Source: Haloplanus ruber
GTDB taxonomy: Archaea > Halobacteriota > Halobacteria > Halobacteriales > Haloferacaceae
Assembly: GCF_024494725.1 (NCBI RefSeq)
Contig: NZ_JANHDK010000002.1
Span: 62,001 to 126,000, forward strand
Length of the DNA: 64,000 bases
Direction: 5' to 3'
Both the position numbers and the translations under genes were made by a program. The notes under the pieces are model-generated. The model was not told where the DNA came from and made no database searches. It saw only the letters and a program-made list of their open reading frames with translations. Of this stretch, positions 1 to 64,000 are shown one piece after another (within the stretch, counting starts at the first letter, position 1; each line of letters starts with the position of its first letter).

Positions 1-277
1 ATTCGGCGGTCTCTGCTTCGACGATCGATTCGCCGTCCTCGACGAAGCGGGCGGCGCGAACGCGAAGCTTGCTCGGCGGGTTGTTCCGGCCCTGCGCCCA
101 GATCGCCTCGTTGATGTCCGGATCGAGGCGGACCTCGTTCTCGTCGACCTTGAAGTGTTTCGCGAGGTGTTCGCGGACGATGGTCATCGCCCGGTCGGCA
201 CGCTCGGTCGACGGTTCCGCCCGGGCGTCGCGGAGCGGGACGGTGACGACGCGCTCCTCGAAGTCGTTGGCGCTCAT
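1..277 (-). CDS. rpl31e: 50S ribosomal protein L31e (3' end cut by window)
   Basis: Archaeal/eukaryotic-type large-subunit protein L31e, which sits near the peptide exit tunnel. Read from the ATG at 277 the protein opens MSANDFEERVVTVPLRDA and contains the family-typical HFKVDENEVRLDPDINEAIW stretch. Ninety-two codons are visible without a stop, so the end lies just left of the window; the family is about 90-95 residues, so almost the whole gene is here. The ATG directly follows the TAG of rpl39e, showing a tight two-gene ribosomal operon. In related archaea this pair is followed by the gene for aIF6 (established knowledge; not visible here). Confidence 0.95.
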   Translation of the reverse strand, partial: MSANDFEERVVTVPLRDARAEPSTERADRAMTIVREHLAKHFKVDENEVRLDPDINEAIWAQGRNNPPSKLRVRAARFVEDGESIVEAETAE

Positions 278-430
278 CTATTCGTCCGTGTCGTTCCGGC
301 GCCAGTTGCGGCGCTTCGGGTTGCGGGTGACCTGTCGGTCCGTCTTGAGCATGACCCACGCAGGGACGCGGCTGTTCTGGTTCTCAAGTTTGGCGAGTCG
401 CTTCTTTTTCGCCTTCGATTTCTTACCCAT
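278..430 (-). CDS. rpl39e: 50S ribosomal protein L39e
   Basis: Fifty-residue, very basic protein beginning [18 protein letters not shown] and ending in WRRNDTDE, a full-length match in size and composition to L39e, a small exit-tunnel protein of the large ribosomal subunit. It is the first gene of the rpl39e-rpl31e operon; its TAG stop touches the ATG of rpl31e. An A/T-rich element about 30 bp upstream of the ATG is the probable promoter. The very high lysine/arginine content contrasts with the acidic proteins around it, as expected for an RNA-binding ribosomal protein. Confidence 0.96.
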
Positions 431-455
431 AGTGCCCTTGTCTACCCCGTCGCCG

Positions 456-464
456 CATAAAATC
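456..464 (-). promoter_or_regulatory. Probable TATA box of the rpl39e-rpl31e operon
   Basis: On the minus strand the sequence reads GATTTTATG, centred about 30 bp before the rpl39e ATG. It is the only A/T-rich patch in a G/C-rich gap. This spacing predicts a transcript with a leader of only a few bases, as is common in haloarchaea. Confidence 0.55.
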
Positions 465-637
465 TTGTTCTTTCGGGCGTCGGCCGGGAGGCGGGCCTCG
501 CCTCGGCGCTCTCATTCGACACGACGGCAAAACGGTAGCCCGGAAATCGACACGCCCGCCCCGACAGCTATCGGTGTTGCCGGCGAAAGGCCCGCCGGAC
601 CAAAGACTGAAACTCCTCAGCACCCTCCGTGTGAGCC

Positions 638-1657
638 GTGAAAGCCTACGAAGTACAGGAGTTCTCGAGTGACTACTCCGGAATCGTCGACGTCGAACGC
701 GACCAGCCAGAACCAGCGGCTGACGAGGCACTCGTCGAGATCCGAGCTACCTCGCTCAACTACCGCGACCTGGCGATTGCCAACGAGAACCTCGAATATC
801 CCGGCGTCGAACTGCCGGTCGTCCCGCTGTCCGATGGGGCCGGCGAGGTGACTGCGGTCGGCGAAGACGTCCAGCGCCTCTCGAAAGGTGACCGCGTCGT
901 GACCCCTTTCGCGCCCGACTGGATCGACGGCCCAGTCGCGTCGGAAAAGATTGCACGGACGTCCGGTGGCAACGTCGACGGCGCCCTCGCGGAGTACGCG
1001 ACGTTCCCGGCCGACAGCCTCGCACGCCTCCCTGACACCCTCTCGTACGAACAGGGAGCCACGCTGCCCTGCGCCGGATTGACTGCGTGGCGTGAACTGC
1101 ACGAAGAGGGTGATCTGACCGCCGACGAGACGGTGCTGGTACTGGGTACCGGCGGCGTCTCCACGTTCGCGCTACAGTTCGCGACGATGCGGGGCGCCGA
1201 CGTGTTCGTCACCTCGTCGAGCGACGAGAAGTTGGAACGCGCCCGCGAACTCGGGGCGGCGTGGACTCTCAACTACGAGGAAACCCCCGAGTGGGGCAAG
1301 GCCGTTCGGGAGGAGACCGGCGGCGTCGACCACGTCGTCGAGGTCGGTGGCTCCGGAACCCTCCAGAAATCACTGAACGCGACCTGTTTCGGCGGGCACG
1401 TCCACCTGATCGGCGTCCTCTCCGGGCCGGAAGGGCGAGTCGATCCAAGCCCCATTCTGACCAAGAGGCTGACAGTCAAGGGATCGCTGGGCGTCGGCAG
1501 TCGCGCGATGGTCGACCGTATGACCAGCGCAATCGAAGCCGCGGGCCTCGATCCGGTCGTCGACCGCACGTTCGCGGCGACAGACATTCGCGAGGCCTAT
1601 CGGTACGTCGCGGGCGGCAACCACCAAGGGAAGGTCGTCGTGTCGGTCGCCCCGTAG
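638..1657 (+). CDS. Zinc-independent medium-chain alcohol dehydrogenase / quinone oxidoreductase family protein
   Basis: A 339-residue NAD(P)-dependent oxidoreductase of the medium-chain dehydrogenase/reductase (MDR) superfamily. The N-terminal GroES-like domain contains SLNYRDLAIA, and the Rossmann domain carries VLVLGTGGVSTFALQFA, a nucleotide-binding GxGxxxxxA-type loop. I see no structural-zinc cysteine cluster, which favours the quinone-oxidoreductase-like branch. The GTG start gives MKAYEVQEF, a typical MDR beginning. The substrate cannot be inferred. The gene is transcribed divergently from the ribosomal operon and stands alone. Confidence 0.85.
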   Translation: MKAYEVQEFSSDYSGIVDVERDQPEPAADEALVEIRATSLNYRDLAIANENLEYPGVELPVVPLSDGAGEVTAVGEDVQRLSKGDRVVTPFAPDWIDGPVASEKIARTSGGNVDGALAEYATFPADSLARLPDTLSYEQGATLPCAGLTAWRELHEEGDLTADETVLVLGTGGVSTFALQFATMRGADVFVTSSSDEKLERARELGAAWTLNYEETPEWGKAVREETGGVDHVVEVGGSGTLQKSLNATCFGGHVHLIGVLSGPEGRVDPSPILTKRLTVKGSLGVGSRAMVDRMTSAIEAAGLDPVVDRTFAATDIREAYRYVAGGNHQGKVVVSVAP

Positions 1658-2060
1658 ACGGGCGCATCGTGAGTCGATAGCGCCGACGGCGATTCGTGGC
1701 TCTGGTAGACATTCGATATCGCAGTATGCGATTTATTTGGGGCGGATGGAGGTCGACGCGGTGGTCGCCCGTAGTCAGCGTGTACAAGCCGAGTCCGATT
1801 CCTGCGGTCGCGCGCCCATCGTCTTGCACCCCCCAGCCAGACGTGGTGGGGGGTCCCGACCGAGCGTCACGGACCGATCAGCAGTAGTGAACCCGAACGC
1901 CCCACCGACGGCATCCGTGAGCCTCGATAAATCACATATCGCGATACAAAATCGGTGCCGCCTGATACGGCAGATTCATCCCGTGAATCGTCAGCAGTCG
2001 TGGCGGTTCCTCCTCAATACCACCCGGTCGGCAGCAGTGAGTTCGAATCGATCACCGGTC
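1658..2060. other. 403-bp intergenic region without a convincing gene
   Basis: Reading frames here have atypical codon use and no recognisable protein. The region holds a hairpin (1828-1854), the inverted repeat ATCGCA-GTA-TGCGAT at 1718-1732 and the perfect palindrome TATCGCGATA at 1937-1946, both in A/T-rich context. The last two resemble operator half-sites but lie at the 3' ends of both flanking genes, so they may be decayed remnants. Nothing else was seen. Confidence 0.6.
1828..1854. repeat. Inverted repeat, 8-bp arms
   Basis: ACCCCCCA at 1828-1835 and TGGGGGGT at 1847-1854 are perfect complements separated by 11 bases. It lies 170 bp after the dehydrogenase stop. There is no following T-run, so it is not a classical terminator; function unknown. 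Confidence 0.6.
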
Positions 2061-2381
2061 TTAGTCGATGAGGAGTTCGGGTGTGACGAGTAAGATTACG
2101 AGCATGCTCACCACTACGACGAGTGCCGTGAGCCGCAAGACGCCAGCGGCCCGTCGTCGAGGTTTCGGCAGGGACTCGGCAATGCCGGAGAGGGCCATCC
2201 CGGCGCTCAAAAGCAGTTCAGCATAGAACGGTGTCGCCCCTTCGACAATGACGTAGTACCCTTGCTGCCCCGCCAGCAGAAGTGCGCCACAGAGGTAAAC
2301 CAATCCAAGACCTCTGGAGGGTTCGCCGAACACGGTTTCGTCGATAAGAGAGGGCATCAAGCGTATCGTCTCCCGCGACAT
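2061..2381 (-). CDS. Small membrane protein of unknown function
   Basis: About 106 residues from the chosen ATG (MSRETIRLMPSLIDETVF). Three hydrophobic stretches (around GLVYLCGALLLAG, FYAELLLSAGMALSG and LTALVVVVSMLVILLV) suggest three membrane helices, with a basic PKPRRR loop before the last. The reading frame stays open further upstream, but that part (RPTYTRLGGRYVNPRHIC) looks non-coding. A second in-frame ATG at 2357 is an alternative start. I do not recognise the family. Confidence 0.55.
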   Translation of the reverse strand: MSRETIRLMPSLIDETVFGEPSRGLGLVYLCGALLLAGQQGYYVIVEGATPFYAELLLSAGMALSGIAESLPKPRRRAAGVLRLTALVVVVSMLVILLVTPELLID

Positions 2382-2615
2382 GCAAATGTGGCGGGGATTC
2401 ACGTACCTACCACCGAGACGGGTATAGGTTGGTCGTGGAACGATGCTGATGGCGGTAACCGACTCGCGCCCGATAGCTCGCACGGCTACTGAAACGTCTC
2501 TCGGAGCCGGTATCGTCCCGATAGGTAGTATGCAGGTTCATGCTAACGGGGGGAATTGGGTAGCCTCGAACCTGTGCGGTATTCCCTATCTTCGGAACAC
2601 GCCGGTGTCGCGCGG

Positions 2616-3167
2616 CTACAGCGGGAATCGGTCGACCGTCTCGTAGACGGGGCCGTCGTCGGTGAGCGTACTCTCCGTGAGTCGAACCTCGCGCACCTCG
2701 ACGGCCCCGATTTCGGGATCGGCGTCCTCGATGAGTCGCTGGACGGCCGCCTTCCCCCGGGCGTCGTCCATCCGGGCGAGGGTCACGTGGGGCGTGAAGT
2801 CGTGGTCGGCGGGGTCGAATCCGATGGCCGTCGTTTCACGCTCGACCGCCTCGTGGAGGCGGGTGAGTTCGGCGCCACCGCGGCGGACGCCAGCCCAGAC
2901 GACGCTGATGTACTCGGGGGAAGGGAAGACGCCGTAGCCGCCGAGCGACAGGGTAAATGGGTCGACGCCGGCGTCGTCGACGGCAGTCGTCAGAGCGGCC
3001 GTGAGAGCGTCCCGTCGGTCGGGGGCAACCTCGCCGAGGAACGCGAGGGTGACGTGGGCGTTCTCGGGGTCGACGAGGCGGAGGCTGCCGGCGTCGGGCA
3101 GGCGGTCCTGTGCGGCTGCGACCCCCTCGGATAGTGGGTCGACGTCGACACTGACGAACAGTCGCAT
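2616..3167 (-). CDS. thpR: RNA 2',3'-cyclic phosphodiesterase (LigT/ThpR family)
   Basis: A 183-residue 2H phosphoesterase that hydrolyses 2',3'-cyclic phosphate ends of RNA; in archaea the family is linked to tRNA-intron processing (established for the family). The two catalytic HxT motifs are clear: HVTLAF near residue 39 and HVTLAR near residue 127. The opening MRLFVSVDVD matches the usual MRxFvAIdl start. Length is normal. Two spliced tRNA genes elsewhere in this window give a plausible substrate context, but there is no operon link. Confidence 0.9.
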   Translation of the reverse strand: MRLFVSVDVDPLSEGVAAAQDRLPDAGSLRLVDPENAHVTLAFLGEVAPDRRDALTAALTTAVDDAGVDPFTLSLGGYGVFPSPEYISVVWAGVRRGGAELTRLHEAVERETTAIGFDPADHDFTPHVTLARMDDARGKAAVQRLIEDADPEIGAVEVREVRLTESTLTDDGPVYETVDRFPL

Positions 3168-3247
3168 AGCGGGCGGTCACCGCGCCGAGGACGTAAGTGC
3201 TGGCCCGTGACGCAGGCCTTAACCGCCCCGATATCCAAGCGAACGGT

Positions 3248-3979
3248 ATGGACGACGAGCGACCCCATCGCTTCTCGGAGGGACAGGGGTTCGACGAGGA
3301 GTACGAGGAGTTCTCGCTCGATCCGCCGGAGCTGTCGGTCGATCCGGCCGAGGTCGACCCGGTGGACTCGCGGGTGCTGACGGATATCCTCGACGAGCGT
3401 AGCGTCGGGAGCGACCAGGTCGACGCCGAGCAACTGGTCGACGTCGGACTCTCCTATATGGGCATCAACCGCTTCGAGGAGGCGACCGGGACGTTCGAGC
3501 GCGCAGCGCAGTTCGCGACGGACGACCGGATCGAACAGGAGGCGTGGGTGAACAAGGGCGCAGCCCACGCCGAACTCGAGGAGTACGACGAGGCCATCGG
3601 CGCCTACCAGGAGGCCCTCGACATCGACGAGGATTCCGAACACGCTGCCACGGCCCACACGAACCTGGCGTACGCCCTCTGGGAGTGGGGACGGACCGAG
3701 CAGGCGCTGGAACACGCGGAACGCGCCGTCGAGGTCGACCCTCGGTTCGGACAGGCGTGGTACAACCGCGGATTCTTCCTGTCGGAGCGGGGCCTCCACG
3801 AGAGCGCCGTGGACTGTTTCGACAACGCGATCCGACTGGGGATGCGCAACGCCTCGGTGCTGGAGGAGAAGGCACGAGCCTTAGAGGAACTCGGCCAGGA
3901 TGAAGAGGCCGAGCGAGTCCAAGAGCAGGCGGCGGAGCTTCGCGAGGAGGCTGAGCGCGAACTGGTCGAGGACCAGTAG
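3248..3979 (+). CDS. TPR-repeat protein
   Basis: A 243-residue soluble, acidic protein. After an acidic N-terminal tail of about 55 residues come at least four tetratricopeptide repeats, for example GLSYMGINRFEEATGTFERA, WVNKGAAHAELEEYDEAIGA and AWYNRGFFLSERGLHES, ending in a charged helix (EERAQEQAAELREEAER-like). TPR arrays act as protein-interaction scaffolds; the partner is unknown. ATG at 3248 is preferred over a longer GTG/TTG reading because the upstream residues look non-coding. The DUF424 gene follows 1 bp after the stop, suggesting one transcript. Confidence 0.85.
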   Translation: MDDERPHRFSEGQGFDEEYEEFSLDPPELSVDPAEVDPVDSRVLTDILDERSVGSDQVDAEQLVDVGLSYMGINRFEEATGTFERAAQFATDDRIEQEAWVNKGAAHAELEEYDEAIGAYQEALDIDEDSEHAATAHTNLAYALWEWGRTEQALEHAERAVEVDPRFGQAWYNRGFFLSERGLHESAVDCFDNAIRLGMRNASVLEEKARALEELGQDEEAERVQEQAAELREEAERELVEDQ

Positions 3980-3980
3980 G

Positions 3981-4271
3981 ATGCTGATCCGCGAACGCGA
4001 CACCCCCGAGGGACTCCTCGTCGCGGTGTGTGACGACGGGTGTCTCGGCGAAACCTACGCCGACGACGAGGTGTCGCTGACGGTGACCGAGAAGTTCTAC
4101 GGCGGCGAAACCGGTGACGCCGATGACGTGGTAGACGCGCTGACGCGGGCGTCGGTGGCGAACCTCGTCGGCGAGCGCTGTGTCCGTGTCGCCATCGACG
4201 CCGGCCTCGTCGACGAGGAGAACGTCCTCGAACTGGACGGCACGCGCCACGCCCAGTTGCTCTGGCTCTAG
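3981..4271 (+). CDS. DUF424 family protein
   Basis: A 96-residue protein matching archaeal DUF424: it opens MLIRERDTPEGLLVAVCDD and has EKFYGGE and an alternating strand/helix pattern. The family is conserved across archaea, often next to translation genes, with no assigned activity. The ATG lies 1 bp after the stop of the TPR gene, so the two are probably co-transcribed. The stop overlaps that of the convergent lipoprotein gene: CTAG at 4268-4271 reads as TAG on both strands. Confidence 0.82.
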   Translation: MLIRERDTPEGLLVAVCDDGCLGETYADDEVSLTVTEKFYGGETGDADDVVDALTRASVANLVGERCVRVAIDAGLVDEENVLELDGTRHAQLLWL

Positions 4272-4939
4272 CCGACCATCGAGCTTTCGAGCGTCTGAAT
4301 CTCCGAGACGGAACCGATTTCGACGTAATGGGTCTCGCCTCCCTTGCCTGTCGGCCGGATCTCGAGCCAGTAGGACTGCTCCGGATCGAGATCGAACACT
4401 ACCGCGCCGGCTGCCGACTGGCCGGCCGAGAGCGTCGTCGTGGCGATGGGCTGGGTGTCCAGTCGGTCGTCGTCGTCGACCTTCGGCGTCGCTTCCTCGT
4501 CGATATACCGAATCTGCTCGTCGTTGCTGGCGACGAAGGAGTTGGGGGGAAAGGAGATGGCCGAGTCCTGTGGGTTCCCGAACTCCAGGAGGACGATTAC
4601 GAAGGTTCCATCGGCGGTCGCCGGGTTGGCGCTGCTGCCGAGGCTGTCGGCGCGGTAGAAGTCGATGAAACGATAGTTGATTCGGCCTCCGTCGCCTCCC
4701 ACGACGAACGACTCGTCAAGTTCGTGGGTGGGACCGCCAGGGCCGGTCGCCGGCGTAGCGGTCGGCTCGGCCGTCTCCGTCGGCGTCGCCGTGGCGGTGG
4801 CCGTTGGTTCCGGCGTCGCCGTCGCCGTGGCGGTCGGCTCTGCCGTCCCCGTCGGCGTACTCTCCGAGTTGCCGCTACACCCTGCGAGCAGTCCCGTCGC
4901 GAGCGCTCCACAGATCCCCAGGACCCGTCGGCGTTGCAT
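4268..4939 (-). CDS. Tat-exported lipoprotein with Thr/Pro-rich linker and DUF4352-like domain
   Basis: A 223-residue predicted lipoprotein. A twin-arginine signal (MQRRRVLGICG) is followed by the lipobox LLAGC. Next is a low-complexity Thr-Ala-Pro-Glu linker (repeats of TATATP, about residues 28-66), then a folded domain with alternating strands (FVIVLLEFGNPQDSAISFPP, AGAVVFDLDP) of the kind seen in DUF4352-type immunoglobulin-like extracellular proteins. It would be anchored on the outer face of the membrane. Substrate or partner unknown. The start at 4939 gives a canonical signal peptide; upstream in-frame residues are Arg-rich and look non-coding. Confidence 0.8.
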   Translation of the reverse strand: MQRRRVLGICGALATGLLAGCSGNSESTPTGTAEPTATATATPEPTATATATPTETAEPTATPATGPGGPTHELDESFVVGGDGGRINYRFIDFYRADSLGSSANPATADGTFVIVLLEFGNPQDSAISFPPNSFVASNDEQIRYIDEEATPKVDDDDRLDTQPIATTTLSAGQSAAGAVVFDLDPEQSYWLEIRPTGKGGETHYVEIGSVSEIQTLESSMVG

Positions 4940-5061
4940 AGTGGTACGTGAACGAAGGGGACGCGTAAAGAAGCTGGTGGGTCGGTAGGGTAACCGGGCA
5001 CGGTTGCGGCGGGGGTGAGACACCGAAGGGGTGTTATCCCTCCGGATCGTACGTTCTAGCG

Positions 5062-6339
5062 ATGGGAGTCCAGGAATCGTATCCAATCGACGTGGAGGCC
5101 ATCCGGGCCGATTTCCCGATCCTCGACCGCCTGGTCGGGGGCGACGTGGAGACGCCCGGACAGGGTCCCGACGACGACACGCCCCTCTATTATCTGGACA
5201 ACGCCGCGACGAGCCACACGCCGGAGCAGGTAGTCGAGGCGATCAGCGACTACTACCGCGGCTACAACGCTAACGTCCACCGGGGCATCCACCAGCTGAG
5301 CCAAGAGGCGAGCGTGGCCTACGAGGAGGCCCACGACACCGTCGCCGACTTTATCGGCGCGGCGGGTCGCGAGGAAATCGTCTTTACGAAAAACACGACC
5401 GAGGCGGAGAACCTCGTCGCCTACGCGTGGGGACTGACCGAACTCGGCCCTGATGATTCCGTCGTCCTCTCGGAGATGGAACACCACGCGTCGCTGGTGA
5501 CGTGGCAACAGATCGCCAAGCGAACCGGAGCGGAGGTGCGGTACATCCGCGTCGACGACGACGGCTACCTCGATATGGACCACGCCGCCGAGTTGATCGA
5601 CGACTCGACGGCGATGGTGTCGGTGGTCCACGTTTCGAACACGCTGGGGACCGTGAACCCGGTGGCCGACCTGGCCGACTTGGCTCACGACCACGACGCC
5701 CTGATCTTCGTCGACGGCGCCCAGTCGGCACCGACACGCCCGGTCGACGTGGAGGCGATGGACGCCGACTTCTTCGCGTTCTCCGGCCACAAGATGTGTG
5801 GCCCGACCGGGATCGGCGCACTCTACGGCAAGGAGGCGATACTCGAATCGATGCAGCCGTACCTGTACGGCGGCGACATGATCCGACGGGTCACCTACGA
5901 GGAGTCGACGTGGGAGGACCTCCCCTGGAAGTTCGAGGCAGGCACCCCCTCTATCGCGCAGGGAATCGCCTTCGCCGCTGCCGTCGACTACATGGAGGAA
6001 ATCGGCATGGACGCCGTCCAGGCCCACGAGGAACTGCTCGCCGAGTACGCCTACGACCGCCTGAGTGAGTTCGATGGCGTCGACATCTACGGTCCCCCGG
6101 GCGACGACCGGGGTGGTCTCGTCGCGTTCAACGTCGAGGGCGTCCACGCCCACGACCTCTCCAGCATCGTCAACGATCACGGCGTGGCGATCCGGGCCGG
6201 CGATCACTGCACCCAGCCGCTCCACGACAAGTTGGGAATCGCCGCCTCCGCACGAGCCTCCTTCTACGTCTACAACACCCGCGAGGAGATCGACGAACTG
6301 ATCGATGCGGTCACCGACGCCCGCGACCTGTTCGCCTGA
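5062..6339 (+). CDS. sufS: Cysteine desulfurase SufS (class V aminotransferase)
   Basis: A 425-residue PLP enzyme that takes sulfur from L-cysteine for Fe-S cluster assembly. Visible family features: YYLDNAATSHTPEQV near the N-terminus, VHRGIHQLS, FTKNTTEAENLVAYAWG, SEMEHHASLV, and the PLP-lysine region FSGHKMCGPTGIGALYG. The active-site cysteine region RAGDHCTQPLH lies near the C-terminus. These are signatures of the SufS/CsdA group. The gene stands alone here; sufBCD is not in the window. Confidence 0.94.
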   Translation: MGVQESYPIDVEAIRADFPILDRLVGGDVETPGQGPDDDTPLYYLDNAATSHTPEQVVEAISDYYRGYNANVHRGIHQLSQEASVAYEEAHDTVADFIGAAGREEIVFTKNTTEAENLVAYAWGLTELGPDDSVVLSEMEHHASLVTWQQIAKRTGAEVRYIRVDDDGYLDMDHAAELIDDSTAMVSVVHVSNTLGTVNPVADLADLAHDHDALIFVDGAQSAPTRPVDVEAMDADFFAFSGHKMCGPTGIGALYGKEAILESMQPYLYGGDMIRRVTYEESTWEDLPWKFEAGTPSIAQGIAFAAAVDYMEEIGMDAVQAHEELLAEYAYDRLSEFDGVDIYGPPGDDRGGLVAFNVEGVHAHDLSSIVNDHGVAIRAGDHCTQPLHDKLGIAASARASFYVYNTREEIDELIDAVTDARDLFA

Positions 6340-6414
6340 GTCGGCCGTCCCCGGCAGTATCGGCCGTGATATTTTGAGGCGTTCCATTATGAACCGAAGG
6401 CGCAAGAAGCAGGT

Positions 6415-8106
6415 ATGCGTAGCCTCGTTGACGGAGAATCGATCGGCACGGACGCGACACCCGAAGAGTTGGCGACTGAACTGGGGCTGACCGAATCGGA
6501 GATTGCGTGGCGAAAGGAGTTCGTCGGGTTCACCGACGACGACGCCGACCGGCTGGCGTCTCTCGACAAACTCGTCGAGTCGCGCGAGGCGGAGCTCATC
6601 GACGCCTTCGTCGAACCGATCTACGGCCACGACCGGACCCAGGAGATCTTCGACCGGTCACCGCGTGACGACGACGCCTTCCGGAAGCTTATCGGAGGCT
6701 ACCTTCGGACGCTGACCAGCGGGGAGTACGACCGCGAGCACTTCAAACACCGGACGCGGATCGGCAATCTCCACGACCGGCTGGACATGCCGCTTCACTA
6801 CTTCGGCGGGATGTTCGGCAACCTGCTCAACATCGTCCTCGACGAACTCGCGACGATGACCGTCGAGGACGCGACGGCGGACCTCCCCGAGGAACACCGT
6901 GACGACGTGGCCGCGGCGATCGAGGACGGGTTCGAGACCGCGAAGTCGGCGGTCCGAGGGACGAACCTCGACATGCAGGTGGTCAACGACACCTACCTCC
7001 ACTCACACTCGCGACAGTTGCGTAGCGAGATCGAGGCGTCACGCGAACTGCGCGAGGAGATCGCCGGATCTATCGACGAGGTGCAGACGGAGGCCGCGAG
7101 CGTCACCGAGCGGATGACGAACGTCGACCAGATCGTCGGCCAGCAGTCCGAGCGGACGACCGATCTGTCGGCGGAGATTGCGGACCTGAGCGCCACGATC
7201 GAGGAAATCGCCGCGACGACCGACGACGTGGCCGACACCAGCGGGACGGCCCGGGAGGCCGCGGCCGCCGGCAACGAGGCCGCGGAGTCTGCGATGGACA
7301 CCATGGGACGCGTCGAAACCAAGCAGGAGGACATCGGTGACGACGTGGACGAACTCGTCGACGCCATCGACGAAGTCGAAGGCATCGTCGAGGTGATCAA
7401 CGACATCGCGGACCAGACGAACATCCTCGCGTTGAACGCGTCGATAGAGGCGGCACGGGCCGGCGAGGCAGGCGAGGGGTTCGCCGTCGTCGCGAGCGAA
7501 GTCAAGAGCCTGGCGGAGGACACCCAAGAGCAGGCGGGCCGGGTCGAGGAGATCATCGCCGAAGTGACCCAGCACATCGACCGGACGGCACGAAGTCTCG
7601 ACGAGGCCGACGAGGCCGTCGACCGTGGTGCCTCGCGGGTCGGCGAGACGCGGGACGCCTTAGAGCGCATCGTCGACGCCGTCGACGAGGTGGCGACGGG
7701 CATCGAGGAAGTCGCGGCCGCCACCGACGAACAGGCCGCGACGAGCGCGGAGCTCTCCGAGATGGTCGACGAAATCGCCGCCAACGCCGACGAAATGACC
7801 GAGGAAGCCGACAGCGTCCTGCAGAGCGTCCGCTCACAGTCGCGTCAGCTCACGGTCATCGACGACGCCGTCGGCGACCTTGCCTCGGCCGAGGGGATCG
7901 AGATGACCGCGGTGACCGACGCCACACGGACGCGAACGGAGTCGTCGGTCGACGGCGGACACGACGCCACGACCGACGGTGGCAGCCCTGTCGCCGCGGA
8001 CCGCCGGGCTGACCTGCCCGACAGCATCCCGGACGCGGTGATCGAGGAACTCGACGAGGAGCAGCTTCGGGAGATTGCTCGGGGCGACGCGGATCGGCCG
8101 TTCTGA
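6415..8106 (+). CDS. hemAT: HemAT-type globin-coupled methyl-accepting transducer
   Basis: A 563-residue soluble chemotaxis transducer with no membrane segments. Residues about 20-190 form a protoglobin sensor domain; the proximal heme ligand is probably His120 in the motif RIGNLH, with [15 protein letters not shown] and [10 protein letters not shown] as flanking family signatures. The C-terminal half is a long coiled-coil MCP signalling domain whose hairpin tip contains [20 protein letters not shown]. Glu/Gln pairs such as EDTQEQA are candidate methylation sites. Known HemAT proteins sense O2 and steer aerotaxis through CheA/CheW; none of those partners is here. The residues after the proximal His read LDM rather than the more usual IGL. 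Confidence 0.9.
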
Positions 8107-8273
8107 GGGCTGCTGGCGATCCGGGGCTGCGTGACGTTTGTCTTGGTGTCGCGAACGAACAGCGCACAGCGAACGCTCGCGGGGTCAGGGTCTCGATAAA
8201 AGCGTAGGGTTTGATCGAAGGACTAGACGACTCGCGGTCGCAGGGGTCGACGGAAGCGGGCTGGTGGCCGAGC

Positions 8274-9968
8274 TTACATCGCGCCGCCCATGCCACCCAT
8301 GCCGCCCATGCCGCCCATGCCGCCGCCCATGCCGCCGCCCATGCCGCCGGGGCCGCCCTCGTCGCCGCCGTCGTCGCTGCCGCCACCCTTGAGGTCGCCG
8401 GCCGCGATGACGTCGTCAATGCGCAGGATCATGACGGCCGCCTCGGTGGCGGACTCGATGGCCTGGGTCTTGACGCGGAGGGGTTCGACGACGCCTTCCT
8501 CCTCCATGTCGATGATGTCGCCCGTGTAGGCGTCTAGGCCGGCCGAGAGGTCGCCAGCGTCGTGCTGGGCGCGCAGGTCGACCAGCGAGTCGATGGGGTC
8601 GAGACCCGCGTTCTCGGCGAGCGTGCGCGGGATGACATCGAGCGCCTCGGCGAAGGCTTCGACGGCGAGCTGTTCGCGCCCACCGACGGAGTCAGCGTGG
8701 TCGCGCAGGCCGAGAGCGAGTTCCGCCTCGGGCGCACCGCCGCCGGGGAGAACCTTCCCGTCTTCGAGGGTCGTCCGCACGACGCCGAGCGAGTCCTCGA
8801 CGGCGCGTTCGACTTCGTCGACGACGTGTTCGGTCCCACCGCGGAGGACGAGCGTCACGGACTTCGCGTCGGGCGTGTCCTCGACGAAGATGCGCTCGTC
8901 GCCGCCGATGTCCTTCTGGGCGACCGAGCCGGCGACACCGAGGTCGTCCTCGGTCAGATCGTCGACGGAGCCGACGACCGTGGCGCCGGTCGAGCGGGCG
9001 AGCCGCGAGAGGTCGCTGTCCTTCGCACGGCGGACGGCGAGGATGCCCTCCTGTGCGAGGTAGTGCTGAGCCATGTCGTCGATGCCGCTGCCGACGAAGA
9101 CGGCGTCGGCACCGATCTCGGTCAGGTGGTCGACCATCTCGCGCAGCTGTTTTTCCTCCTGGTCGAGGAACTGCTGGAGCTGGTCGGGGTCGGTGACGTT
9201 GACCTCGGCGTCGATCTCGGTCTCTTTGACTTCGAGGTCGCCGTCGATCAGGGCGACGTTCGCGTCCTCGACCGCGTAGGGCATGCTGTCGCTGACGCGT
9301 TCCTTGTCGACGATGACGCCCTCGATGAGCTCGGAGTTGCCGATAGCGCCGCCGACGACCTTCTCGATGGAGACGTTGTCGGTGTCGACGTTACCGTCGT
9401 CGTCGCGCACGGCGAGGACGGCGTCGACCAGCAGGTCTGCGAGCTGATCCTTGGCGCTCTCGGCGCCCTTACCCGTCATCGCCGTGGCGGCGATCTTGAC
9501 GAGCGTCTCGCGGTCGTCAGCCGAGACGTCGATGGCGTTCTCTTCGAGGATCTCCTTTGCCTTCTCCGCGGCCTGACGGTACCCCTGTGCCAGGGTCGTC
9601 GGGTGGATGTCCTGGTCGATGAGTTCCTCGGCCTCGTCGAGGAGTTCGCCCGCGATGACGACTGCCGTCGTGGTGCCGTCGCCAACCTCGTCCTCCTGGG
9701 TCTCGGACACCTCAACGATCATGTTCGCCGCGGGGTGGTCGATGTCCATCTCCTTCAGGATCGTGACGCCGTCGTTCGTGACGACGACGCTCCCGCCGGA
9801 GTCGACCAGCATCTTGTCCATGCCTTTCGGACCGAGTGTGGTCCGTACGGCCTCCGCGACGGCCTTGCCGGCCGTGATGTTCATCGACTGGGCGTCCTTG
9901 CCCTGGGTTCGCTGGGAGTCCTCGCCGAGAATGATCATCGGCTGGCCCTGCTGCATTCGCTGAGACAT
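8274..9968 (-). CDS. Thermosome subunit (group II chaperonin)
   Basis: A 564-residue ATP-dependent chaperonin subunit forming double-ring complexes for protein folding. Signatures include [26 protein letters not shown] and the ATPase motif [10 protein letters not shown] near residue 90. The C-terminus is the typical haloarchaeal tail of repeated GGM units ([14 protein letters not shown]...GAM). The ATG at 9968 ([11 protein letters not shown]) is preferred to the in-frame TTG six bases earlier because a strong TATA element lies about 30 bp upstream. Haloarchaea usually have two or three paralogues; which one this is cannot be told. Confidence 0.96.
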
Positions 9969-9994
9969 AATCAACCTTTGATTGATTGTGATTC

Positions 9995-10003
9995 TATAAA
10001 AAC
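9995..10003 (-). promoter_or_regulatory. TATA box of the thermosome gene
   Basis: On the minus strand GTTTTTATA, centred about 31 bp before the ATG, predicts a 3-6 nt leader. The whole 9969-10015 stretch is unusually A/T-rich for this genome, including two ATCAATC-like repeats between TATA and ATG, as expected for a strong, heat-inducible promoter (inference). Confidence 0.7.
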
Positions 10004-10133
10004 CTTTTGATACTGCGTATGGTACGTCGTGCCGCAGTCAGGTGATTAGCGGTCACGAGAGTGTCTGTCACACCGGGGGAATATCGTCACTCGGTACCGT
10101 GGCTCAGCGGAAGAAGTGACGGCGTGAGAACGG

Positions 10134-10664
10134 TTACAGTTCGACGCCGTGGGTGAGTTCGTTGTGCTTGCGTTCGAGGAAGCCGTAGACGGCGCCGTGG
10201 GGCGCCCCGTCGAGAATCATCTCGGCGGCCCGGCGGACAGCCTGGACCTCCTCGGGTTGGCCGATGATCCCGAGCGTGGTGCCGTAGATGACCACCTCGG
10301 CGCCAGTGAGTTCCTCCATCAGTTCCCGGGTGCGACCGTTCTCGCCGATGAGTCGTCCCTTCTGTCGCTGGAGGTCGTTCTTGTTGCGGGTGGCGTCCTC
10401 GATGTCGATCAACTCGAACATCCGCATCTCGTCGTCGAGGAGGGAGAGGGCCGCGTCCGGCTTGAACCCGCGCCCGATGGCGCGGACGATGTCGGGAGCG
10501 ACCATCGCCGTGACGGGGTCACCGGTGGCGTCGATGGCGACGCTCCCGCTCTCGGAGTCGATGTCGAGGCGAACCTCCGCGCGCCGCTCGATCTCGCGCA
10601 TGGTCTCGCCACCCTCGCCGATGAGGACGCCGAGGCGGTCCTGCGGAACCTTCACGTGCTGCAT
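10134..10664 (-). CDS. KH-domain rRNA-processing protein (archaeal Dim2/Pno1-like)
   Basis: A 176-residue protein with two KH RNA-binding domains. The GxxG loops are visible as GVLIGEGGETM near residue 15 and GRLIGENGRTRE near residue 108. Archaeal Dim2/Pno1 proteins bind the 3' region of 16S rRNA during small-subunit maturation (established for the family). It is the third gene of the minus-strand series aIF1A-Rio1-Dim2, all acting on the 30S subunit, which supports the assignment. Spacing from Rio1 is 46 bp. Confidence 0.9.
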   Translation of the reverse strand: MQHVKVPQDRLGVLIGEGGETMREIERRAEVRLDIDSESGSVAIDATGDPVTAMVAPDIVRAIGRGFKPDAALSLLDDEMRMFELIDIEDATRNKNDLQRQKGRLIGENGRTRELMEELTGAEVVIYGTTLGIIGQPEEVQAVRRAAEMILDGAPHGAVYGFLERKHNELTHGVEL

Positions 10665-10710
10665 ACCGCAGGATACCGGTCGGAGCGGGTTAAGCGTTCT
10701 CGCTCGGGTA

Positions 10711-11574
10711 TCACGGCTCCGCCGCCGTCACGAACGAACGCAGGTCGGCCGGGTCGACGTCGATTCCTTGACGCGTGAAAAAGGACGCGACGTTCCGGCA
10801 GTCCCGGTCGAGGAAGTCGTCGGCGTTCGGGTGGTGGACCGTCACCGCCTGTCCCAGGTCGATGACGACCAGTTCCCCGTCGTGGATGATCAGGTTGTAC
10901 TCCGAGAGGTCGCCGTGGACGAGACCGGCGCCGTGGAGCCGTCGCATATACTCTCGCACCACCTCGAAGGCCGTCTCGGGGTTCTCGACGGTCACCTCCG
11001 CGAGTCGCCGGGCGCGCTCCTCGACCAACCCGACCAGTTCCATCACCAAGACGTTCCGCTCGACGGCGATGGGTTCGGGCACCCGGACGCCCGCGGCCCG
11101 CGCCCGTCGGAGGTTGGCGAACTCCTTTTTCGTCCACGCGAGGACGACTTTCTTCTTATCGGAGCCGATCCCCTCGAATCGCGGGTCGCCCTCGAGGTAC
11201 GCCCGCATCTGCTGGAAGTTCGAGGCGTTGATACGATAGATCTTCACCGCCACGTCGCGGTCGTCGGCACCCAGCGCCTCGTAGACGTTCGCTTCCTTTC
11301 CCGTCGAGATGGGGCCGCCAAAGGCGTCGATGTAGCCGTCTTGGACGAGCTTGTAGATTGCCGCGAAGGTGGCGTCGTCGAACACCGACTGAGCGACCTT
11401 GAACTGGTCGGCGTCTTTCAGGCGCTTGCGGAATTCGGCGAACTCGCGGTCCCGCTTTCTGGCGATGCGGTCCGCGTCGGTATCGGACACGTCGATCTCT
11501 TCCCACTCGTCGCCGAAGTCGTCGCCTTCGCCCTCCTCGGGGTCGAGCAGGCCGTACTCCTCGCGGTCACTCAT
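10711..11574 (-). CDS. rio1: Serine protein kinase Rio1
   Basis: A 287-residue atypical kinase of the RIO family, required for late 40S/30S subunit maturation. The nucleotide loop reads STGKEANVYEALG, the catalytic loop LVHGDLSEYNLIIHD, and the metal-binding segment LVVIDLGQAV, all in the expected order. An acidic N-terminal region (about 40 residues) precedes the domain. It lies between aIF1A and the Dim2-like KH protein, a block conserved in many archaea. Confidence 0.93.
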   Translation of the reverse strand: MSDREEYGLLDPEEGEGDDFGDEWEEIDVSDTDADRIARKRDREFAEFRKRLKDADQFKVAQSVFDDATFAAIYKLVQDGYIDAFGGPISTGKEANVYEALGADDRDVAVKIYRINASNFQQMRAYLEGDPRFEGIGSDKKKVVLAWTKKEFANLRRARAAGVRVPEPIAVERNVLVMELVGLVEERARRLAEVTVENPETAFEVVREYMRRLHGAGLVHGDLSEYNLIIHDGELVVIDLGQAVTVHHPNADDFLDRDCRNVASFFTRQGIDVDPADLRSFVTAAEP

Positions 11575-11613
11575 TCACTCTCGTTACGTCGTCACGCCTC
11601 AAAAGTCCCGTCG

Positions 11614-11904
11614 CTACTCGATGTGCCCTTCGCGCCGCAACTGGTCCGCCTCCGACTTCTCGTATCGCCACGAGATGTCGGCTTTCTCGTCTTGCCAGTC
11701 CCACGGTTCGACGAGCACCACGTCGTCTTCCCGGATCCAGATGCGTTTTTGCATCCGGCCGGGAATGCGGGCGGTGCGTTCTTGCCCGTCCGCACACCGT
11801 ACCTGTACCCGGTTGGCTCCGAGCATGTCCGTTACGACGGCGAACACCTCGTCGTCGTCGGGCATTCGAAGGTCCGTGCGCCCGCCGTTTTCGTTCTCGC
11901 TCAT
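11614..11904 (-). CDS. eif1A: Translation initiation factor aIF1A
   Basis: A 96-residue OB-fold factor that binds the A-site of the small subunit during initiation. Recognisable segments: [40 protein letters not shown], and [15 protein letters not shown]. Length and order are normal. It is the first of three genes (aIF1A, Rio1, Dim2-like) reading leftwards with gaps of about 40 bp. Confidence 0.96.
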
Positions 11905-11961
11905 GGCCGGGCGTTCGCGGTCGCGAGTTTTAAAACCGCCGACGTATCGTCGCGCCCGCCC

Positions 11962-12963
11962 TCAGGCGTCGGATATCGCGTCCCGCAGTTTCGCCCGCCC
12001 GGGCGCGATGAGTTCGTCGAGATACGTCGCCAGCGCCCCCTTCGCGTCGGCCGGATGCAACGCGCCAGCGTCCAGATCAGCCGCCAGCGACTCGTAGTCT
12101 GTGTAGGTCAGGTCGCCACCGTACTCGTCCGGCCGTTCGACCACGACCGTATCGTACCGCGGGAAGACGTGGTATTCGAAGATCTGAAGCACGGGATTCT
12201 CGCGTTCGCGGCCCTCGTCGTCCGGGTCGGGGTCCCGGGTCGGCGGGCAGAAGGCGTCGTTGACTTTCCGCTCGATGTCGGCCGTCGAATCCTCCATCGA
12301 GATGGAGACGCCCTCGCTGGCGGACATCTTTCCAACGCCCGTATCGAGGTCGGCGATCAACGGCGTGTGGAGGCAGGTCGGCGACGCTTCGCCGATCCCC
12401 GGCAGGGTGTCGCGAGCGAGCATGTGGACCTTCCGCTGTTCCATCCCACCGACCGCGAGGTCGACATCGAGGTAGACGATGTCGAGCGCCTGCATCAGCG
12501 GGTAGACCGCCTGGGAGACCCGCACCGAGTCGCCGCTTTTGATCTCTGCCATCGCCCGCTCGGCCCGGGAGAGGGTCGTCTCCAGTTCCAGCGCGTGCAG
12601 GTCGAGGACGTACTCGCGGTCGAACTGGAACTCGGAGCCGTAGACGAACTCGGTGCGCTCCTCGTCAAGGCCGTACGCGAGAAACTGCGCTTTCATCCGC
12701 TCGGCCGTCTCCCTGATCTCCTCGAAGGTCCCCTTGTCGTTGAGATAGGCGTGGACGTCCGCGAGCAGGACCGTCACCTCGAAGCCAGCCTCCTGCAGGT
12801 CGATCAGCTTCGTCGCGGTGAGCATGTGGCCGATGTGCAGGACGCCCGACGGCTCGTAGCCGACGTACGCACGCTTGCCCTCAGGGTCCTCGGCCAGTTC
12901 CCGTCCCTCCGACTCGGTGACCACCTCGGTCGCGTTCCGGGTGATCCGCTCGTAGGCGTCCAT
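11962..12963 (-). CDS. tyrS: Tyrosyl-tRNA synthetase
   Basis: A 333-residue class I aminoacyl-tRNA synthetase of the archaeal/eukaryotic TyrRS type. It carries the HIGH motif as SGVLHIGHM, the segment YPLMQALDIVYLDVDLAVGG, and a KMSKS-like loop GKMSASEGVSISMED. It attaches tyrosine to tRNA-Tyr. The ATG at 12963 gives MDAYERITRNATEVV, the usual start; upstream in-frame residues look non-coding. It runs in the same direction as the aIF1A block, 57 bp before it. Confidence 0.95.
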   Translation of the reverse strand: MDAYERITRNATEVVTESEGRELAEDPEGKRAYVGYEPSGVLHIGHMLTATKLIDLQEAGFEVTVLLADVHAYLNDKGTFEEIRETAERMKAQFLAYGLDEERTEFVYGSEFQFDREYVLDLHALELETTLSRAERAMAEIKSGDSVRVSQAVYPLMQALDIVYLDVDLAVGGMEQRKVHMLARDTLPGIGEASPTCLHTPLIADLDTGVGKMSASEGVSISMEDSTADIERKVNDAFCPPTRDPDPDDEGRERENPVLQIFEYHVFPRYDTVVVERPDEYGGDLTYTDYESLAADLDAGALHPADAKGALATYLDELIAPGRAKLRDAISDA

Positions 12964-13000
12964 ACCGTATACCGCGGGAGCGGGAAAATATGACTTCCCC

Positions 13001-13615
13001 TTACGACCCGGGCAGGATGTCGCCGAGCGCCGCCCCGACACCCATCGGGACGAAGGCCACGACGACGTTGGCGAAGGCGAGTGTCGGCTCCGCCCAGTCG
13101 ACCCGCCCCCACCCCGTCAGCAGGACGAGCGCCATCGTAAACGAGACGCCGACGACCCCGGCCAGCCGGCGCGGGATCACCCCGAGGATGGGCCTGTGGA
13201 CGCGCACGTCTTGGAAGTCGGCGACGTAGATGATCCCGATGACGAGACCGACCCCGAACAGGATCGTCCCGCCGAGATAGAGGGGGCGGGCAACGAGGAA
13301 GTCACCGACTTCTTGGGTGCCACCCTCGACGGCCATCGGGACGCCGAACAGGAAGCTTCCGAGAACCGCCTCCGCGAGGTCGCCGCGGTCGTAGCCCCGG
13401 ATCACGCGGCCAAACGGAGTCGTCGCGGTACTCGCACTCGCCGCCATCGCCACACGCATGGTTTCGTGGACCTGTCTGCGGCCAGCCGGCGTGTCGACGA
13501 TGTCCGCCAGTTCCTCGAGTTCGTCGAAGAGGTCACCCATGTCGGGCGGGTCCTCGTCCCGCTCCCCGTCGCCCTCGTCGGGCCGAGGCGTTGCCCCGGA
13601 CGCGTCCTCGCTCAT
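13001..13615 (-). CDS. DUF2391 family integral membrane protein
   Basis: A 204-residue protein. The first 60 or so residues are acidic and cytosolic, containing MGDLFDELEELADIVDTPAGR. Then follow about four or five hydrophobic segments (GTILFGVGLVIGIIYVADF, RLAGVVGVSFTMALVLLTG, LAFANVVVAFVPMGVGAALG). The layout and the DRGDLAEAVLGSFLFGVPM motif fit DUF2391 membrane proteins of haloarchaea, whose function is unknown. ATG at 13615 is favoured; an in-frame start five codons earlier is possible. Confidence 0.78.
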   Translation of the reverse strand: MSEDASGATPRPDEGDGERDEDPPDMGDLFDELEELADIVDTPAGRRQVHETMRVAMAASASTATTPFGRVIRGYDRGDLAEAVLGSFLFGVPMAVEGGTQEVGDFLVARPLYLGGTILFGVGLVIGIIYVADFQDVRVHRPILGVIPRRLAGVVGVSFTMALVLLTGWGRVDWAEPTLAFANVVVAFVPMGVGAALGDILPGS

Positions 13616-13744
13616 ACCCGCAGGTCTCACCCGAGACCCAAAGCCGTAGGGGGCCGGTGGCTCCTACGGGGTATCGTGAGTCAGCACCGGTGGGTCGCCG
13701 AGACGGTCCGGTGAACCACCACTACCCAGTTACCGTAGGCCGGA

Positions 13745-15712
13745 TCAGTCGCCACTCTCGGCCCGGTGTTCGCTGATGATCTGGTCGACCATCTCCGATT
13801 TCTGCTCCTTGGACCGTTCCTCGGCGCGGCGTTCCCAGTCCTCGATTGCGGCCGCAACCTCGCTCTCGCGAGCGACCGCGAGTTCGTCTACCTCTTGGAC
13901 GGTCACGTCGGCGGCGGGTGCGACGGGGACCTCGGCCTCGAACAGCACCTCGTCGGCGGCATTCGAGAGGTTCCCGGACCGGAGGACGAGGCGCGGCTCC
14001 GTCGCCGCCAGACGCTCGGCGGTCGACCGGCCGGCGCCACTGGCGTCCCGGAGATAGATCACATCGCCCGCAGCCAGCCCGAAGGCTGTGTCGGCGTCGT
14101 CGATGGCGTCCCGGGTGAACTGCTCGATCATCTTCACGGGGACGAGGTCGCGGCCCGCCGACACGTCGGCAAAGTCGGAGTGATCGAGCTTCCAGAGGGT
14201 TTTCAGCCGCTCTAACTTCGATTCGAGTTCGTCCGCGCGCTCGCGCTCTTGGTCGCGGTCGCGCTCCAGTCGCTCGGTTTCGCGCTCCAGCCGGTTGATC
14301 TCGCGGCGCTCGCGCACCTCGCGGCGCTCCTCGCGGCGAGCCTCCGAGAGCTCTTCCTCGAACTCCGCGATTCGCTCGTCTTTCTCTTCGAGGCGGCCGC
14401 GGAGGTCGTCGACGGTGTCCTCCAGCCGGTCGACCTGTCGTTCGAGACGCTTGATGCGTCGCTCCTCCGGCGTGAGTTCCCGCGGTTCGTGGGTCGACTC
14501 GGCCTCCTCGTCGCCGTCGTCGTCGGACAGTTCGTGGAGCGCCGCCTCGACGGATTCCTCGCCGGCGACGACGCGTTCGAGCACCTCACCACGGTCGAAC
14601 TGCGGGGGCACCTTCCGGGTGATCCGCTCGAACTGGTCCGCGTAGCCGTCGAAGGCAAAGAGCGCGGCAGCCATCGCGTCGCGTTCGTGGTCGTTGTCGT
14701 AGGTGTGCTCGCGAGTGCGGTGAAGTTTCTCGTCGACCGGAAGGTCGGCGTCGGGGACCCAACCCGCCGCGTCGAAGCTTCGGCGGAACTTCTCGACGGT
14801 TTCGGGCATCGGCTCGACGTCGGCGGCGACGACGACCGGCCGCCCGCGGTCGACGAGCCACTCGATGACGTCCGCGGTGTCCGCGGTGCGCGTCGAGAGC
14901 ACGTCGAGCACCTCGCCGTCCAGCGAGACGACAGCCGCGGCGGTGGTCGTCCCGGGGTCAACCCCGACGAGGACGCGGTCCCGCCGTTTCACCAGCGGTT
15001 CGAACTCGATGCCGTCGCGGCGCTCCCGCTCGATTTCGACGCGCGTGTCGCCGGCGCGGGACTTGCCCACCGGGAGGTCGTCGGGCGCCGCCTCGACGGT
15101 GAAGGTGGCGTTGGCGTAGCCGCCGTACTTCTCGGTTATCTCGCGCTCGTAGTCGAGATTCGCCTCGTCGAGCGCGTCGGCCACCTCGCGGGCGCGTTTC
15201 TTGACGTTTCCGTGGATCCGCCGGGTGTAGCGATCCTGACTCCACCCGCCCGATCCAGTCGACCGCCCACGGGATACCTTCACCGTCGTCGTGTCGGCGA
15301 AGGCAGTTACCTCGTGGCCGACATTGGCGGCGGCGAGGCGGGCCGCGGCCTCCGCCTCCGCCATCGGCTTCTTGCCGTAGGGGACGCCGTGACGCGAGGC
15401 GACCCGGGAGAGGGGTTCCGGCCGCTCGGCGCCGGTCACCTGGACCAGTCGCGTCCCCCCGGGAAGCCACCGGAGAAAGCGCACGAGGTCGTCGTGATCG
15501 GTCGCGAGTTCGTAGACGTTGTCGGTGGCGACGATAGTCGGCTCCTCACGCTCGATCAGGCGTCGGAGCTTGCGGAAGGACACGACGTCCCGGTCGAGGT
15601 TCTCACCGTCGTAGGCGACAACCGCGTAAGACGGGGCGTCCCCGCGGACGTCGCCGCTCTGTACGTCGACGCCGAACACTAGCGCGTCGAGCGCACTCGT
15701 CCGGGCGTTCAC
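13745..15712 (-). CDS. DUF460 protein: RNase H-like domains plus long coiled coil
   Basis: A 655-residue archaeal protein. The N-terminal part (ALVFGVDVQSGDVRGDAPSY) and the central part (RVLVGVDPGTTTAAAVVSLD, about residues 245-265) look like RNase H/RuvC-fold segments with conserved Asp residues. Residues about 420-520 are a highly charged coiled coil rich in Glu/Arg heptads, and a small basic C-terminal domain follows. The fold suggests a nucleic-acid enzyme, but no activity is established to my knowledge. The GTG at 15712 is chosen because the TATA element TATTTAT lies 27 bp upstream; a longer reading from GTG at 15748 would place that element inside the gene. Confidence 0.85.
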   Translation of the reverse strand: MNARTSALDALVFGVDVQSGDVRGDAPSYAVVAYDGENLDRDVVSFRKLRRLIEREEPTIVATDNVYELATDHDDLVRFLRWLPGGTRLVQVTGAERPEPLSRVASRHGVPYGKKPMAEAEAAARLAAANVGHEVTAFADTTTVKVSRGRSTGSGGWSQDRYTRRIHGNVKKRAREVADALDEANLDYEREITEKYGGYANATFTVEAAPDDLPVGKSRAGDTRVEIERERRDGIEFEPLVKRRDRVLVGVDPGTTTAAAVVSLDGEVLDVLSTRTADTADVIEWLVDRGRPVVVAADVEPMPETVEKFRRSFDAAGWVPDADLPVDEKLHRTREHTYDNDHERDAMAAALFAFDGYADQFERITRKVPPQFDRGEVLERVVAGEESVEAALHELSDDDGDEEAESTHEPRELTPEERRIKRLERQVDRLEDTVDDLRGRLEEKDERIAEFEEELSEARREERREVRERREINRLERETERLERDRDQERERADELESKLERLKTLWKLDHSDFADVSAGRDLVPVKMIEQFTRDAIDDADTAFGLAAGDVIYLRDASGAGRSTAERLAATEPRLVLRSGNLSNAADEVLFEAEVPVAPAADVTVQEVDELAVARESEVAAAIEDWERRAEERSKEQKSEMVDQIISEHRAESGD

Positions 15713-15735
15713 GACTCGCGGTAGGTGGGCGTTGG

Positions 15736-15742
15736 ATAAATA
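15736..15742 (-). promoter_or_regulatory. TATA box deciding the DUF460 start
   Basis: TATTTAT on the minus strand, centred 27 bp before the GTG at 15712. It implies a leaderless transcript and argues against the longer 5' extension. Confidence 0.6.
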
Positions 15743-15764
15743 CTCCACGCCGACAGCGGCCGGA

Positions 15765-16136
15765 CTACAGCGCCGCGACGACTAGCGCCGTCGCCACCGC
15801 GGCCAGGACGACGCTAATCACGCTGAGGCGAAGGGCGTAGCGGCGGTCACGCCGGCGGTGGCTCGGGTCGGTGACCGCACCGGTTCCGTCCTCGCCGGCG
15901 AAGTCGTACCGGCCGAGGAGCGCGAGGCGCACGCAGAACCCTTCGTAGGCCTGAATCCCCCACTCGAAGGCCACAGCGAAGGGAACGAACACGCCGACCA
16001 ACAGCAGTTTGGGGAGAGCGCCGACGAGATATGCGGCCACGACGGCGCTCGCGACCAACAGTCCAGCCGCGGAGAACACGGCTCGGCGGCGGCGCTGACG
16101 AGAACCGATGTTGCACTGGGCGGGTCGGTAGTCCAC
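15765..16136 (-). CDS. Small membrane protein of unknown function
   Basis: A 123-residue protein starting at a GTG (MDYRPAQCNIGSRQRRRRA). A basic N-terminus is followed by two hydrophobic helices (AAGLLVASAVVAAYLVG, LLLVGVFVPFAVAFEWG), a cytosolic loop, and a final C-terminal helix (VISVVLAAVATALVVAAL). It lies just upstream of the DUF460 gene in the same direction (52 bp from it). I recall similar small proteins in other haloarchaea but no named function. Confidence 0.65.
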   Translation of the reverse strand: MDYRPAQCNIGSRQRRRRAVFSAAGLLVASAVVAAYLVGALPKLLLVGVFVPFAVAFEWGIQAYEGFCVRLALLGRYDFAGEDGTGAVTDPSHRRRDRRYALRLSVISVVLAAVATALVVAAL

Positions 16137-16256
16137 GGTCGACCAACGTCCCGAGGTCAGTTGACGGTTTTCACTTCTGTCGAGGCGCCCAGGGGCCAGC
16201 GATCCGGGCGAGCCGTCCGTCGAAACCGACTTATCCGCGACCGCCGACCGCCCGGC

Positions 16257-16439
16257 ATGGTCGACCCGCAGGTCGTTCGCCTGACGACCCTCTGGTTCGT
16301 GGTACTGACGTTCGTCCGGACCGGTTCCGGCGGCGGCGGGCCGCTGATCAGGGTCATCGGATTCGTCGCCCTCCTGCTCGTGTACGCCCTCCCAGTGGCC
16401 ATCGTCGGCATCCTCGTGACCGGCGCGTCGGCGGACTGA
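16257..16439 (+). CDS. 60-residue membrane protein of unknown function
   Basis: Starts MVDPQVVRLTTLWFVVLTFV and has two hydrophobic segments separated by a Gly-rich turn (TGSGGGG), ending GILVTGASAD. A CTTATCC element about 24 bp upstream fits a leaderless promoter, which supports a real gene despite the small size. It converges with rnz, leaving 6 bp between the stop codons. Confidence 0.65.
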   Translation: MVDPQVVRLTTLWFVVLTFVRTGSGGGGPLIRVIGFVALLLVYALPVAIVGILVTGASAD

Positions 16440-16445
16440 GACTCC

Positions 16446-17369
16446 CTACTCGGGGTAGGGAACGTCGACGGTCTGGCCATCACTGGCGACGAAGCACTCG
16501 CCGTCGAAGGCGGCCGTCGCGTCCCGTTCGAGGCGCTCCCACGTGCCGGCGTATCGCGAGGAGACGTGCGTCAGCGCGAGGCGCTTGGCGCCGGCGCGGG
16601 CGGCCACCTCGGCGGCTTCGCGGGCGGTCGAGTGACCGGTTCGACGGGCCCGTTCGGCCTCGTCGGCCGCGAACGTCGCGTCGTGAACGAGGAGGTCGGC
16701 GTTCGCGGCCGTCTCGACGACGGCCTCAACGGGGCGGGTGTCGCCAGTGTACACCAGCCGCCGGCCGGGGCGGGGCGGGCCGACCACCTGTTCGGGGTCG
16801 ATCACGCGCCCGTCGTCGAGTTCGACCGACTCGCCCTCGTGGAGGCGGCCGAACTTCGGGCCGACCGGCACGCCGAGTTCCTCGGCTCGCTCCCGGTCGA
16901 AGCGCCCAGGGCGGTCGTCCTCGACCAGCGCGTACCCCATCGAGCGGGTGCGGTGTTCGGTTTCGACGGTGCGGACCTCGAACGACGCGGCGTCGTAGGC
17001 GACCGACCCCGGCGCGACTTCGTGGATACGAACGGGGTAGCCCGGGCGGTGGCCGCCGGCGTGGACCAAGCGCTCCATCTCGCCCCGGGCGCCCGGGGGG
17101 ACGTGAATCGCCAACGGGTCGGCGCGGTCGTTGAAGTCGAGTGACTGGATCAAGCCCGGAATCCCGAGGATGTGATCGCCGTGGAGGTGCGTGACGAAGA
17201 TGTGAGAGACGTCGAAGCCGGTGCCGAACCGCATCATCTGTCGCTGTGTTCCCTCGCCGCAGTCGAAGAGAAACCGCTCCCCCTCGCGGTTGACGAGGAC
17301 GGCACTCGGCGCCCGCTGTGTCGTCGGAACGGCCCCGCTGGTGCCGAGGAACGTCACGCGCATCGACAT
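16446..17369 (-). CDS. rnz: Ribonuclease Z (tRNA 3' endonuclease)
   Basis: A 307-residue metallo-beta-lactamase-fold nuclease that cuts tRNA precursors at the 3' end of the acceptor stem. It begins MSMRVTFLGTSGAVPTTQ and has the zinc motif THLHGDHILGIPG, later RLVYTGDTRP, LLVHDATF and ALTHVSSRY with further metal ligands. Length matches the short RNase Z form. The ATG at 17369 (MSM...) or 17363 could be used. It is divergent from the clamp-loader gene. Confidence 0.93.
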   Translation of the reverse strand: MSMRVTFLGTSGAVPTTQRAPSAVLVNREGERFLFDCGEGTQRQMMRFGTGFDVSHIFVTHLHGDHILGIPGLIQSLDFNDRADPLAIHVPPGARGEMERLVHAGGHRPGYPVRIHEVAPGSVAYDAASFEVRTVETEHRTRSMGYALVEDDRPGRFDRERAEELGVPVGPKFGRLHEGESVELDDGRVIDPEQVVGPPRPGRRLVYTGDTRPVEAVVETAANADLLVHDATFAADEAERARRTGHSTAREAAEVAARAGAKRLALTHVSSRYAGTWERLERDATAAFDGECFVASDGQTVDVPYPE

Positions 17370-17513
17370 ACGATCCGCTCCGAGCGGGGGCCGTAAACCC
17401 GTATCGGTGTCGGTAGCGCCCGCCATCACGTCGGCCGGGGTCGTAGTGTGCCCGAAGCCGACCCGGCCCCGAGACATAGGGATTCTTACCCGTCGGTCGA
17501 CTAGGAGGCGCCG

Positions 17514-18530
17514 ATGGACGCCCCGCTCTGGACGGACACACACGCCCCGAGCCTCGACGACTTGCCACAGTCGTCGGTCCGTGACCGCCTCCGGCGGGCG
17601 GTCGACGAGCCGATGAACCTCGTCGTCCAGGGGCCACCGGGGGCCGGCAAGACGGCGGCCGTCCGGGCCCTCGCCGAGGCCGCCCACGCGGACCCCGCAA
17701 ACGACCTCGTGGAGATCAACGTCGCGGACTTCTTCGGCCGTACGAAGAAGGAACTGCGGGAGGACCCCCGGTTCGAGCAGTTTCTCGCCGGGCGGTCCCG
17801 CATGGCGAAACGCGACATGATCAACCGCGTGCTGAAGGAATCCGCGAGCTACGCCCCGATGTCGGGCGACTACAAGACCATCGTCCTCGACAACGCCGAG
17901 GCGATCCGCGAGGACTTCCAACAGGCGCTCCGCCGGGTGATGGAGCAGTACCACCGCACCACCCAGTTCGTGATCGTCACCCGCCAGCCCTCGACGCTCA
18001 TCGCGCCCATCCGGTCCCGGTGTTTTCCGGTGCCGGTCCGGGCGCCGACGAGCGACGAAATCGAGGCCGTCGTCGAGGGAATCCTAACCGCCGAGGACGT
18101 CCCGTACGACGAGGACGGCCTGGAGTTCGTGTCCGGCTACGCCGAGGGCGACCTCCGGCGGGCGATCCTCGGCGCACAGACGACCGCCGAACAGGCCGAC
18201 GAGGTGACCATGTCGACGGTTCACGAGACGCTCCAAGACGTTGGCCACGACGACGACCTAGAGTCGGTGCTCGCCGCCGCGGAGGCCGGCAACCTGACCG
18301 ACGCCCGCAAGACCGTCGGGACGCTCCTCGACGACGAGGGGTACGATGGCCAGTCTCTACTCGTGGACCTACTGTCGGCGGCTCGCAGGCGCTACGACGG
18401 CGAGGAACTCGCCCACCTCCACCGCCTCGCCGGCGACATCGACCACGACTTGGTGACCGGGACCGACGACCGCCTCCACCTCGCGCACCTACTGTCGACG
18501 TGGGGCGCACGGGCCGAGGGGCAGTCGTGA
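17514..18530 (+). CDS. Replication factor C small-subunit-type clamp loader (RfcB-like)
   Basis: A 338-residue AAA+ ATPase related to the RFC small subunit, which loads the PCNA sliding clamp. Walker A is GPPGAGKT at residues 40-47; the SRC motif is at 168-170; the C-terminal lid has YAEGDLRRAILG. The Walker B box reads LDNAE (125-129) instead of the usual LDEAD, so the glutamate after the Asp is missing. That points to a divergent, possibly weakly hydrolysing subunit working with a canonical RfcS, as expected for haloarchaea with several small-subunit paralogues. Its TGA overlaps the GTG of the next gene. Confidence 0.85.
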   Translation: MDAPLWTDTHAPSLDDLPQSSVRDRLRRAVDEPMNLVVQGPPGAGKTAAVRALAEAAHADPANDLVEINVADFFGRTKKELREDPRFEQFLAGRSRMAKRDMINRVLKESASYAPMSGDYKTIVLDNAEAIREDFQQALRRVMEQYHRTTQFVIVTRQPSTLIAPIRSRCFPVPVRAPTSDEIEAVVEGILTAEDVPYDEDGLEFVSGYAEGDLRRAILGAQTTAEQADEVTMSTVHETLQDVGHDDDLESVLAAAEAGNLTDARKTVGTLLDDEGYDGQSLLVDLLSAARRRYDGEELAHLHRLAGDIDHDLVTGTDDRLHLAHLLSTWGARAEGQS

Positions 18531-19123
18531 GACTGGCACCCGGCGCTCGGCGGTACGCCCTCCCACCGCTCGTCGCCGCGGTGCCGCTCGCGTTCGTCGC
18601 CCCGCCACTGGCCGCGTTGGCGCTCGCGCTCGGCGGGTTCGTCGTCCACTTCTTCCGCGATCCGGCGCGGTCACCGCCGCCCCGAGGCGTGGTCTCACCG
18701 GCCGACGGCCGCGTCTCCGTCGTCCGCGAGGAGGACGGCCGTCTCCGCGTCGGCGTGTTCATGAACGTCACCGACGTGCACGTCCTTCGGGCACCGCGGG
18801 CGGGCGTCGTCGAGTCGCTGACCCACCGGCCGGGCGCCCACCGCCCCGCCTTCAGCAAGGACTCGGACCGCAACGAGCGCGTGGACGTGACTCTCGATAC
18901 CTGCGAGTGTTCGATGATCGCCGGCTGGTTCGCCCGCCGCATCCACCCCTACCTCTCGACGGGCGAGGAGGTGAGCCGGGGTGACCGGATCGGTCACATC
19001 GCCTTCGGGAGTCGGGCCGACGTCCTCCTGCCACCGGCGTACGACCGTGACGACCTGCTAGTCGCCGAGGGCGACACCGTGCGCGCCGGGGAGACGGTCG
19101 TGGCGCTTTCCGCGGCGGCCTGA
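18527..19123 (+). CDS. asd: Phosphatidylserine decarboxylase family protein (probable archaetidylserine decarboxylase)
   Basis: A 198-residue pyruvoyl-enzyme precursor that would decarboxylate archaetidylserine to archaetidylethanolamine at the membrane. It begins with two hydrophobic helices (YALPPLVAAVPLAFVAPP, LAALALALGGFVVHFF), then FRDPAR and VVSPADGRV, family hallmarks. The self-cleavage site is likely Gly-Ser in HIAFGSRADV near the C-terminus. The GTG start at 18527 overlaps the TGA of the preceding gene (GTGA), so the two are translationally coupled although functionally unrelated. Confidence 0.88.
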   Translation: MRLAPGARRYALPPLVAAVPLAFVAPPLAALALALGGFVVHFFRDPARSPPPRGVVSPADGRVSVVREEDGRLRVGVFMNVTDVHVLRAPRAGVVESLTHRPGAHRPAFSKDSDRNERVDVTLDTCECSMIAGWFARRIHPYLSTGEEVSRGDRIGHIAFGSRADVLLPPAYDRDDLLVAEGDTVRAGETVVALSAAA

Positions 19124-19130
19124 GTTGCGA

Positions 19131-20171
19131 TCACCGGAGAAGGTGGACGTGCCGAACGAGCGAGCCGTGAACCCGCCGTTCGAACGTGGTCTCGACGGTC
19201 CAACCAGCCGCGCGCGCTGCCTCGCTCCAGGAGCGGTCGCCGACGACGACGGCTCGCGGCGCCACCCGCCGTGCCTCCGTCAGCGCACCGCCCACGAGGT
19301 CAGCGAGCGAGTGGCGTTCGATCTTCGACTGGCGGCCGTAGGGTGCGTCGAAGACGACGGCGTCGATGGCGTTGCCATCTGCCAGAGAGGTCACCGACCT
19401 CTCGCTGTCGACGGCGTTGTCGTCAGCGAGCGGCAGACGGGTCGCGTCCCCGCGCAGGATCGTCGGCTCGGTGTCGAGATACGCCCGGCAGTTCTCGCGG
19501 GCGCCATGGACCATCTTCCACTGGGCGTCGATCCCGACAGGGCGAGCGCCGATCAGGCCCGCCTCGATCAGGGTGCCGCCGGTGCCACACATTGGATCGA
19601 GAAGCCGGTCCCCGGGACCGACGCCGGTCAGATTGACGAGCGCGCGGGCGTCGAGGGGGGACATACTCCCCGGCTGGAAGAACGGGCGGTCGGTGGGGCG
19701 GCGGTCGCCGTAGTCCCGGACGCTCTCGGCGGCGAGCCATCCGACGAGACAGGTGTCGCCCGCGAAACACGCCCGGAGTTCGTGGTCGGGGGAATCGAGG
19801 TCGACCGTGAAGCCACGGTCGACGAGCGTCGCTCCTAGGGCGCGCTCGACGCGACGGGTGTCGACGCCCGCCGTCCCCCGCACGTCGCGAGCGCGGACGG
19901 CGACGCTTCCCGTCCGGGCTATCGTCGCCGCCTCGACCAGTGCCCGGGCGGCGTCGACGCTCGCCGCGGCGCGGCCGAGCAGGTGGCTGGCGCGGTGCGT
20001 GTAGGCGAGCGACCGGAGGCGCTCGGCGTCGACGCCGCGGGCCGTCGCGAGACCGGGCGCAACCACCTCGACTCCCGTCGCCGCACACGCCGCTTCCCGG
20101 GCGGCGAAGGCGTCGTCCTCGCCCGCGAGTTCGAGACCGTACACGCGTCGTCGTCCGCGGCCCGGACGCAT
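19131..20171 (-). CDS. tRNA (guanine(10)-N(2))-dimethyltransferase (Trm-G10)
   Basis: A 346-residue SAM-dependent methyltransferase that modifies G10 of tRNA. The N-terminal half is a THUMP-type RNA-binding region; the C-terminal half is a Rossmann methyltransferase with LLDPMCGTGGTLIEAGL as SAM-binding motif and a catalytic FDAPYGRQS (D/N-PPY type) near residue 285. The segment FFQPGSMSPLDARALVNL between the domains is typical of this family. It converges with the decarboxylase gene, leaving 7 bp between stops. Confidence 0.9.
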   Translation of the reverse strand: MRPGRGRRRVYGLELAGEDDAFAAREAACAATGVEVVAPGLATARGVDAERLRSLAYTHRASHLLGRAAASVDAARALVEAATIARTGSVAVRARDVRGTAGVDTRRVERALGATLVDRGFTVDLDSPDHELRACFAGDTCLVGWLAAESVRDYGDRRPTDRPFFQPGSMSPLDARALVNLTGVGPGDRLLDPMCGTGGTLIEAGLIGARPVGIDAQWKMVHGARENCRAYLDTEPTILRGDATRLPLADDNAVDSERSVTSLADGNAIDAVVFDAPYGRQSKIERHSLADLVGGALTEARRVAPRAVVVGDRSWSEAARAAGWTVETTFERRVHGSLVRHVHLLR

Positions 20172-20240
20172 GAGGATACCGGACCGTCACCGACCGCTCC
20201 CGGAATTGACGTATCAGCTACGCGCACCAACCTTTTTGAA

Positions 20241-20250
20241 CCTTAAATAC
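20241..20250 (+). promoter_or_regulatory. TATA box of tbp
   Basis: CCTTAAATAC, centred 23 bp before the tbp ATG, in the A/T-rich stretch 20230-20266. ACTTAAGT at 20253-20260 is a second, palindromic A/T element where TBP could bind its own promoter (inference). Confidence 0.55.
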
Positions 20251-20267
20251 GACACTTAAGTCGATAC

Positions 20268-20828
20268 ATGACCGATCCCAAGGAGACGATAAACATCGAG
20301 AACGTGGTGGCTTCTACCGGCATCGGGCAGGAACTCGATCTTCAGAGTGTCGCCATGGACTTGGAGGGGGCCGATTACGACCCCGAGCAGTTTCCCGGGC
20401 TCGTCTATCGGACACAGAACCCGAAGTCGGCGGCACTGATCTTCCGGTCCGGCAAAATCGTCTGCACGGGCGCGAAGTCGACGGCGGACGTCCACGAGAG
20501 CCTCCACATCGTCTTCGATAAGCTCCGCGACCTCCGAATCAACGTCGACGAGGAACCCGACATCGTCGTCCAGAACATCGTCACGAGCGCGGATCTGGGG
20601 CGCAACCTCAACCTGAACGCCATCGCCATCGGACTGGGACTGGAGAACATCGAATACGAACCCGAGCAGTTCCCCGGTCTGGTCTACCGACTCGACGACC
20701 CCGACGTGGTCGCGCTCCTCTTTGGCTCCGGCAAACTCGTCATCACGGGCGGCAAGCAGCCCGAGGACGCCGAGGAAGCCGTCGACGTCATCGTCTCCCG
20801 GCTCGAAGAACTCGGTCTCCTGGGATAA
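20268..20828 (+). CDS. tbp: TATA-box-binding protein
   Basis: A 186-residue general transcription factor made of two direct repeats of about 90 residues. The pairing is visible as INIENVVASTGIGQELDLQS versus IVVQNIVTSADLGRNLNLNA, and YDPEQFPGLVYR versus YEPEQFPGLVYR. It binds promoter TATA elements and recruits TFB and RNA polymerase. Haloarchaea often carry several TBP genes; this one looks like a canonical full-length copy. The next gene starts 9 bp after its stop. Confidence 0.97.
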   Translation: MTDPKETINIENVVASTGIGQELDLQSVAMDLEGADYDPEQFPGLVYRTQNPKSAALIFRSGKIVCTGAKSTADVHESLHIVFDKLRDLRINVDEEPDIVVQNIVTSADLGRNLNLNAIAIGLGLENIEYEPEQFPGLVYRLDDPDVVALLFGSGKLVITGGKQPEDAEEAVDVIVSRLEELGLLG

Positions 20829-20837
20829 CCGACGCAG

Positions 20838-21212
20838 ATGGGTCCTTTGCAGACGGGTGTCGGGTCGGCGCCGCCGCTCGCCGTCGCCGGCACCGTCGCC
20901 CTCTTTGCGCTGTTTCTCTCCGTAACCGCCCACCTCGCCGCCCGGAACGTTCTCGGCGACGTGCCGATCAAGAACGCGTTCCTGGTTGGCCCCGTCCCCG
21001 CCGGGGTCGCCGTCGTCGCGGCGGCGCTGGAACTCCCTTCCATCCCCGCGGTGCTGGTCGCACTCGCCCTCGATGCCGTCCTCGTGTGGTACGTCTACGA
21101 CCTCGACCGCCGGTTCACCGCCGGCGTCACGGCCATCCACGCCGTCATCAGCGTCATCCTAGGGAGCGTTATCTTCAGCCTCTACGTGCTCGTCCGCTCG
21201 GCCCCGGGGTGA
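20838..21212 (+). CDS. Four-helix membrane protein of unknown function
   Basis: A 124-residue, almost wholly hydrophobic protein (AVAGTVALFALFLSVTAHLA, KNAFLVGPVPAGVAVVAAAL, AVLVALALDAVLVWYVYD, AVISVILGSVIFSLYVLV), suggesting four membrane helices. It sits 9 bp after tbp, an arrangement I believe recurs in haloarchaea, and probably shares its transcript. Its last 54 bases overlap the convergent gene 21159-21440. Confidence 0.75.
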   Translation: MGPLQTGVGSAPPLAVAGTVALFALFLSVTAHLAARNVLGDVPIKNAFLVGPVPAGVAVVAAALELPSIPAVLVALALDAVLVWYVYDLDRRFTAGVTAIHAVISVILGSVIFSLYVLVRSAPG

Positions 21213-21440
21213 CCACAGCGCGCCGACGGCCGTCCGGACGCTCCGCACCCCCAGCGCCCCGAACACGGAGGCGACGCCGATACCGACACCGGTCGCCGCC
21301 GCCCCAACGTCACCCAGTAGGAGTCCAACCGCGTAGGTGGCGATACCGAGCGCAGCCCCGGCCGAACAGAGCGAGTCGACCGCGTCGACCGGCGATTCGA
21401 CCGACGGTAGCAGGTCGTGGTCGGTGGTCGCGGAGCTCAT
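21159..21440 (-). CDS. Small two-helix membrane protein, overlapping its convergent neighbour
   Basis: A 93-residue protein: an acidic N-terminus (MSSATTDHDLLPSVESPVD), two hydrophobic segments (AGAALGIATYAVGLLLGD, AATGVGIGVASVFGALG), and an acidic tail. A minus-strand TATA-like ATATATACA lies about 35-45 bp upstream of the ATG in the A/T-rich patch 21460-21500, which supports transcription from here. The 54-bp antisense overlap with the tbp-linked gene is unusual, so one of the two C-termini may be shorter in reality. Confidence 0.55.
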   Translation of the reverse strand: MSSATTDHDLLPSVESPVDAVDSLCSAGAALGIATYAVGLLLGDVGAAATGVGIGVASVFGALGVRSVRTAVGALWSPRGRADEHVEAEDNAP

Positions 21441-21562
21441 ACCGTGCCCTTTGTTCTCAGGGAACACATAAGTTGTGTATATATTCATTATAGAATCTGA
21501 TTGAACTTTCCTGGCACGGGGTGACGGCAACTCCTATTGACGGCGCCACCCAAGTACGGGCG

Positions 21563-22597
21563 ATGGGGCCACGAGCGTTGCTGTGGAACGACGACGAACG
21601 CCGGCCGCGGGCACTCCTCCGGGTCGCGTTGCTCGTCGTCGTCACCGTGTTGTTGACCGTCGGGACGAGCCTGGGTGTTGGCGCTACGGGGAGTATCAGG
21701 GCGCTGCAGGGGGCGCTGACGGCGGCAGTCGGCGAGGCCGTCGCCGCGGCCGTCGGGACCGTCGTGAGCATCGCCCTCGTGGGGGGTGTCGTCTCGCTGT
21801 CGGTGGTGATCGCCGGACGGTACGTCGACCGGCGTCGACTGCGCGATTTCGGCTTCCGGCTGGATCGGGACTGGTGGCTCGATCTCGGGTTCGGTCTCGC
21901 GCTCGGCGCGGGGCTGATGACGCTCGTGTTCGGCGTCTCACTTGCCGCCGGATGGCTGCGGGTCACGGGGACCCTCGACCCACGCGATGACTTCGTCGCC
22001 CGCTTTCTCGTCTTGATCGCTGTCTTTCTCGTCGTCGGCGTCTACGAGGAACTGCTCGCGCGGGGCTATCTCCTGACGAACGCCGCGGAGGGGCTGGCCG
22101 GATGGATAGGGCGTCGGGGCGCCGTCGGCGTCGCCGTCCTCTGCTCGTCGCTCGTGTTCGGTCTCGCACACGCCAACAACCCGAACGCGACGACGCTGAG
22201 CACCGCCGCCATCGTCCTCGCGGGAGGGATGCTCGCGGCGGGATACGTCCTGACGGGCGAACTCGCCGTGCCCATCGGTCTCCACATCACCTGGAACCTG
22301 TTTCAGGGCGGCGTCTACGGCTTTCCCGTCTCCGGTCTCGGCGTCGACACGAGCCTCCTCGTCGTCGAGGTGTCGGGACCGCGACTCCTCACGGGCGGGA
22401 ACTTCGGCCCCGAGGCCGGCCTACTCGGGGTCGGCGCGATGGCCGTCGGAACGGTTGCCATCGCCCTGTGGGCGCGGTGGCGCACGGGACACGTGGGGAT
22501 CGACCCGTCGGTGACGACCCCAGACCTGCGGGAGACGGGCGAGGAACGGGAGGTCGACAGCGACCGCTGGGAACCGACGCCGGGCGACCGGGAGTGA
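21563..22597 (+). CDS. CPBP family intramembrane metalloprotease
   Basis: A 344-residue polytopic protein of the CAAX-protease/Abi (CPBP) family, which cleaves within the membrane. The catalytic motifs are present: EELLARG (EExxxR) near residue 165, FGLAHANNPN near 204, and HITWNLFQGG near 245. About eight hydrophobic segments are visible, and the C-terminus is a soluble acidic tail. ATG at 21563 gives MGPRALLWNDDERRP; a start 14 codons earlier is less likely. Substrate unknown; some bacterial relatives confer bacteriocin immunity or process prenylated proteins. Confidence 0.88.
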   Translation: MGPRALLWNDDERRPRALLRVALLVVVTVLLTVGTSLGVGATGSIRALQGALTAAVGEAVAAAVGTVVSIALVGGVVSLSVVIAGRYVDRRRLRDFGFRLDRDWWLDLGFGLALGAGLMTLVFGVSLAAGWLRVTGTLDPRDDFVARFLVLIAVFLVVGVYEELLARGYLLTNAAEGLAGWIGRRGAVGVAVLCSSLVFGLAHANNPNATTLSTAAIVLAGGMLAAGYVLTGELAVPIGLHITWNLFQGGVYGFPVSGLGVDTSLLVVEVSGPRLLTGGNFGPEAGLLGVGAMAVGTVAIALWARWRTGHVGIDPSVTTPDLRETGEEREVDSDRWEPTPGDRE

Positions 22598-22647
22598 CCG
22601 TCGGGTACCCAAACTCGCTTCACCCCCGTCGCCGTAGTGAGGGGTAG

Positions 22648-23085
22648 ATGCGCCTCCCGCTGTCCCGGTTCAAACGCCCGCTTCTGTACGTCATGGGGCC
22701 GCTCTACGTCGTCGCCGGCGTCCTGCATTTCGTCGTTCCCGAACTGTACGTTCAGATCGTGCCGCCGGCGCTCCCCGCGCCGCTCGCGCTCGTCTATCTG
22801 TCCGGGATCGCCGAAGTCGGCGTTGGGGTCGGCGTGCTGGTGCCGCGGACGCGACGGTACGCGGCGTGGGCGACGGTCGCGTTGCTCGTCGCCGTCTTCC
22901 CCGCAAACGTCTACATGGCCGTCTCGATGGTCGTCGTCGAGGGGGCGCCCGGCGGCGGCGATCCCTCGGCGTTCGCTCGCTGGGTGCGACTACCGCTACA
23001 GGGCGTGTTGATTCTCTGGGCGTACTGGTACACGGGCGATGCCACGGACGGCGACGCTACTCAACCAGCCGCTCGATTTCGGTGA
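22648..23085 (+). CDS. DoxX-like membrane protein
   Basis: A 145-residue protein with four hydrophobic helices ([72 protein letters not shown]). The HFVVPELY and [19 protein letters not shown] segments resemble DoxX/DoxD-related quinone-binding membrane proteins. No redox partner is adjacent. Its end overlaps the convergent hisG gene by 29 bp. Confidence 0.7.
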
Positions 23086-23902
23086 CGAGGATGTCGCTCG
23101 CGCCAATCGCCTGCAGGTCGTTGATGACGCCGAAGACGGCCTGTTCCTCGACGACGGCGTGGACCGCCACGTCGTCGGTGCCCGCCACGTCCATCACCGT
23201 CGGGCCGCCCATGCCGGGCAACACGTCCCGTACGTCGTCGAGGCGGTCCTCGGGCACGTTCAACATCAGGTAGCGGCGGTCCTCGGCCGCGAGGACGGAC
23301 TCGAAGGCCGTCACGAGTTGTTGCACCTTCTCGTTGTCGACGGCGTCGGGGTGAGCGACCAGGCGGACGGAACTCGCGAGCACCTCCGCAATCTCGGTCA
23401 GACGGTTGACCCGCAGCGTCGTCCCCGTCGACGTGATGTCGACGATGGCGTCGGCCATGTCGACGTGAGGCGTCAGCTCCGTCGCACCAGTCACCTCGAC
23501 CACCTCGGCGTCGACCCCCTGTTCGGCGAAGAAGTCGCGGGTGATTCGGGGGAACTCGGTGGCGACGGTGCCCCCGTCGAGATCCGCGACCGTCTCGATC
23601 CGGCCGTCCTCGGGCGCCGCGACGACGAGTCGACACCGACCGAACTCCAGATCCAGTAGGTCGGTCAGGTCGTGACCCGACTCGCGGACCTGATCCAGGC
23701 CGGTGATCCCGACCGCGGCCGCGCCATCAGCGACGTACTCGGGAATGTCGGCCGCACGAGCGAACAGCGCCGTCACGTCGGGATCAACCGTGTCCGCGTA
23801 CAGTTTCCGGTCCGCGCCGCCCTGGAGGTGTAGCCCGGCGCGTTCGAGCAGGTCTATCGACGGATCGTGCAGGCGGCCCTTGTTGGGGACGGCGATGCGC
23901 AT
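23057..23902 (-). CDS. hisG: ATP phosphoribosyltransferase (long form)
   Basis: A 281-residue enzyme catalysing the first step of histidine biosynthesis, joining ATP and PRPP. It begins [19 protein letters not shown], contains [25 protein letters not shown] and the PRPP-binding-type loop [14 protein letters not shown]. The C-terminal approx. 75 residues ([20 protein letters not shown] onward) form the ACT-like regulatory domain of the long form, so feedback by histidine is expected. The gene is isolated from other his genes, as usual in haloarchaea. Confidence 0.94.
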
Positions 23903-24003
23903 TATCGGACTGTCGCGGGCAGGGGGGAATTGCTTTTCGGGGGCGGGGTCGCGTGACCGCAGGGTGCTGTGGCCGCGAACCGGGTGCGCCGCCGGAGCGC
24001 CGG

Positions 24004-25305
24004 CTACGCTGCTCGCAACGCTGCGGCGACCCGTCGGCTCACCGCCGGCGTCGCCCGCGCTCGTGCCGCGACGGTCAGATACGTCGCGGCGTCGTCGCGG
24101 AGCCAAGAGGTCCGGACACTTTCACCCTCGATAGACAGTTCCTCGTCGGCCCGCGCCAGCTGATCGGCGAGTCCGGTCGTGGCGTGCCGCGTCAGCGCCG
24201 GGTCCGCCGGCGACGCCTCGGCGGCGCGAAGCGCCTCGATAGCGGCCGTCCGCACGGCGTTCACGTCCGCGGCCGACTCGAGGGCGAACGTCTCGCCCTC
24301 GCGCACCTGCTCGCGGAGGGACCGGAAGGCCGCAAGCGTGACGAAGGAGGCGTGGGCCCACGTGAGTGCCTCGGCGGGTGCGGCGTCGGTCCAGTCGTCG
24401 TCGTCCGACGGATCGACCGGTCGGAAGAGTTCCTCCAGCGCCTCGGCGGCCGGCGTGTCCGCGACATCGACCCCATCGATCCGCCACGGCTCCCGCGGGT
24501 CGACCGACGACAGGGCGTCCTGCTCGTCCTCGAACGCCTCGTGCAGTCGCCGTCGGGCGTCGATCAGTCGCGGTCGGAGGTCGACGGGGTCGTCGAGCGA
24601 CGCGGTCAGCCGGTCGTAGCAGTGGGCGGCGTCCTCGACGGCGACGCGGGCGCGTTCGACCTCCTCGGCAATCTCGCCGACTCCGAGCGAGGTGCCGGGG
24701 CGATAGCGGCGGGGTTCGCCGATGATGTGGCTCCGACCGGACACAATTCGGTCTTCGATGGCGGCGTGGACGAGCATCGCCTCGACGGGGTCGGCACCGA
24801 CGTAGCGCCACCGCTCTCGGAGTGCCCGCCGGTCCGCCCGGACCGTCTCGGCCTCGGCCGCGAGGTCCTCCCGGGTCAGCCCCGCGTCGATGGCCCGCCA
24901 CGCGCCGGCGGCAAAGCGTGCCTCGGCCCGCGCGTCCGCGAAGGCCAGCAGCCGCTCGAACGGGGTCGAGGCCTCGGCCGACGCCGAGAGTCGCTCGGCG
25001 GCGCGGCGACGCGCGTCGCGAAGCTTCTCGCGGATGGCGCCGTTCGGAATCTCGTCGGGACCGAGGCTCGCGGGCACCGCATCGAGAAGCGACCGCGCCC
25101 GGCGTTCGGTCGCGGCGAGGTGATCGGAGCCGATATCGACCGGGAGCCGTGCGGGAACCGTCGGCGCCGAGTCGCTGGCGACGGCACGGACGGCGGCGGC
25201 GTCGAGTTCGGGGGGAACAGACTCCGAGTCGAGGGGGTTCGCGCCGCTACAACCGGCGAGGGCTCCGAGGAGAGCGAGCGCCCCCCGTCGGCTGAGGCGA
25301 GTCAT
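24004..25305 (-). CDS. Large helical Tat lipoprotein, unknown function
   Basis: A 433-residue predicted lipoprotein: RR-containing signal ([16 protein letters not shown]) with the lipobox cysteine at about residue 19, then a long Ala/Arg/Glu-rich, almost entirely helical region with no recognisable domain. Several segments could be packed helical repeats ([38 protein letters not shown]). The ATG overlaps the TGA of the upstream lipoprotein gene (25302-25305), so the two are translationally coupled and likely act together at the outer membrane face. Confidence 0.7.
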
Positions 25306-25949
25306 CGCGCTCCTCCGTCGTCGCTCCGGTTCCGCCGGCGTCGCAGGTGCTCGTTGCTCCGCTCGCAGGTGCCCGAGCCGCGACTCGACCCGTAGCTGCT
25401 CACGTCGTCGGGGTCGAGCGCCTCGGGGATGCGGATCAGCGTCACGAGCACGTCGCGGGCGTCGGTCTCACAGGCGACGTCCGCGTCGCGGTAGTAGCGG
25501 GCGTAGTCGGTGTCGACTTCCGTCTCCGACCAGCGGACGTGACAGAGGTCCTGCGTAAAACACTCGCGGATGCCGGCCTGGTCGACGTACACCGTGGCGG
25601 CGTCGTAGTCGGTCGCGTCGAGAAAGTCGCGAGCGTCCGCGGCGCCGTCGACGTCGGCGATGGAGATCGCGGCCGCGTCGTCGGCGTCGGCGACGAAGCG
25701 GCGGGTAGTCCAGTGTCGGCGCCGCGCGTCGTCGTCCGTGCCTGGCTGGGTCGTCGGCCGGTCGCCGGACCAGAGAATCGGCCCGGGATCGGAGCTGCGG
25801 AGGCTGTGTGACTCGGGGTCGAAGGCGACGTTGTCGGTGGTTTCGGGCGGATAAGTCGACGACGACTCGCCGGAACAGCCGGCGAGGCCGACGCCTGCGA
25901 GCAGCGTCGCTACGCGCTGGAGGGTTCGTCTTCGCGTCGTGGAGGGCAT
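25302..25949 (-). CDS. Tat lipoprotein partner, unknown function
   Basis: A 215-residue predicted lipoprotein: Tat signal TTRRRTLQRVATLLAGVGLA followed by the lipobox cysteine, then a soluble domain with three to four Cys (RECFTQDLCHVRW, VACETDARD, SGTCERSN) that could form disulfides outside the cell. It ends in a basic tail (HLRRRRNRSDDGG). It is the first gene of a two-gene unit with the 433-residue lipoprotein (4-bp ATGA overlap). No family recognised. Confidence 0.7.
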   Translation of the reverse strand: MPSTTRRRTLQRVATLLAGVGLAGCSGESSSTYPPETTDNVAFDPESHSLRSSDPGPILWSGDRPTTQPGTDDDARRRHWTTRRFVADADDAAAISIADVDGAADARDFLDATDYDAATVYVDQAGIRECFTQDLCHVRWSETEVDTDYARYYRDADVACETDARDVLVTLIRIPEALDPDDVSSYGSSRGSGTCERSNEHLRRRRNRSDDGGAR

Positions 25950-26032
25950 CTTCCGCCACACTCCCGGAGCGACGCCTAAATCTCTTTTTGCCGATCCCCG
26001 GCGCTTAACTCGCCCGGGGGATCAGGAGGGGT

Positions 26033-27322
26033 ATGGGGACGCTTCTGATCCACGGCGGTCGCGTCCTACGCCCGGACATGACCGTCGTCGACGCGGACGT
26101 ACTGGTGGACCGCGAGGCGGGCGATATCGTCGCGGTCGGCCCGGATCTCTCGGGCGATGAGACCCTCAACGCTGACGGCGGGTTGGTGATTCCGGGGCTG
26201 GTGAACGCACACACCCACGTCGCCATGACGCTCCTGCGGGGGCACGCCGACGACAAGCCGCTGGATCGGTGGCTCCGCGAGGATATCTGGCCGGTGGAGG
26301 CGGCGCTCGAACCGGGGGACATCGAGGCCGGGGCCGAACTCGGCGTCTTGGAGATGATCCGCTCGGGCACCACCGCCTTCGCGGACATGTACTTCGAAAT
26401 CGACCGCACGGCCGCGGTCGTCGAGCGGGCGGGCCTGCGGGCCCGTCTCGGTCACGGCGCCATCTCCGCCGGGAAGTCGGAGGCGGCAGCCCGCGCCGAC
26501 ATCGAGGAGAGCGTCGAGATGGCGCGGCGGTTCGACGGCGCCGCCGACAGCCGGATCTCGACGGCGGTGATGCCCCACAGCCTCACGACGGTGACACCAG
26601 ACTTGCTCTCGCTCGCCGCCGAGGGGGCGGCCGACGCCGGCGTCCCGGTACACTACCACGCCAACGAGACCGCCGACGAGGTCGACCCAATCGTCGAGAA
26701 GCGAGGTCGCCGACCGCTGATGTGGGCGCAGGACCTCGGCCTCTGTCGCGAGAGCGATTTCCTGGCACACGGTGTCCACCTCGACGGTGACGAGATCGAT
26801 CTTCTGGCAGAGACGGGGACGGGCGTCGTCCACTGTCCGGCCTCGAATATGAAACTCGCCTCGGGAATGGCGCCAATCCAACGCCTGCTCGATGCGGGCG
26901 TGACCGTCGGTCTCGGCACCGACGGCGCCGCCTCGAACAACGACCTCGACCTCTTCGACGAACTTCGCGACGCGGCTATGCTGGGCAAACTCGCCGCCGG
27001 GGACGCGAGCGCGGTCGCTGCCCCGGACGCCGTCCGGATGGCGACCGCGGGTGGGGCCGCGGTGCTTGGAATCGATGCGGGGCGGATCGAACCGGGCGCG
27101 GCGGCCGACCTCGCCGTCGTCGACCTCGACGCCCCACATCTGACGCCCGATCACGACCTCGTGAGCCACCTCGCCTACGCCGTCAACGGATCGGACGTGC
27201 GCCACACGGTCTGTGACGGGCAGGTGCTCATGCGCGACCGCGAGGTGCTGACGCTTGACGCGGCGGCGGTGATGGCGCGGGCCGAGCGACGCGCTCGCGA
27301 CCTGGTAGCGCGGGCGGACTAG
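26033..27322 (+). CDS. Amidohydrolase, probable 5'-methylthioadenosine / S-adenosylhomocysteine / 5'-deoxyadenosine deaminase
   Basis: A 429-residue metal-dependent hydrolase of the ATZ/TRZ-MtaD group. Metal ligands are visible: NAHTHVAMTLLRG (HxH) near residue 60, VPVHYHANE near 210, FLAHGVHLD near 245, and the catalytic LGTDGAASNNDLDLFDE near 300. This group deaminates MTA, SAH or 5'-deoxyadenosine. SAH hydrolase lies just downstream, suggesting a role in recycling methylation by-products. The last four bases overlap the convergent kinase gene (CTAG shared stop). Confidence 0.88.
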   Translation: MGTLLIHGGRVLRPDMTVVDADVLVDREAGDIVAVGPDLSGDETLNADGGLVIPGLVNAHTHVAMTLLRGHADDKPLDRWLREDIWPVEAALEPGDIEAGAELGVLEMIRSGTTAFADMYFEIDRTAAVVERAGLRARLGHGAISAGKSEAAARADIEESVEMARRFDGAADSRISTAVMPHSLTTVTPDLLSLAAEGAADAGVPVHYHANETADEVDPIVEKRGRRPLMWAQDLGLCRESDFLAHGVHLDGDEIDLLAETGTGVVHCPASNMKLASGMAPIQRLLDAGVTVGLGTDGAASNNDLDLFDELRDAAMLGKLAAGDASAVAAPDAVRMATAGGAAVLGIDAGRIEPGAAADLAVVDLDAPHLTPDHDLVSHLAYAVNGSDVRHTVCDGQVLMRDREVLTLDAAAVMARAERRARDLVARAD

Positions 27323-28428
27323 TCGGCGGCCGGCAGCCGAATCGTCACCGCGGTGCCGCCCGGGTCCGGATGCTCGATGTCGACCGTCCCCCCGGAGCGC
27401 TCGGTGATCCACGCGACGAGCCACAACCCCAAGCCGTCGCTGTGATCGAGCGACGTCTCCTCGGCCGCACGGTGGACGGCGACCTCTCCGGACGGGATGC
27501 CCTCCCCGTCGTCGCGGACGGTCAGGGCGACGACCCCGTCACCGCGGTCGGCCTCGACCTCGATCCGGGGGCTGTGGTTGTGCCGGGCGGCGTTGTCGAG
27601 GAGTTCCTCGACGGCACGGCCGACGAGCGGTGACGCCCGAACCGGGAGCGTCTCGGGGAGCGTCGTGACGACGCTCGCGTCCGGAAAGGACTCCCGGAGG
27701 GCGGCGACCGCCGTCTCGACGACGGGAACCAGATCTGTCGGTCGGGGACCCATCGCGGCGTCGGTGCGAAGCCGCTCCAGTTCGCGGAGTTCCTCGGTTG
27801 CTCGGCCGAGGTCCGTGCCGGCATCGTGAATCGTCCGCGCCCGGGAGCGCAGCGTCTCGGCGTCGGCGTCGGCGGCGTCGCTCCGGAGGCGATCCGCGGT
27901 GCCGACGATCAGGTTGAGCTTGTTGCGGAAGTCGTGGCGGTGGACGCGGCTGAGGACGCTGAGTCGCTGGCGGAAGTCGTCGGCGCGGCGGTGTTCGGCG
28001 GTGAGTTGGCGACGGAGGCGGCGCTGGCGGGCGTCGTAGAGGCCGACCAACAGGCCGAGAACGGCCCCGCCGGCTGCGACGTTGACGACGACGACCGGAA
28101 GCGTCGACAGGGGGACAACGGAGTCGAGAGCGACCAGAGCACCGCCGATGACGGCGGTGAACGCGAGCGTGCCGAAGAGCGTCCAGCCGCTGATGCGAAG
28201 CGCCGAGGTGCCGAGGTCGTAGCGGTAGACACAGATGGCGCCGGCAAAGAGCGTCGCGGCGAGACCAAGCGGGACGACCAGCCCGAGTACCGAGCCGAGG
28301 CGGCCGGCCGAGTCGAGCGCCGTCGCGGTGTGGACGGCCACGAAGGCCCACCCCAGGGCGACGAGGATCCCACCGCCCGCCACAGCCCGGGGGTCCGCGC
28401 CGTGGACGGGGCGTGGCCAGAGAGTCAC
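27319..28428 (-). CDS. Membrane sensor histidine kinase
   Basis: A 369-residue protein with about five N-terminal membrane helices (to about residue 120), then a linker and a histidine kinase core. The phospho-acceptor is in RVHRHDFRNKLNLIVG (His near residue 165); the ATPase domain has EELLDNAARHNHSP (N box), VRDDGEGIPSGE (G1) and GLGLWLVAWI (G2). No response regulator is adjacent, which is normal for haloarchaea. A minus-strand CTATTTTGAT element 28 bp upstream supports the GTG start at 28428. Confidence 0.88.
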   Translation of the reverse strand: MTLWPRPVHGADPRAVAGGGILVALGWAFVAVHTATALDSAGRLGSVLGLVVPLGLAATLFAGAICVYRYDLGTSALRISGWTLFGTLAFTAVIGGALVALDSVVPLSTLPVVVVNVAAGGAVLGLLVGLYDARQRRLRRQLTAEHRRADDFRQRLSVLSRVHRHDFRNKLNLIVGTADRLRSDAADADAETLRSRARTIHDAGTDLGRATEELRELERLRTDAAMGPRPTDLVPVVETAVAALRESFPDASVVTTLPETLPVRASPLVGRAVEELLDNAARHNHSPRIEVEADRGDGVVALTVRDDGEGIPSGEVAVHRAAEETSLDHSDGLGLWLVAWITERSGGTVDIEHPDPGGTAVTIRLPAAD

Positions 28429-28520
28429 CAGCGGAAATTACGCGACCATCATCAAAATAGCCACGGCCGCTCGTCGCGGGGAGACGGTAGGGTTTTGCCG
28501 CCGCTCGCGCTACAATACGT

Positions 28521-29798
28521 ATGACACGCACGATAGCCGAGCGCCTCGACGACCCCGCGAGCGCGCGGGCCGCGGGGCGACGGAAGATGGACTGGGCCGA
28601 GGCCCACATGCCCATCCTCGCTGCGCTCCGCGAATCATTCGCTGCCGACGAACCGCTCGCCGGCGAGCGAATCGCCATGGCGATGCACGTCGAGGCCAAG
28701 ACGGCCGTGTTGGTCGAACTCCTCGCGGTCGGCGGTGCGGAGGTTGCCATCGCGGGCTGTAATCCGCTGTCGACACAGGACGACGTGAGTGCGGCGCTCC
28801 ACGCCGTCGACGGCGTCACCTCCTACGCCTCTCACGGGGTCGACACCGACGAGTATTACGACGCCATCGAGGCGGTCGTCGGCGTCGATCCGACGATCAC
28901 CGTCGACGACGGTGCCGACATGGTCACGCACATCCACGACGAACACCCGGAGCTGATTCCCCAGCTCAAGGGCGGGTGCGAGGAGACCACCACGGGCGTC
29001 CACCGCCTGCGGTCGATGGCCGACGATGGCGCCCTCGACTATCCGATGTTCGCGGTCAACGACACGCCGATGAAGACGCTGTTCGACAACGTCCACGGCA
29101 CCGGCGAGTCAGCCCTCGCCAACATCGCCATGACGACGAATCTCTCGGTCGCGGGCAAGACCGTCGTCGTCGCGGGATACGGCTACTGTGGCCGCGGCGT
29201 CGCGAAGAAGGCGGCGGGCATGAACGCCGACGTGATCGTCACCGAGGTCGACCCCCGGCGAGCGCTGGAGGCCCACATGGAGGGCTACGACGTGATGCCG
29301 ATGCGCGAGGCCGCAAGCGAGGGTGACATCTTCGTGACGACGACCGGCAACCGCGATGTCGTCACCCGCGCGGACTTCGAGCGGATGGCCGACGGCGCGC
29401 TCCTGGCCAACGCCGGTCACTTCGACGTCGAAATCAACCTCGAAGACCTCGACGAGATGGCCGTCTCGACCCGCGAGGTCCGCGACGGCGTCCAAGAGTA
29501 CGAACTGTCGGACGGCCGCCGACTGAACGTGCTCGCGGAGGGGCGACTGGTGAACCTCGCCGGCCCCCTGTCGATGGGCCACCCCGTCGAGGTGATGGAC
29601 CAGAGCTTCGGCGTTCAGGCGGTCTGTGCCCGCGAACTCGCCGCGAATCACGCGGACTACGACCCCGGCGTCCACGACGTTCCGGATCGACTGGACAGGG
29701 AGGTCGCGGAGGTGAAACTCGACGCCGAGGACATCGCTATCGACGACCTCAGCGACGAGCAACGCGAGTACATGGACTCCTGGGACCACGGAACCTGA
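28521..29798 (+). CDS. ahcY: Adenosylhomocysteinase (SAH hydrolase)
   Basis: A 425-residue NAD-dependent enzyme that splits S-adenosylhomocysteine into adenosine and homocysteine, relieving product inhibition of methyltransferases. Signatures: AIAGCNPLSTQDDVSAAL, KGGCEETTTGVHRL, the NAD loop VVVAGYGYCGRGVAKKA, and the C-terminal LVNLAGPLSMGHPVEVMDQS. Length and motif order are normal. With the upstream deaminase it gives two routes for SAH-type nucleosides in one 4-kb stretch. Hjc follows in the same direction after 48 bp. Confidence 0.95.
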   Translation: MTRTIAERLDDPASARAAGRRKMDWAEAHMPILAALRESFAADEPLAGERIAMAMHVEAKTAVLVELLAVGGAEVAIAGCNPLSTQDDVSAALHAVDGVTSYASHGVDTDEYYDAIEAVVGVDPTITVDDGADMVTHIHDEHPELIPQLKGGCEETTTGVHRLRSMADDGALDYPMFAVNDTPMKTLFDNVHGTGESALANIAMTTNLSVAGKTVVVAGYGYCGRGVAKKAAGMNADVIVTEVDPRRALEAHMEGYDVMPMREAASEGDIFVTTTGNRDVVTRADFERMADGALLANAGHFDVEINLEDLDEMAVSTREVRDGVQEYELSDGRRLNVLAEGRLVNLAGPLSMGHPVEVMDQSFGVQAVCARELAANHADYDPGVHDVPDRLDREVAEVKLDAEDIAIDDLSDEQREYMDSWDHGT

Positions 29799-29846
29799 GG
29801 GCGAGCGGTCCGGTAACTTAAGAGCCGCCGTCGCCCAGTCGAATCC

Positions 29847-30269
29847 ATGTCCGCGAATCGCAAGGGCGACCGTCGGGAGCGCGAACTCGTCAACGAACTC
29901 GACGCGGCGGGCTTTGCGGTGATGCGCGCCCCCGCGAGTGGGAGCGCCACGGAGCGTGACCTCCCCGACGTGTTGGCCGGCGACGGTGACCGTTTTTTCG
30001 CCATCGAGGCGAAATCCAGCGCCGGTGATCCGATCTATCTCTCGGGCGAGGAGGTTGAGTCGCTGATCTACTTCGCGCGCAATTTCGGCGCTAACGCCCG
30101 AATCGCCGTCCGTTTCGACCGCGAGGACTGGTACTTCTTCCATCCCGACGACTGCTACGTCACCGATGGCGGCAACTACCGGGTCAAAAAGGAGACGGCG
30201 CTCGCCGACGGCGAGGATCTGTCGGCGCTCGCCGGCCACTCGACGCAGGTTCGTCTCGACGACGCCTAG
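29847..30269 (+). CDS. hjc: Holliday junction resolvase Hjc
   Basis: A 140-residue structure-selective nuclease that resolves four-way junctions in recombination. The PD-(D/E)XK core is visible: [17 protein letters not shown] at the N-terminus, [12 protein letters not shown] (catalytic Asp) and [17 protein letters not shown] (ExK) around residues 50-65. Length matches archaeal Hjc. The CTAG at 30266-30269 serves as stop for this gene and the convergent SWIM gene. Confidence 0.93.
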
Positions 30270-30961
30270 GCGGCGCTTAGCCGTGCGTCGGCGGTGGCCG
30301 AGAGGTCGGCCCCGGCACCTCCATCGTCCCCCTCGATCCGAGGCGGACGCAGGCGAGACGCCGGGAAGGCGTACACGGACACCGGCCCGTCGCGCCGGAG
30401 GGCGTCGACGTAGACGGCCCTGAAGACGGGTTCGTGACGGCCGTACTCGGCGTTCGACGGGTAGTCGGCGACGAGACGCCCCTCGTCGGTCTCGACGCGG
30501 TCGGCACGCGCCCCCGTAGCGGCGACGACGAGGAGTCGGTCGCCCGTCTCCCGGTCGACGACGGGGCGGCCCGGGCGGTGGGTGTGGCGCACGCAGAGCG
30601 CCGGGCCGCGGGCGGTCGTGGGGACGAACGCCCGTCCGCCACAGACCGCACAGACGGCGGTCCGGCGGCCCGGCGGTGGGACGAGGCGGGCGGTCACTTC
30701 GAGGGCGACCCGACGGAGGTGTTTGCACCGCCTACCCCTGATCTCGTGGTCCGGGCAGGTGCAGGTCGTAGCGTCGAGGTCGACGACGTACGTCTCGCCG
30801 TCGCCATCGGTCTCGACGGCGTACCGGCCGTCGCGGAGTGGCCGGACGGCCATGGGTTCGACGCGGGCGCGCCGGGCGCGACCGGTCGTGTCGGCGGCCG
30901 GCAGCGTGGTCTTCGAGCGGGTGGCTGGCAGTGACGCGGGTGTGTGTGCTGAGTGCGTCAT
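30266..30961 (-). CDS. SWIM zinc-finger protein
   Basis: A 231-residue protein. A SWIM motif (CxC...CxH) is clear as [20 protein letters not shown], near residue 75, preceded by strands ([17 protein letters not shown]). A second zinc site is probable from CAVCGG and [11 protein letters not shown] about 30 residues later. SWIM domains bind DNA or proteins; haloarchaeal copies are often near recombination genes, and this one is convergent with hjc. The ATG at 30961 is preferred; a hairpin lies in the probable 5' leader. Confidence 0.82.
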
Positions 30962-31030
30962 GGTGTGACTGAGGGTGGGTGACTGCGGGGCGATCAGAGG
31001 CGCATGACACCGGTGGAATCCCGGCATCGT

Positions 31031-31049
31031 TCCCTACCGAAGGTAGGGA
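31031..31049 (-). promoter_or_regulatory. UUCG-loop hairpin in the probable leader of the SWIM gene
   Basis: The minus strand reads TCCCTACCTTCGGTAGGGA: complementary arms of 8 bases (or 7 with a C(UUCG)G loop, an unusually stable RNA tetraloop). It lies 70-88 bases upstream of the SWIM gene start and could act at the RNA level, or as a DNA operator since it is also a palindrome. No transcript evidence is available. Confidence 0.45.
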
Positions 31050-31158
31050 CTGGAGGCACCTAACCCTTCGTCTCAGATGTTCTCGGCGCGGAATATCGAA
31101 ATATCGCCGACGGCGCGAGCATCGAAGCTCTTTTGCCGGGGCCGATGGATGCCCGAAT

Positions 31159-31356
31159 ATGGAACTCGAAGAGGGGATGGTCCGGAAAATCGCCATCTCC
31201 GTCGGCGCAGTGGGCGTTTTCGTCGCGCTCGTCGTCGGCATCGGCGCGACCTACAACGACGGTGGCCTCGGATCGACCGGCGGTCTGGCCCTCATCGCCA
31301 CCATCGCCGTGTTCATCCTCGCGATGGCCGGCGTCGGCCTCCTTCTTGCGGACTGA
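31159..31356 (+). CDS. 65-residue two-helix membrane protein
   Basis: Starts MELEEGMVRKIAISVGAVGV; two membrane helices (ISVGAVGVFVALVVGIG and LIATIAVFILAMAGVGLLLA) with a Gly-rich loop between. ATG at 31159 is the first good start; upstream in-frame residues are Arg-rich. Conserved haloarchaeal proteins of this size exist, to my recollection, without known function. Ends 14 bp before the convergent priL. Confidence 0.68.
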   Translation: MELEEGMVRKIAISVGAVGVFVALVVGIGATYNDGGLGSTGGLALIATIAVFILAMAGVGLLLAD

Positions 31357-31370
31357 CGACGCCGAGGGAG

Positions 31371-32456
31371 TCAGTCGTCGCTCGTGGATCGCTCGGCGGC
31401 GGCCACCGCCGCCGCGTAGTACCGGCGCGGATGGTCGATAGTCTCACAGCGCTCGTCGGGGTTCACGCAGTCCCCGAAGGTCTGCATCGTCGCACACGAC
31501 GGGGCCGGATACTGGCTTCCACCCCCGCCGTCGTCGGCGAGGACGGTCGCCCGGTAGGAGAGGTTGCCGTCGTCGAGGCCGGGCCAGCGCTCGGCGATGG
31601 CGTCGGCGTCGAGGCCGAGCGAGACGAGGAAGGCTGTGACGGCAAACGCCGAGTGAGCGGGCAGGTCGCCGTCGGCCCGGTCGAGCAACGCCTGAATACA
31701 GGGTGGAAACCGTTCGGGGGTGACCGTCTCGACCGATGGCAGGCGTTCGCGCTCGGCAAGGCGGTCCCGGAGCGCGGTCACGTCGTCGTCGAGGGCGGCC
31801 GCGAGGGCGTCGCCGCCGGTACTCCCACGAACCTCGAAGGGCAGGCCCGACGCGACCCGGCGGCGGACGGCCTCCCGGAGCAGTCGGTGGAGTTCGTCTG
31901 TCGCCACGGGCACCGCGCCGTCGGCTAGGTCGCGGTTGACCAGCCGCCAGTCTGCCCCCCAGTCCGGATCGGCCAGGCGGAGATAGGCCGTCACGTCGAC
32001 GCGGAACGCGTCGGGTGCGGAACCGCCGCGTTCGTCCGCGACCCGCCGGACGGCTCCGTCGAGATCGAACTCGTCGAGGAACGTCGACAGGTCGGCCCGC
32101 GGCGTCGAGACGCTCCGGAGTTCCGCGTCGTCGGCCGCGAAGTCCGTCCGGAGGCGCTCGAAGGCCGTCTCGGCTTCCGCGTCGGCGTACTTCTCGACGG
32201 CCGCGGGGACATCGACCAGCGAGACGAGGATGCGGGCGATGGGATACGAGAGGAGTTCGTCCCGGTCGCTCCAGCGTTCGGGTGTCTCGGGGGCGACGGT
32301 CCCCGACATGAGCGCGCGTTCGACCCGTTCGCGGGCGCGGTCGACGGCGGGGTCGCCCTCGGTGACCAGTCGGGGCGGGGAGATGTCGGCCGCCTGCACC
32401 GCCGCCCGTGCCGCGTCGAGGAAGGGATACCGGGCGTAGAGCGGGTCAGGACGCAT
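31371..32456 (-). CDS. priL: DNA primase large subunit PriL
   Basis: A 361-residue subunit of the archaeal/eukaryotic primase, which regulates RNA primer synthesis by PriS. It begins MRPDPLYARYPFLDAARAAV and has cysteines for the C-terminal [4Fe-4S] cluster in FPPCIQALL, PSCATMQTFGDCVNPDERC. YPIARILVSL near residue 70 is another family motif. PriS is not in the window. Confidence 0.93.
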   Translation of the reverse strand: MRPDPLYARYPFLDAARAAVQAADISPPRLVTEGDPAVDRARERVERALMSGTVAPETPERWSDRDELLSYPIARILVSLVDVPAAVEKYADAEAETAFERLRTDFAADDAELRSVSTPRADLSTFLDEFDLDGAVRRVADERGGSAPDAFRVDVTAYLRLADPDWGADWRLVNRDLADGAVPVATDELHRLLREAVRRRVASGLPFEVRGSTGGDALAAALDDDVTALRDRLAERERLPSVETVTPERFPPCIQALLDRADGDLPAHSAFAVTAFLVSLGLDADAIAERWPGLDDGNLSYRATVLADDGGGGSQYPAPSCATMQTFGDCVNPDERCETIDHPRRYYAAAVAAAERSTSDD

Positions 32457-32596
32457 CGGCGGACGCTTGTGTGGCGGGGTGGATAAGCGCGACGGTCGGG
32501 GGCGTGTCGGGCGGGGCTAAGCCTTGCCATCCGAACGGGCGGGCGGGACGCCGCCGGACCACACGACCTAAGTTCGCGCCCGCACTGGAAGCGGTC

Positions 32597-33181
32597 GTGC
32601 CGACGTTCGACTACCCCTGTCCCGACTGCCGGACGACCAACAGCCTCCACGACACGGACTGCCGGTTCGAGGGGACGCCGTGGGCGGCGATGGAGGCCGC
32701 CTACGTCGACGTGGTGGCGGTGCTCTCGGGGGGTGTGACCGACGCGGACGACCTCCCGGAACTGGTCGAGGAGTGGGGCCCGCTCCGGCAGGCGGCCGTC
32801 GAACGACTCCGCCGCGACGAACGCGTCGACGACGCCAACGACCGACTCCGCCTCCTGCCCGCCGAGGAGTACCGCGAGGCGGTGTCGGTTCCCACCCGTG
32901 ATCCGATCAAGACGGTCTACGAGCGCGGGAGCGTCCCCGGCTGTCACGACAACGCTGTCTTCGCCATGATCGCGTGGTACGAGATGGTCGGCCTCTCGTG
33001 GCCCGAAACAAAGGAGCACGTCGTCGAGTGGCTCCGCGAGAGCGGGGCGTGGGACCGCGGCGGGTTCGAGGAAGCCTCGCCCGCGGCGCTGGTCGAACAG
33101 AAACGCCACGTCTACGAGTCGGGCTACGGGTGGAAAGAGAAGGCTACGGCGGCGAAACGCGTCATCGAGCGGAGCCTGTAG
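32597..33181 (+). CDS. Zinc-ribbon-containing protein of unknown function
   Basis: A 194-residue protein from a GTG start (MPTFDYPCPDCRTTNSLHD). The N-terminal CPDC and a further Cys in TDCRFEG could hold zinc. The remainder is helical, with RDPIKTVYERGSVPGCHDNA and EMVGLSWPETKEHVVEWL, and ends in a lysine-bearing helix. It is divergent from priL. I believe it is a conserved haloarchaeal protein but do not know a function. Confidence 0.72.
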   Translation: MPTFDYPCPDCRTTNSLHDTDCRFEGTPWAAMEAAYVDVVAVLSGGVTDADDLPELVEEWGPLRQAAVERLRRDERVDDANDRLRLLPAEEYREAVSVPTRDPIKTVYERGSVPGCHDNAVFAMIAWYEMVGLSWPETKEHVVEWLRESGAWDRGGFEEASPAALVEQKRHVYESGYGWKEKATAAKRVIERSL

Positions 33182-33221
33182 GGGCCGAAGAGACTTTTTC
33201 GGCGGCCGTTCACCCCCTGGT

Positions 33222-33584
33222 ATGGTCTCCGATTCAACCCTCCACGCACTGCTCGGCGCCGTCGTGACCGTCGTCCTCTCTTTCGTCCCCTTCTCGCCCG
33301 TCCTCGGGGGCGGGGTGGCCGCCTACCTGAACGGGGCCGACGCCTCTCGGGGCCTCCGGGTCGGCGCGCTCTCCGGCGCCATCGCGACGGTCCCACTGGT
33401 GCTTTTCGGCCTGCTTCTCGTCTCCTTTCTGGGTCTCTTCGCTCTCGGCGTCGAGGGCGGTGTGGCCTTCGGGATCGGTAGCCTCCTCGTCATCATCGTG
33501 TTCGGGGTGATCGCCGCCGTCTACACCGTCGGCCTGAGCGCACTCGGCGGCTATCTTGGGTCGTACCTAGTCGACGAGGTGTAA
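33222..33584 (+). CDS. DUF5518 family membrane protein
   Basis: A 120-residue protein with four hydrophobic segments (ALLGAVVTVVLSFVPFSPVL, GGGVAAYLNGADASRGL between the first pair, VPLVLFGLLLVSFLGLFAL, LLVIIVFGVIAAVYTVGL) ending GGYLGSYLVDEV. The small-residue-rich GGGVAAYL loop and the C-terminal LGSYL are typical of haloarchaeal DUF5518, of unknown role. It follows the zinc-ribbon gene by 40 bp in the same direction. Confidence 0.78.
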   Translation: MVSDSTLHALLGAVVTVVLSFVPFSPVLGGGVAAYLNGADASRGLRVGALSGAIATVPLVLFGLLLVSFLGLFALGVEGGVAFGIGSLLVIIVFGVIAAVYTVGLSALGGYLGSYLVDEV

Positions 33585-33608
33585 CAAGCGGTCGGGGGTG
33601 TGCCGCCG

Positions 33609-34421
33609 TCAGTCGTCAGCGAACGACCCGACGCCGGAGTTCGAGACGACCGATTCGTTGGCGGCGACCCACCGCAACAACAGGAACGAGAACACGTACT
33701 TCGCCAGGACGTCGAGCGCGGAGTACGCCCACGAGGTGAGTCCGACGGACTGTACGAGCGCGAAGCCCTCGACGCCGACGGCCCAGATGATGGGATACCC
33801 GAGCCACAACACGACCGTGAGCGCTCGAAGCGTCCCGAATATCTCACCCGTACCGGCCGCCGCCGCCGACTGCGGCCACTCGACCAACAGGGCGTACAGG
33901 ACGACGGCGAAGAAGGCACAACTGATCACGTAGAACAGCCAGCGCGACAGGTACGACGAGGTGACGAGCGCCGCAGCCAGGCCGGTCAGACACATTCCCA
34001 CGTCTGCCGCGATGACCGCGAAGATGCTTCCGGTGTCGGCGTCGGCGAGCAATCCCAGCGCGAGCAGGATCAACGGCGTCGACAGCGCCCACGTGAGATA
34101 CCGACCCCACTGGCTCATCACTTCCTCTCCGGCTAGTGCGTGTCCCGCGGGCATCTCGATGAAGCCGACAGTCAACCCCGACAGCAGGCCGAGGTAGCTC
34201 GAAATCGAGACGAGCGGAATCATCAGCGTCGCGGCCCAGATGAGCCGCGGACGTCCCGGAGAGACGTTCCGCCCCATGTATACGAACAACAGCGCAGCGA
34301 GTCCCGCAAGGGCGATGTTGACCCAGAGCGAGGAACTGAGCAACACGTCGTTTTGTATCTGTGAGACCGCTTCTCCCTGTGTCTGGAGTAGCACGCCGAG
34401 TGAGTCGGTTGGGTTGGGCAT
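33609..34421 (-). CDS. hop: Halorhodopsin (light-driven inward chloride pump)
   Basis: A 270-residue seven-helix microbial rhodopsin. The retinal Schiff-base lysine is Lys241 in LDVLAKYVFSFLLLRW. In helix C the sequence WGRYLTWALSTPLILLAL places Arg107, Thr110, Ser114 and Ala121 where bacteriorhodopsin has Arg82, Asp85, Thr89 and Asp96: the TSA motif of halorhodopsin, so it pumps chloride rather than protons. The B-C loop FIEMPAGHALAGEEV is also halorhodopsin-specific. It would import Cl- in the light, aiding osmotic balance and membrane potential. A TATA element lies 34 bp upstream. Retinal synthesis genes are not in the window. Confidence 0.96.
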   Translation of the reverse strand: MPNPTDSLGVLLQTQGEAVSQIQNDVLLSSSLWVNIALAGLAALLFVYMGRNVSPGRPRLIWAATLMIPLVSISSYLGLLSGLTVGFIEMPAGHALAGEEVMSQWGRYLTWALSTPLILLALGLLADADTGSIFAVIAADVGMCLTGLAAALVTSSYLSRWLFYVISCAFFAVVLYALLVEWPQSAAAAGTGEIFGTLRALTVVLWLGYPIIWAVGVEGFALVQSVGLTSWAYSALDVLAKYVFSFLLLRWVAANESVVSNSGVGSFADD

Positions 34422-34450
34422 CGTGATCCGCGTGCCATACGTTCTGTACG

Positions 34451-34460
34451 TATAAATACC
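34451..34460 (-). promoter_or_regulatory. TATA box of the halorhodopsin gene
   Basis: Minus-strand GGTATTTATA centred about 34 bp before the ATG. An out-of-frame ATG at 34438 lies between it and the true start. Sequence between TATA and ATG includes the partial inverted repeat CGTACAGAACG. Confidence 0.65.
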
Positions 34461-34592
34461 TGAAGACGGTTCGACAATATTCTCCGGATTGGTTACTCGA
34501 TCTGTCGCCGACCGGCTGGATCACGGGGTGAGCGAGACGCGACGGTGGCCGCGAACGACCGAACGAGGCGAGTGATACGTGTGACCGTGTGG

Positions 34593-35138
34593 CTACGCGC
34601 CGCTTGCCGGCTGTCCGCCGCGACCAAGTAGCCAGCCGAGCGCGAACAGCGGAAGCGCCGGCAATCCACCAAAGACGAGGACGCCCAACACCGGGCCCAT
34701 GGGAAACGGACTAGTTTGTAGGACGGCTGTGACACCGGTCGCAACCACGGCCAAGAAGACGGTGAAGGCGGCCCACGTCGGCCGCCGCCTGCGCAGGCAG
34801 ACACCGAGCGGGTATCCCGAGAGCGCAACGGCGAGTGCGCCCACCGGAACCAGCGAGCGGCCGCGCCTCGTGCCGGCGAAGATTGCAATCGTCCCAGCCA
34901 GCCAGAGAACGACGGCAAACCGGAGCGCCACCGGCGGCCCCGGACGCCCCGCCAGGTGGACGGACGCCGCGGCCGCGAGCAAAACGAGTCCAGCGCCGAC
35001 GAGGACGACCCCGGGAAGCGCCACGAGAAACGTGGGAAGCGAGAGCAGGAGTGCGCCAGCAACGGTCAACAGGAGGCCCGTACCGCCGAGTCGTCGAACC
35101 GTCGTGGTCCGGTCGTCCGTCTCGGACTCCGTATCCAT
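34593..35138 (-). CDS. Polytopic membrane protein of unknown function
   Basis: A 181-residue protein with an acidic N-terminus (MDTESETDDRTTTVRRLG) and about six short hydrophobic segments (LLLTVAGALLLSLPTFLVAL, VVLVGAGLVLLAAAASVHLA, ALRFAVVLWLAGTIAIFAG and others). Gly/Leu-rich composition and short loops suggest a compact bundle. It is upstream of hop in the same direction but separated by 171 bp that contain hop's own promoter. No family recognised. Confidence 0.65.
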   Translation of the reverse strand: MDTESETDDRTTTVRRLGGTGLLLTVAGALLLSLPTFLVALPGVVLVGAGLVLLAAAASVHLAGRPGPPVALRFAVVLWLAGTIAIFAGTRRGRSLVPVGALAVALSGYPLGVCLRRRRPTWAAFTVFLAVVATGVTAVLQTSPFPMGPVLGVLVFGGLPALPLFALGWLLGRGGQPASGA

Positions 35139-35450
35139 GGTCGCCCCTGGAAAGGGTCGGAACATTAACCTTAGCGTGCCGGTGCTTCGACCGATGGACG
35201 GCATCGTCCTCGACGAGGCCGGGCGTAGTCGAGGATGGAATTCCGGCTAGATAGCCCCGGCCGACGACGCCACCCCTATCCGGTAGCCGGGACGACTGAC
35301 TGCCGTTCGCGAACGAGTGAAACGAGTGAGCGGGCACGATGGGGTCCGACTCTCCGGCGATATGCAACCCCGATAGTAGCGAATTCGGTTCGCCCACCCA
35401 AACATTTTGCCTGTAAGCGTTGTAAGGACTGAACAGAGAGGTCAGCACAG
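35139..35450. other. 312-bp non-coding stretch with a tRNA-Arg 3'-end copy
   Basis: No gene is evident. The stretch holds repeated GAACGAGTGAAACGAGTGAGCG-like sequence (35311-35332) and, directly after, a 15-bp copy of the 3' end of the tRNA-Arg(UCU) gene (35329-35343). From about 35360 the base composition becomes more A/T-rich toward the toxin-antitoxin pair, marking the edge of an accessory insert. Confidence 0.6.
35329..35343. repeat. Partial copy of the tRNA-Arg(UCU) 3' end (att-like)
   Basis: AGCGGGCACGATGGG is identical to 36170-36184, which spans the discriminator, the acceptor 3' strand and the start of the T-stem of the tRNA gene. It lies on the 3' side of the tRNA, where the far attachment site of a tRNA-integrated element would be. 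Confidence 0.65.
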
Positions 35451-35648
35451 ATGTCCAACGCCAGCAAACGAATTCCGGTCACAGAGGAGCGATGGAAGGA
35501 ACTGAACGAGCTCAAGGGGGCAGGCGAGACGTATGACGACCTGCTCGGAGAACTGATCCGGGAACACCAGCGCCGGCAACTCGCAGAACGAGCGAAGGAA
35601 GTCCGCGAAGCAGACGCTGACGAACTGACCTCGCTTGATGAGTTATGA
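35451..35648 (+). CDS. Antitoxin of a RelBE/VapB-type pair
   Basis: A 65-residue protein: an N-terminal strand-like RIPVTEERWKELNELK that resembles ribbon-helix-helix/AbrB-type antitoxins, the segment GAGETYDDLLGELIREHQ, then a charged helix ending in an acidic tail (ADADELTSLDEL). It is immediately followed, with an 11-bp overlap, by a RelE-like toxin. By family logic it binds and neutralises the toxin and represses its own promoter. Composition is more A/T-rich than its neighbours, consistent with acquisition. Confidence 0.78.
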   Translation: MSNASKRIPVTEERWKELNELKGAGETYDDLLGELIREHQRRQLAERAKEVREADADELTSLDEL

Positions 35649-35934
35649 AGTCCTCCTCGCGGAGGAAGCCCGTGAGTATGTCGCCGCGCTAGACCAGAAG
35701 AGCACACGCATCGTAACGGACAATCTCCGGAAATTAGCGGACGATCCGTATCCGAGGCCGGATTCAGGATCCGGTGACAAAGAAAAGCTGGTGGTCGAGG
35801 GCGAGGAGCTCTATCGTCTGCATATCGGGCGAACTCACACCGCATTCTACGACGTACTCGAAGCGAACGAGGAAGTCCGCGTGATCGAGATCGTGGACAT
35901 CGACGAGGCGCACAAGCGCTATGGATTCGATTGA
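35638..35934 (+). CDS. RelE/ParE-family toxin
   Basis: A 98-residue protein of the RelE/ParE superfamily: MSYEVLLAEEAREYVAALD, then KLADDPYPRPDSG, ELYRLHIGRTHTAFYDVLE and the C-terminal VIEIVDIDEAHKRYGFD. This strand-helix order with a conserved RLHIGRxHxxFYD core is typical of ribosome-dependent mRNA interferases. The ATG at 35638 lies inside the antitoxin gene (11-bp overlap), so translation is coupled. A TTG one codon earlier is a weaker start. Confidence 0.82.
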   Translation: MSYEVLLAEEAREYVAALDQKSTRIVTDNLRKLADDPYPRPDSGSGDKEKLVVEGEELYRLHIGRTHTAFYDVLEANEEVRVIEIVDIDEAHKRYGFD

Positions 35935-36080
35935 ACGGGTCCGTGGCTACGTCGGTCAGCTTCTCGAAATCAACGGATTTCGGTTGGAAATAAGCGATCC
36001 GAGTCCATTCGCTCTCGTGTTCGAAACCTCGAAATAAACTCTCTCTGCAGCCAGATGCCGACTTTTTGGTACTGCCACGA

Positions 36081-36099
36081 GCACGATGGGATTTGAACC
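36081..36099. repeat. Second partial copy of the tRNA-Arg(UCU) 3' region
   Basis: GCACGATGGGATTTGAACC is identical to 36175-36193, covering the acceptor 3' strand, T-stem and T-loop of the nearby tRNA gene, 94 bp away in the same orientation. It is too short for a tRNA and looks like a residual attachment site. Confidence 0.7.
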
Positions 36100-36171
36100 A
36101 CGGTCGCGGCGAAGCCGCTCCCTGAATTCAACTCTCAGTCGCCACTACTGCTCACTGTCGTTCGCAGATAG

Positions 36172-36271
36172 CGGGCACGATGGGATTTGAACCCACGACC
36201 GTCGGATGGCTTCCCCCGCGGGCCGTCGGGGTTAGAAGTCCGACGCTCTATCCGGACTGAGCTACGTGCCC
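36172..36271 (-). tRNA. tRNA-Arg (anticodon UCU) with 25-nt intron
   Basis: All arms fold: acceptor GGGCACG/CGTGCCC, D-stem GCTC/GAGC, anticodon stem TCGGA/TCCGA, T-arm GTGGG-TTCAAAT-CCCAT, discriminator G. Anticodon TCT is at 36236-36234. The anticodon loop is interrupted after A37 by a 25-nt intron (36232-36208). Splice sites fit the archaeal bulge-helix-bulge rule exactly: exon CTTC pairs with intron GAAG as the central 4-bp helix, flanked by 3-nt bulges TA|A and CC|A, and the intron closes with CCCCG/CGGGG. It decodes AGA/AGG, rare codons in this genome. Confidence 0.93.
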
Positions 36272-36382
36272 TCATCGGCGAGAAGGCGGGGAGAGTCAAA
36301 AAGCGGTTCGGCTCGGTCCGCAAGGCGAGACGGCGGACCGACACGACAGGGTATAAGGCCACGAGGCGGGTACGGACGGTCA

Positions 36383-36934
36383 ATGAAGGTACTCGGCACC
36401 GTGGGGCTTCCCGGGAGCGGTAAGGGGGAGGCCGCCACGGTCGCGCGCGAGGCGGGCGTGCCGGTCGTGACGATGGGCGACGTGATCCGGGAGGCGTGCC
36501 GCGACCGGGGGCTCGATCCGGACGAACACCACGGAGCGGTGGCGACAGCGCTCCGCGAGGAGGGGGGTGCGGCGGCCATCGCCGAGCGGTCGCTGCCGCG
36601 GATCGAGGCGGCACTGGCGGAGTCGGGGACGGTACTCGTCGACGGGTTGCGGTCGCCCGCGGAGGTCGACCGCTTCGAGGCGGCGTTCGGCGACGCGTTC
36701 GTCCTCGTGAGCGTCGAAGCACCGTTCGAGACCCGGGCGTCGCGACTGGCCGACCGCGGCCGCGACGGCTCCGACGTTGACCGGGACGCCCTCCGTGAGC
36801 GCGAACAGCGGGAACTCGGGTTTGGCATGGACGAGGTCATGAACCAAGCGGACGTGACCGTCGAGAACACGGGGTCGCTGACGGCGTTTCACGACCGGAT
36901 TCGCGACCTGCTGGCCGCGGAGGCCGAGCGATGA
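36383..36934 (+). CDS. UPF0200 family P-loop nucleotide kinase-like protein
   Basis: A 183-residue P-loop protein starting MKVLGTVGLPGSGKGEAAT with Walker A GLPGSGKG, then VPVVTMGDVIREACRDRG, DGLRSPAEVDRF and an Arg-rich lid. This matches archaeal UPF0200, related to adenylate and dephospho-CoA kinases; the substrate is not established. The next gene (UPF0201) overlaps by 4 bp (ATGA), an archaeal pairing that suggests a common pathway. Confidence 0.88.
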   Translation: MKVLGTVGLPGSGKGEAATVAREAGVPVVTMGDVIREACRDRGLDPDEHHGAVATALREEGGAAAIAERSLPRIEAALAESGTVLVDGLRSPAEVDRFEAAFGDAFVLVSVEAPFETRASRLADRGRDGSDVDRDALREREQRELGFGMDEVMNQADVTVENTGSLTAFHDRIRDLLAAEAER

Positions 36935-37347
36935 TCCACCGGATCGACGTGCGAGTGATCGCACCTGTCCGCGACACGGAGGTGACCGACCGGGTCGCCG
37001 ACGCGGTCCACAACCTCTTTCCGAACGCCGAACTCGTGACGGAACCGGGACGGCTGGTAGCCGACGCACACTCGATGGAGCAGTTCTCCGAGCGCCTATA
37101 CGAGCAGGAAATTCTCGACAGCGCCCGCAAGGCGTTCTTCCGGCGGGCCGACGACGACGGCTTCGCGTTCGCGCTCAAAAAGCAGGCGGCGTTCGAGGGC
37201 GTCATCAACTTCGCCGTCGGCAACCCGGACGAACTCGGTGACATCGAGGTACAGGTGACAGTCCACGACCCCGACGTGGAGGCGTTCATCGACCACGTCG
37301 CGCCGCCGACCGAGGAGGGGCGGCCGGTCGATCCCGACGACGGGTGA
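36931..37347 (+). CDS. UPF0201 family RNA-binding-like protein
   Basis: A 138-residue protein (MIHRIDVRVIAPVRDTEVTD) with the core SMEQFSERLYEQEILDSARK and AFALKKQAAFEGVINFAVG, matching archaeal UPF0201, a small two-domain protein related to ribosomal L5-like RNA-binding folds. Function unproven. It overlaps the upstream kinase-like gene by 4 bp and is probably co-translated. Confidence 0.87.
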   Translation: MIHRIDVRVIAPVRDTEVTDRVADAVHNLFPNAELVTEPGRLVADAHSMEQFSERLYEQEILDSARKAFFRRADDDGFAFALKKQAAFEGVINFAVGNPDELGDIEVQVTVHDPDVEAFIDHVAPPTEEGRPVDPDDG

Positions 37348-37390
37348 GAGCGGGGACGGCTTTTTTGAATGCGTCGGCCGAGGGACGCGC

Positions 37391-37765
37391 ATGGAGTTCA
37401 CCGTCTCGACCGACGAGCGTCTCGACGTGGTGGACGTGACCGACCGGGTGGCCGCGGCGGTCCCGGACGACGCCACGGGCACCGTCACCGTCTTCGTCGA
37501 GCACACCACCGCGGGCGTCGTGATCAACGAGGCCGAATCGAACCTGCTCGACGACGTGGAGACGTTCCTGTCGGAACTGGTGCCGGACGGGGGGTGGGAA
37601 CACGACCGGTTGGACGACAACGCGGACTCGCACCTGCGGGCCTTACTGTTGGGTCCGGGCGAGACGGTTCCGGTCGTCGACGGTGCCCCCGCGCTCGGCC
37701 GGTGGCAGTCGATTCTCTTCGTCGAGTGTGACGGCCCCCGCGATCGGACGGTGCGAGTCGTCTAA
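37391..37765 (+). CDS. YjbQ/UPF0047 family protein
   Basis: A 124-residue protein with the family core TVTVFVEHTTAGVVINEAES, HDRLDDNADSHLRALLLG and GRWQSILFVECDGPRDR, including the conserved histidines of YjbQ. YjbQ-family members are reported as secondary thiamine-phosphate synthases, but the physiological role is uncertain. It follows UPF0201 by 43 bp, and its stop overlaps that of a convergent transporter gene (CTAA). Confidence 0.88.
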   Translation: MEFTVSTDERLDVVDVTDRVAAAVPDDATGTVTVFVEHTTAGVVINEAESNLLDDVETFLSELVPDGGWEHDRLDDNADSHLRALLLGPGETVPVVDGAPALGRWQSILFVECDGPRDRTVRVV

Positions 37766-38319
37766 ACGAACAGCAGGACCGCGAGGTAGAGCAATACGAC
37801 TCCGAGGACGTCACAGACGTTGGTGACGACGGGGATCACCACGTCGTCGGGGTCGAGTTCGAAGCGGTAGGCGGCGTAGGTGGCGACGACGGTGACGGCG
37901 ACGGCGAGGACAGCAAGCGAGAGGCCGCTGGCGAGCGAGACGGCGAGCACAGTCGAGAGCGGGAGGGCGGTGGAACCGGTGAGCGCGGTCAGCCCCCACG
38001 CGCCGAGACCGACGAGCGGGAAGATAGAGGCCGCGAGCGCGACGGTGGCGATGGCGTTGCCGGCAAGCGTCTCGTCGTCGGCGGCAAAGGAGAGCGTCCC
38101 GAGGTGGAAGGCCGTCGAGAGCCGAGCCGCGAGGATGCTCCCGAGGTTGCCGGCGGTGCCGATAGTGACGGGGACGAGGACGAGGAGGGAGGGGTAACGC
38201 AGGAGCGTCGCCTCGAAGCGCCCGAGGACGAGTCCACTCCCGAGTTCGACGAGCGTCAGGACGAGAAGGACGGGGAGCATCGCACGGGTGATAGCGCGGA
38301 CGGACCACGTCGTCGACAT
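37762..38319 (-). CDS. Half-size MgtE-type divalent cation transporter (subunit 1)
   Basis: A 185-residue protein with five membrane helices matching the MgtE transmembrane domain: LVLVPVTIGTAGNLGSILAA contains the family P...GN signature, and DPDDVVIPVVTNVCDVLGVV the second signature. Canonical MgtE is one protein with cytoplasmic N and CBS domains; this gene encodes only the membrane part. It directly follows, with no spacer (TGAATG), a second half-size paralogue, so a heterodimeric pore is likely. Confidence 0.85.
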   Translation of the reverse strand: MSTTWSVRAITRAMLPVLLVLTLVELGSGLVLGRFEATLLRYPSLLVLVPVTIGTAGNLGSILAARLSTAFHLGTLSFAADDETLAGNAIATVALAASIFPLVGLGAWGLTALTGSTALPLSTVLAVSLASGLSLAVLAVAVTVVATYAAYRFELDPDDVVIPVVTNVCDVLGVVLLYLAVLLFV

Positions 38320-38901
38320 TCAGGCGACCCCCAACAGGAGCGCGACGGTTCGGACGGCGATCAGGAGAAAGAGGACGCCGAAGACGTCGCCGGTGGTCGT
38401 CACGAGGGGGCCGACGAGCGTGTCGGGGTTGTGACCGCGGCGGTAGCCGGCGAAGACGACGGCGACGACGACGGCGGTGAGTGTGACCCCCGAGAGGAGG
38501 CCGGCGACGAGGGCGATGCCGGCGAGTCGACCGAGACCGGTGACGGGCATACCGAGCGTCGAGAGGATGACGAACGCCGCACCGGCCGCGAAAAGCGAGG
38601 TGGCGACCCCGTTGGCGAGCGCCGCGGCCGCGGCGGCGCGGAGTCGAGGGTCACCGGCCCCGACCCGTGGTTCGATCAGCCCCTGGTGGAGGCCGGTCGC
38701 CAGGCGAGCCCCGAAGGAGCCATAGACGTTGCCGCGGGTGGCGAGCAGAGCGGGCACGAGGACGAGCAACCCCTCGACGGCCCGGAGGTCCGCGCGCATC
38801 CCGCCGAGGACGAGTCCGGCCACGAGGCCACCGACGAGGCTGGCGCCGAGCGCCGGGAGTGCCTCGCGGTAGGCCTCGACGGCCACCTCGCGGACGCGCA
38901 T
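38320..38901 (-). CDS. Half-size MgtE-type divalent cation transporter (subunit 2)
   Basis: A 193-residue paralogue of the adjacent gene: LLVLVPALLATRGNVYGSFG matches the P...GN signature and NPDTLVGPLVTTTGDVFGVL the second. Five membrane helices, no CBS domain. ATG at 38901 is chosen over an in-frame TTG four codons earlier. Together the pair would form an Mg2+/Co2+ channel-like carrier without the regulatory domains of full MgtE. Confidence 0.85.
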   Translation of the reverse strand: MRVREVAVEAYREALPALGASLVGGLVAGLVLGGMRADLRAVEGLLVLVPALLATRGNVYGSFGARLATGLHQGLIEPRVGAGDPRLRAAAAAALANGVATSLFAAGAAFVILSTLGMPVTGLGRLAGIALVAGLLSGVTLTAVVVAVVFAGYRRGHNPDTLVGPLVTTTGDVFGVLFLLIAVRTVALLLGVA

Positions 38902-38940
38902 CGTCGAAGGCAACGCGGGCCGGGCTGAAAAGTCGGGCGA

Positions 38941-40140
38941 CTATCGGGCGAGCGCGAGGCCGAGCACGATGGCCATCGCGAGACCGAACGCCACGGCCAG
39001 CACGCCGAAGGCGACGTCGAACGTCGAAACGTCGGAGAGATAGCCGACGACCGCAGGCGAGACGGCGCTCATTCCCAGCATCGACGTGCGGACGATGCCG
39101 AGCGTGCCGCCGACGACGTCTTCCGGGATGATCGTCATGAGGTGGGCGTCGCGGCCGGGGCGAACCCCGTGGATGCCGACCCCGAGCGCGAGCGTCGCCG
39201 TCCCGACAGCGAGGAGTCCGGTGTCGGCGACGAGCAACGCGACCAGCGCCGTGATCGCAAGGGCGAGGAGGGCGGCGATCACACGCAGGCGACCGAGACG
39301 GTCGGCGACGTCGCCGGTGATCGGCTGGACTCCCGAGACGAGAAAGAACCCGCTGTACAGCAGGCCGGCGGCACCGGCGTCGACCCCGGCCCGACTCTGC
39401 AAAAACAGCGGGAGGAAGGCGGTGATACCGCTGACCGCGAACGCGATACAGACGGCGGCGACGGCAAACGCCGTCAGAGCGGGGGCGGTGAAGGCGTCGA
39501 GATACGTCCAGAATCCGGTATCAGCGCCGGTTTCGGGGGTCGCACCCCCGTCCGGAAGGCGGCCGGGAACGCGGAGGGCAAAGGCGCCCGCGAGGGCGAG
39601 TCCTCCGAGGGCAGCCCCCAGAAAGAGCGACTGCCAGGGCATCGCGGCGGCGAGGACGGTGACCACGAGAATGGGAGCGAGCGCCCCGCCGAACTCGCCG
39701 ACGGTGTCCATCACGCCGAGTGCCCGCCCGGTTCGGTCGCGGTACACCGCCGAGAGGAGCGTGATGGCGACGGTCTTGTGAGCGCCGGTGCCGAGGCCGA
39801 TGCCGACGACGGCGACTGTCAGTAAGGCGTATCGCGTCGAGACAAACAGCGAGAGGGACGCACCCGACGCCACGAGCGCGCCCGCAACGATGACGCGGAC
39901 GGTCCCGATCCGGTCGGCCAGCGCGCCGGAAGGAAACTGCATTACGGCGTAGCCGGCCATCAGCGCCGAAAAGAGCGTGCCGAGTTCGGTGTTGGAGACG
40001 CCGTAGAGCGCCCGAAACGTCCCGAACAGGGGCGGGAAGGCGTATCGGAGGAACTTGGCCAGAAACCACAGCAGCGCGGTCAGCGCGAGGACATCGAGCG
40101 TCCGGAGGCGTTTCAGCCACGGGTGACTGGCGGTCGGCAC
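38941..40140 (-). CDS. MFS transporter
   Basis: A 399-residue major facilitator with 12 probable helices in two six-helix halves. The helix 2-3 loop motif is visible as GALADRIGTVRVIVAG and its second-half equivalent as GDVADRLGRLRVIAAL. Substrate unknown. GTG start at 40140 gives MPTASHPWLKRLRTLD, a plausible cytoplasmic N-terminus. It lies 39 bp upstream of the MgtE-like pair in the same direction. Confidence 0.88.
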   Translation of the reverse strand: MPTASHPWLKRLRTLDVLALTALLWFLAKFLRYAFPPLFGTFRALYGVSNTELGTLFSALMAGYAVMQFPSGALADRIGTVRVIVAGALVASGASLSLFVSTRYALLTVAVVGIGLGTGAHKTVAITLLSAVYRDRTGRALGVMDTVGEFGGALAPILVVTVLAAAMPWQSLFLGAALGGLALAGAFALRVPGRLPDGGATPETGADTGFWTYLDAFTAPALTAFAVAAVCIAFAVSGITAFLPLFLQSRAGVDAGAAGLLYSGFFLVSGVQPITGDVADRLGRLRVIAALLALAITALVALLVADTGLLAVGTATLALGVGIHGVRPGRDAHLMTIIPEDVVGGTLGIVRTSMLGMSAVSPAVVGYLSDVSTFDVAFGVLAVAFGLAMAIVLGLALAR

Positions 40141-40185
40141 GGGGCGTGATTACGAACGCTCTCGCGGAAAAATCCCGGGCGTCCG

Positions 40186-41580
40186 TCAGCCGAACGGTCC
40201 CATGCCGCCCATGCCACCCATCCCGCCGCCACCGTCGCCCTGTTGGAGCTTCTTCATCATCCGCTGCATATCGCCATCGCCCATCCCCTGGAACTGCTTG
40301 ATGGTGCGTTCCATCATCCGGTGTTGTTCGAGGAGTTCGCGGATCGACTCCTCGTCGACGCCGGCGCCGCGGGCGATGCGTTCGACCCGCTCTTGCCCGA
40401 TGGAGCGGGGATTTTCGAGTTCCTCGTCGGTCATCGAATCCATCGCCACGTCGAAGGTCCGCATCCGGTCTTGGGTCACGTCCATGGCGTCGTCGGGAAG
40501 TTGGTCCATCAGCCCGCCACCCATGCCGGGGATCATGTCCATCACCTGATCCAGCGGTCCCATGTTGTTCATCGCCTCCATCTGTTTTTGCATGTCCTTG
40601 AGGGTGAAGGAACCCTCCATGATATCCTGGGGATCCCAGTCGTCGTCCTCCTCGCCCGTCTCGGCCATCGCCCGCTCGACGCGCTCGGAGAGCTGTTTGA
40701 GGTCGCCCATCCCCAGCAGCCGCGAGATGAAGCCATCGGGCTCGAAGCGCTCGATATCCTGGACCGTCTCGCCGGTGCCGAGGAAGGCGATGGAGGAGTC
40801 GGTCTCGTTGACGGCGGTAAGGGCGCCGCCGCCTTTCGCCGTCCCGTCGAGTTTCGTGATGACGACGCCGTCGATGCCGATGGAGTCGTCGAACTGGCTG
40901 GCCTGCTCTTTGGCACCCTGACCGATGGCGGCGTCGAGGACGAGCAGCGACCGGTCGGGATCGACGACCGAGTCGATCTCCTCGATCTCCGCGATCAGGT
41001 CGTCTTCGAGGGCGTGTCGACCCGCGGTGTCGACGATGTGGACGTCTGCGTCGGCGGTCGCCTCCAGCCCCTCGCGAGCGATTTCGACGGGGTCGTCCGA
41101 GTCTGGGTCGCCGTAAAACTCCACCTCGGCGCGGTCGGCCATCTGTTCGGCCTGATCGTAGGCGCCGGGGCGGAACGTGTCGGTCTGGATGACCGCCGGA
41201 CGGAGTCCCTTCTTCGAGAACCACCACGCCATCTTCGCGGCGGAGGTGGTCTTGCCCGACCCCTGGAGGCCGGCGAGCAGGATGGTCTGTGGCTCCAGCG
41301 GCAGCTCCGTCGACTCACCGATCAGATCGACCAGTTCCTCGTAGACGATCTTCAGGACGTGATCCCGGGCGCTCGTGCCGCCGGGGGGTTCCTCCTCCAG
41401 GGCACGCGTCTCTATCGAGTCCGAGAGGTCCATCACGAGACTCACGTCGACGTCGGCCTGGAGTAGGGAGCGTTGAATCTCCTTGACGACCTCCTCCACG
41501 TCGTCTTCGTCGAGCCGGGATTTCCCCTGGAGCGTCGAGAGGGTGCCGCGGAGGGAACTCCCGAGATCATCGAGTACCAT
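40186..41580 (-). CDS. srp54: Signal recognition particle protein SRP54
   Basis: A 464-residue GTPase that with 7S RNA targets nascent membrane proteins. The N domain begins [19 protein letters not shown]; the G domain has [41 protein letters not shown] and [13 protein letters not shown]; the Met-rich M domain follows and ends with a Gly-Met tail ([15 protein letters not shown]) like that of the thermosome. All motifs intact. The 7S RNA gene is not seen here. Confidence 0.96.
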
Positions 41581-41685
41581 TTGCCCGCTGCTACGCGCCG
41601 GCGCCGGTAAAGCCTTTGTTCACGGCGAACGGCGGGGCCAGCCCGCGGGAACGAGTATAAGTCACCCGGGACCCAACGCCGGGCG

Positions 41686-42678
41686 ATGGATCGACGCGCG
41701 TACCTTCGCGGGGCACTGGCGGCGCTGACGGCCGCGACGAGCGGTCTCGCCGGCTGCTCCGATACCGAGTCCGCGGCGTCGACGCCGACGGGGACGGAGA
41801 CACGGACGGGGACGGCAACACCGACGACGACAGCCCCACCGACCGAGTCGCCGACTGCCACGCCGACGCCGACCGTGGGCGACCGGTCGCTCGACCCTTA
41901 CCGGTCGTGGCTGGTGGCGCCGACGCCCGTCACCCCCCACACATACGAGTTTACGCATCTCTCGCTGTCGGCGGTGCGGGCAGACGCCAGCGAGGCGTTC
42001 GCGACGTCGCTGGATCGGTACTGGCGACAGCGCACGGAGTCGTACTTCGGCGCGGCGGTGCCGGTCGACTCGCTCGAGGCGGTCCTGACGGTGAACCACT
42101 CCCGGATCGCCAACGAGTCCTATCGGATCGCGGGCGGGGCGTTCGACACCGACACGCTCCGGGCGGCCCTCCAGGATGCCGGCTTCACTGCCGACGGCTA
42201 CGTCGATGACGTGGCGCGGTTCACCCGGGTGCAGGAGGGACGGACCCGAGTCGTCGGCCTCCACCCCGACGTGTTCGTCAGCATCGGCGCCGAGGAGTCG
42301 GCGACGGCGCCGTTGGCGACGGCCCTCGAACAGCACCGCTCCGCGACGGTTCGCGCCGACGAAGACGAGGGTCTCGCCGCCCTCATCGACCGCTTCGGAA
42401 CGGCCGATTTCGTCACGGGACGGGAACTCGAACCGGTCGACGCGGACTACCCACTGAGCGACGCCGTCGCCACCGGTCGTCGCCTCGACGTCCGTGACGC
42501 GACGTCGTGGGTCGAGCGCACCTACGTCCTCCCGACGGCGACGACGGTCGACCAGGCGGCCGTCGAGGAGGAGATTCGCAACCGCCACGTCGGCCAGCCA
42601 ATCGAGGAGTTTCGGCGCGAGGGCCGCTTTGTCACCGTCGCCGGCGAGGTGGAAAACTCTCTGATCCGCCTACTGTGA
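41686..42678 (+). CDS. Tat lipoprotein, unknown function
   Basis: A 330-residue predicted lipoprotein: RR signal MDRRAYLRGALAALTAATSG then lipobox LAGC, a Thr/Pro linker to about residue 60 and a soluble domain with a repeated helix-strand pattern (VDSLEAVLTVNHSRIANESY, FDTDTLRAALQDAGF, RTRVVGLHPDVFVSIG). The layout is the same as in other haloarchaeal surface lipoproteins, but no family is recognised. Transcribed away from srp54. Confidence 0.72.
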   Translation: MDRRAYLRGALAALTAATSGLAGCSDTESAASTPTGTETRTGTATPTTTAPPTESPTATPTPTVGDRSLDPYRSWLVAPTPVTPHTYEFTHLSLSAVRADASEAFATSLDRYWRQRTESYFGAAVPVDSLEAVLTVNHSRIANESYRIAGGAFDTDTLRAALQDAGFTADGYVDDVARFTRVQEGRTRVVGLHPDVFVSIGAEESATAPLATALEQHRSATVRADEDEGLAALIDRFGTADFVTGRELEPVDADYPLSDAVATGRRLDVRDATSWVERTYVLPTATTVDQAAVEEEIRNRHVGQPIEEFRREGRFVTVAGEVENSLIRLL

Positions 42679-42718
42679 TGCCGGAAGAGCCTTGCCCTCC
42701 CACCGGATACTCCGGAGT

Positions 42719-43063
42719 ATGTACACCAGACGGTCGACAGTCGCGGGCCTCGGCGTCGCACTCCTGACGGGCACCGCGGGCTGTGGCGCCCTCTCCTCGC
42801 CCGAGCCGGTCGTCGTCGAAACGGAGTTCGAGGGGGGTATCGACGCCCTGTTCGGCGAGAGCGACGTCCACGTCGTCGTCCGGAACGACGGCGCGGCCGG
42901 CGACGTCGAGGTGACACTCGAACTGCTCGACAGCGAAGGGACCGTCCTCGTCGACGAGCGCCAGGTCGCCTCGTTCGAGGCCGACGAACAGAAGCGGGTG
43001 ACGTTCACCGTCGACGTCCCCGAGGAAACCGACGACGTCAGGGCGGAAGCGAGTCCGGCATAG
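42719..43063 (+). CDS. Small lipoprotein with an Ig-like/FxLYD-type domain
   Basis: A 114-residue predicted lipoprotein: MYTRRSTVAGLGVALLTGTA then a cysteine (lipobox-like TAGC). The mature part is all-beta (DVHVVVRNDGAAGDVEVTLELL, EQKRVTFTVDVPEE), fitting an immunoglobulin-like surface domain. It lies 40 bp after the 330-residue lipoprotein in the same direction, perhaps in one transcript. Confidence 0.7.
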   Translation: MYTRRSTVAGLGVALLTGTAGCGALSSPEPVVVETEFEGGIDALFGESDVHVVVRNDGAAGDVEVTLELLDSEGTVLVDERQVASFEADEQKRVTFTVDVPEETDDVRAEASPA

Positions 43064-43108
43064 CGGACGTGAATGCGGCGCGAGGACGCCGCTTCGTCGG
43101 GCGTCGAG

Positions 43109-43182
43109 TGGGCTCGGGCGGATTCGAACCACCGATCTCGGCCTTGTAAAGGCCGCGTCATAACCAACTAGACTACGAGCCC
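43109..43182 (-). tRNA. tRNA-Val (anticodon UAC)
   Basis: Acceptor GGGCTCG/CGAGCCC, D-stem GTC/GAC, anticodon stem CGGCC/GGCCG with loop TTTACAA (TAC at 43148-43146), T-arm GGTGG-TTCGAAT-CCGCC, discriminator A. No intron, and no 3'-end copy was found downstream. Confidence 0.95.
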
Positions 43183-43269
43183 TCGTCGCGAACACCGTCC
43201 CCCGGCCGAATAACGGTTTCTGTCTCCGCTCGCGAAACACTTAGGCTCGCAGGGGCGCGTCTGGAACAC

Positions 43270-43809
43270 ATGCGTCGCCGCGTGCAACTCGTCTTGGTCG
43301 CCGTCCTCGTCGTCCTCGCAGGGTGTTCCGGAGGCCCGGGACCGGAGCCGACGGCCACCGAGACCGCAGCAGCGACCGACACCGCCACGCCCGCCGATAC
43401 CGCCACGGTATCGACGCCGGGGAGCGGCTACGAGACGACAGCGGTCGACCTCGTCGACGAGAACGGGACGCGTTTGGCGACGGTCGACGCGTGGGTGGCC
43501 GACTCGTTCGTGAAACGCTACACCGGGTTGAGCGATACCAGCGCCCTCGAACCCGGCCAGGGGATGCTGTTCGTCCACGACGAGGAGGGCAGGCACGCGT
43601 ACGTCATGCGTGACATGGCCTTCCCGCTGGATATGGTGTTCGTGGCTGCGGACGGGACGATCACGACCATCCACCACGCGCCGGTGGAGTCGGACGGCGA
43701 TCTGACGGAGTATTCGGGGCGTGCGAAGTACGTCCTCGAGGTGCCGATGGGGTATACAAACCGGACGGGCGTCGAGGAAGGCGACCAGGTTCGAATCGAG
43801 GACGCGTGA
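43270..43809 (+). CDS. DUF192 family lipoprotein
   Basis: A 179-residue predicted lipoprotein: MRRRVQLVLVAVLVVLAGC signal/lipobox, Thr-rich linker, then a DUF192 domain with SFVKRYTGLSDTSALEPGQG and MRDMAFPLDMVFVAADGTI, ending in VPMGYTNRTGVEEGDQVRI. DUF192 is a small beta-rich extracellular domain of unknown role, widespread in haloarchaea. Confidence 0.85.
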   Translation: MRRRVQLVLVAVLVVLAGCSGGPGPEPTATETAAATDTATPADTATVSTPGSGYETTAVDLVDENGTRLATVDAWVADSFVKRYTGLSDTSALEPGQGMLFVHDEEGRHAYVMRDMAFPLDMVFVAADGTITTIHHAPVESDGDLTEYSGRAKYVLEVPMGYTNRTGVEEGDQVRIEDA

Positions 43810-43846
43810 CCGAAAGGCACAGGCCCGCAGTTCCCAAAGCGGGGCC

Positions 43847-44149
43847 ATGAGCGGGAGTGAACCCGGCCGCGACGACGAAACGCCCGAGACTGTCGCGGCG
43901 CTCGACGACCGCGAGGGGTGGCGCGCCGAGGGGTTCGCGGCCCGTGTCCACTACCGCGGCGAGGGCGAGCGATACGCCGTCGAGTATTACGCGCCGAGCG
44001 ACTGTGTCCTCTACTGGAAGGTAAAGGGGGACGGGGAGACGGCGGTGCCGGTGGGACGCAAGACGGTGCCCGACCCGCTCCGGGAGCGGGTGCGTGTCGA
44101 CCTGTCGGCTGCGGGCGTCGACCCCGGGGTCGAGGAACGGTCGCTGTAG
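43847..44149 (+). CDS. Conserved 100-residue protein of unknown function
   Basis: A small soluble protein (MSGSEPGRDDETPETVAALD) with a compact alternating core: WRAEGFAARVHYRGEGERY, VEYYAPSDCVLYWKVKGDG, PLRERVRVDLSAAG. ATG at 43847 is the first start after a non-coding gap. The ABC exporter gene begins 55 bp downstream. I do not recognise the family. Confidence 0.65.
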   Translation: MSGSEPGRDDETPETVAALDDREGWRAEGFAARVHYRGEGERYAVEYYAPSDCVLYWKVKGDGETAVPVGRKTVPDPLRERVRVDLSAAGVDPGVEERSL

Positions 44150-44204
44150 GGTGGGACGGCACCGACGGGTCAGCCTTTTGATCTCTCGTCCCCGAGTAGG
44201 GGCG

Positions 44205-46130
44205 ATGGACGTCCCCGCGGACGACGATCCCTTCGAGGAGCAACGGGAGCGGACGGCGAACCCGATGCGACGGCTGTTCGCCGCGTACGGCGAGGAGCGG
44301 CGCGGCGTGTTCGCGGTTGGCGTCGTCGCCAGCATCCTGGCGCGGGTGCTCGACCTGTTGCCGCCGCTGTTGCTCGGCATCGCTGTCGACGCCATCTTCC
44401 TCGACGAGGGACCGTTCGACCTGCCGTTGGTGCCGGGGCGGTGGTTGCCGACCGACCCCGAGCGGCAGTTCTGGCTGATCGTCGGCATCGTCCTCGTCTC
44501 GTATCTGGGCGGGGCCGCCCTCCACTGGGTGCGAAACTGGGGGTGGAACCGATTTGCTCAATACGTCCAGCACGCCATCCGGACGGACACGTACGACGCG
44601 ATGCAGCGGCTGAACATGACCTTCTTCGCCGACAAGCAGACCGGCGAGATGATGTCGGTACTCTCGAACGACGTCAACCGACTCGAGCGCTTTCTCAACG
44701 ACGGCCTGAACGCCGCGTTCCGACTGGGCGTGATGGTGATCGGCATCGCCGCCATCTTGCTGTGGATGAACCCACAGCTCGCTGTGGTCGCGCTCCTGCC
44801 CGTCCCCCTGATCGCCGTCTTCACCTACCGGTTCGTCGAGACCATTCAGCCGAAGTACGCCGAGGTACGCTCGACGGTCGGACAGGTCAACTCGCGACTG
44901 GAGAACAACCTTGGGGGCATCCAAGTTATCAAGACGAGTAGCACCGAGGGCTACGAGGCCGACCGAGTCGAGGAGGTGTCGGGTGATTACTTCGACGCCA
45001 ACTGGGACGCAATCGAGACGCGGATCAAGTTCTTCCCCGGACTCAGGGTGCTCGCGGGAATCGGCTTCGCGCTCACCTTCACCATCGGTGGGCTCTGGGT
45101 GTTTCGTGGCGAGGGACCGTGGCTCTTCACCGGGACGCTCCGCCCCGGCGAGTTCGTCGCGTTCATCCTCTACACCCAGCGGTTCATCTGGCCCATGGCG
45201 CAGTTCGGGCAGATCATCAACATGTACCAGCGGGCGTACGCCTCCGCCGCCCGCATTTTCGGGCTGATGGACGAGGACGCCGGCATCGACGAGGCGACGG
45301 ACGCCGCGGAACTGGCCGTCACCGACGGCCGGGTCGAGTACGACGACGTGACCTTCGGTTACGAGGAAGCGCCAATCCTCGACGGCGTCTCCTTCGAGGC
45401 GGGTGGGGGCGAGACGGTGGCGCTCGTCGGCCCGACCGGCGCCGGGAAGTCGACGGCGCTGAAACTCCTCTTGCGGATGTATGACGTCGACGAGGGGGCA
45501 GTCAGGGTCGACGGCACGGACGTCCGGGAGGTGACGCTAGCCAGTCTCCGTGGTGCCATCGGCTACGTCAGCCAGGAGACGTTCCTCTTCTACGGCACCG
45601 TCCGCGAGAACATCACCTACGGCACCTTCGGCGCGGACGACGAGGAAGTCGAGGCGGCCGCTGCGGCCGCCGAGGCCCACGAGTTCGTCACGAACCTGCC
45701 GGACGGCTACGACACGATGGTCGGAGAGCGAGGCGTGAAGCTCTCGGGCGGCCAGCGTCAGCGCCTCGCCATCGCCCGGGCGATGCTGAAGGACCCGGAG
45801 ATTCTGATCCTCGACGAGGCCACCAGCGACGTCGACACCGAGACGGAGATGCTGATCCAGCGGTCGCTGGACCGACTGACCGCCGACCGCACCACGTTCG
45901 TCATCGCCCACCGCCTCTCGACGGTGAAAGACGCCGACGGAATCGTCGTTCTCGACGACGGCGAGGTGGTCGAGCGAGGCACCCACGAGGAGTTGCTGGC
46001 GGCCGACGGTCTCTACGCTAGCCTCTGGGGCGTGCAGGCCGGGGAAATCGACGCACTCCCGGCGGAGTTCGTCGAACGGGCGACCGAACGCGGCGCCCGC
46101 GCCGACGTGGACGCCGACCTGGACGACTGA
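44205..46130 (+). CDS. ABC exporter (fused permease and ATPase)
   Basis: A 641-residue half-transporter of the multidrug/lipid-exporter type. Six helices occupy about residues 40-340; the ATPase domain has Walker A LVGPTGAGKSTALKLLLR, signature LSGGQRQRLAIARAML, Walker B ILILDEATSDVD and the H-loop VIAHRLSTV. It would function as a homodimer. Substrate unknown. The ATG at 44205 is preceded by a short A/T-poor gap. Confidence 0.93.
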   Translation: MDVPADDDPFEEQRERTANPMRRLFAAYGEERRGVFAVGVVASILARVLDLLPPLLLGIAVDAIFLDEGPFDLPLVPGRWLPTDPERQFWLIVGIVLVSYLGGAALHWVRNWGWNRFAQYVQHAIRTDTYDAMQRLNMTFFADKQTGEMMSVLSNDVNRLERFLNDGLNAAFRLGVMVIGIAAILLWMNPQLAVVALLPVPLIAVFTYRFVETIQPKYAEVRSTVGQVNSRLENNLGGIQVIKTSSTEGYEADRVEEVSGDYFDANWDAIETRIKFFPGLRVLAGIGFALTFTIGGLWVFRGEGPWLFTGTLRPGEFVAFILYTQRFIWPMAQFGQIINMYQRAYASAARIFGLMDEDAGIDEATDAAELAVTDGRVEYDDVTFGYEEAPILDGVSFEAGGGETVALVGPTGAGKSTALKLLLRMYDVDEGAVRVDGTDVREVTLASLRGAIGYVSQETFLFYGTVRENITYGTFGADDEEVEAAAAAAEAHEFVTNLPDGYDTMVGERGVKLSGGQRQRLAIARAMLKDPEILILDEATSDVDTETEMLIQRSLDRLTADRTTFVIAHRLSTVKDADGIVVLDDGEVVERGTHEELLAADGLYASLWGVQAGEIDALPAEFVERATERGARADVDADLDD

Positions 46131-46166
46131 CCGGCCGTTGAAGTCCCTCGCCGACGAGAGACGGAT

Positions 46167-46898
46167 ATGCACCTCAGCGATGCCACGTGGACGGACGTAC
46201 GCGACGCCGACACCGACCTCGCGCTGGTGCCGGTCGGCAGCACCGAACAGCACGGTCCCCACGCCCCCCTCGGAACCGACGCCTACCACGCCGAGACGGT
46301 TGCCGAGGCTGGCGCCGACGAGTACGACGGCGACGTCGTCGTCGCCCCGGCGGTGCCGGTCGGGGTTGCGGAGGAACACCGACAGTTCGACGGGACGCTG
46401 TGGGTGTCACCCGACACCTTCCGGGACTACGTGCGGGACGTGGTTGGGAGCCTCGCCCACCACGGCTTCGACCGGGTGGTCGTCGTCAACGGTCACGGTG
46501 GGAACATCCCCGCGCTCGGCGAGGTGACGGCGACGATCAGCCGTCACGACGACGCCTACGCCGTCCCCTTCACCTGGTTCGAGGCCGTCGGCGACCACGG
46601 GAGCGAGATGGGTCACGGCGGGCCACTGGAAACGGCACTGTTGCGCGCGACCCATCCCGAACTGGTGCGGGAACAGCGGGTCGCGGCGGCCCGCGAGGAG
46701 GGCAGCGAGTCGTGGGGCGACTGGGTGCCGGGGACGGGGACGAACCTCGCTCACGACTCGGACGAGTTCACCGATAGCGGCGTCGTCGGCGATCCGGCGG
46801 CCGGCGATGCAGCGCTGGGTGAGGAACTGCTGGCGACGGCGGCCGACTCGCTCGCGCGACTCCTGACCGCGGTGGCCGAACGGGATCGACCGGCGTGA
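46167..46898 (+). CDS. Creatininase family amidohydrolase (candidate ArfB)
   Basis: A 243-residue metal-dependent hydrolase: LVPVGSTEQHGPHAPLGTDA and VVVNGHGGNIPALGEV are the creatininase-family metal motifs, and GSEMGHGGPLETALLR is the third. In archaea a member of this family (ArfB) deformylates an intermediate of riboflavin/F420 synthesis; that role is a plausible inference here, not shown. The gene ends with TGA directly touching the TCA of the convergent DUF5790 gene. Confidence 0.85.
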   Translation: MHLSDATWTDVRDADTDLALVPVGSTEQHGPHAPLGTDAYHAETVAEAGADEYDGDVVVAPAVPVGVAEEHRQFDGTLWVSPDTFRDYVRDVVGSLAHHGFDRVVVVNGHGGNIPALGEVTATISRHDDAYAVPFTWFEAVGDHGSEMGHGGPLETALLRATHPELVREQRVAAAREEGSESWGDWVPGTGTNLAHDSDEFTDSGVVGDPAAGDAALGEELLATAADSLARLLTAVAERDRPA

Positions 46899-47300
46899 TC
46901 AATCGTCGGCGGCGTTGAGTTCCTGTAGGGACCCTCGGAGTTCCGGCACCGCGTTCGTGAGGTCGCTCACGTCGTCGTGGGTCGTCCGAATCGTCTCGAT
47001 CAGGCCCTCCAGGTCTTCGATGGCCGCTGCGAGGTCGGCGGCGTCGTCGAAGGCGTCGGCGCGTTCGCCCATCGTGTACCACTTTTTCGCCTGCCGGAGA
47101 TGGTCCTCGGCTTCGCCGACGTCGAGCGCCGACCGGAGACCGTTGAGGACGCCGAGGACGTTGTCGGCCTCGGTCTCCCAGACTTCGTCGGCCTCGGGGA
47201 GTTCGGCGCGCGCCGCCGCGAGATGTTCCTCGACGTCGTCGCGCATCTCCGCCGCGGCCTCGCCGAAGAGTTCGTCGTCGCTGAACGTCGTCTGGCTCAT
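46899..47300 (-). CDS. DUF5790-type helical protein
   Basis: A 133-residue acidic, all-helical soluble protein (MSQTTFSDDELFGEAAAEMR, ADNVLGVLNGLRSALDVGEA, DLTNAVPELRGSLQELNA). It matches what I recall of haloarchaeal DUF5790, function unknown. Its stop lies immediately next to the stop of the creatininase-family gene on the other strand. Confidence 0.72.
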   Translation of the reverse strand: MSQTTFSDDELFGEAAAEMRDDVEEHLAAARAELPEADEVWETEADNVLGVLNGLRSALDVGEAEDHLRQAKKWYTMGERADAFDDAADLAAAIEDLEGLIETIRTTHDDVSDLTNAVPELRGSLQELNAADD

Positions 47301-47378
47301 GGGTGACGGTTCGCCGGCATGCGAGTTAAACGCACGCCCGAAAGTGAAAGTGAAACCGGACTGTCGGTCGCGTGTGCG

Positions 47379-47714
47379 CTACTCGACGGCGACCGGGCGC
47401 ATCAGCGGGTAGCCGTCCGTCATGGTCATCTCGGTGCGGACGACGACACCCTCGTACTCGATGCGCATCTCCACCTCCATGAACCGCCCCGTGAGTTCGA
47501 CGTAGCCGTGATCGTCGGCGGCCGCGGCGAGGGCGTCCGCGTCGATATCGACGGCGACCGACTCACAGAACGGCTGATTCTCGATGGCCTCGACCATCGC
47601 GCGTTCGAGGCTCGCGGCGCTGTCGGGCGAGACGGGCGTGCCCGCGAACTGGTGGTAGAGCGATCCGAACTTGATGCCCGCCTCGAAGCAGGCGTGTTGA
47701 GCGTCGGTGACCAC
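47379..47714 (-). CDS. mptD: Archaeal dihydroneopterin aldolase (MptD family)
   Basis: A 111-residue protein with ACFEAGIKFGSLYHQFAGTP near the N-terminus and LTGRFMEVEMRIEYEGVVV further on, matching the DUF381/MptD family that converts 7,8-dihydroneopterin derivatives in archaeal tetrahydropterin synthesis. GTG start. It is divergent from azf across 87 bp. Assignment rests on sequence resemblance; activity is inferred. Confidence 0.8.
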   Translation of the reverse strand: MVTDAQHACFEAGIKFGSLYHQFAGTPVSPDSAASLERAMVEAIENQPFCESVAVDIDADALAAAADDHGYVELTGRFMEVEMRIEYEGVVVRTEMTMTDGYPLMRPVAVE

Positions 47715-47801
47715 GGTCGGTCGTCGGGCGGGCGGGGGTAAGGCTTGTCGCCCGCGCTGAATCGGTCCTTACTTGGTCTCGGTCGTCCCATTGACGTTCG
47801 A

Positions 47802-48590
47802 ATGGACGACCCGGTGTTACTGACTGGCGCGGGGGGCCGCGTCGGGCAAGCCATCCTGCGCGGGATCGGCGAGGATCACGAGTGGCGGCTGCTCGACCGG
47901 GAACCGCTGTCGGCGGACCGCCTCCCGCCGGGCGTGACCGACGACGACGTGATCGTCGCGGACGTGACCGACACGGCGGCGATGGTCGAGGCCATGGACG
48001 GTGTCGGTGCCGTGATTCACCTCGCCGGCGATCCTCGGCCCGAGGCACCGTGGAACTCAGTGCTCGAGAACAACATCGACGGCGCGCAGACGGCCTTCGA
48101 GGCGGCGGTCGACGCCGGCGTGGAGAAGGTGGCGTTCGCCTCATCGAACCACGCCGTCTCGGCGTACGAAACCGACGCGCGTACCCCCGAGATGTACCGC
48201 ACCGACGACGACTACGGTCTCGATGGGACGGAACTCCCACGCCCCGGCAACCTCTACGGCGTGAGCAAGGCGGCCGGCGAGACGCTCGGGCGCTACTACC
48301 ACGACACCGAGGACCTCTCGGTAGTCTGTGTCCGGATCGGCAACCTCACCGAGAGCCACCCGCCGCGCAACTACGAGCGCGGCCAGGCGATGTGGCTCTC
48401 TCACCGCGACTGTGCGCACCTCTTCGACCGCTGTATCCGAGCCGACTACGAGTACGAAATCGTCTACGGAATCTCCGACAACGAGCGGAAGTACTACTCC
48501 ATCGAGCGCGCCCGCGAGGCACTGGGCTACGACCCCGAGGACGATTCGGCGGCGTACACGCTCGAAGGCGAGCCGCGGGACAAGGCCTGA
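47802..48590 (+). CDS. azf: NAD-dependent glucose-6-phosphate dehydrogenase (Azf-type SDR)
   Basis: A 262-residue extended short-chain dehydrogenase. The NAD loop is VLLTGAGGRVGQAILRGIG; the Rossmann Asp in WRLLDRE favours NAD over NADP; the catalytic pair is YGVSKAAGE (YxxxK) with the upstream SSNHAVSAY. In Haloferax a protein of this type (Azf) is the glucose-6-phosphate dehydrogenase of the oxidative pentose-phosphate pathway (established for that homologue). ATG at 47802 gives MDDPVLLTG. Confidence 0.85.
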   Translation: MDDPVLLTGAGGRVGQAILRGIGEDHEWRLLDREPLSADRLPPGVTDDDVIVADVTDTAAMVEAMDGVGAVIHLAGDPRPEAPWNSVLENNIDGAQTAFEAAVDAGVEKVAFASSNHAVSAYETDARTPEMYRTDDDYGLDGTELPRPGNLYGVSKAAGETLGRYYHDTEDLSVVCVRIGNLTESHPPRNYERGQAMWLSHRDCAHLFDRCIRADYEYEIVYGISDNERKYYSIERAREALGYDPEDDSAAYTLEGEPRDKA

Positions 48591-48712
48591 CAGCGGATCG
48601 CCGAGGCCCTCTGTGGTCGTGAGAGGAGATCGAGAACCGACCGCATCCGTGACTCCTGTTTGGACACTGTCTTTCGGCGTGTCGAAAGGTACTCGGCGCT
48701 CAGGCCGGAAAG

Positions 48713-48802
48713 ATGCGTATGGATCGCCAACAGATTATGGCTCTCGTGCTCGTCTTCCTGATGGTGTTCTCGTCGCTGGCGTACGCCGTCTCGTTACTCT
48801 GA
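48713..48802 (+). CDS. 29-residue single-helix membrane peptide
   Basis: A 30-codon gene: MRMDRQQIMALVLVFLMVFS followed by SLAYAVSLL. It is a single membrane helix with a polar, charged start; a second ATG two codons in gives 27 residues. It lies downstream of azf and is convergent with the DUF309 gene (7 bp between stops). I recall similarly sized haloarchaeal peptides with a -DRQQ- start, so it is likely a real, conserved small protein that automatic annotation often misses. Confidence 0.6.
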   Translation: MRMDRQQIMALVLVFLMVFSSLAYAVSLL

Positions 48803-48809
48803 GTCGGGA

Positions 48810-49427
48810 TCAGTCGAACAGGCCGGCCACGTCGTCGTACTCCCGGTCCCGCCGGTCGACGTGCCGGCCCAGTCGACGGGCGACGAGTGCTCGCTGTGGT
48901 TCCTCGGCGGTGACGAACTCGAAGAGCATGCCGGTGAACAGCGTCCGCTCGCCGTCGGCCACCTCCTCACGAGCGTACGCGACGGCGCTGTCGACCGCCG
49001 TCTCGTCGTATCCGTATTCGGCCGACAGCGCCGGTGCGGCGGCGGCGATAGCCTCGAAATCGAGATCGCCCAGGCCCAGGACCCGGCCCTCGTGCCGGAG
49101 CGGCGGGGGGCGACGCCGGTCGATCACCTCGGGGTCGGCCGACAGCGTCGCTAGGGCGCGCCGCGCGGCGTCGACGTCGACGCCGTGGTACGACGGGTCG
49201 AGTCCGGCGAGGTAGTCGTGGGCGCTGGCCGCGAGGCCGGTCGCCCCGCTCCAGTTGCGGGTCGTGGCGTGATGAATCGCCCCGACGAACTGGATCAGGC
49301 CGTGGAGCAGTCGCTCGTCGTCGGTCCCCGTCTCCAGATCGAGCCACACCGTCTCCCAGGGGTCGTGTGCGGCGTGGTGTTCGCCGGCGTTGTGGAGGGC
49401 GATGCCTGCCCGGAGCGCCGCGTCCAT
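48810..49427 (-). CDS. DUF309 domain protein
   Basis: A 205-residue protein whose first half carries the DUF309 helical bundle: LHNAGEHHAAHDPWETVWLD (HNGE-x-HExWE-like motif), LLHGLIQFVGAIHHATTRNW and AHDYLAGLDP. The C-terminal half is helical and acidic. DUF309 is widespread in bacteria and archaea with no established activity. The ATG at 49427 is divergent from the next gene across 76 bp. Confidence 0.83.
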   Translation of the reverse strand: MDAALRAGIALHNAGEHHAAHDPWETVWLDLETGTDDERLLHGLIQFVGAIHHATTRNWSGATGLAASAHDYLAGLDPSYHGVDVDAARRALATLSADPEVIDRRRPPPLRHEGRVLGLGDLDFEAIAAAAPALSAEYGYDETAVDSAVAYAREEVADGERTLFTGMLFEFVTAEEPQRALVARRLGRHVDRRDREYDDVAGLFD

Positions 49428-49503
49428 GCGTCGCCGTTGACGATGGACGGGGAAAAGTCACGCCGTCGTAAGTCACATACCATGACAAGTGTTATGATAC
49501 TAC

Positions 49504-49926
49504 ATGGACGACGCGAACGACGGAGAACTGACCGAGATCGAGTGCGAAGCGCTCCACGAGGTGGAACTAGCGGTCGAGAACCTCCACCGGGCCCACGGCC
49601 ACCTGGTCGCCTTCCACCACAGCACCGGGCGGGCGATGGATCACCTGGCGACCGCCGAGAAGCGACTTCGGGCGGCGGGCCACGAGCGGGCGGCGAACCG
49701 CCTGCGTGACGAACATCTCCCACGAGGGGTGTTGCCGGCCTGTGACGACGAGACGCCGGCCGGCCGGTGGTCCTACGACGTGCTGGAAACGTTCCAGGCG
49801 ACGTTCCTCGAGGACGTGGTGGCCTTCGGCGAGGAGGTCCACGACCGGGTCGCGGACGGCCGACGACACGTCGCCGAACGTCAGCAGGAACGGCAGTGGA
49901 AGGCGCGGGCTCGAAACACCGAGTGA
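49504..49926 (+). CDS. Helical protein of unknown function
   Basis: A 140-residue, His/Glu-rich, mostly helical protein: EIECEALHEVELAVENLHRA, TGRAMDHLATAEKRLRAAGH, then VLPACDDETPAGRWSYDVLE and a basic C-terminal helix (VAERQQERQWKARARNTE). No membrane segment or motif recognised. It ends 47 bp before the tRNA-end copy at 49973. Confidence 0.65.
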   Translation: MDDANDGELTEIECEALHEVELAVENLHRAHGHLVAFHHSTGRAMDHLATAEKRLRAAGHERAANRLRDEHLPRGVLPACDDETPAGRWSYDVLETFQATFLEDVVAFGEEVHDRVADGRRHVAERQQERQWKARARNTE

Positions 49927-49972
49927 GGGGCGGCTACGACTGATTCGCGACGCTGGTCGTCGTGGCGTCGAA

Positions 49973-49987
49973 AACGTCCTGACGGAG
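49973..49987. repeat. Partial copy of the tRNA-Arg(GCG) 3' end
   Basis: AACGTCCTGACGGAG is identical to 50073-50087, which spans the base after the tRNA, the discriminator, the acceptor 3' strand and the T-stem of the tRNA. It is 100 bp away, on the 3' side of the tRNA, in the same orientation. Confidence 0.6.
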
Positions 49988-50040
49988 TCCCACGCGAACG
50001 AAGTGAGCGCGGGGCACGTCAGAGCGTGAATGGAAAGGAG

Positions 50041-50061
50041 TAACCTGAGGAAGTCAGGTTA
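50041..50061. repeat. Stem-loop just downstream of tRNA-Arg(GCG)
   Basis: TAACCTGA-GGAAG-TCAGGTTA: perfect 8-bp arms with a 5-nt loop, 14 bp beyond the tRNA 3' end. It might affect termination or 3' processing of the tRNA transcript, or be a recombinase-type palindrome between the two tRNA-end copies. Confidence 0.6.
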
Positions 50062-50074
50062 CGACTGAAATGAA

Positions 50075-50147
50075 CGTCCTGACGGAGATTTGAACTCCGG
50101 TCCCTGGCTCCGCAAGCCAAGAGGATAGTCCACTACCCTATCAGGAC
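50075..50147 (-). tRNA. tRNA-Arg (anticodon GCG)
   Basis: Acceptor GTCCTGA/TCAGGAC, D-arm GGG-TAGTGGACTAT-CCT, anticodon stem TTGGC/GCCAG with loop TTGCGGA (GCG at 50113-50111), T-arm CGGAG-TTCAAAT-CTCCG, discriminator G. No intron. A partial copy of its 3' end lies 100 bp downstream. Confidence 0.93.
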
Positions 50148-50271
50148 TCATCTACTCATACCCGGGATCGACATAAGACGGTTACGATCCGCGACGGCGA
50201 CCGACCCCGAGGGTCAAACACCCCGTTGAGTCTCCGGAAGGGGTATGTCCACACCCGTCGAGGGGACCGGT

Positions 50272-50709
50272 ATGGATCGACGGACCCTGCTCGGGACGCT
50301 GTCGCTCCTTGCGGTCGGCGGCTGTGCCGCATCGCCGGGCGAGTCGTCGCCGGACGACCCGTTCCGCCTGACCGACGCGTCGGTTCGGGACACGGGGCGG
50401 TGTGACGAGTCGGAGACGGCGTCGGTCGACGCCTCGGCGTCTCGGGTCCGGGTGACGGGGTGTGTGACGGGGCCGAACGGCTGTTCGGTCGCCGGACTCG
50501 GGTCAGCGACGGTCGACGGCGACCGCCTGACCGTGGTCGTGACGACGCGGCGGGACGCGCCGCCCGACGCCGCCTGCACGGAGGCGCTCGTTCCCCGTGG
50601 GTACGTCGCGAGAATCGGGGTGGCGAGCGGCCGACCGGGGTCGGTACGGGTAGTCCACGACGCGGCGGGCGGACGGCAGCGGGTCGCGGACGTGGCCGTA
50701 GATTCATAG
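50272..50709 (+). CDS. Small Tat lipoprotein, unknown function
   Basis: A 145-residue predicted lipoprotein: MDRRTLLGTLSLLAVGGC signal/lipobox, then a Cys-containing beta-rich domain (RVRVTGCVTGPNGCSVAGLG, DRLTVVVTTRRDAPPDAACT, VRVVHDAAGGRQRV). The three cysteines may form disulfides. The start at 50272 gives a clean RR signal; an in-frame ATG nine codons earlier is the alternative. Confidence 0.72.
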   Translation: MDRRTLLGTLSLLAVGGCAASPGESSPDDPFRLTDASVRDTGRCDESETASVDASASRVRVTGCVTGPNGCSVAGLGSATVDGDRLTVVVTTRRDAPPDAACTEALVPRGYVARIGVASGRPGSVRVVHDAAGGRQRVADVAVDS

Positions 50710-50832
50710 GCAATCGTGGGGAGAATCGTGGGCCGTGAGACGGCACCGAAAGCGGAAGGAATCGACGGACGGAACGGCAGCGTTCGGGCAAGGACAACGC
50801 TTAACCGGAGGGTTCGCCTGTTGCACGGTACG

Positions 50833-52281
50833 ATGGGTGTAATCGAGGACGTCTACGAGGACCTCGACACCGACGTGGCGTTCGAGGAGTTCGAGGCCGC
50901 CGTCCACGACAAGGTCGAGCAGATGGGGGGGCTCGCCGACGAGGAGACGGCGGCGATGCTCATCGCCCACGAACTCGAGGACGAGGAGGTAAGCGGCGTC
51001 GCCGACATCGCCCCTGGGATGGACGAGGTGAAGTTCCTCGCGAAGGTGATCGGGGTCGGCGACCTGCGGACGTTCGACCGCGACGGTGACGGCGACGGGG
51101 ACGAGGACGACGACGCCGACGAGGGGCGCGTCATCAACGTCGACGTGGCCGACGGCACGGGCCAAGTGCGGATCTCGTTCTGGGACCGGATGGCCCAGTC
51201 GGTCGCGGACGGCGAGTTGACGGTCGGTGACGTGTTGCGGATCAAAGGTCGGCCACAGGAGGGGTACAGCGGCATCGAGGTGAGCGTCGACCAGGCGGAA
51301 GTCGACGAGGACGCCGAGGTCGACGTCGAGATACGGGACACCTACCGGATCGAGGACCTCTCGCTCGGCCTCTCGGATGTGAACTTGCAGGGCCGAGTGC
51401 TGGCGACGGATTCGATCCGAACGTTCGACCGCGACGACGGCTCCGAGGGCCGGGTCGCCAACCTGACCCTCGGCGACGAGACGGGGCGGGTCCGGGTGAC
51501 GCTGTGGGACGAACGCGCCGACCGGGCGACGGAACTCGACGCCGGGGCGAGCGTCGAGGTGATCGACGGCTACGTCCGGGAGCGCGACGGCGACCTGGAA
51601 CTTCACGTCGGGTCGCGGGGCGCAGTCGAGGGGATCGACGAGGAGATCAGCTACGATCCCGAGACCGACGACATCGCCGACCTCGAACTCGACGAGATGG
51701 CCGACCTCGCGGGGGGCGTCATCGAAACCGACCCGAAGCGAACGTTCGACCGCGACGACGGCTCCGAGGGGCAGGTCCGGAACGTCCGACTCAAAGACGA
51801 GACGGGTGACATTCGAGTCGCCCTGTGGGGCGAGAAGGCCGACCTCGATATCGACCTCGCGGACTACCTCGTCGTCACGGACGTCGAGATTCAGGACGGG
51901 TGGCAGGACGACCTCGAAGCCTCGGCGGGGTGGCGGTCGACGGTGACGGTTACCGACCCACCGACGGACGCACCTGGCACCGACGGGGACACCGGGAGCG
52001 ACGCCGGAACCGGCGGGCGCGACGGGAGTCCGGGACTCGGCGCCTTCGGCGACGGCGACGCCAGCGCCGACGCCGACGGCGGCGTGACGGCGGACGAACC
52101 GGCTGACGGAGAGACGATTCAGTTCACGGGGACGGTCGTGCAGGCGGGCGATCCGGTCGTCCTCGACGACGGAAGCGAGACGCGGAGCGTCGACACCGAG
52201 GCGGACCTCCGGTTGGGCGAGGAAGTGACCGTCCGCGGCCCGGTCCGGGGTGGCCGGATCGACGCGGACGAGGTGTACTAG
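50833..52281 (+). CDS. rpa2: Replication protein A (single-stranded-DNA-binding, multi-OB-fold)
   Basis: A 482-residue ssDNA-binding protein for replication and repair. Three OB folds recur as similar blocks: residues about 70-160 (LRTFDRDG...GQVRISFWD), 180-270 (IRTFDRDDGSEGRVANLTLG) and 300-370 (KRTFDRDDGSEGQVRNVRLK), joined by acidic linkers; an Asp/Gly-rich tail with a short C-terminal OB-like segment follows. This size and repeat plan match the haloarchaeal RPA2 type rather than the RPA1/RPA3 types (inference). A GCTTAACC element about 29 bp upstream supports ATG 50833. Confidence 0.9.
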   Translation: MGVIEDVYEDLDTDVAFEEFEAAVHDKVEQMGGLADEETAAMLIAHELEDEEVSGVADIAPGMDEVKFLAKVIGVGDLRTFDRDGDGDGDEDDDADEGRVINVDVADGTGQVRISFWDRMAQSVADGELTVGDVLRIKGRPQEGYSGIEVSVDQAEVDEDAEVDVEIRDTYRIEDLSLGLSDVNLQGRVLATDSIRTFDRDDGSEGRVANLTLGDETGRVRVTLWDERADRATELDAGASVEVIDGYVRERDGDLELHVGSRGAVEGIDEEISYDPETDDIADLELDEMADLAGGVIETDPKRTFDRDDGSEGQVRNVRLKDETGDIRVALWGEKADLDIDLADYLVVTDVEIQDGWQDDLEASAGWRSTVTVTDPPTDAPGTDGDTGSDAGTGGRDGSPGLGAFGDGDASADADGGVTADEPADGETIQFTGTVVQAGDPVVLDDGSETRSVDTEADLRLGEEVTVRGPVRGGRIDADEVY

Positions 52282-52328
52282 CCGAGGACCGGAGTGGGCA
52301 GACGGGCGGTCGCTCGGGCGACGGAAAG

Positions 52329-52337
52329 GATTATACA
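52329..52337 (+). promoter_or_regulatory. TATA box of the histone-deacetylase unit
   Basis: GGATTATAC, centred about 26-27 bp before the histone ATG at 52360, predicting a leaderless mRNA. It gives the histone/deacetylase pair its own promoter downstream of rpa. Confidence 0.65.
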
Positions 52338-52359
52338 CGATACGGACGGGTATCACGGT

Positions 52360-52791
52360 ATGAGCGTCGAGTTACCGTTCGCCCCGGTGGACACGATCAT
52401 CCGTCGGAACGCGGGCGACCTCCGGGTGAGCGCGGGGGCGGCGGAGGAACTTGCCCGGCGTATCCAGACCCACGGGGCGGACCTCGCTATCGACGCCGCC
52501 GACCGGGCGACGGCGGACGGCCGAAAGACCCTGATGGCCGCCGATTTCGGCGTCGAGCAAGTCGTCGACAGGGAGTCGCTCGAACTGCCAGTGGCGCCCG
52601 TCGACCGTATCGCCCGACTCGATATCGACGGGCGCTACCGCGTGTCGATGGACGCGCGAATCGCACTCGCCGACATCCTGGAGGATTACGCGGACAACGT
52701 CGCGGCCGCGGCGGCAACGCTCGCGGACCACGCCGACCGGCGAACGATCCAGGCCGAGGACATCGAGACGTACTTCACCCTCTTCAAATAG
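52360..52791 (+). CDS. hstA: Archaeal histone with two tandem histone folds
   Basis: A 143-residue DNA-packaging protein made of two fused histone folds. Fold 1 begins ELPFAPVDTIIRRNAGDLRV, fold 2 ELPVAPVDRIARLDIDGRYR at about residue 75; each continues with a long central helix (ADLAIDAADRATADGRK, AAATLADHADRRTIQAED). Double histones are typical of halophiles. The stop TAG is immediately followed by the ATG of the deacetylase-type gene. Confidence 0.95.
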   Translation: MSVELPFAPVDTIIRRNAGDLRVSAGAAEELARRIQTHGADLAIDAADRATADGRKTLMAADFGVEQVVDRESLELPVAPVDRIARLDIDGRYRVSMDARIALADILEDYADNVAAAAATLADHADRRTIQAEDIETYFTLFK

Positions 52792-53793
<1,002 letters not shown>

Positions 53794-55143
53794 TCACAGC
53801 CCGGGATCGAAGTAGCGAGCGAGGCAGCGGCCGAACTCGTCGGCCAGCACAGCCACATCGTCACCGACCAGCAGGTCATAGCCCGTCGCCAGCGTCGTCT
53901 CGACGTGGGCGCCGAGCGCCACGTCGAAGAGAGCGTCGCCGGCGAGGAAGTCACGGGCCGTCGTGATCTTGCGCTCGCGCTCAACGACGTAGCGGTCGGC
54001 GTCGAGGAAGGGACCGTAGGCGTCGGTATCGGCGTAGGCCTCGTAGAAGCCGGTGGCGTGCTCGCGGACGTGAACTGGGGGACCCTCGTGGCGTTCGATA
54101 GCCGGGAGTTTGGCGACCGCGAGTTCGACGAAGAGGACCGCCCGTTCGTCGGCGAACGTCGTAGAGCGAACGGGACTGAACCCCCGACGGTCGAGTTCAC
54201 CGACGATTCCGTCGAGGGACTTGCGAAGCTGGGGGTAGAGCTGATCGTCCACGAGGTCCGGCGTCTCGAAGACGACGGCCACGGGGGTGGTACCCCGACG
54301 GTCGAGGTGAGCGCGGACCGTGTCTGGGTCCAGCGGGTCCGGGTCGGTCGGCTGAAAGGGGTCGTCGCGAGGGTCGGCCAGCAGGTCGCGGGCGTGATGT
54401 TGGAGGCGGGCGACGTTTTCGGCGGCGCAGACGGCGGCGACGTTGCGCTCGGGGTCGGTCGGATCGACGACGACGAGCGGGTCGTCGAAGGTCGCAGTCC
54501 CGTGATCCTCGGGGTCGAGTTGGACGGGGGGCTGCCAGTCGGCGGCGGCTCGGAGGAGCGCCTCGAAACCGCCGTATTCGAGGACGAGAAGTTCGGAGAG
54601 ATAGCCCGAGAAGCCACGGGTGCGGAGATCACTCCCGTAGGCGCCGATGCCGGTGAGAAAGGCCTTGAGGAGGCGCACGTCCCGCTTCAGATCCGAGTCG
54701 AGGTGCTCCTGCAGGTAGGCGTCGTGGAAGGGGGTGCGGTCGACCGCCGACTGGATGGCCGTCGCGTCCGCCACGTCGTAACAGGGGACGAGGTCGACGT
54801 CGAACCCCCGAATGTCGCCGGTGACGTAGGGGTGTTCGGCGTACTCCTCCCGGCCGTCGGGGAGGGCCGCGCGACCGACGTCGAGGCCGTACCGCTCCAG
54901 GTCGGCGCGGTCGATGTCGGGCGGGAAGCAGACGAAGAGGTCGATATCGCGGTCGTCGGCGAGCCACGTACCGCGGGCCGTCGAGCCGACCTGGACGATC
55001 CGGGCGTCGACCGGGAGGTCCGCGAGGGCGTTTCGGACCCGAGCGGTCAGGTCGTCGACGGCCGTCCGGAGTCGCTCCCGCTCGGCCGGCGCGGGAGTCA
55101 CGCGGTCGGCCACACGCACGAAGACCGTCTCCAAATCGCTCAT
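53794..55143 (-). CDS. cca: CCA-adding enzyme (archaeal class I tRNA nucleotidyltransferase)
   Basis: A 449-residue enzyme that adds or repairs the 3' CCA of tRNA. The nucleotidyltransferase motif is IVQVGSTARGTWLADDRDID followed by LFVCFPP (catalytic Asp pair), and GFDVDLVPCYDV carries the third carboxylate. Domain order matches archaeal class I enzymes. ATG at 55143 (MSDLETVFVRVADRV). Its stop abuts that of the deacetylase-type gene on the other strand. Confidence 0.94.
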   Translation of the reverse strand: MSDLETVFVRVADRVTPAPAERERLRTAVDDLTARVRNALADLPVDARIVQVGSTARGTWLADDRDIDLFVCFPPDIDRADLERYGLDVGRAALPDGREEYAEHPYVTGDIRGFDVDLVPCYDVADATAIQSAVDRTPFHDAYLQEHLDSDLKRDVRLLKAFLTGIGAYGSDLRTRGFSGYLSELLVLEYGGFEALLRAAADWQPPVQLDPEDHGTATFDDPLVVVDPTDPERNVAAVCAAENVARLQHHARDLLADPRDDPFQPTDPDPLDPDTVRAHLDRRGTTPVAVVFETPDLVDDQLYPQLRKSLDGIVGELDRRGFSPVRSTTFADERAVLFVELAVAKLPAIERHEGPPVHVREHATGFYEAYADTDAYGPFLDADRYVVERERKITTARDFLAGDALFDVALGAHVETTLATGYDLLVGDDVAVLADEFGRCLARYFDPGL

Positions 55144-55254
55144 GGAGGGGTCATCCGTCCGGGCGGGCGAAAGGGTGTCGGTCGCGTGTGACCGACCGAC
55201 GGGACCGGGTGAAAACGAAAGCCCTTTGAGGCAACTTCGACTATCAGCATTCGA

Positions 55255-55327
55255 GCCGTCGTAGCTCAGATGGTAGAGCACCTCGCTGTTAACGAGGTGG
55301 TCCCAGGTTCGAGCCCTGGCGACGGCG
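55255..55327 (+). tRNA. tRNA-Asn (anticodon GUU)
   Basis: Acceptor GCCGTCG/CGACGGC, D-stem GCTC/GAGC, anticodon stem CCTCG/CGAGG with loop CTGTTAA (GTT at 55288-55290), T-arm CCAGG-TTCGAGC-CCTGG, discriminator G. No intron; no 3'-end copy downstream. Confidence 0.95.
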
Positions 55328-55360
55328 CCTCCTTCGATTTTCGACCCGTAACTCGCCGTC

Positions 55361-55786
55361 TCAACCCTTCCACGTCCACCGCGAGTCGAGGACGTAGCGA
55401 TAGACGCCGCTGATGACGATGCCGACGCCGTTGGCGACGAGATAGGGCACAGTCGCCGCCGAGACGAGGGCGTACAGCACGCCCACCTGGATCGGGATGG
55501 CCGAGCCACGGACGAGATTCGTCCGCAGGAGACCACGGCCGTACTCGCGCCAGCCGTCGTGTCGGGAGTCGTAAAATGTCCAGCGGTTGTTGACACCGTA
55601 CTGGAAGATGATGGTCGCCTCGATGGAGAGGGTCGCCGCGATGAGATACTGAATGTTCCCCCACTCGACGAGCGTGCCGAGTAGGGCCGTCTGGAGGCCG
55701 GCCGCGAGGGCGCCGACGAGGAAAAACCGGCGGATCTGTGGCGCCTCCGGTCCGACCAAGACCGCTCGCAAGAAGCGTCTGAGCAT
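55361..55786 (-). CDS. GtrA family membrane protein
   Basis: A 141-residue protein with four membrane helices (FFLVGALAAGLQTALLGTLV, LIAATLSIEATIIFQYGVNN, IPIQVGVLYALVSAATV, LVANGVGIVISGVYRYVLDS) and the family motifs FQYGVNNRWTFYD and RYVLDSRWTW. GtrA proteins are thought to flip polyprenyl-linked sugars or assist surface glycosylation. The sulfatase-fold gene ends 2 bp upstream of its start, so the two are one operon. Confidence 0.88.
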   Translation of the reverse strand: MLRRFLRAVLVGPEAPQIRRFFLVGALAAGLQTALLGTLVEWGNIQYLIAATLSIEATIIFQYGVNNRWTFYDSRHDGWREYGRGLLRTNLVRGSAIPIQVGVLYALVSAATVPYLVANGVGIVISGVYRYVLDSRWTWKG

Positions 55787-55788
55787 CG

Positions 55789-57216
55789 TCAGCGATAGCC
55801 AAGTGCTTCTAACCGCGTCTCGATATCCTCGTCGACGCCGGCCGCGGGCGCGTCGCGGTCGACCGCGTCGAGGGTCGTCACGTGATCGAGGACGGCCTCG
55901 CGGAGACGCTCGCGGGCGGCGACGGCAGACGGATCGTCGGCCGTCGCCAGGTCGGTGCGCTGTTCGGGGTCCGACCGGCGGTCGTAGAGTTCCTCCGCGC
56001 CCGTCTCGGTGTTTCGGATGTAGAGCCAGTCGGCGTCACGGGCGCTCACCAACAGCTCCCCCTCGTCGAGCGACCGAGGAATCGGCTGCTGGGTCACGTC
56101 CTCGCCGCGGACGGTGACGGTCACCACTGGCTCATCTGGCGGCGCGACACCGTCACGGAGCGTCGGCAGAAGGCTCTCGCCGGCCCACTCCGGCGCGGGG
56201 TCGACCCCGAGTAGGTCACAGACCGTCGGCGGGATGGCGTCGAGGCCGACGTGTTCGGGGACACGGCCGGCCGGGAGGCCGGGGACGTCGACCAGCAACG
56301 GCACGTGGACGAGTTCGTCGTAGAGTTTGGGATAGTGAGCGAGGTGGCCGTGATCCATGAACTCCTCGCCGTGGTCGCCAGCGACGACGACGGCGGTGTC
56401 GTCCGCGAGGCCCGCGGTATCGAGCGACGCGAGCAGTCGGTCCAGGCTGGCGTCGACCTGACGGACCGCGGCCTGGTACAGGGTTCGCAGGTCGGCGAGC
56501 GTGCCGTCACCGACCGACCACCCCAAGCCCGTTCGGACGTGGGCGACCAGCATCCGCGCCTTGCCGACGCGGCGGTCGGTGACCTCACGCAGGTATCGCG
56601 GTGCGGGGACGTACGGCGTGTGAGCGTCCATGTAGTGGACCCACAGGAAAAACGGGCCGTCCGCCTCCTCGAGGAAGGAGGTGGCCTCGTGCTCTACGTC
56701 TAGCATCCGCGAGGCGTCGGTGAAGGGTTGTTCGTCGCTCCCGCCGCGGAGGAAGCTTCCGGCCCGGCGAAACGGGGAGGTGACGAGTTGGAGCCACGCC
56801 CCCCAGGTCGGGTGGGCAGCGACGAACTCGCCGGCACGGCCGTCCGCGCCGCCGCCGACGAACGCGTCGAAGTCGTCGAACCCGTCGTCGTACCCCCAGT
56901 GTTCGGTGAGAAAGCCGTTGGCGGCGTTGAAGCCGCCGGTGGCGACGCCCGCGGACCGGAGCCGTTCGGCGAGGGTGGTAGTCCCGTCGACGCCGATACG
57001 GCCGGTGTCGGCGAACACCGGTCGGGAGGCGAGAATCGACGGGAACGACATCGGCGTCCAGTTGCCGTGGGCGAAGGCGTTCTCGAAGACGGTGCCGCGG
57101 TCGGCGAGTGCGGCCAGTGTTGGCGTGGCGTACTCACCGCCGTACGGTTCGATGGCGTCGGCGCGCAGAGAGTCCACAGTGACGAGAAGGACGTTGGAGA
57201 CGGGCGTGTCTGTCAT
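55789..57216 (-). CDS. Sulfatase-fold (alkaline phosphatase superfamily) enzyme with Thr nucleophile
   Basis: A 475-residue soluble enzyme. It starts NVLLVTVDSLRADAIEPYGG (metal-binding Asp), and carries AVVVAGDHGEEFMDHGHLAH (metal site) and LYDRRSDPEQRTDL in the C-terminal sub-domain. The nucleophile motif reads NWTPMSFPS near residue 54, with Thr where true sulfatases have the formylglycine Cys/Ser (C/S-x-P-x-R). It therefore may be a phospho- or phosphoglycerol-transferase-like member rather than a sulfatase. It is co-transcribed with gtrA, hinting at surface-glycan modification. Confidence 0.85.
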   Translation of the reverse strand: MTDTPVSNVLLVTVDSLRADAIEPYGGEYATPTLAALADRGTVFENAFAHGNWTPMSFPSILASRPVFADTGRIGVDGTTTLAERLRSAGVATGGFNAANGFLTEHWGYDDGFDDFDAFVGGGADGRAGEFVAAHPTWGAWLQLVTSPFRRAGSFLRGGSDEQPFTDASRMLDVEHEATSFLEEADGPFFLWVHYMDAHTPYVPAPRYLREVTDRRVGKARMLVAHVRTGLGWSVGDGTLADLRTLYQAAVRQVDASLDRLLASLDTAGLADDTAVVVAGDHGEEFMDHGHLAHYPKLYDELVHVPLLVDVPGLPAGRVPEHVGLDAIPPTVCDLLGVDPAPEWAGESLLPTLRDGVAPPDEPVVTVTVRGEDVTQQPIPRSLDEGELLVSARDADWLYIRNTETGAEELYDRRSDPEQRTDLATADDPSAVAARERLREAVLDHVTTLDAVDRDAPAAGVDEDIETRLEALGYR

Positions 57217-57465
57217 GAGCGGTTGTCGGCGACAGCGATGGCCGTCGACTGGGCCGACCCGACGTTGTCGACGACCGCTGTTACTCCACCTTGAACGACG
57301 ACCGTACTCAAGGTTTTGATCGGCGGCCGTCGCCGTCGGCGGATCGTTGCCGGCGAATTCGCGGCACGATCGACACGGGACCGCCGGAGCCGACCGGACG
57401 CCGGTCGGAGAGGGCGATGCGGTGTCCGGCACGTTCAAGACGCCGGAGCGTGGAGAGCCGTTGTA

Positions 57466-57574
57466 GGGCCCTTAGCTTAGTCCGGTTAAAGCGCCCGGCT
57501 CATACTGGCTCGCGGCGAGACTGCCGCGGTCATGGGACACCGGGTGATCGCTGGTTCAAATCCGGCAGGGCCCA
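57466..57574 (+). tRNA. Elongator-type tRNA-Met (CAU) with 34-nt intron
   Basis: Acceptor GGGCCCT/AGGGCCC, D-stem GCTT/AAGC, anticodon stem CCCGG/CCGGG, T-arm GCTGG-TTCAAAT-CCGGC, discriminator A. Anticodon CAT is at 57501-57503. The intron (57505-57538) follows position 37: exon CTCA pairs with intron TGGG in a 4-bp helix flanked by 3-nt bulges TA|C and AC|A, and the intron folds back with CGCGGC/GCCGCG. Introns at this site in haloarchaeal elongator tRNA-Met are known; an Ile(CAU) identity is less likely but not excluded. Confidence 0.92.
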
Positions 57575-57675
57575 TCCCACTTTTTCCTCGGTCGCTCCGC
57601 TCCCTCGCAAAAACTTGGGGAAAAAGACCACACAAAGGATTCGAGCCCAGCGGACGAGCGAAGCGAAGTCCGCGC

Positions 57676-57700
57676 GGTTCAAATCCGGCAGGGCCCATCC
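57676..57700. repeat. 25-bp copy of the tRNA-Met 3' end (att-like)
   Basis: Bases 57676-57700 are identical to 57553-57577 (T-loop, T-stem 3' side, acceptor 3' strand and 3 flanking bases); the core is GGTTCAAATCCGGCAGGG. The copies are 123 bp apart in direct orientation, on the 3' side of the tRNA, as expected for attachment-site duplication by a tRNA-targeting integrase. Confidence 0.8.
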
Positions 57701-57969
57701 AGAATTTACACGATTGTGAGCCAACGTATTCGAGCGCGTGACCGCCTGAAACCCATAGTTCCACGTTTGCCGAACCGAACATACATTTCGGGCAATCTGG
57801 AGTTCACTCATACGGTGAATGCGGGTCGCCGCTGTCGTGCCTTCGCTGATGACTGGGAGCGGTACCCCCGTAATCATTCGCTCGTTGTGGGGGCAACACG
57901 TATCTCATGAGCGAGGATAACGGGTCGTTTCTGCTGTCACCGTATTCTGTCCAGAAAACAATATTCAGA

Positions 57970-58008
57970 TAGCCTATTTTCGGTTAGCCTATTCTGAATT
58001 AGTCTATT
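57970..58008. repeat. Three 15-bp-spaced TAGCCTATT iterons
   Basis: TAGCCTATT at 57970 and 57985 and TAGTCTATT at 58000, exactly 15 bp apart, so all three face roughly the same side of the helix after one and a half turns. They lie 37-75 bp before the ATG of the broken ATPase gene and are probably binding sites for a regulator or replication-type protein. Confidence 0.6.
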
Positions 58009-58044
58009 TGGGGGTCTTATTTGACTGGACGCCACTCAGAAGAT

Positions 58045-58552
58045 ATGGAGCGATTCGTGGATCGGGAGGACGAACTCAGTCGGCTTCGAGACTGCTACGT
58101 GTCGGATGATGCTGACATGGTCGTGATTTTCGGGCGTCGACGCCTACGAGACAGTCATCGAACCGGAGCTCGCGGATTTCGTGAGTCAGGAGTTTGAAAG
58201 TTGCTGTCAGGTCATCCTTCCTGATTGCTATCCCGATCTGAGGTTCACCGATATCGGCCGCTGGTGGTACAACGAGTACGAGGTAGCTGTAGTTGGGTTC
58301 GCTACAGGCGGGACGATGGTGACTGGGGAATGCAAGTTCACGTCCGCGCCTCTCGGTTACAGTGCGCTCGCCTCGCTTGAGGATCATACTGATGAGATTC
58401 GATGGTCGCCTGAAGGTAGCGAAATCAAGCACGAGTATGCGCTATTCGCCCGAAACGGGTTCACGCAATCTGTCCAGGATGCAGCGGCCGACCGTGACGA
58501 TCTGCAGTTGTTCGACCTCGAACAGATCGTTGACCCAAGCGTGTCGCACTAG
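58045..58552 (+). pseudogene. Internally deleted archaeal ATPase with DUF234 C-terminus
   Basis: The N-terminus reads MERFVDREDELSRLRDCYVS and then VIFGRRRL, the typical beginning of archaeal AAA ATPases just before the P-loop. About 30 codons in, the reading jumps: in the next frame a C-terminal segment follows (TVIEPELADFVSQEFES, WWYNEYEVAVVGFATGG, GECKFTSAPLGYSALASLED), the nuclease-like DUF234 domain normally found some 300 residues later. The P-loop and most of the ATPase domain are missing, and the halves are out of frame, so the gene is dead. The junction is near 58136-58142 (CGTCGACGCCTACGAG). Confidence 0.75.
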
Positions 58553-58584
58553 CGATGTGGAGTCCGCCACACCTAGCCATCACG

Positions 58585-58598
58585 TATCACGAGTGATA
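58585..58598. promoter_or_regulatory. Palindromic operator-like site
   Basis: TATCAC-GA-GTGATA, a perfect inverted repeat, 20 bp before the probable TATA (GTGATATTTTG, 58608-58618) of the STAS-type gene. Position and symmetry suit a dimeric regulator. Confidence 0.45.
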
Positions 58599-58645
58599 GT
58601 GGTGACCGTGATATTTTGTCGGTCGATTCGCGAGGATCGCAATGC

Positions 58646-59053
58646 ATGACGGTAGAGTTACTCGAAGAGGCGGACGCGTACACCGTCAACTGGGATACAG
58701 AGCTCGACGTACCGATTTTTAGATGGGACGGATTCACCGAGGGAGAGGAGTTCCGAGAGAACTCCCGGCGGTGGGAAGAGATCATGGCCGAACGCGGTGT
58801 CGACAAGTACATCGTCGATACGCGGGAGATCACCGCCCACGAGGACGCTGACAAGCAGTGGCTCGCCGAGACGTGGATACCCGACCTCGTCGAACAGGGG
58901 ATTCGCCGCGGTGCCGGCGTTTACGGCGAATCGACGATTGCCAGCATGGAGATGGAGCAGGTAGAGAAGGATCTGAGCGCCATCCATCCGGACTACGAAT
59001 TCCGCGTGTTTCCGACGGAAGCGGAGGCCAAATCCTGGCTGGCCGAGCAGTAA
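58646..59053 (+). CDS. STAS/SpoIIAA-like domain protein
   Basis: A 135-residue acidic protein: MTVELLEEADAYTVNWDTEL, RRWEEIMAERGVDKYIVDTR, QWLAETWIPDLVEQGIRRG, AGVYGESTIASMEMEQVEKD. The alternating beta-alpha pattern and length fit the SpoIIAA-like (STAS/SEC14) family seen in haloarchaea. ATG 58646 follows a TATA-like element at 58608-58618 and a palindrome. It sits at the right end of the accessory island; base composition returns to normal here. Confidence 0.7.
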   Translation: MTVELLEEADAYTVNWDTELDVPIFRWDGFTEGEEFRENSRRWEEIMAERGVDKYIVDTREITAHEDADKQWLAETWIPDLVEQGIRRGAGVYGESTIASMEMEQVEKDLSAIHPDYEFRVFPTEAEAKSWLAEQ

Positions 59054-59130
59054 CGGGATCGGACCAGGTGTGTCGGAGCCGGCGGTCGGGGGTGGAACGA
59101 ACCCCGCAGAAGGACGACACCCACGGCCCG

Positions 59131-59394
59131 CTACTCGAACAGCCCTTCCTCGTGAAAGCCGGTGAGTAGATCGTCGACGAGATCCTCGGCCGTCTCGTAG
59201 GGATACTCCTGGTAGTCGCCGTACTTGGCTCCGAAGTCCATCACGCTGACTGTCACGTCGCCGGCCTCGAATGTGGTTGCCGGGCCGTCCGGCAGCACTG
59301 GCACCAGCTCCATCGGGTCCTCGACCGGGAAGTCCGCGGCACTGAACACCGACTCCAGCTCCTGTCTGAGCAGCTCGGCTTCGTCCGTAGGCAT
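59131..59394 (-). CDS. MTH865-like family protein
   Basis: An 87-residue acidic helical protein: LLRQELESVFSAADFPVEDP, LVPVLPDGPATTFEAGDVTV, YPYETAEDLVDDLLTGFHEE. The motif order (helix, PDGP...FEAGD, YPYETAEDLVDDLL) matches MTH865-type archaeal proteins, small EF-hand-like folds without calcium sites. Function unknown. ATG at 59394 chosen; upstream frame looks non-coding. Confidence 0.75.
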   Translation of the reverse strand: MPTDEAELLRQELESVFSAADFPVEDPMELVPVLPDGPATTFEAGDVTVSVMDFGAKYGDYQEYPYETAEDLVDDLLTGFHEEGLFE

Positions 59395-59503
59395 ATGGTT
59401 CCCTTTGCTGAGACGAGTAAAAGAGTTGTTCCCGTGAACGCACGGTCGACGGAATAGAGACTGCGGGTGGCGCAGAACTCGCACGCCGACGAACTCGGAT
59501 TCG

Positions 59504-60322
59504 CTACAGGTCCGCGGCCTCGAACCGGCGGTAGCCGAGTGCGACGGGAACGAGCGTCCACGCGACCAACAGCCCGAGCGCCGTCAACCACGTGATAGAC
59601 GCGACGCCGCTGTCGACGTACCGACCGGCCCGGTCGACGGCGAACCCGGTCCGGACGAGCAACTCGTAGGATTCGCTCGGTGCCGCGAGACGGGCGAAGA
59701 GGGCCCAGCTAGGCATATCGCGTAGTACCGCCGTGTCGAACCGGTGGAGAATCAAAAGCACCGCCGTATGAAGATCCTCCCAGAGGACGACAGTCGCCAG
59801 ATACGCGCCGATGGCACCGACGGTCACGCGTCGACCGGTGGCTGTCGACAGCGAGACGCCGACGGCCACCCCGACGAACGCCACCCCATACAGGATCGTT
59901 ACGCCGGCGAACCACGGCAACCACAGCCACGGGACACTCCCGTCGGCAAGTGTAACGGCGATGCCGCCGGCGAGACAGAGCGCGAGCGCTGTCGGTACGA
60001 CGAAGACGAAACACCGCCCGACGAGCTTGCCGACTGCCAAGTCTCGGCGGGAGTGTGGAACGGAGAGGGCGAGCCGGAGTTGGCCGCCGGCCCGCTCCGC
60101 GAGGATCGATTTGTAGCCGAGCAGGAGTGCAACGAGCGGAATCGTCACCGCGACCACCCCCGTGAGACGCTCGATATACGTCAGGAACGAGCCGTCGTTG
60201 AGCACGAACTCCACGACGGTGACCCCCACGAACAGGAGGATCTGAACCCCGCCGACAATCCAGATGCCGGCCGACCGGCTGGCACCGCGGATATCTCGGG
60301 TGGCGACATCGCGCCAGGTCAC
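59504..60322 (-). CDS. ABC-2 type exporter permease (second)
   Basis: A 272-residue six-helix permease of the ABC-2 class: RDIRGASRSAGIWIVGGVQI, LLGYKSILAERAGGQLRLAL, VPHSRRDLAVGKLVGRCFVF are typical, the last being the family's SRxxxxxGK-type coupling region. The GTG at 60322 overlaps the TGA of the upstream permease (GTGA). Third gene of the operon ATPase-permease-permease. Confidence 0.85.
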   Translation of the reverse strand: MTWRDVATRDIRGASRSAGIWIVGGVQILLFVGVTVVEFVLNDGSFLTYIERLTGVVAVTIPLVALLLGYKSILAERAGGQLRLALSVPHSRRDLAVGKLVGRCFVFVVPTALALCLAGGIAVTLADGSVPWLWLPWFAGVTILYGVAFVGVAVGVSLSTATGRRVTVGAIGAYLATVVLWEDLHTAVLLILHRFDTAVLRDMPSWALFARLAAPSESYELLVRTGFAVDRAGRYVDSGVASITWLTALGLLVAWTLVPVALGYRRFEAADL

Positions 60323-61125
60323 GCGAGGTCTCTCCACTTGAACCGGAGGATCGCCAGGGATAGCGGGCCGAAAAGCCAGCCGATCAAGACGGGAAGCGCA
60401 AGCGTCGGACCGTCATACCACGCGCCAGCGCTCCGGTCGCTCACGGCGAGGGCGGTGACGAGCGTGTCGAAGGCGCTTCCGGGGTCGAGTTGTGCACCGA
60501 TCTGAACCACGGTACGGATCGGACCGTCGGTGATTCCCGCCGCGACAACCCCGGCCTCGGCTCCCGCCGTGACAGCGTCCCAGACGATCACCAACACGAA
60601 GAGCGCGACGACGGCGAGGACGAGCGCCTGGCGGTTCGTCGTGACGAGTGCCGACGCGGCGACGCCGATGCCGACCCAGGTAGCACCGTGGGCGACAGTC
60701 AGGAGCACGAGCGCCAGAAAGCGAAGCGGGTGCAGCGTTCCAAGCGGGTAGACAACCAGCGCCCCTGCGATCATCATGCCGACGACGATGGCCGCCGCTA
60801 ACACGCCTGCCCGCCCGACGAACCGTCCGAGCACGAGCGTCGAGCGGCCGTGTGGCATCGACAGCGCGAGTCGAAGCGCCCCGGATTCGTGTTCGCGGGC
60901 GATAGCGCCGTAGCCGAACAACACGCCGATTGCGGGGAGAATTCCCCCAAGCCAACCAGTGACGAAGGCCCCGAACCGACTCGTCGTGATCGGTTCGGTG
61001 CCGATAACGGGGTAGACGTACGCCGCGATGGACACGACGGCGACCAACCCGACGAGCGCAATCTTTGGGAGCCGAGCGTCGAGTAACAGCCGCCAGTCCC
61101 GACGAGCGATCACGCGCCACGTCAC
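60319..61125 (-). CDS. ABC-2 type exporter permease (first)
   Basis: A 268-residue six-helix permease paralogous to the next gene: ARRDWRLLLDARLPKIALVG, LFGYGAIAREHESGALRLAL, MPHGRSTLVLGRFVGRAGVL. It starts with GTG at 61125, overlapping the ATPase stop by 4 bp, and ends overlapping the second permease by 4 bp. The two permeases probably form a heterodimeric channel. Confidence 0.86.
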   Translation of the reverse strand: MTWRVIARRDWRLLLDARLPKIALVGLVAVVSIAAYVYPVIGTEPITTSRFGAFVTGWLGGILPAIGVLFGYGAIAREHESGALRLALSMPHGRSTLVLGRFVGRAGVLAAAIVVGMMIAGALVVYPLGTLHPLRFLALVLLTVAHGATWVGIGVAASALVTTNRQALVLAVVALFVLVIVWDAVTAGAEAGVVAAGITDGPIRTVVQIGAQLDPGSAFDTLVTALAVSDRSAGAWYDGPTLALPVLIGWLFGPLSLAILRFKWRDLA

Positions 61126-62033
61126 GCCCGCGCGCCTCCGGTGAATTCGACGAACATGTCTTCGAGCGATGCCTCCTCGGTGCGGAAGTTCACGACCTCG
61201 ACGCCGGCGTCGTGGAGTTCGACCAGTGCGTCCATCTTCGCGTCGTTGGTACACGTCGCCTCGATGGCGCCGTCACGTTCGACTGCCGTCTCGACGCCGT
61301 CGATCCGCCGGACGGCATCGAGGGCGTCGTCGTCGACCGCCGCGGGCGTGATGACCAGTTTCGTGCCACCGCCGATTGCATCGCGCAACCCGCTGATGGT
61401 GTCGGTCGCGATCAACCGGCCGTTCTGGAGGATTCCGACCCGGTCACAGACCGCCTCGACCTGCTCGAGGACGTGACTCGAGAAGAAAATCGTCGCGCCA
61501 CGGTCGGTCTCCTCACGGAGGATGGTTCGCATCTCGGCGGCGCCGTTCGGATCTAGGCCGGTCGTCGGCTCGTCGAGGACGAGAAGGTCCGGCTCCCCGA
61601 CGAGCGCCATCGCGAGCGCGAGTCGCTGGCGCATGCCCTTCGAGTAGTCCGTCGCCGGGCGCGCGGCATCGTCACGGAGTCCGACACGGGAGAGCACGTC
61701 GACGGGATTCTCGTCGACGTCCTTCGACCGGATGGCGTATTCGACGTGCTGACGCCCCGAGAGTCCGTCGAACGGGGCGTACCCCTCCGGAAGGACGCCG
61801 ACGCGTTCACGGACGGCCACGCCGTCGTCCTGGCAGTCGTGCCCGAACACCGACATCGTGCCGTCACTCGGCGCGACGAATCCGAGCAGGATGTCGATGA
61901 ACGTCGACTTCCCCGCGCCGTTCGGCCCGAGAAATCCGAACGTTTCGCCGGCCTCGACGTTTAGGTCGACCCGGTCGAGGGCGAGCACGTCGTCGTAGCG
62001 CTTCGAGAGGTTCGTTGCGCTGATGACCGTCAC
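61122..62033 (-). CDS. ABC transporter ATP-binding protein
   Basis: A 303-residue ATPase of the ABC-2/CcmA (DrrA) type: Walker A FLGPNGAGKSTFIDILLG, signature YSKGMRQRLALAMALVG, Walker B LLVLDEPTTGLDPNGA and SSHVLEQVEAVCDRVG; a C-terminal accessory domain follows (about residues 220-300). GTG at 62033 is preferred; a TATA-like GTATTGATA lies about 28 bp upstream. First of a three-gene operon with 4-bp overlaps. Cargo unknown. Confidence 0.9.
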   Translation of the reverse strand: MTVISATNLSKRYDDVLALDRVDLNVEAGETFGFLGPNGAGKSTFIDILLGFVAPSDGTMSVFGHDCQDDGVAVRERVGVLPEGYAPFDGLSGRQHVEYAIRSKDVDENPVDVLSRVGLRDDAARPATDYSKGMRQRLALAMALVGEPDLLVLDEPTTGLDPNGAAEMRTILREETDRGATIFFSSHVLEQVEAVCDRVGILQNGRLIATDTISGLRDAIGGGTKLVITPAAVDDDALDAVRRIDGVETAVERDGAIEATCTNDAKMDALVELHDAGVEVVNFRTEEASLEDMFVEFTGGARA

Positions 62034-62183
62034 GAACGACTCGACGGCCCGTCGAGGTATCAATACAGCACAGACGTCTCAGGCCCGGCAACACCGGCAC
62101 CCGCAGACGGCCGAGCTTGCCGGGATTGCCGAACCAGAGACCGTGGACGACGTTTCATACGTCTCACTCTCGACGCGCCACGC

Positions 62184-62921
62184 ATGGCCCTCCAGTTAGG
62201 CCGAGCGATCGGGCGTGGTGCCCGACGTTCGCTCTCGATCAGTGGCATCGTTGCACTCGTGTTGATGATCTGCTATCAGGTCCTGTTTCTCGGATCGTTC
62301 AACGCCGTCATCGTAAATCGACTCCCGTCGGAAGTGCAAGCCAACGGCGCCGGAGTCGGCTTCGCACTCCCGCTATCGACCGAGGTTGCAGCCGCGGTGG
62401 CCGTACTCGCGCTGTTGTTCGGCATCGGCATCTTTCTCGTGACCGCGCGTCTGTTGTCGCGTGACCTCTCCGCGCTCTCGTCGCTTCCCGGGAACCTGTT
62501 TACCCGGCGTATCGGGCGTGCGTTTCTGTCCGCGACCGTTATCAGCGTCGTCCTTGGAGTGGTGATTCCGATTGGGTTCGCGTTTCTCCTCGTCCCCGGA
62601 CTGTTTCTCGCCGTGAGCCTCCAGTTCGCACTATTTGCCGTCGCCGTCGAGGACACCGGGGTGGTCGAGGCGTTCCGTCGGAGCTGGGAGCTGGCGAGCG
62701 GAAACCGCTGGCGACTGCTCGCACTCGTCGTGTTGTTCGGTGTCGTCGGCGCAATCGGTGGTGCAGTCGGCTCGCTGCTCGCCTTCGTCTCGCCGGCCGC
62801 CGGTCAGCTGGCCTCGCTCGTCATCAACTCGACGGTTGTGATCCTCATGTACGGTATCATCGCCGATTCGTTCGTGCAACTGCGCGGCGGCTCAGCGTCC
62901 CCGAACAGGTCTCTCGCCTGA
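62184..62921 (+). CDS. Polytopic membrane protein (DUF7847-like)
   Basis: A 245-residue protein with six hydrophobic segments (SGIVALVLMICYQVLFLGSF, AVAVLALLFGIGIFLVTARL, ATVISVVLGVVIPIGFAFLL, FLAVSLQFALFAVAVED and two C-terminal ones). The central EDTGVVEAFRRSWELASGNR is a hallmark of the DUF7847/DUF4013-type haloarchaeal membrane family, of unknown function. Divergent from the ABC operon. Confidence 0.78.
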   Translation: MALQLGRAIGRGARRSLSISGIVALVLMICYQVLFLGSFNAVIVNRLPSEVQANGAGVGFALPLSTEVAAAVAVLALLFGIGIFLVTARLLSRDLSALSSLPGNLFTRRIGRAFLSATVISVVLGVVIPIGFAFLLVPGLFLAVSLQFALFAVAVEDTGVVEAFRRSWELASGNRWRLLALVVLFGVVGAIGGAVGSLLAFVSPAAGQLASLVINSTVVILMYGIIADSFVQLRGGSASPNRSLA

Positions 62922-62955
62922 GTCCGTCGGGTGCGGACGGCATCCACCGCGGCCC

Positions 62956-64000
62956 CTAGCTTACCCGGTCGTAGAGGCGAACCGTGACGACGCTGCCTTG
63001 GGGGTCGTTTTCCCGAAACTGAAGGTCGCCTCCCAACTGGGTAACCGCCCAGTTGACGAACCAGAGTCCGATACCGTGGCCGTGTTCGAGTTGTGTTTCG
63101 GTCCCGGCGGCGAGGATATCCTGTTCTCGCTCGGGGAGTCCGGGGCCGTCGTCCGCGACGGAAAGTTCGACCGTCTCGTCCGACACCTCCCGGACGGTGA
63201 CTTCGACACGCGGCGAGTCCGTCGTGGTGTGTTCGAGTGAGTTTTCGACCAACTCGGAGAGCACCTGTCGCAGGACAGCGCGGTGAGAGGCGATCACCAC
63301 CTTGTCGGGGCAGACGAGCGAGATGGTGGCCGAATCGTCCTCGGATCGAACCCGGTCGACGACGGTGTTCGCGACGTCGGTCAGATCGACCGATTCCGGT
63401 GTGCCGGTGCGCTCGGTCATGACAGTCTCCGCCTCTCTGACCTTTTCGCTCAGTTCCAGAAGACTAGTGGTGCCCTCTCGAATGCCGGTCCGTACGTCGT
63501 CGTCGGCGACGTGGTCGGCGTACGCGAGCACGACATCGAGGTCGTTTCGCACGTTGTGTCGGAGGATGCGGTTGAGCACTGCGAGTCGCTGTTCTCTGGT
63601 CTCCCGGTCGGTGATGTCGCGGAAGAGCACGGTTCTGGCAACGGGGTTGTCCGCGTCATCGGGCGTGGCTGCGTCGACGGCGGAGACGCTGAACTGGAAC
63701 CGGCGGCGGCCCTTCGACGTCCGAAGCCCGACCGTTCCCGTCGCTCCCGTGGGGAATTCGGTTCCGTCGAGTCCGTCGATGACCGACCGGACTGGCTCGC
63801 CGATGATCCGCTCCGCGGAGCCGTCGAACAGTTCTGTCGCTGCCTCGTTGACGTCGAGGACGTGATCGTCCCAGTCGAGGACGACGAGCGCCTCCTGTAG
63901 GGTTTCGACCACGCGTGTCCGCGCGACGTAGTCGGCTTTCGGGAACCCGGTCATCACCGGATATCGTCGTATCGAAGCGGTCAGCAATACGCCCGACAGG
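62956..64000 (-). CDS. PAS sensor histidine kinase, N-terminus beyond the window
   Basis: At least 348 residues. A PAS domain (TLQEALVVLDWDDHVLDVNE onward) is followed by the kinase core: LNRILRHNVRNDLDVVLAYA (phospho-His), LSELVENSLEHTTTDSPRV, VADDGPGLPEREQ and HGIGLWFVNWAVTQLGG. The residues just before the PAS domain (LSGVLLTASIRRYPVMTGFP) look like the end of a 7TM sensor, and the frame stays open to the window edge, so the 5' part is cut off. If so, the full protein is a 7TM-PAS kinase; otherwise it starts at ATG 63954. Confidence 0.82.
   Translation of the reverse strand, partial: LSGVLLTASIRRYPVMTGFPKADYVARTRVVETLQEALVVLDWDDHVLDVNEAATELFDGSAERIIGEPVRSVIDGLDGTEFPTGATGTVGLRTSKGRRRFQFSVSAVDAATPDDADNPVARTVLFRDITDRETREQRLAVLNRILRHNVRNDLDVVLAYADHVADDDVRTGIREGTTSLLELSEKVREAETVMTERTGTPESVDLTDVANTVVDRVRSEDDSATISLVCPDKVVIASHRAVLRQVLSELVENSLEHTTTDSPRVEVTVREVSDETVELSVADDGPGLPEREQDILAAGTETQLEHGHGIGLWFVNWAVTQLGGDLQFRENDPQGSVVTVRLYDRVS

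Follow-up and report, generated by a model that had tools for sequence, protein, structure and literature searches.

Behind the tyrT gene of Escherichia coli, the rtT repeats form tandem 178-bp units, each of which repeats the tRNA 3' end at its start. Among haloarchaeal proviruses, e.g., that of Haloquadratum walsbyi, 22- to 43-nt copies of a tRNA 3' end mark the distal ends of the elements (PMC3119063), and SNJ2 is known to integrate within the acceptor end of a tRNA (PMC8371274). In Streptococcus salivarius, CIMEs and microCIMEs build up by accretion as tandem att-bounded elements, of which the gene-free ones measure 130 to 220 bp (PMC7563491). Here, we focused on a toxin-antitoxin (TA) pair next to the tRNA-Arg(TCT) gene of Haloplanus ruber, located in a stretch of 64,000 nucleotides referred to as the window, and compared the tRNA-Arg(TCT) locus in 12 Haloplanus genomes (G000 to G011), 11 of which are congeners of the source.

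A preliminary description of the window had reported a 15-mer at 35329 and 36170 and a 19-mer copy at 36081, all of which are real. The outer 15-mers, AGCGGGCACGATGGG, are exact (35329 to 35343 and 36170 to 36184) and have no further site in the 64-kb window with two mismatches allowed, while a third copy of the tRNA end, which contains the 19-mer, is identical to the gene at 21 of 22 positions (36078 to 36099 versus 36172 to 36193). The 12-nt core GGGCACGATGGG, the complement of tRNA-Arg(TCT) nucleotides 61 to 72, occurs twice in the 3.28-Mb genome, both times at this locus. The tRNA intron was called by reading the sequence, in which the anticodon stem TCGGA/TCCGA encloses an interrupted loop, CTTCTAA. 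ARAGORN misses the gene unless its intron option is switched on, and the label tRNA-Pyl is an artifact of its intron placement. Among congeners, the intron varies in sequence and length (about 23 to 29 nt), and the tRNA body is nearly invariant.

Table 1. Features of the tRNA-Arg(TCT) locus in the window.
Feature	Position	Strand	Basis or content
Outer copy of tRNA-Arg(TCT) 3' end (outer att core)	35329-35343		Exact 15-mer AGCGGGCACGATGGG
TA cassette, 747 bp	35332-36078		Core GGGCACGATGGG (35332-35343) through end GTACTGCCAC, directly before next core
Antitoxin, 65 aa, VapB-like	35451-35648	+	VAPB_antitox PF02697, 24.8 bits, below cut-off of 27.9
Toxin, 97 aa, ParE/RelE family	35641-35934	+	ParE_toxin PF05016, 25.9 bits (cut-off 23)
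T module, 94 bp, between TA cassette and tRNA	36079-36172		tRNA 3'-end copy GAGCACGATGGGATTTGAACC, hairpin body, tail TTCGCAGATAGC
tRNA-Arg(TCT) gene, intron containing	36171-36271	-	Rfam RF00005, 60.7 bits
Putative integration core, tRNA-Arg(TCT) 3' end, nt 61-73	36171-36184		
tRNA-Arg(TCT) intron, ~25 nt, in anticodon loop	about 36208-36232	-	Read off sequence

Judging from the toxin family and the gene arrangement, the two genes can provisionally be assigned to the type II TA systems of the ParE/RelE superfamily. The toxin also matches the PHROG family of RelE-like toxins, its reading frame overlaps that of the antitoxin by 8 bp, and the small adjoining antitoxin gene is coconserved with it in nine genomes. 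NCBIfam and PADLOC hold no model for the pair, and no solved structure matched the two proteins by sequence. In a comparison of congeners, the differences at first, second and third codon positions numbered 89, 86 and 375 in the antitoxin gene and 124, 102 and 503 in the toxin gene. This concentration at third positions indicates that both genes are kept functional, i.e., that they are under purifying selection. As proposed earlier, the RelE-like toxin and its antitoxin lie between the outer copies in A/T-richer DNA, in agreement with the Pfam matches and with a GC content of 50 to 61% versus mostly 62 to 78% in the flanking 100-bp bins. The organization is CIME-like in that att direct repeats (cores at 35332 and at 36079/36173) flank the cassette where a conserved gene ends, and its 747 bp hold the two genes alone, with no integrase or mobilization gene. 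A CIME would also derive from a larger element and be mobilizable in cis by a related one, for which the integrase element of G005, described below, is a candidate.

When the 12 genomes were compared, the locus appeared as a row of modules in one orientation leading away from the tRNA 3' end, nearly all of which open with the 12-nt core as part of a repeat of the final 13 to 22 nt of the neighboring tRNA gene. The modules are of four kinds (TA cassettes, S hairpins, T hairpins and long elements), and their order and number depend on the species. S modules (about 81 bp) consist of the core, AGTCCC-loop-GGGACT, the inverse core and a tail, and T modules (92 to 102 bp) consist of a 21-nt core that includes the T loop, a hairpin, the inverse T loop and one of two tails. 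The T module of the window recurs in seven congeners, either beside tRNA-Arg(TCT) or within its array. The T modules of the congeners fold better than all of their shuffles and S modules also beat theirs, while folding of the TA cassette end is no better than that of shuffles. The TA pair is present in 9 of the 12 genomes and always at this tRNA. The boundaries of its cassette are identical in G001, G005, G008 and G010, and the size is constant at 746 to 747 bp in these four and in G000, while the pair is altered, truncated or fused in G003, G006, G009, G011 and the second copy of G008. A clean tRNA flank had been expected wherever the pair is absent, but the three genomes without it (G002, G004 and G007) retain one to three S and/or T hairpin modules. 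The pair adjoins the tRNA in G010 and lies outside the T module in G000; with respect to a gene for a 203-aa membrane protein, it is located outside in G006 and inside in G000.

The membrane protein gene and a rhodopsin gene, both beside the array (window 33609 to 35204), vary in presence and placement among congeners, suggesting that the unstable region reaches beyond the cassette. In G009, the TA genes are fused to a winged-helix-like open reading frame, a repeat protein and a Rep gene (L024, reverse complement 10862 to 16080), with no core between them and the joined DNA, making this a composite element.

The history of the pair differs from that of its surroundings. TA distances are unrelated to those of the adjacent kinase gene (Spearman rho, 0.03), and G008 and G009 share 98% identity in the TA pair versus 81% in the kinase gene. 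In AU tests, the TA data reject the flank-tree clades G006+G009 (P = 0.0019) and G000+G008 (P = 0.0055), and the flank data reject the TA clade G008+G009 (P = 0.002), with clades chosen after the trees were seen and a flank alignment of just 1.15 kb. This conflict between the TA tree and the flanking genes (AU P < 0.006) indicates that the pair spreads horizontally, and it behaves as a recurrent, horizontally exchanged cassette. The preliminary description regarded the pair as the cargo or the last survivor of an integrated element; the cargo reading is the one favored here, but a last survivor is not borne out by a recurrent cassette of constant size. If the pair were instead the vertically inherited residue of one ancestral element, with the present arrays left by short-direct-repeat deletions from one long ancestral array, its invariable association with the same tRNA in Haloplanus would be expected, as would the truncated or fused versions in G003, G008 (second copy), G009 and G011. 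We nevertheless consider this quite unlikely, given the tree conflict and the AU tests, the near identity of the G008 and G009 pairs next to divergent kinase genes, and a module order that differs among G010, G000 and G006.

Beyond Haloplanus, the neighborhoods of 21 toxin relatives from other genera were read, and no tRNA-end array was present around any of them. The finding named beforehand as contrary to an integrated element, a pair at the same place in distant genera with no tRNA copies, was thus absent among them. The toxin shares no more than about 64% identity with its plasmid-borne relatives, and no phage record contains DNA resembling positions 35300 to 36300. Among viral contigs, the exact 21-nt tRNA end had no match, and no toxin relative was confirmed.

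A candidate agent of exchange is found in G005, where the tRNA-proximal module is a 5.6-kb element that lies between two cores and encodes a tyrosine integrase as well as a DUF1424 Rep. The preliminary description had anticipated such a longer insert with an integrase gene in other genomes, and its reading of the copies as integration-type direct repeats gains support from an integrase element bounded by the same core and from the strongly species-variable array content. The G005 integrase is of the SNJ2 type (62% identity to the SNJ2 enzyme and 60% to the HHPV4 enzyme). The SNJ2 genome starts with a 13- to 14-nt stretch resembling a tRNA-Met 3' end (by eye, against the tRNA-Met of the window), and its int gene stops about 50 nt past this core, the same core-then-int layout as in G005 (about 50 to 60 nt). 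In G006 (L334) and G008 (L344), S arrays whose core is of the tRNA-Ala type likewise have SNJ2-type int genes directly next to their cores. The G006 array (L334, 950 to 1510) consists of about five near-identical 79-bp S hairpins in tandem and ends at a core directly adjoining the integrase gene.

We therefore favor, with a probability of roughly two in three, a CIME-like reading in which the pair rides as cargo on an att-bounded cassette that lacks an integrase and belongs to a tandem att array, with site-specific recombination at the 3' end of the tRNA changing the array. The cores, corresponding to nucleotides 61 to 73 of tRNA-Arg(TCT), would serve as the att sites bounding the cassette. 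They would be recombined by a tyrosine integrase of the SNJ2 type, provided either in trans or by an element integrating next door, so that the array could grow and shrink and modules could come, go and be swapped without disrupting the tRNA. Movement of the TA cassette by this integrase would proceed through a predicted circular junction of TTGGTACTGCCAC joined to GGGCACGATGGGGTCCGACTC, and the toxin and antitoxin would presumably help to retain it. The interchangeable core-bounded modules in 12 genomes and the near absence of the core elsewhere support this reading, as do the distance and AU results, the integrase element of G005, the matching layout of the SNJ2 genome and the int genes beside S arrays. 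Counting against it, integrated elements are typically far larger than S and T modules, and the source genome contains only two relatives of the G005 integrase, both distant (34 to 39% identity).

Modules could also be exchanged through homologous recombination in which conserved tRNA and core sequences pair. Haloarchaea recombine readily, and exact tandem duplications of modules, such as the 91-nt units behind tRNA-Glu in G008, are what ordinary recombination of tRNA-flanking DNA between species might leave, with no integrase needed now and the cores as old scars. As the full explanation this is quite improbable, since in several species the cassette ends coincide with the core, the kinase gene next door has not moved along with the pair, and live-looking SNJ2-type elements employ the same core.

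The hairpin modules extend well beyond this locus, as S- and T-like modules follow other tRNAs too, where the core is that of the local tRNA. We searched the flanks of 109 tRNAs in three genomes, taken as genome stretches, for a second occurrence of the 13 nt that end the same tRNA, with up to one mismatch and within 500 nt. Downstream copies were found for 33 tRNAs (6/43 in G000, 18/40 in G008 and 9/26 in the third genome) and upstream copies for none, compared with 7/3,570 in a control using the ends of other tRNAs. Homology mostly ends a few bases from the tRNA 3' end. A scan of GTDB genomes with a T-type pattern yielded at least 120 stretches, and all listed records are from Halobacteria. 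Among 84 matches read, 68 are situated no more than 150 nt downstream of a tRNA gene, and in 57 the end of that very tRNA is copied (at most two mismatches; control, 131/4,488, or 3%). The position that the pattern leaves free in both arms pairs in 80/84 (Fisher's test, 1e-16), and the copy follows the tRNA at that position in 65/68, both figures uncorrected for relatedness. In an inverse-complementarity test limited to the last 13 nt of the tRNA, few S-type modules separate from the control, and we therefore restrict the claim of arm tracking to the T-loop portion in T modules and to individual S modules judged by reading.

The loci turn over between species: some carry modules in G008 but not in G000, and at tRNA-Met the situation is the opposite. 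The intron-containing tRNA-Met(CAT) of the window (57466 to 57697, plus strand) is followed by a T-like hairpin in which its last 13 nt recur exactly at +110 (a 22-nt match), and the orthologous locus in G008 is empty. At tRNA-Arg(GCG) (49975 to 50147, minus strand), an S-like module carries an own-end copy at +87, and G008 has an extra T-like module of ~126 nt inserted exactly at the tRNA 3' end. No module follows tRNA-Val(TAC) (43108 to 43182, minus strand), whose G008 ortholog is followed by a T module that repeats the end of this tRNA exactly at +100. Among viral contigs, the S pattern had no match and the T pattern had one, beside a tRNA-Glu. We found no account of these modules in the searchable open-licence literature.

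Nested copies had been taken as signs of repeated insertion and loss. The strong variation of array content among species agrees with this, but the middle copy opens a separate hairpin module, one of a family behind many tRNAs in Halobacteria. The earlier interpretation, partly supported, was largely right but too narrow. The hairpins may be att scars, folded recombination sites or RNA devices. Their architecture with compensating arm changes, their folding relative to shuffles and their location solely downstream of tRNAs would suit functional RNA (or DNA) devices belonging to the transcription unit of the tRNA, e.g., terminators, processing decoys or trailer folds sequestering the repeated tRNA end, among which the pair merely inserted. 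This seems unlikely to us, because the modules belong to no Rfam family, the mobility of the pair would be left unexplained, and their patchiness between congeners (18/40 tRNAs in G008 versus 6/43 in G000) suggests that they are not required for tRNA function. More speculative still, and a long shot in our estimation, is a class-wide integron-like system in which tRNA 3' ends are docking sites and the tailored hairpins are folded single-strand recombination sites for SNJ2-type integrases that capture and shuffle small cassettes such as TA pairs.

Compared with integron cassette arrays, the Haloplanus locus likewise shows interchangeable modules behind a fixed site, and within S hairpins the core pairs with an inverted counterpart. 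As for an attC-type folded site on each cassette, hairpins are seen in the S and T modules and not at the TA cassette end. The fixed site is a tRNA gene, there is no IntI-type gene at the locus, and the sole integrase seen there (G005) is of the SNJ2 type. The betapleolipoviruses SNJ2 and HHPV4 resemble the G005 element in their integrases and in a core of about 13 to 14 nt at a tRNA 3' end, but the window cassette has no integrase, and its target is tRNA-Arg(TCT), whereas the SNJ2 core resembles a tRNA-Met end. The E. coli rtT repeats share tandem units with tRNA-end copies but occupy one locus, in contrast to many tRNAs of a whole class here. Copies at haloarchaeal proviruses flank elements of 6 to 52 kb (PMC3119063), whereas those in Haloplanus recur every 80 to 130 nt with hairpins. 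CIMEs and microCIMEs likewise line up in tandem between att sites where a conserved gene ends, some lacking an integrase and some lacking genes altogether, in highly variable order, but their targets are the 3' ends of rpsI, fda and other genes and their drivers are ICEs and IMEs (PMC7563491). The Haloplanus array differs in its archaeal tRNA target, its viral/plasmid-type SNJ2 integrase and a TA pair as sole cargo, and its hairpins (81 to 102 bp) are tailored to the tRNA. Tandem accretion of att modules in bacteria (PMC7563491) and partial tRNA copies at haloarchaeal proviruses (PMC3119063) are already known. What looks new is a TA cassette that can be exchanged at a single archaeal tRNA, together with hairpin modules tailored to their tRNAs throughout a class. 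The pair would represent a minimal att-bounded cassette passing between archaeal species, and the analysis exposes a repeat family behind Halobacteria tRNA genes whose hairpins track the sequence of their own tRNA and apparently mark sites where mobile DNA is stacked and exchanged. The array thereby offers a direct test bed for the build-up of gene-poor modules at tRNA genes and for viral integrases moving host cargo in trans.
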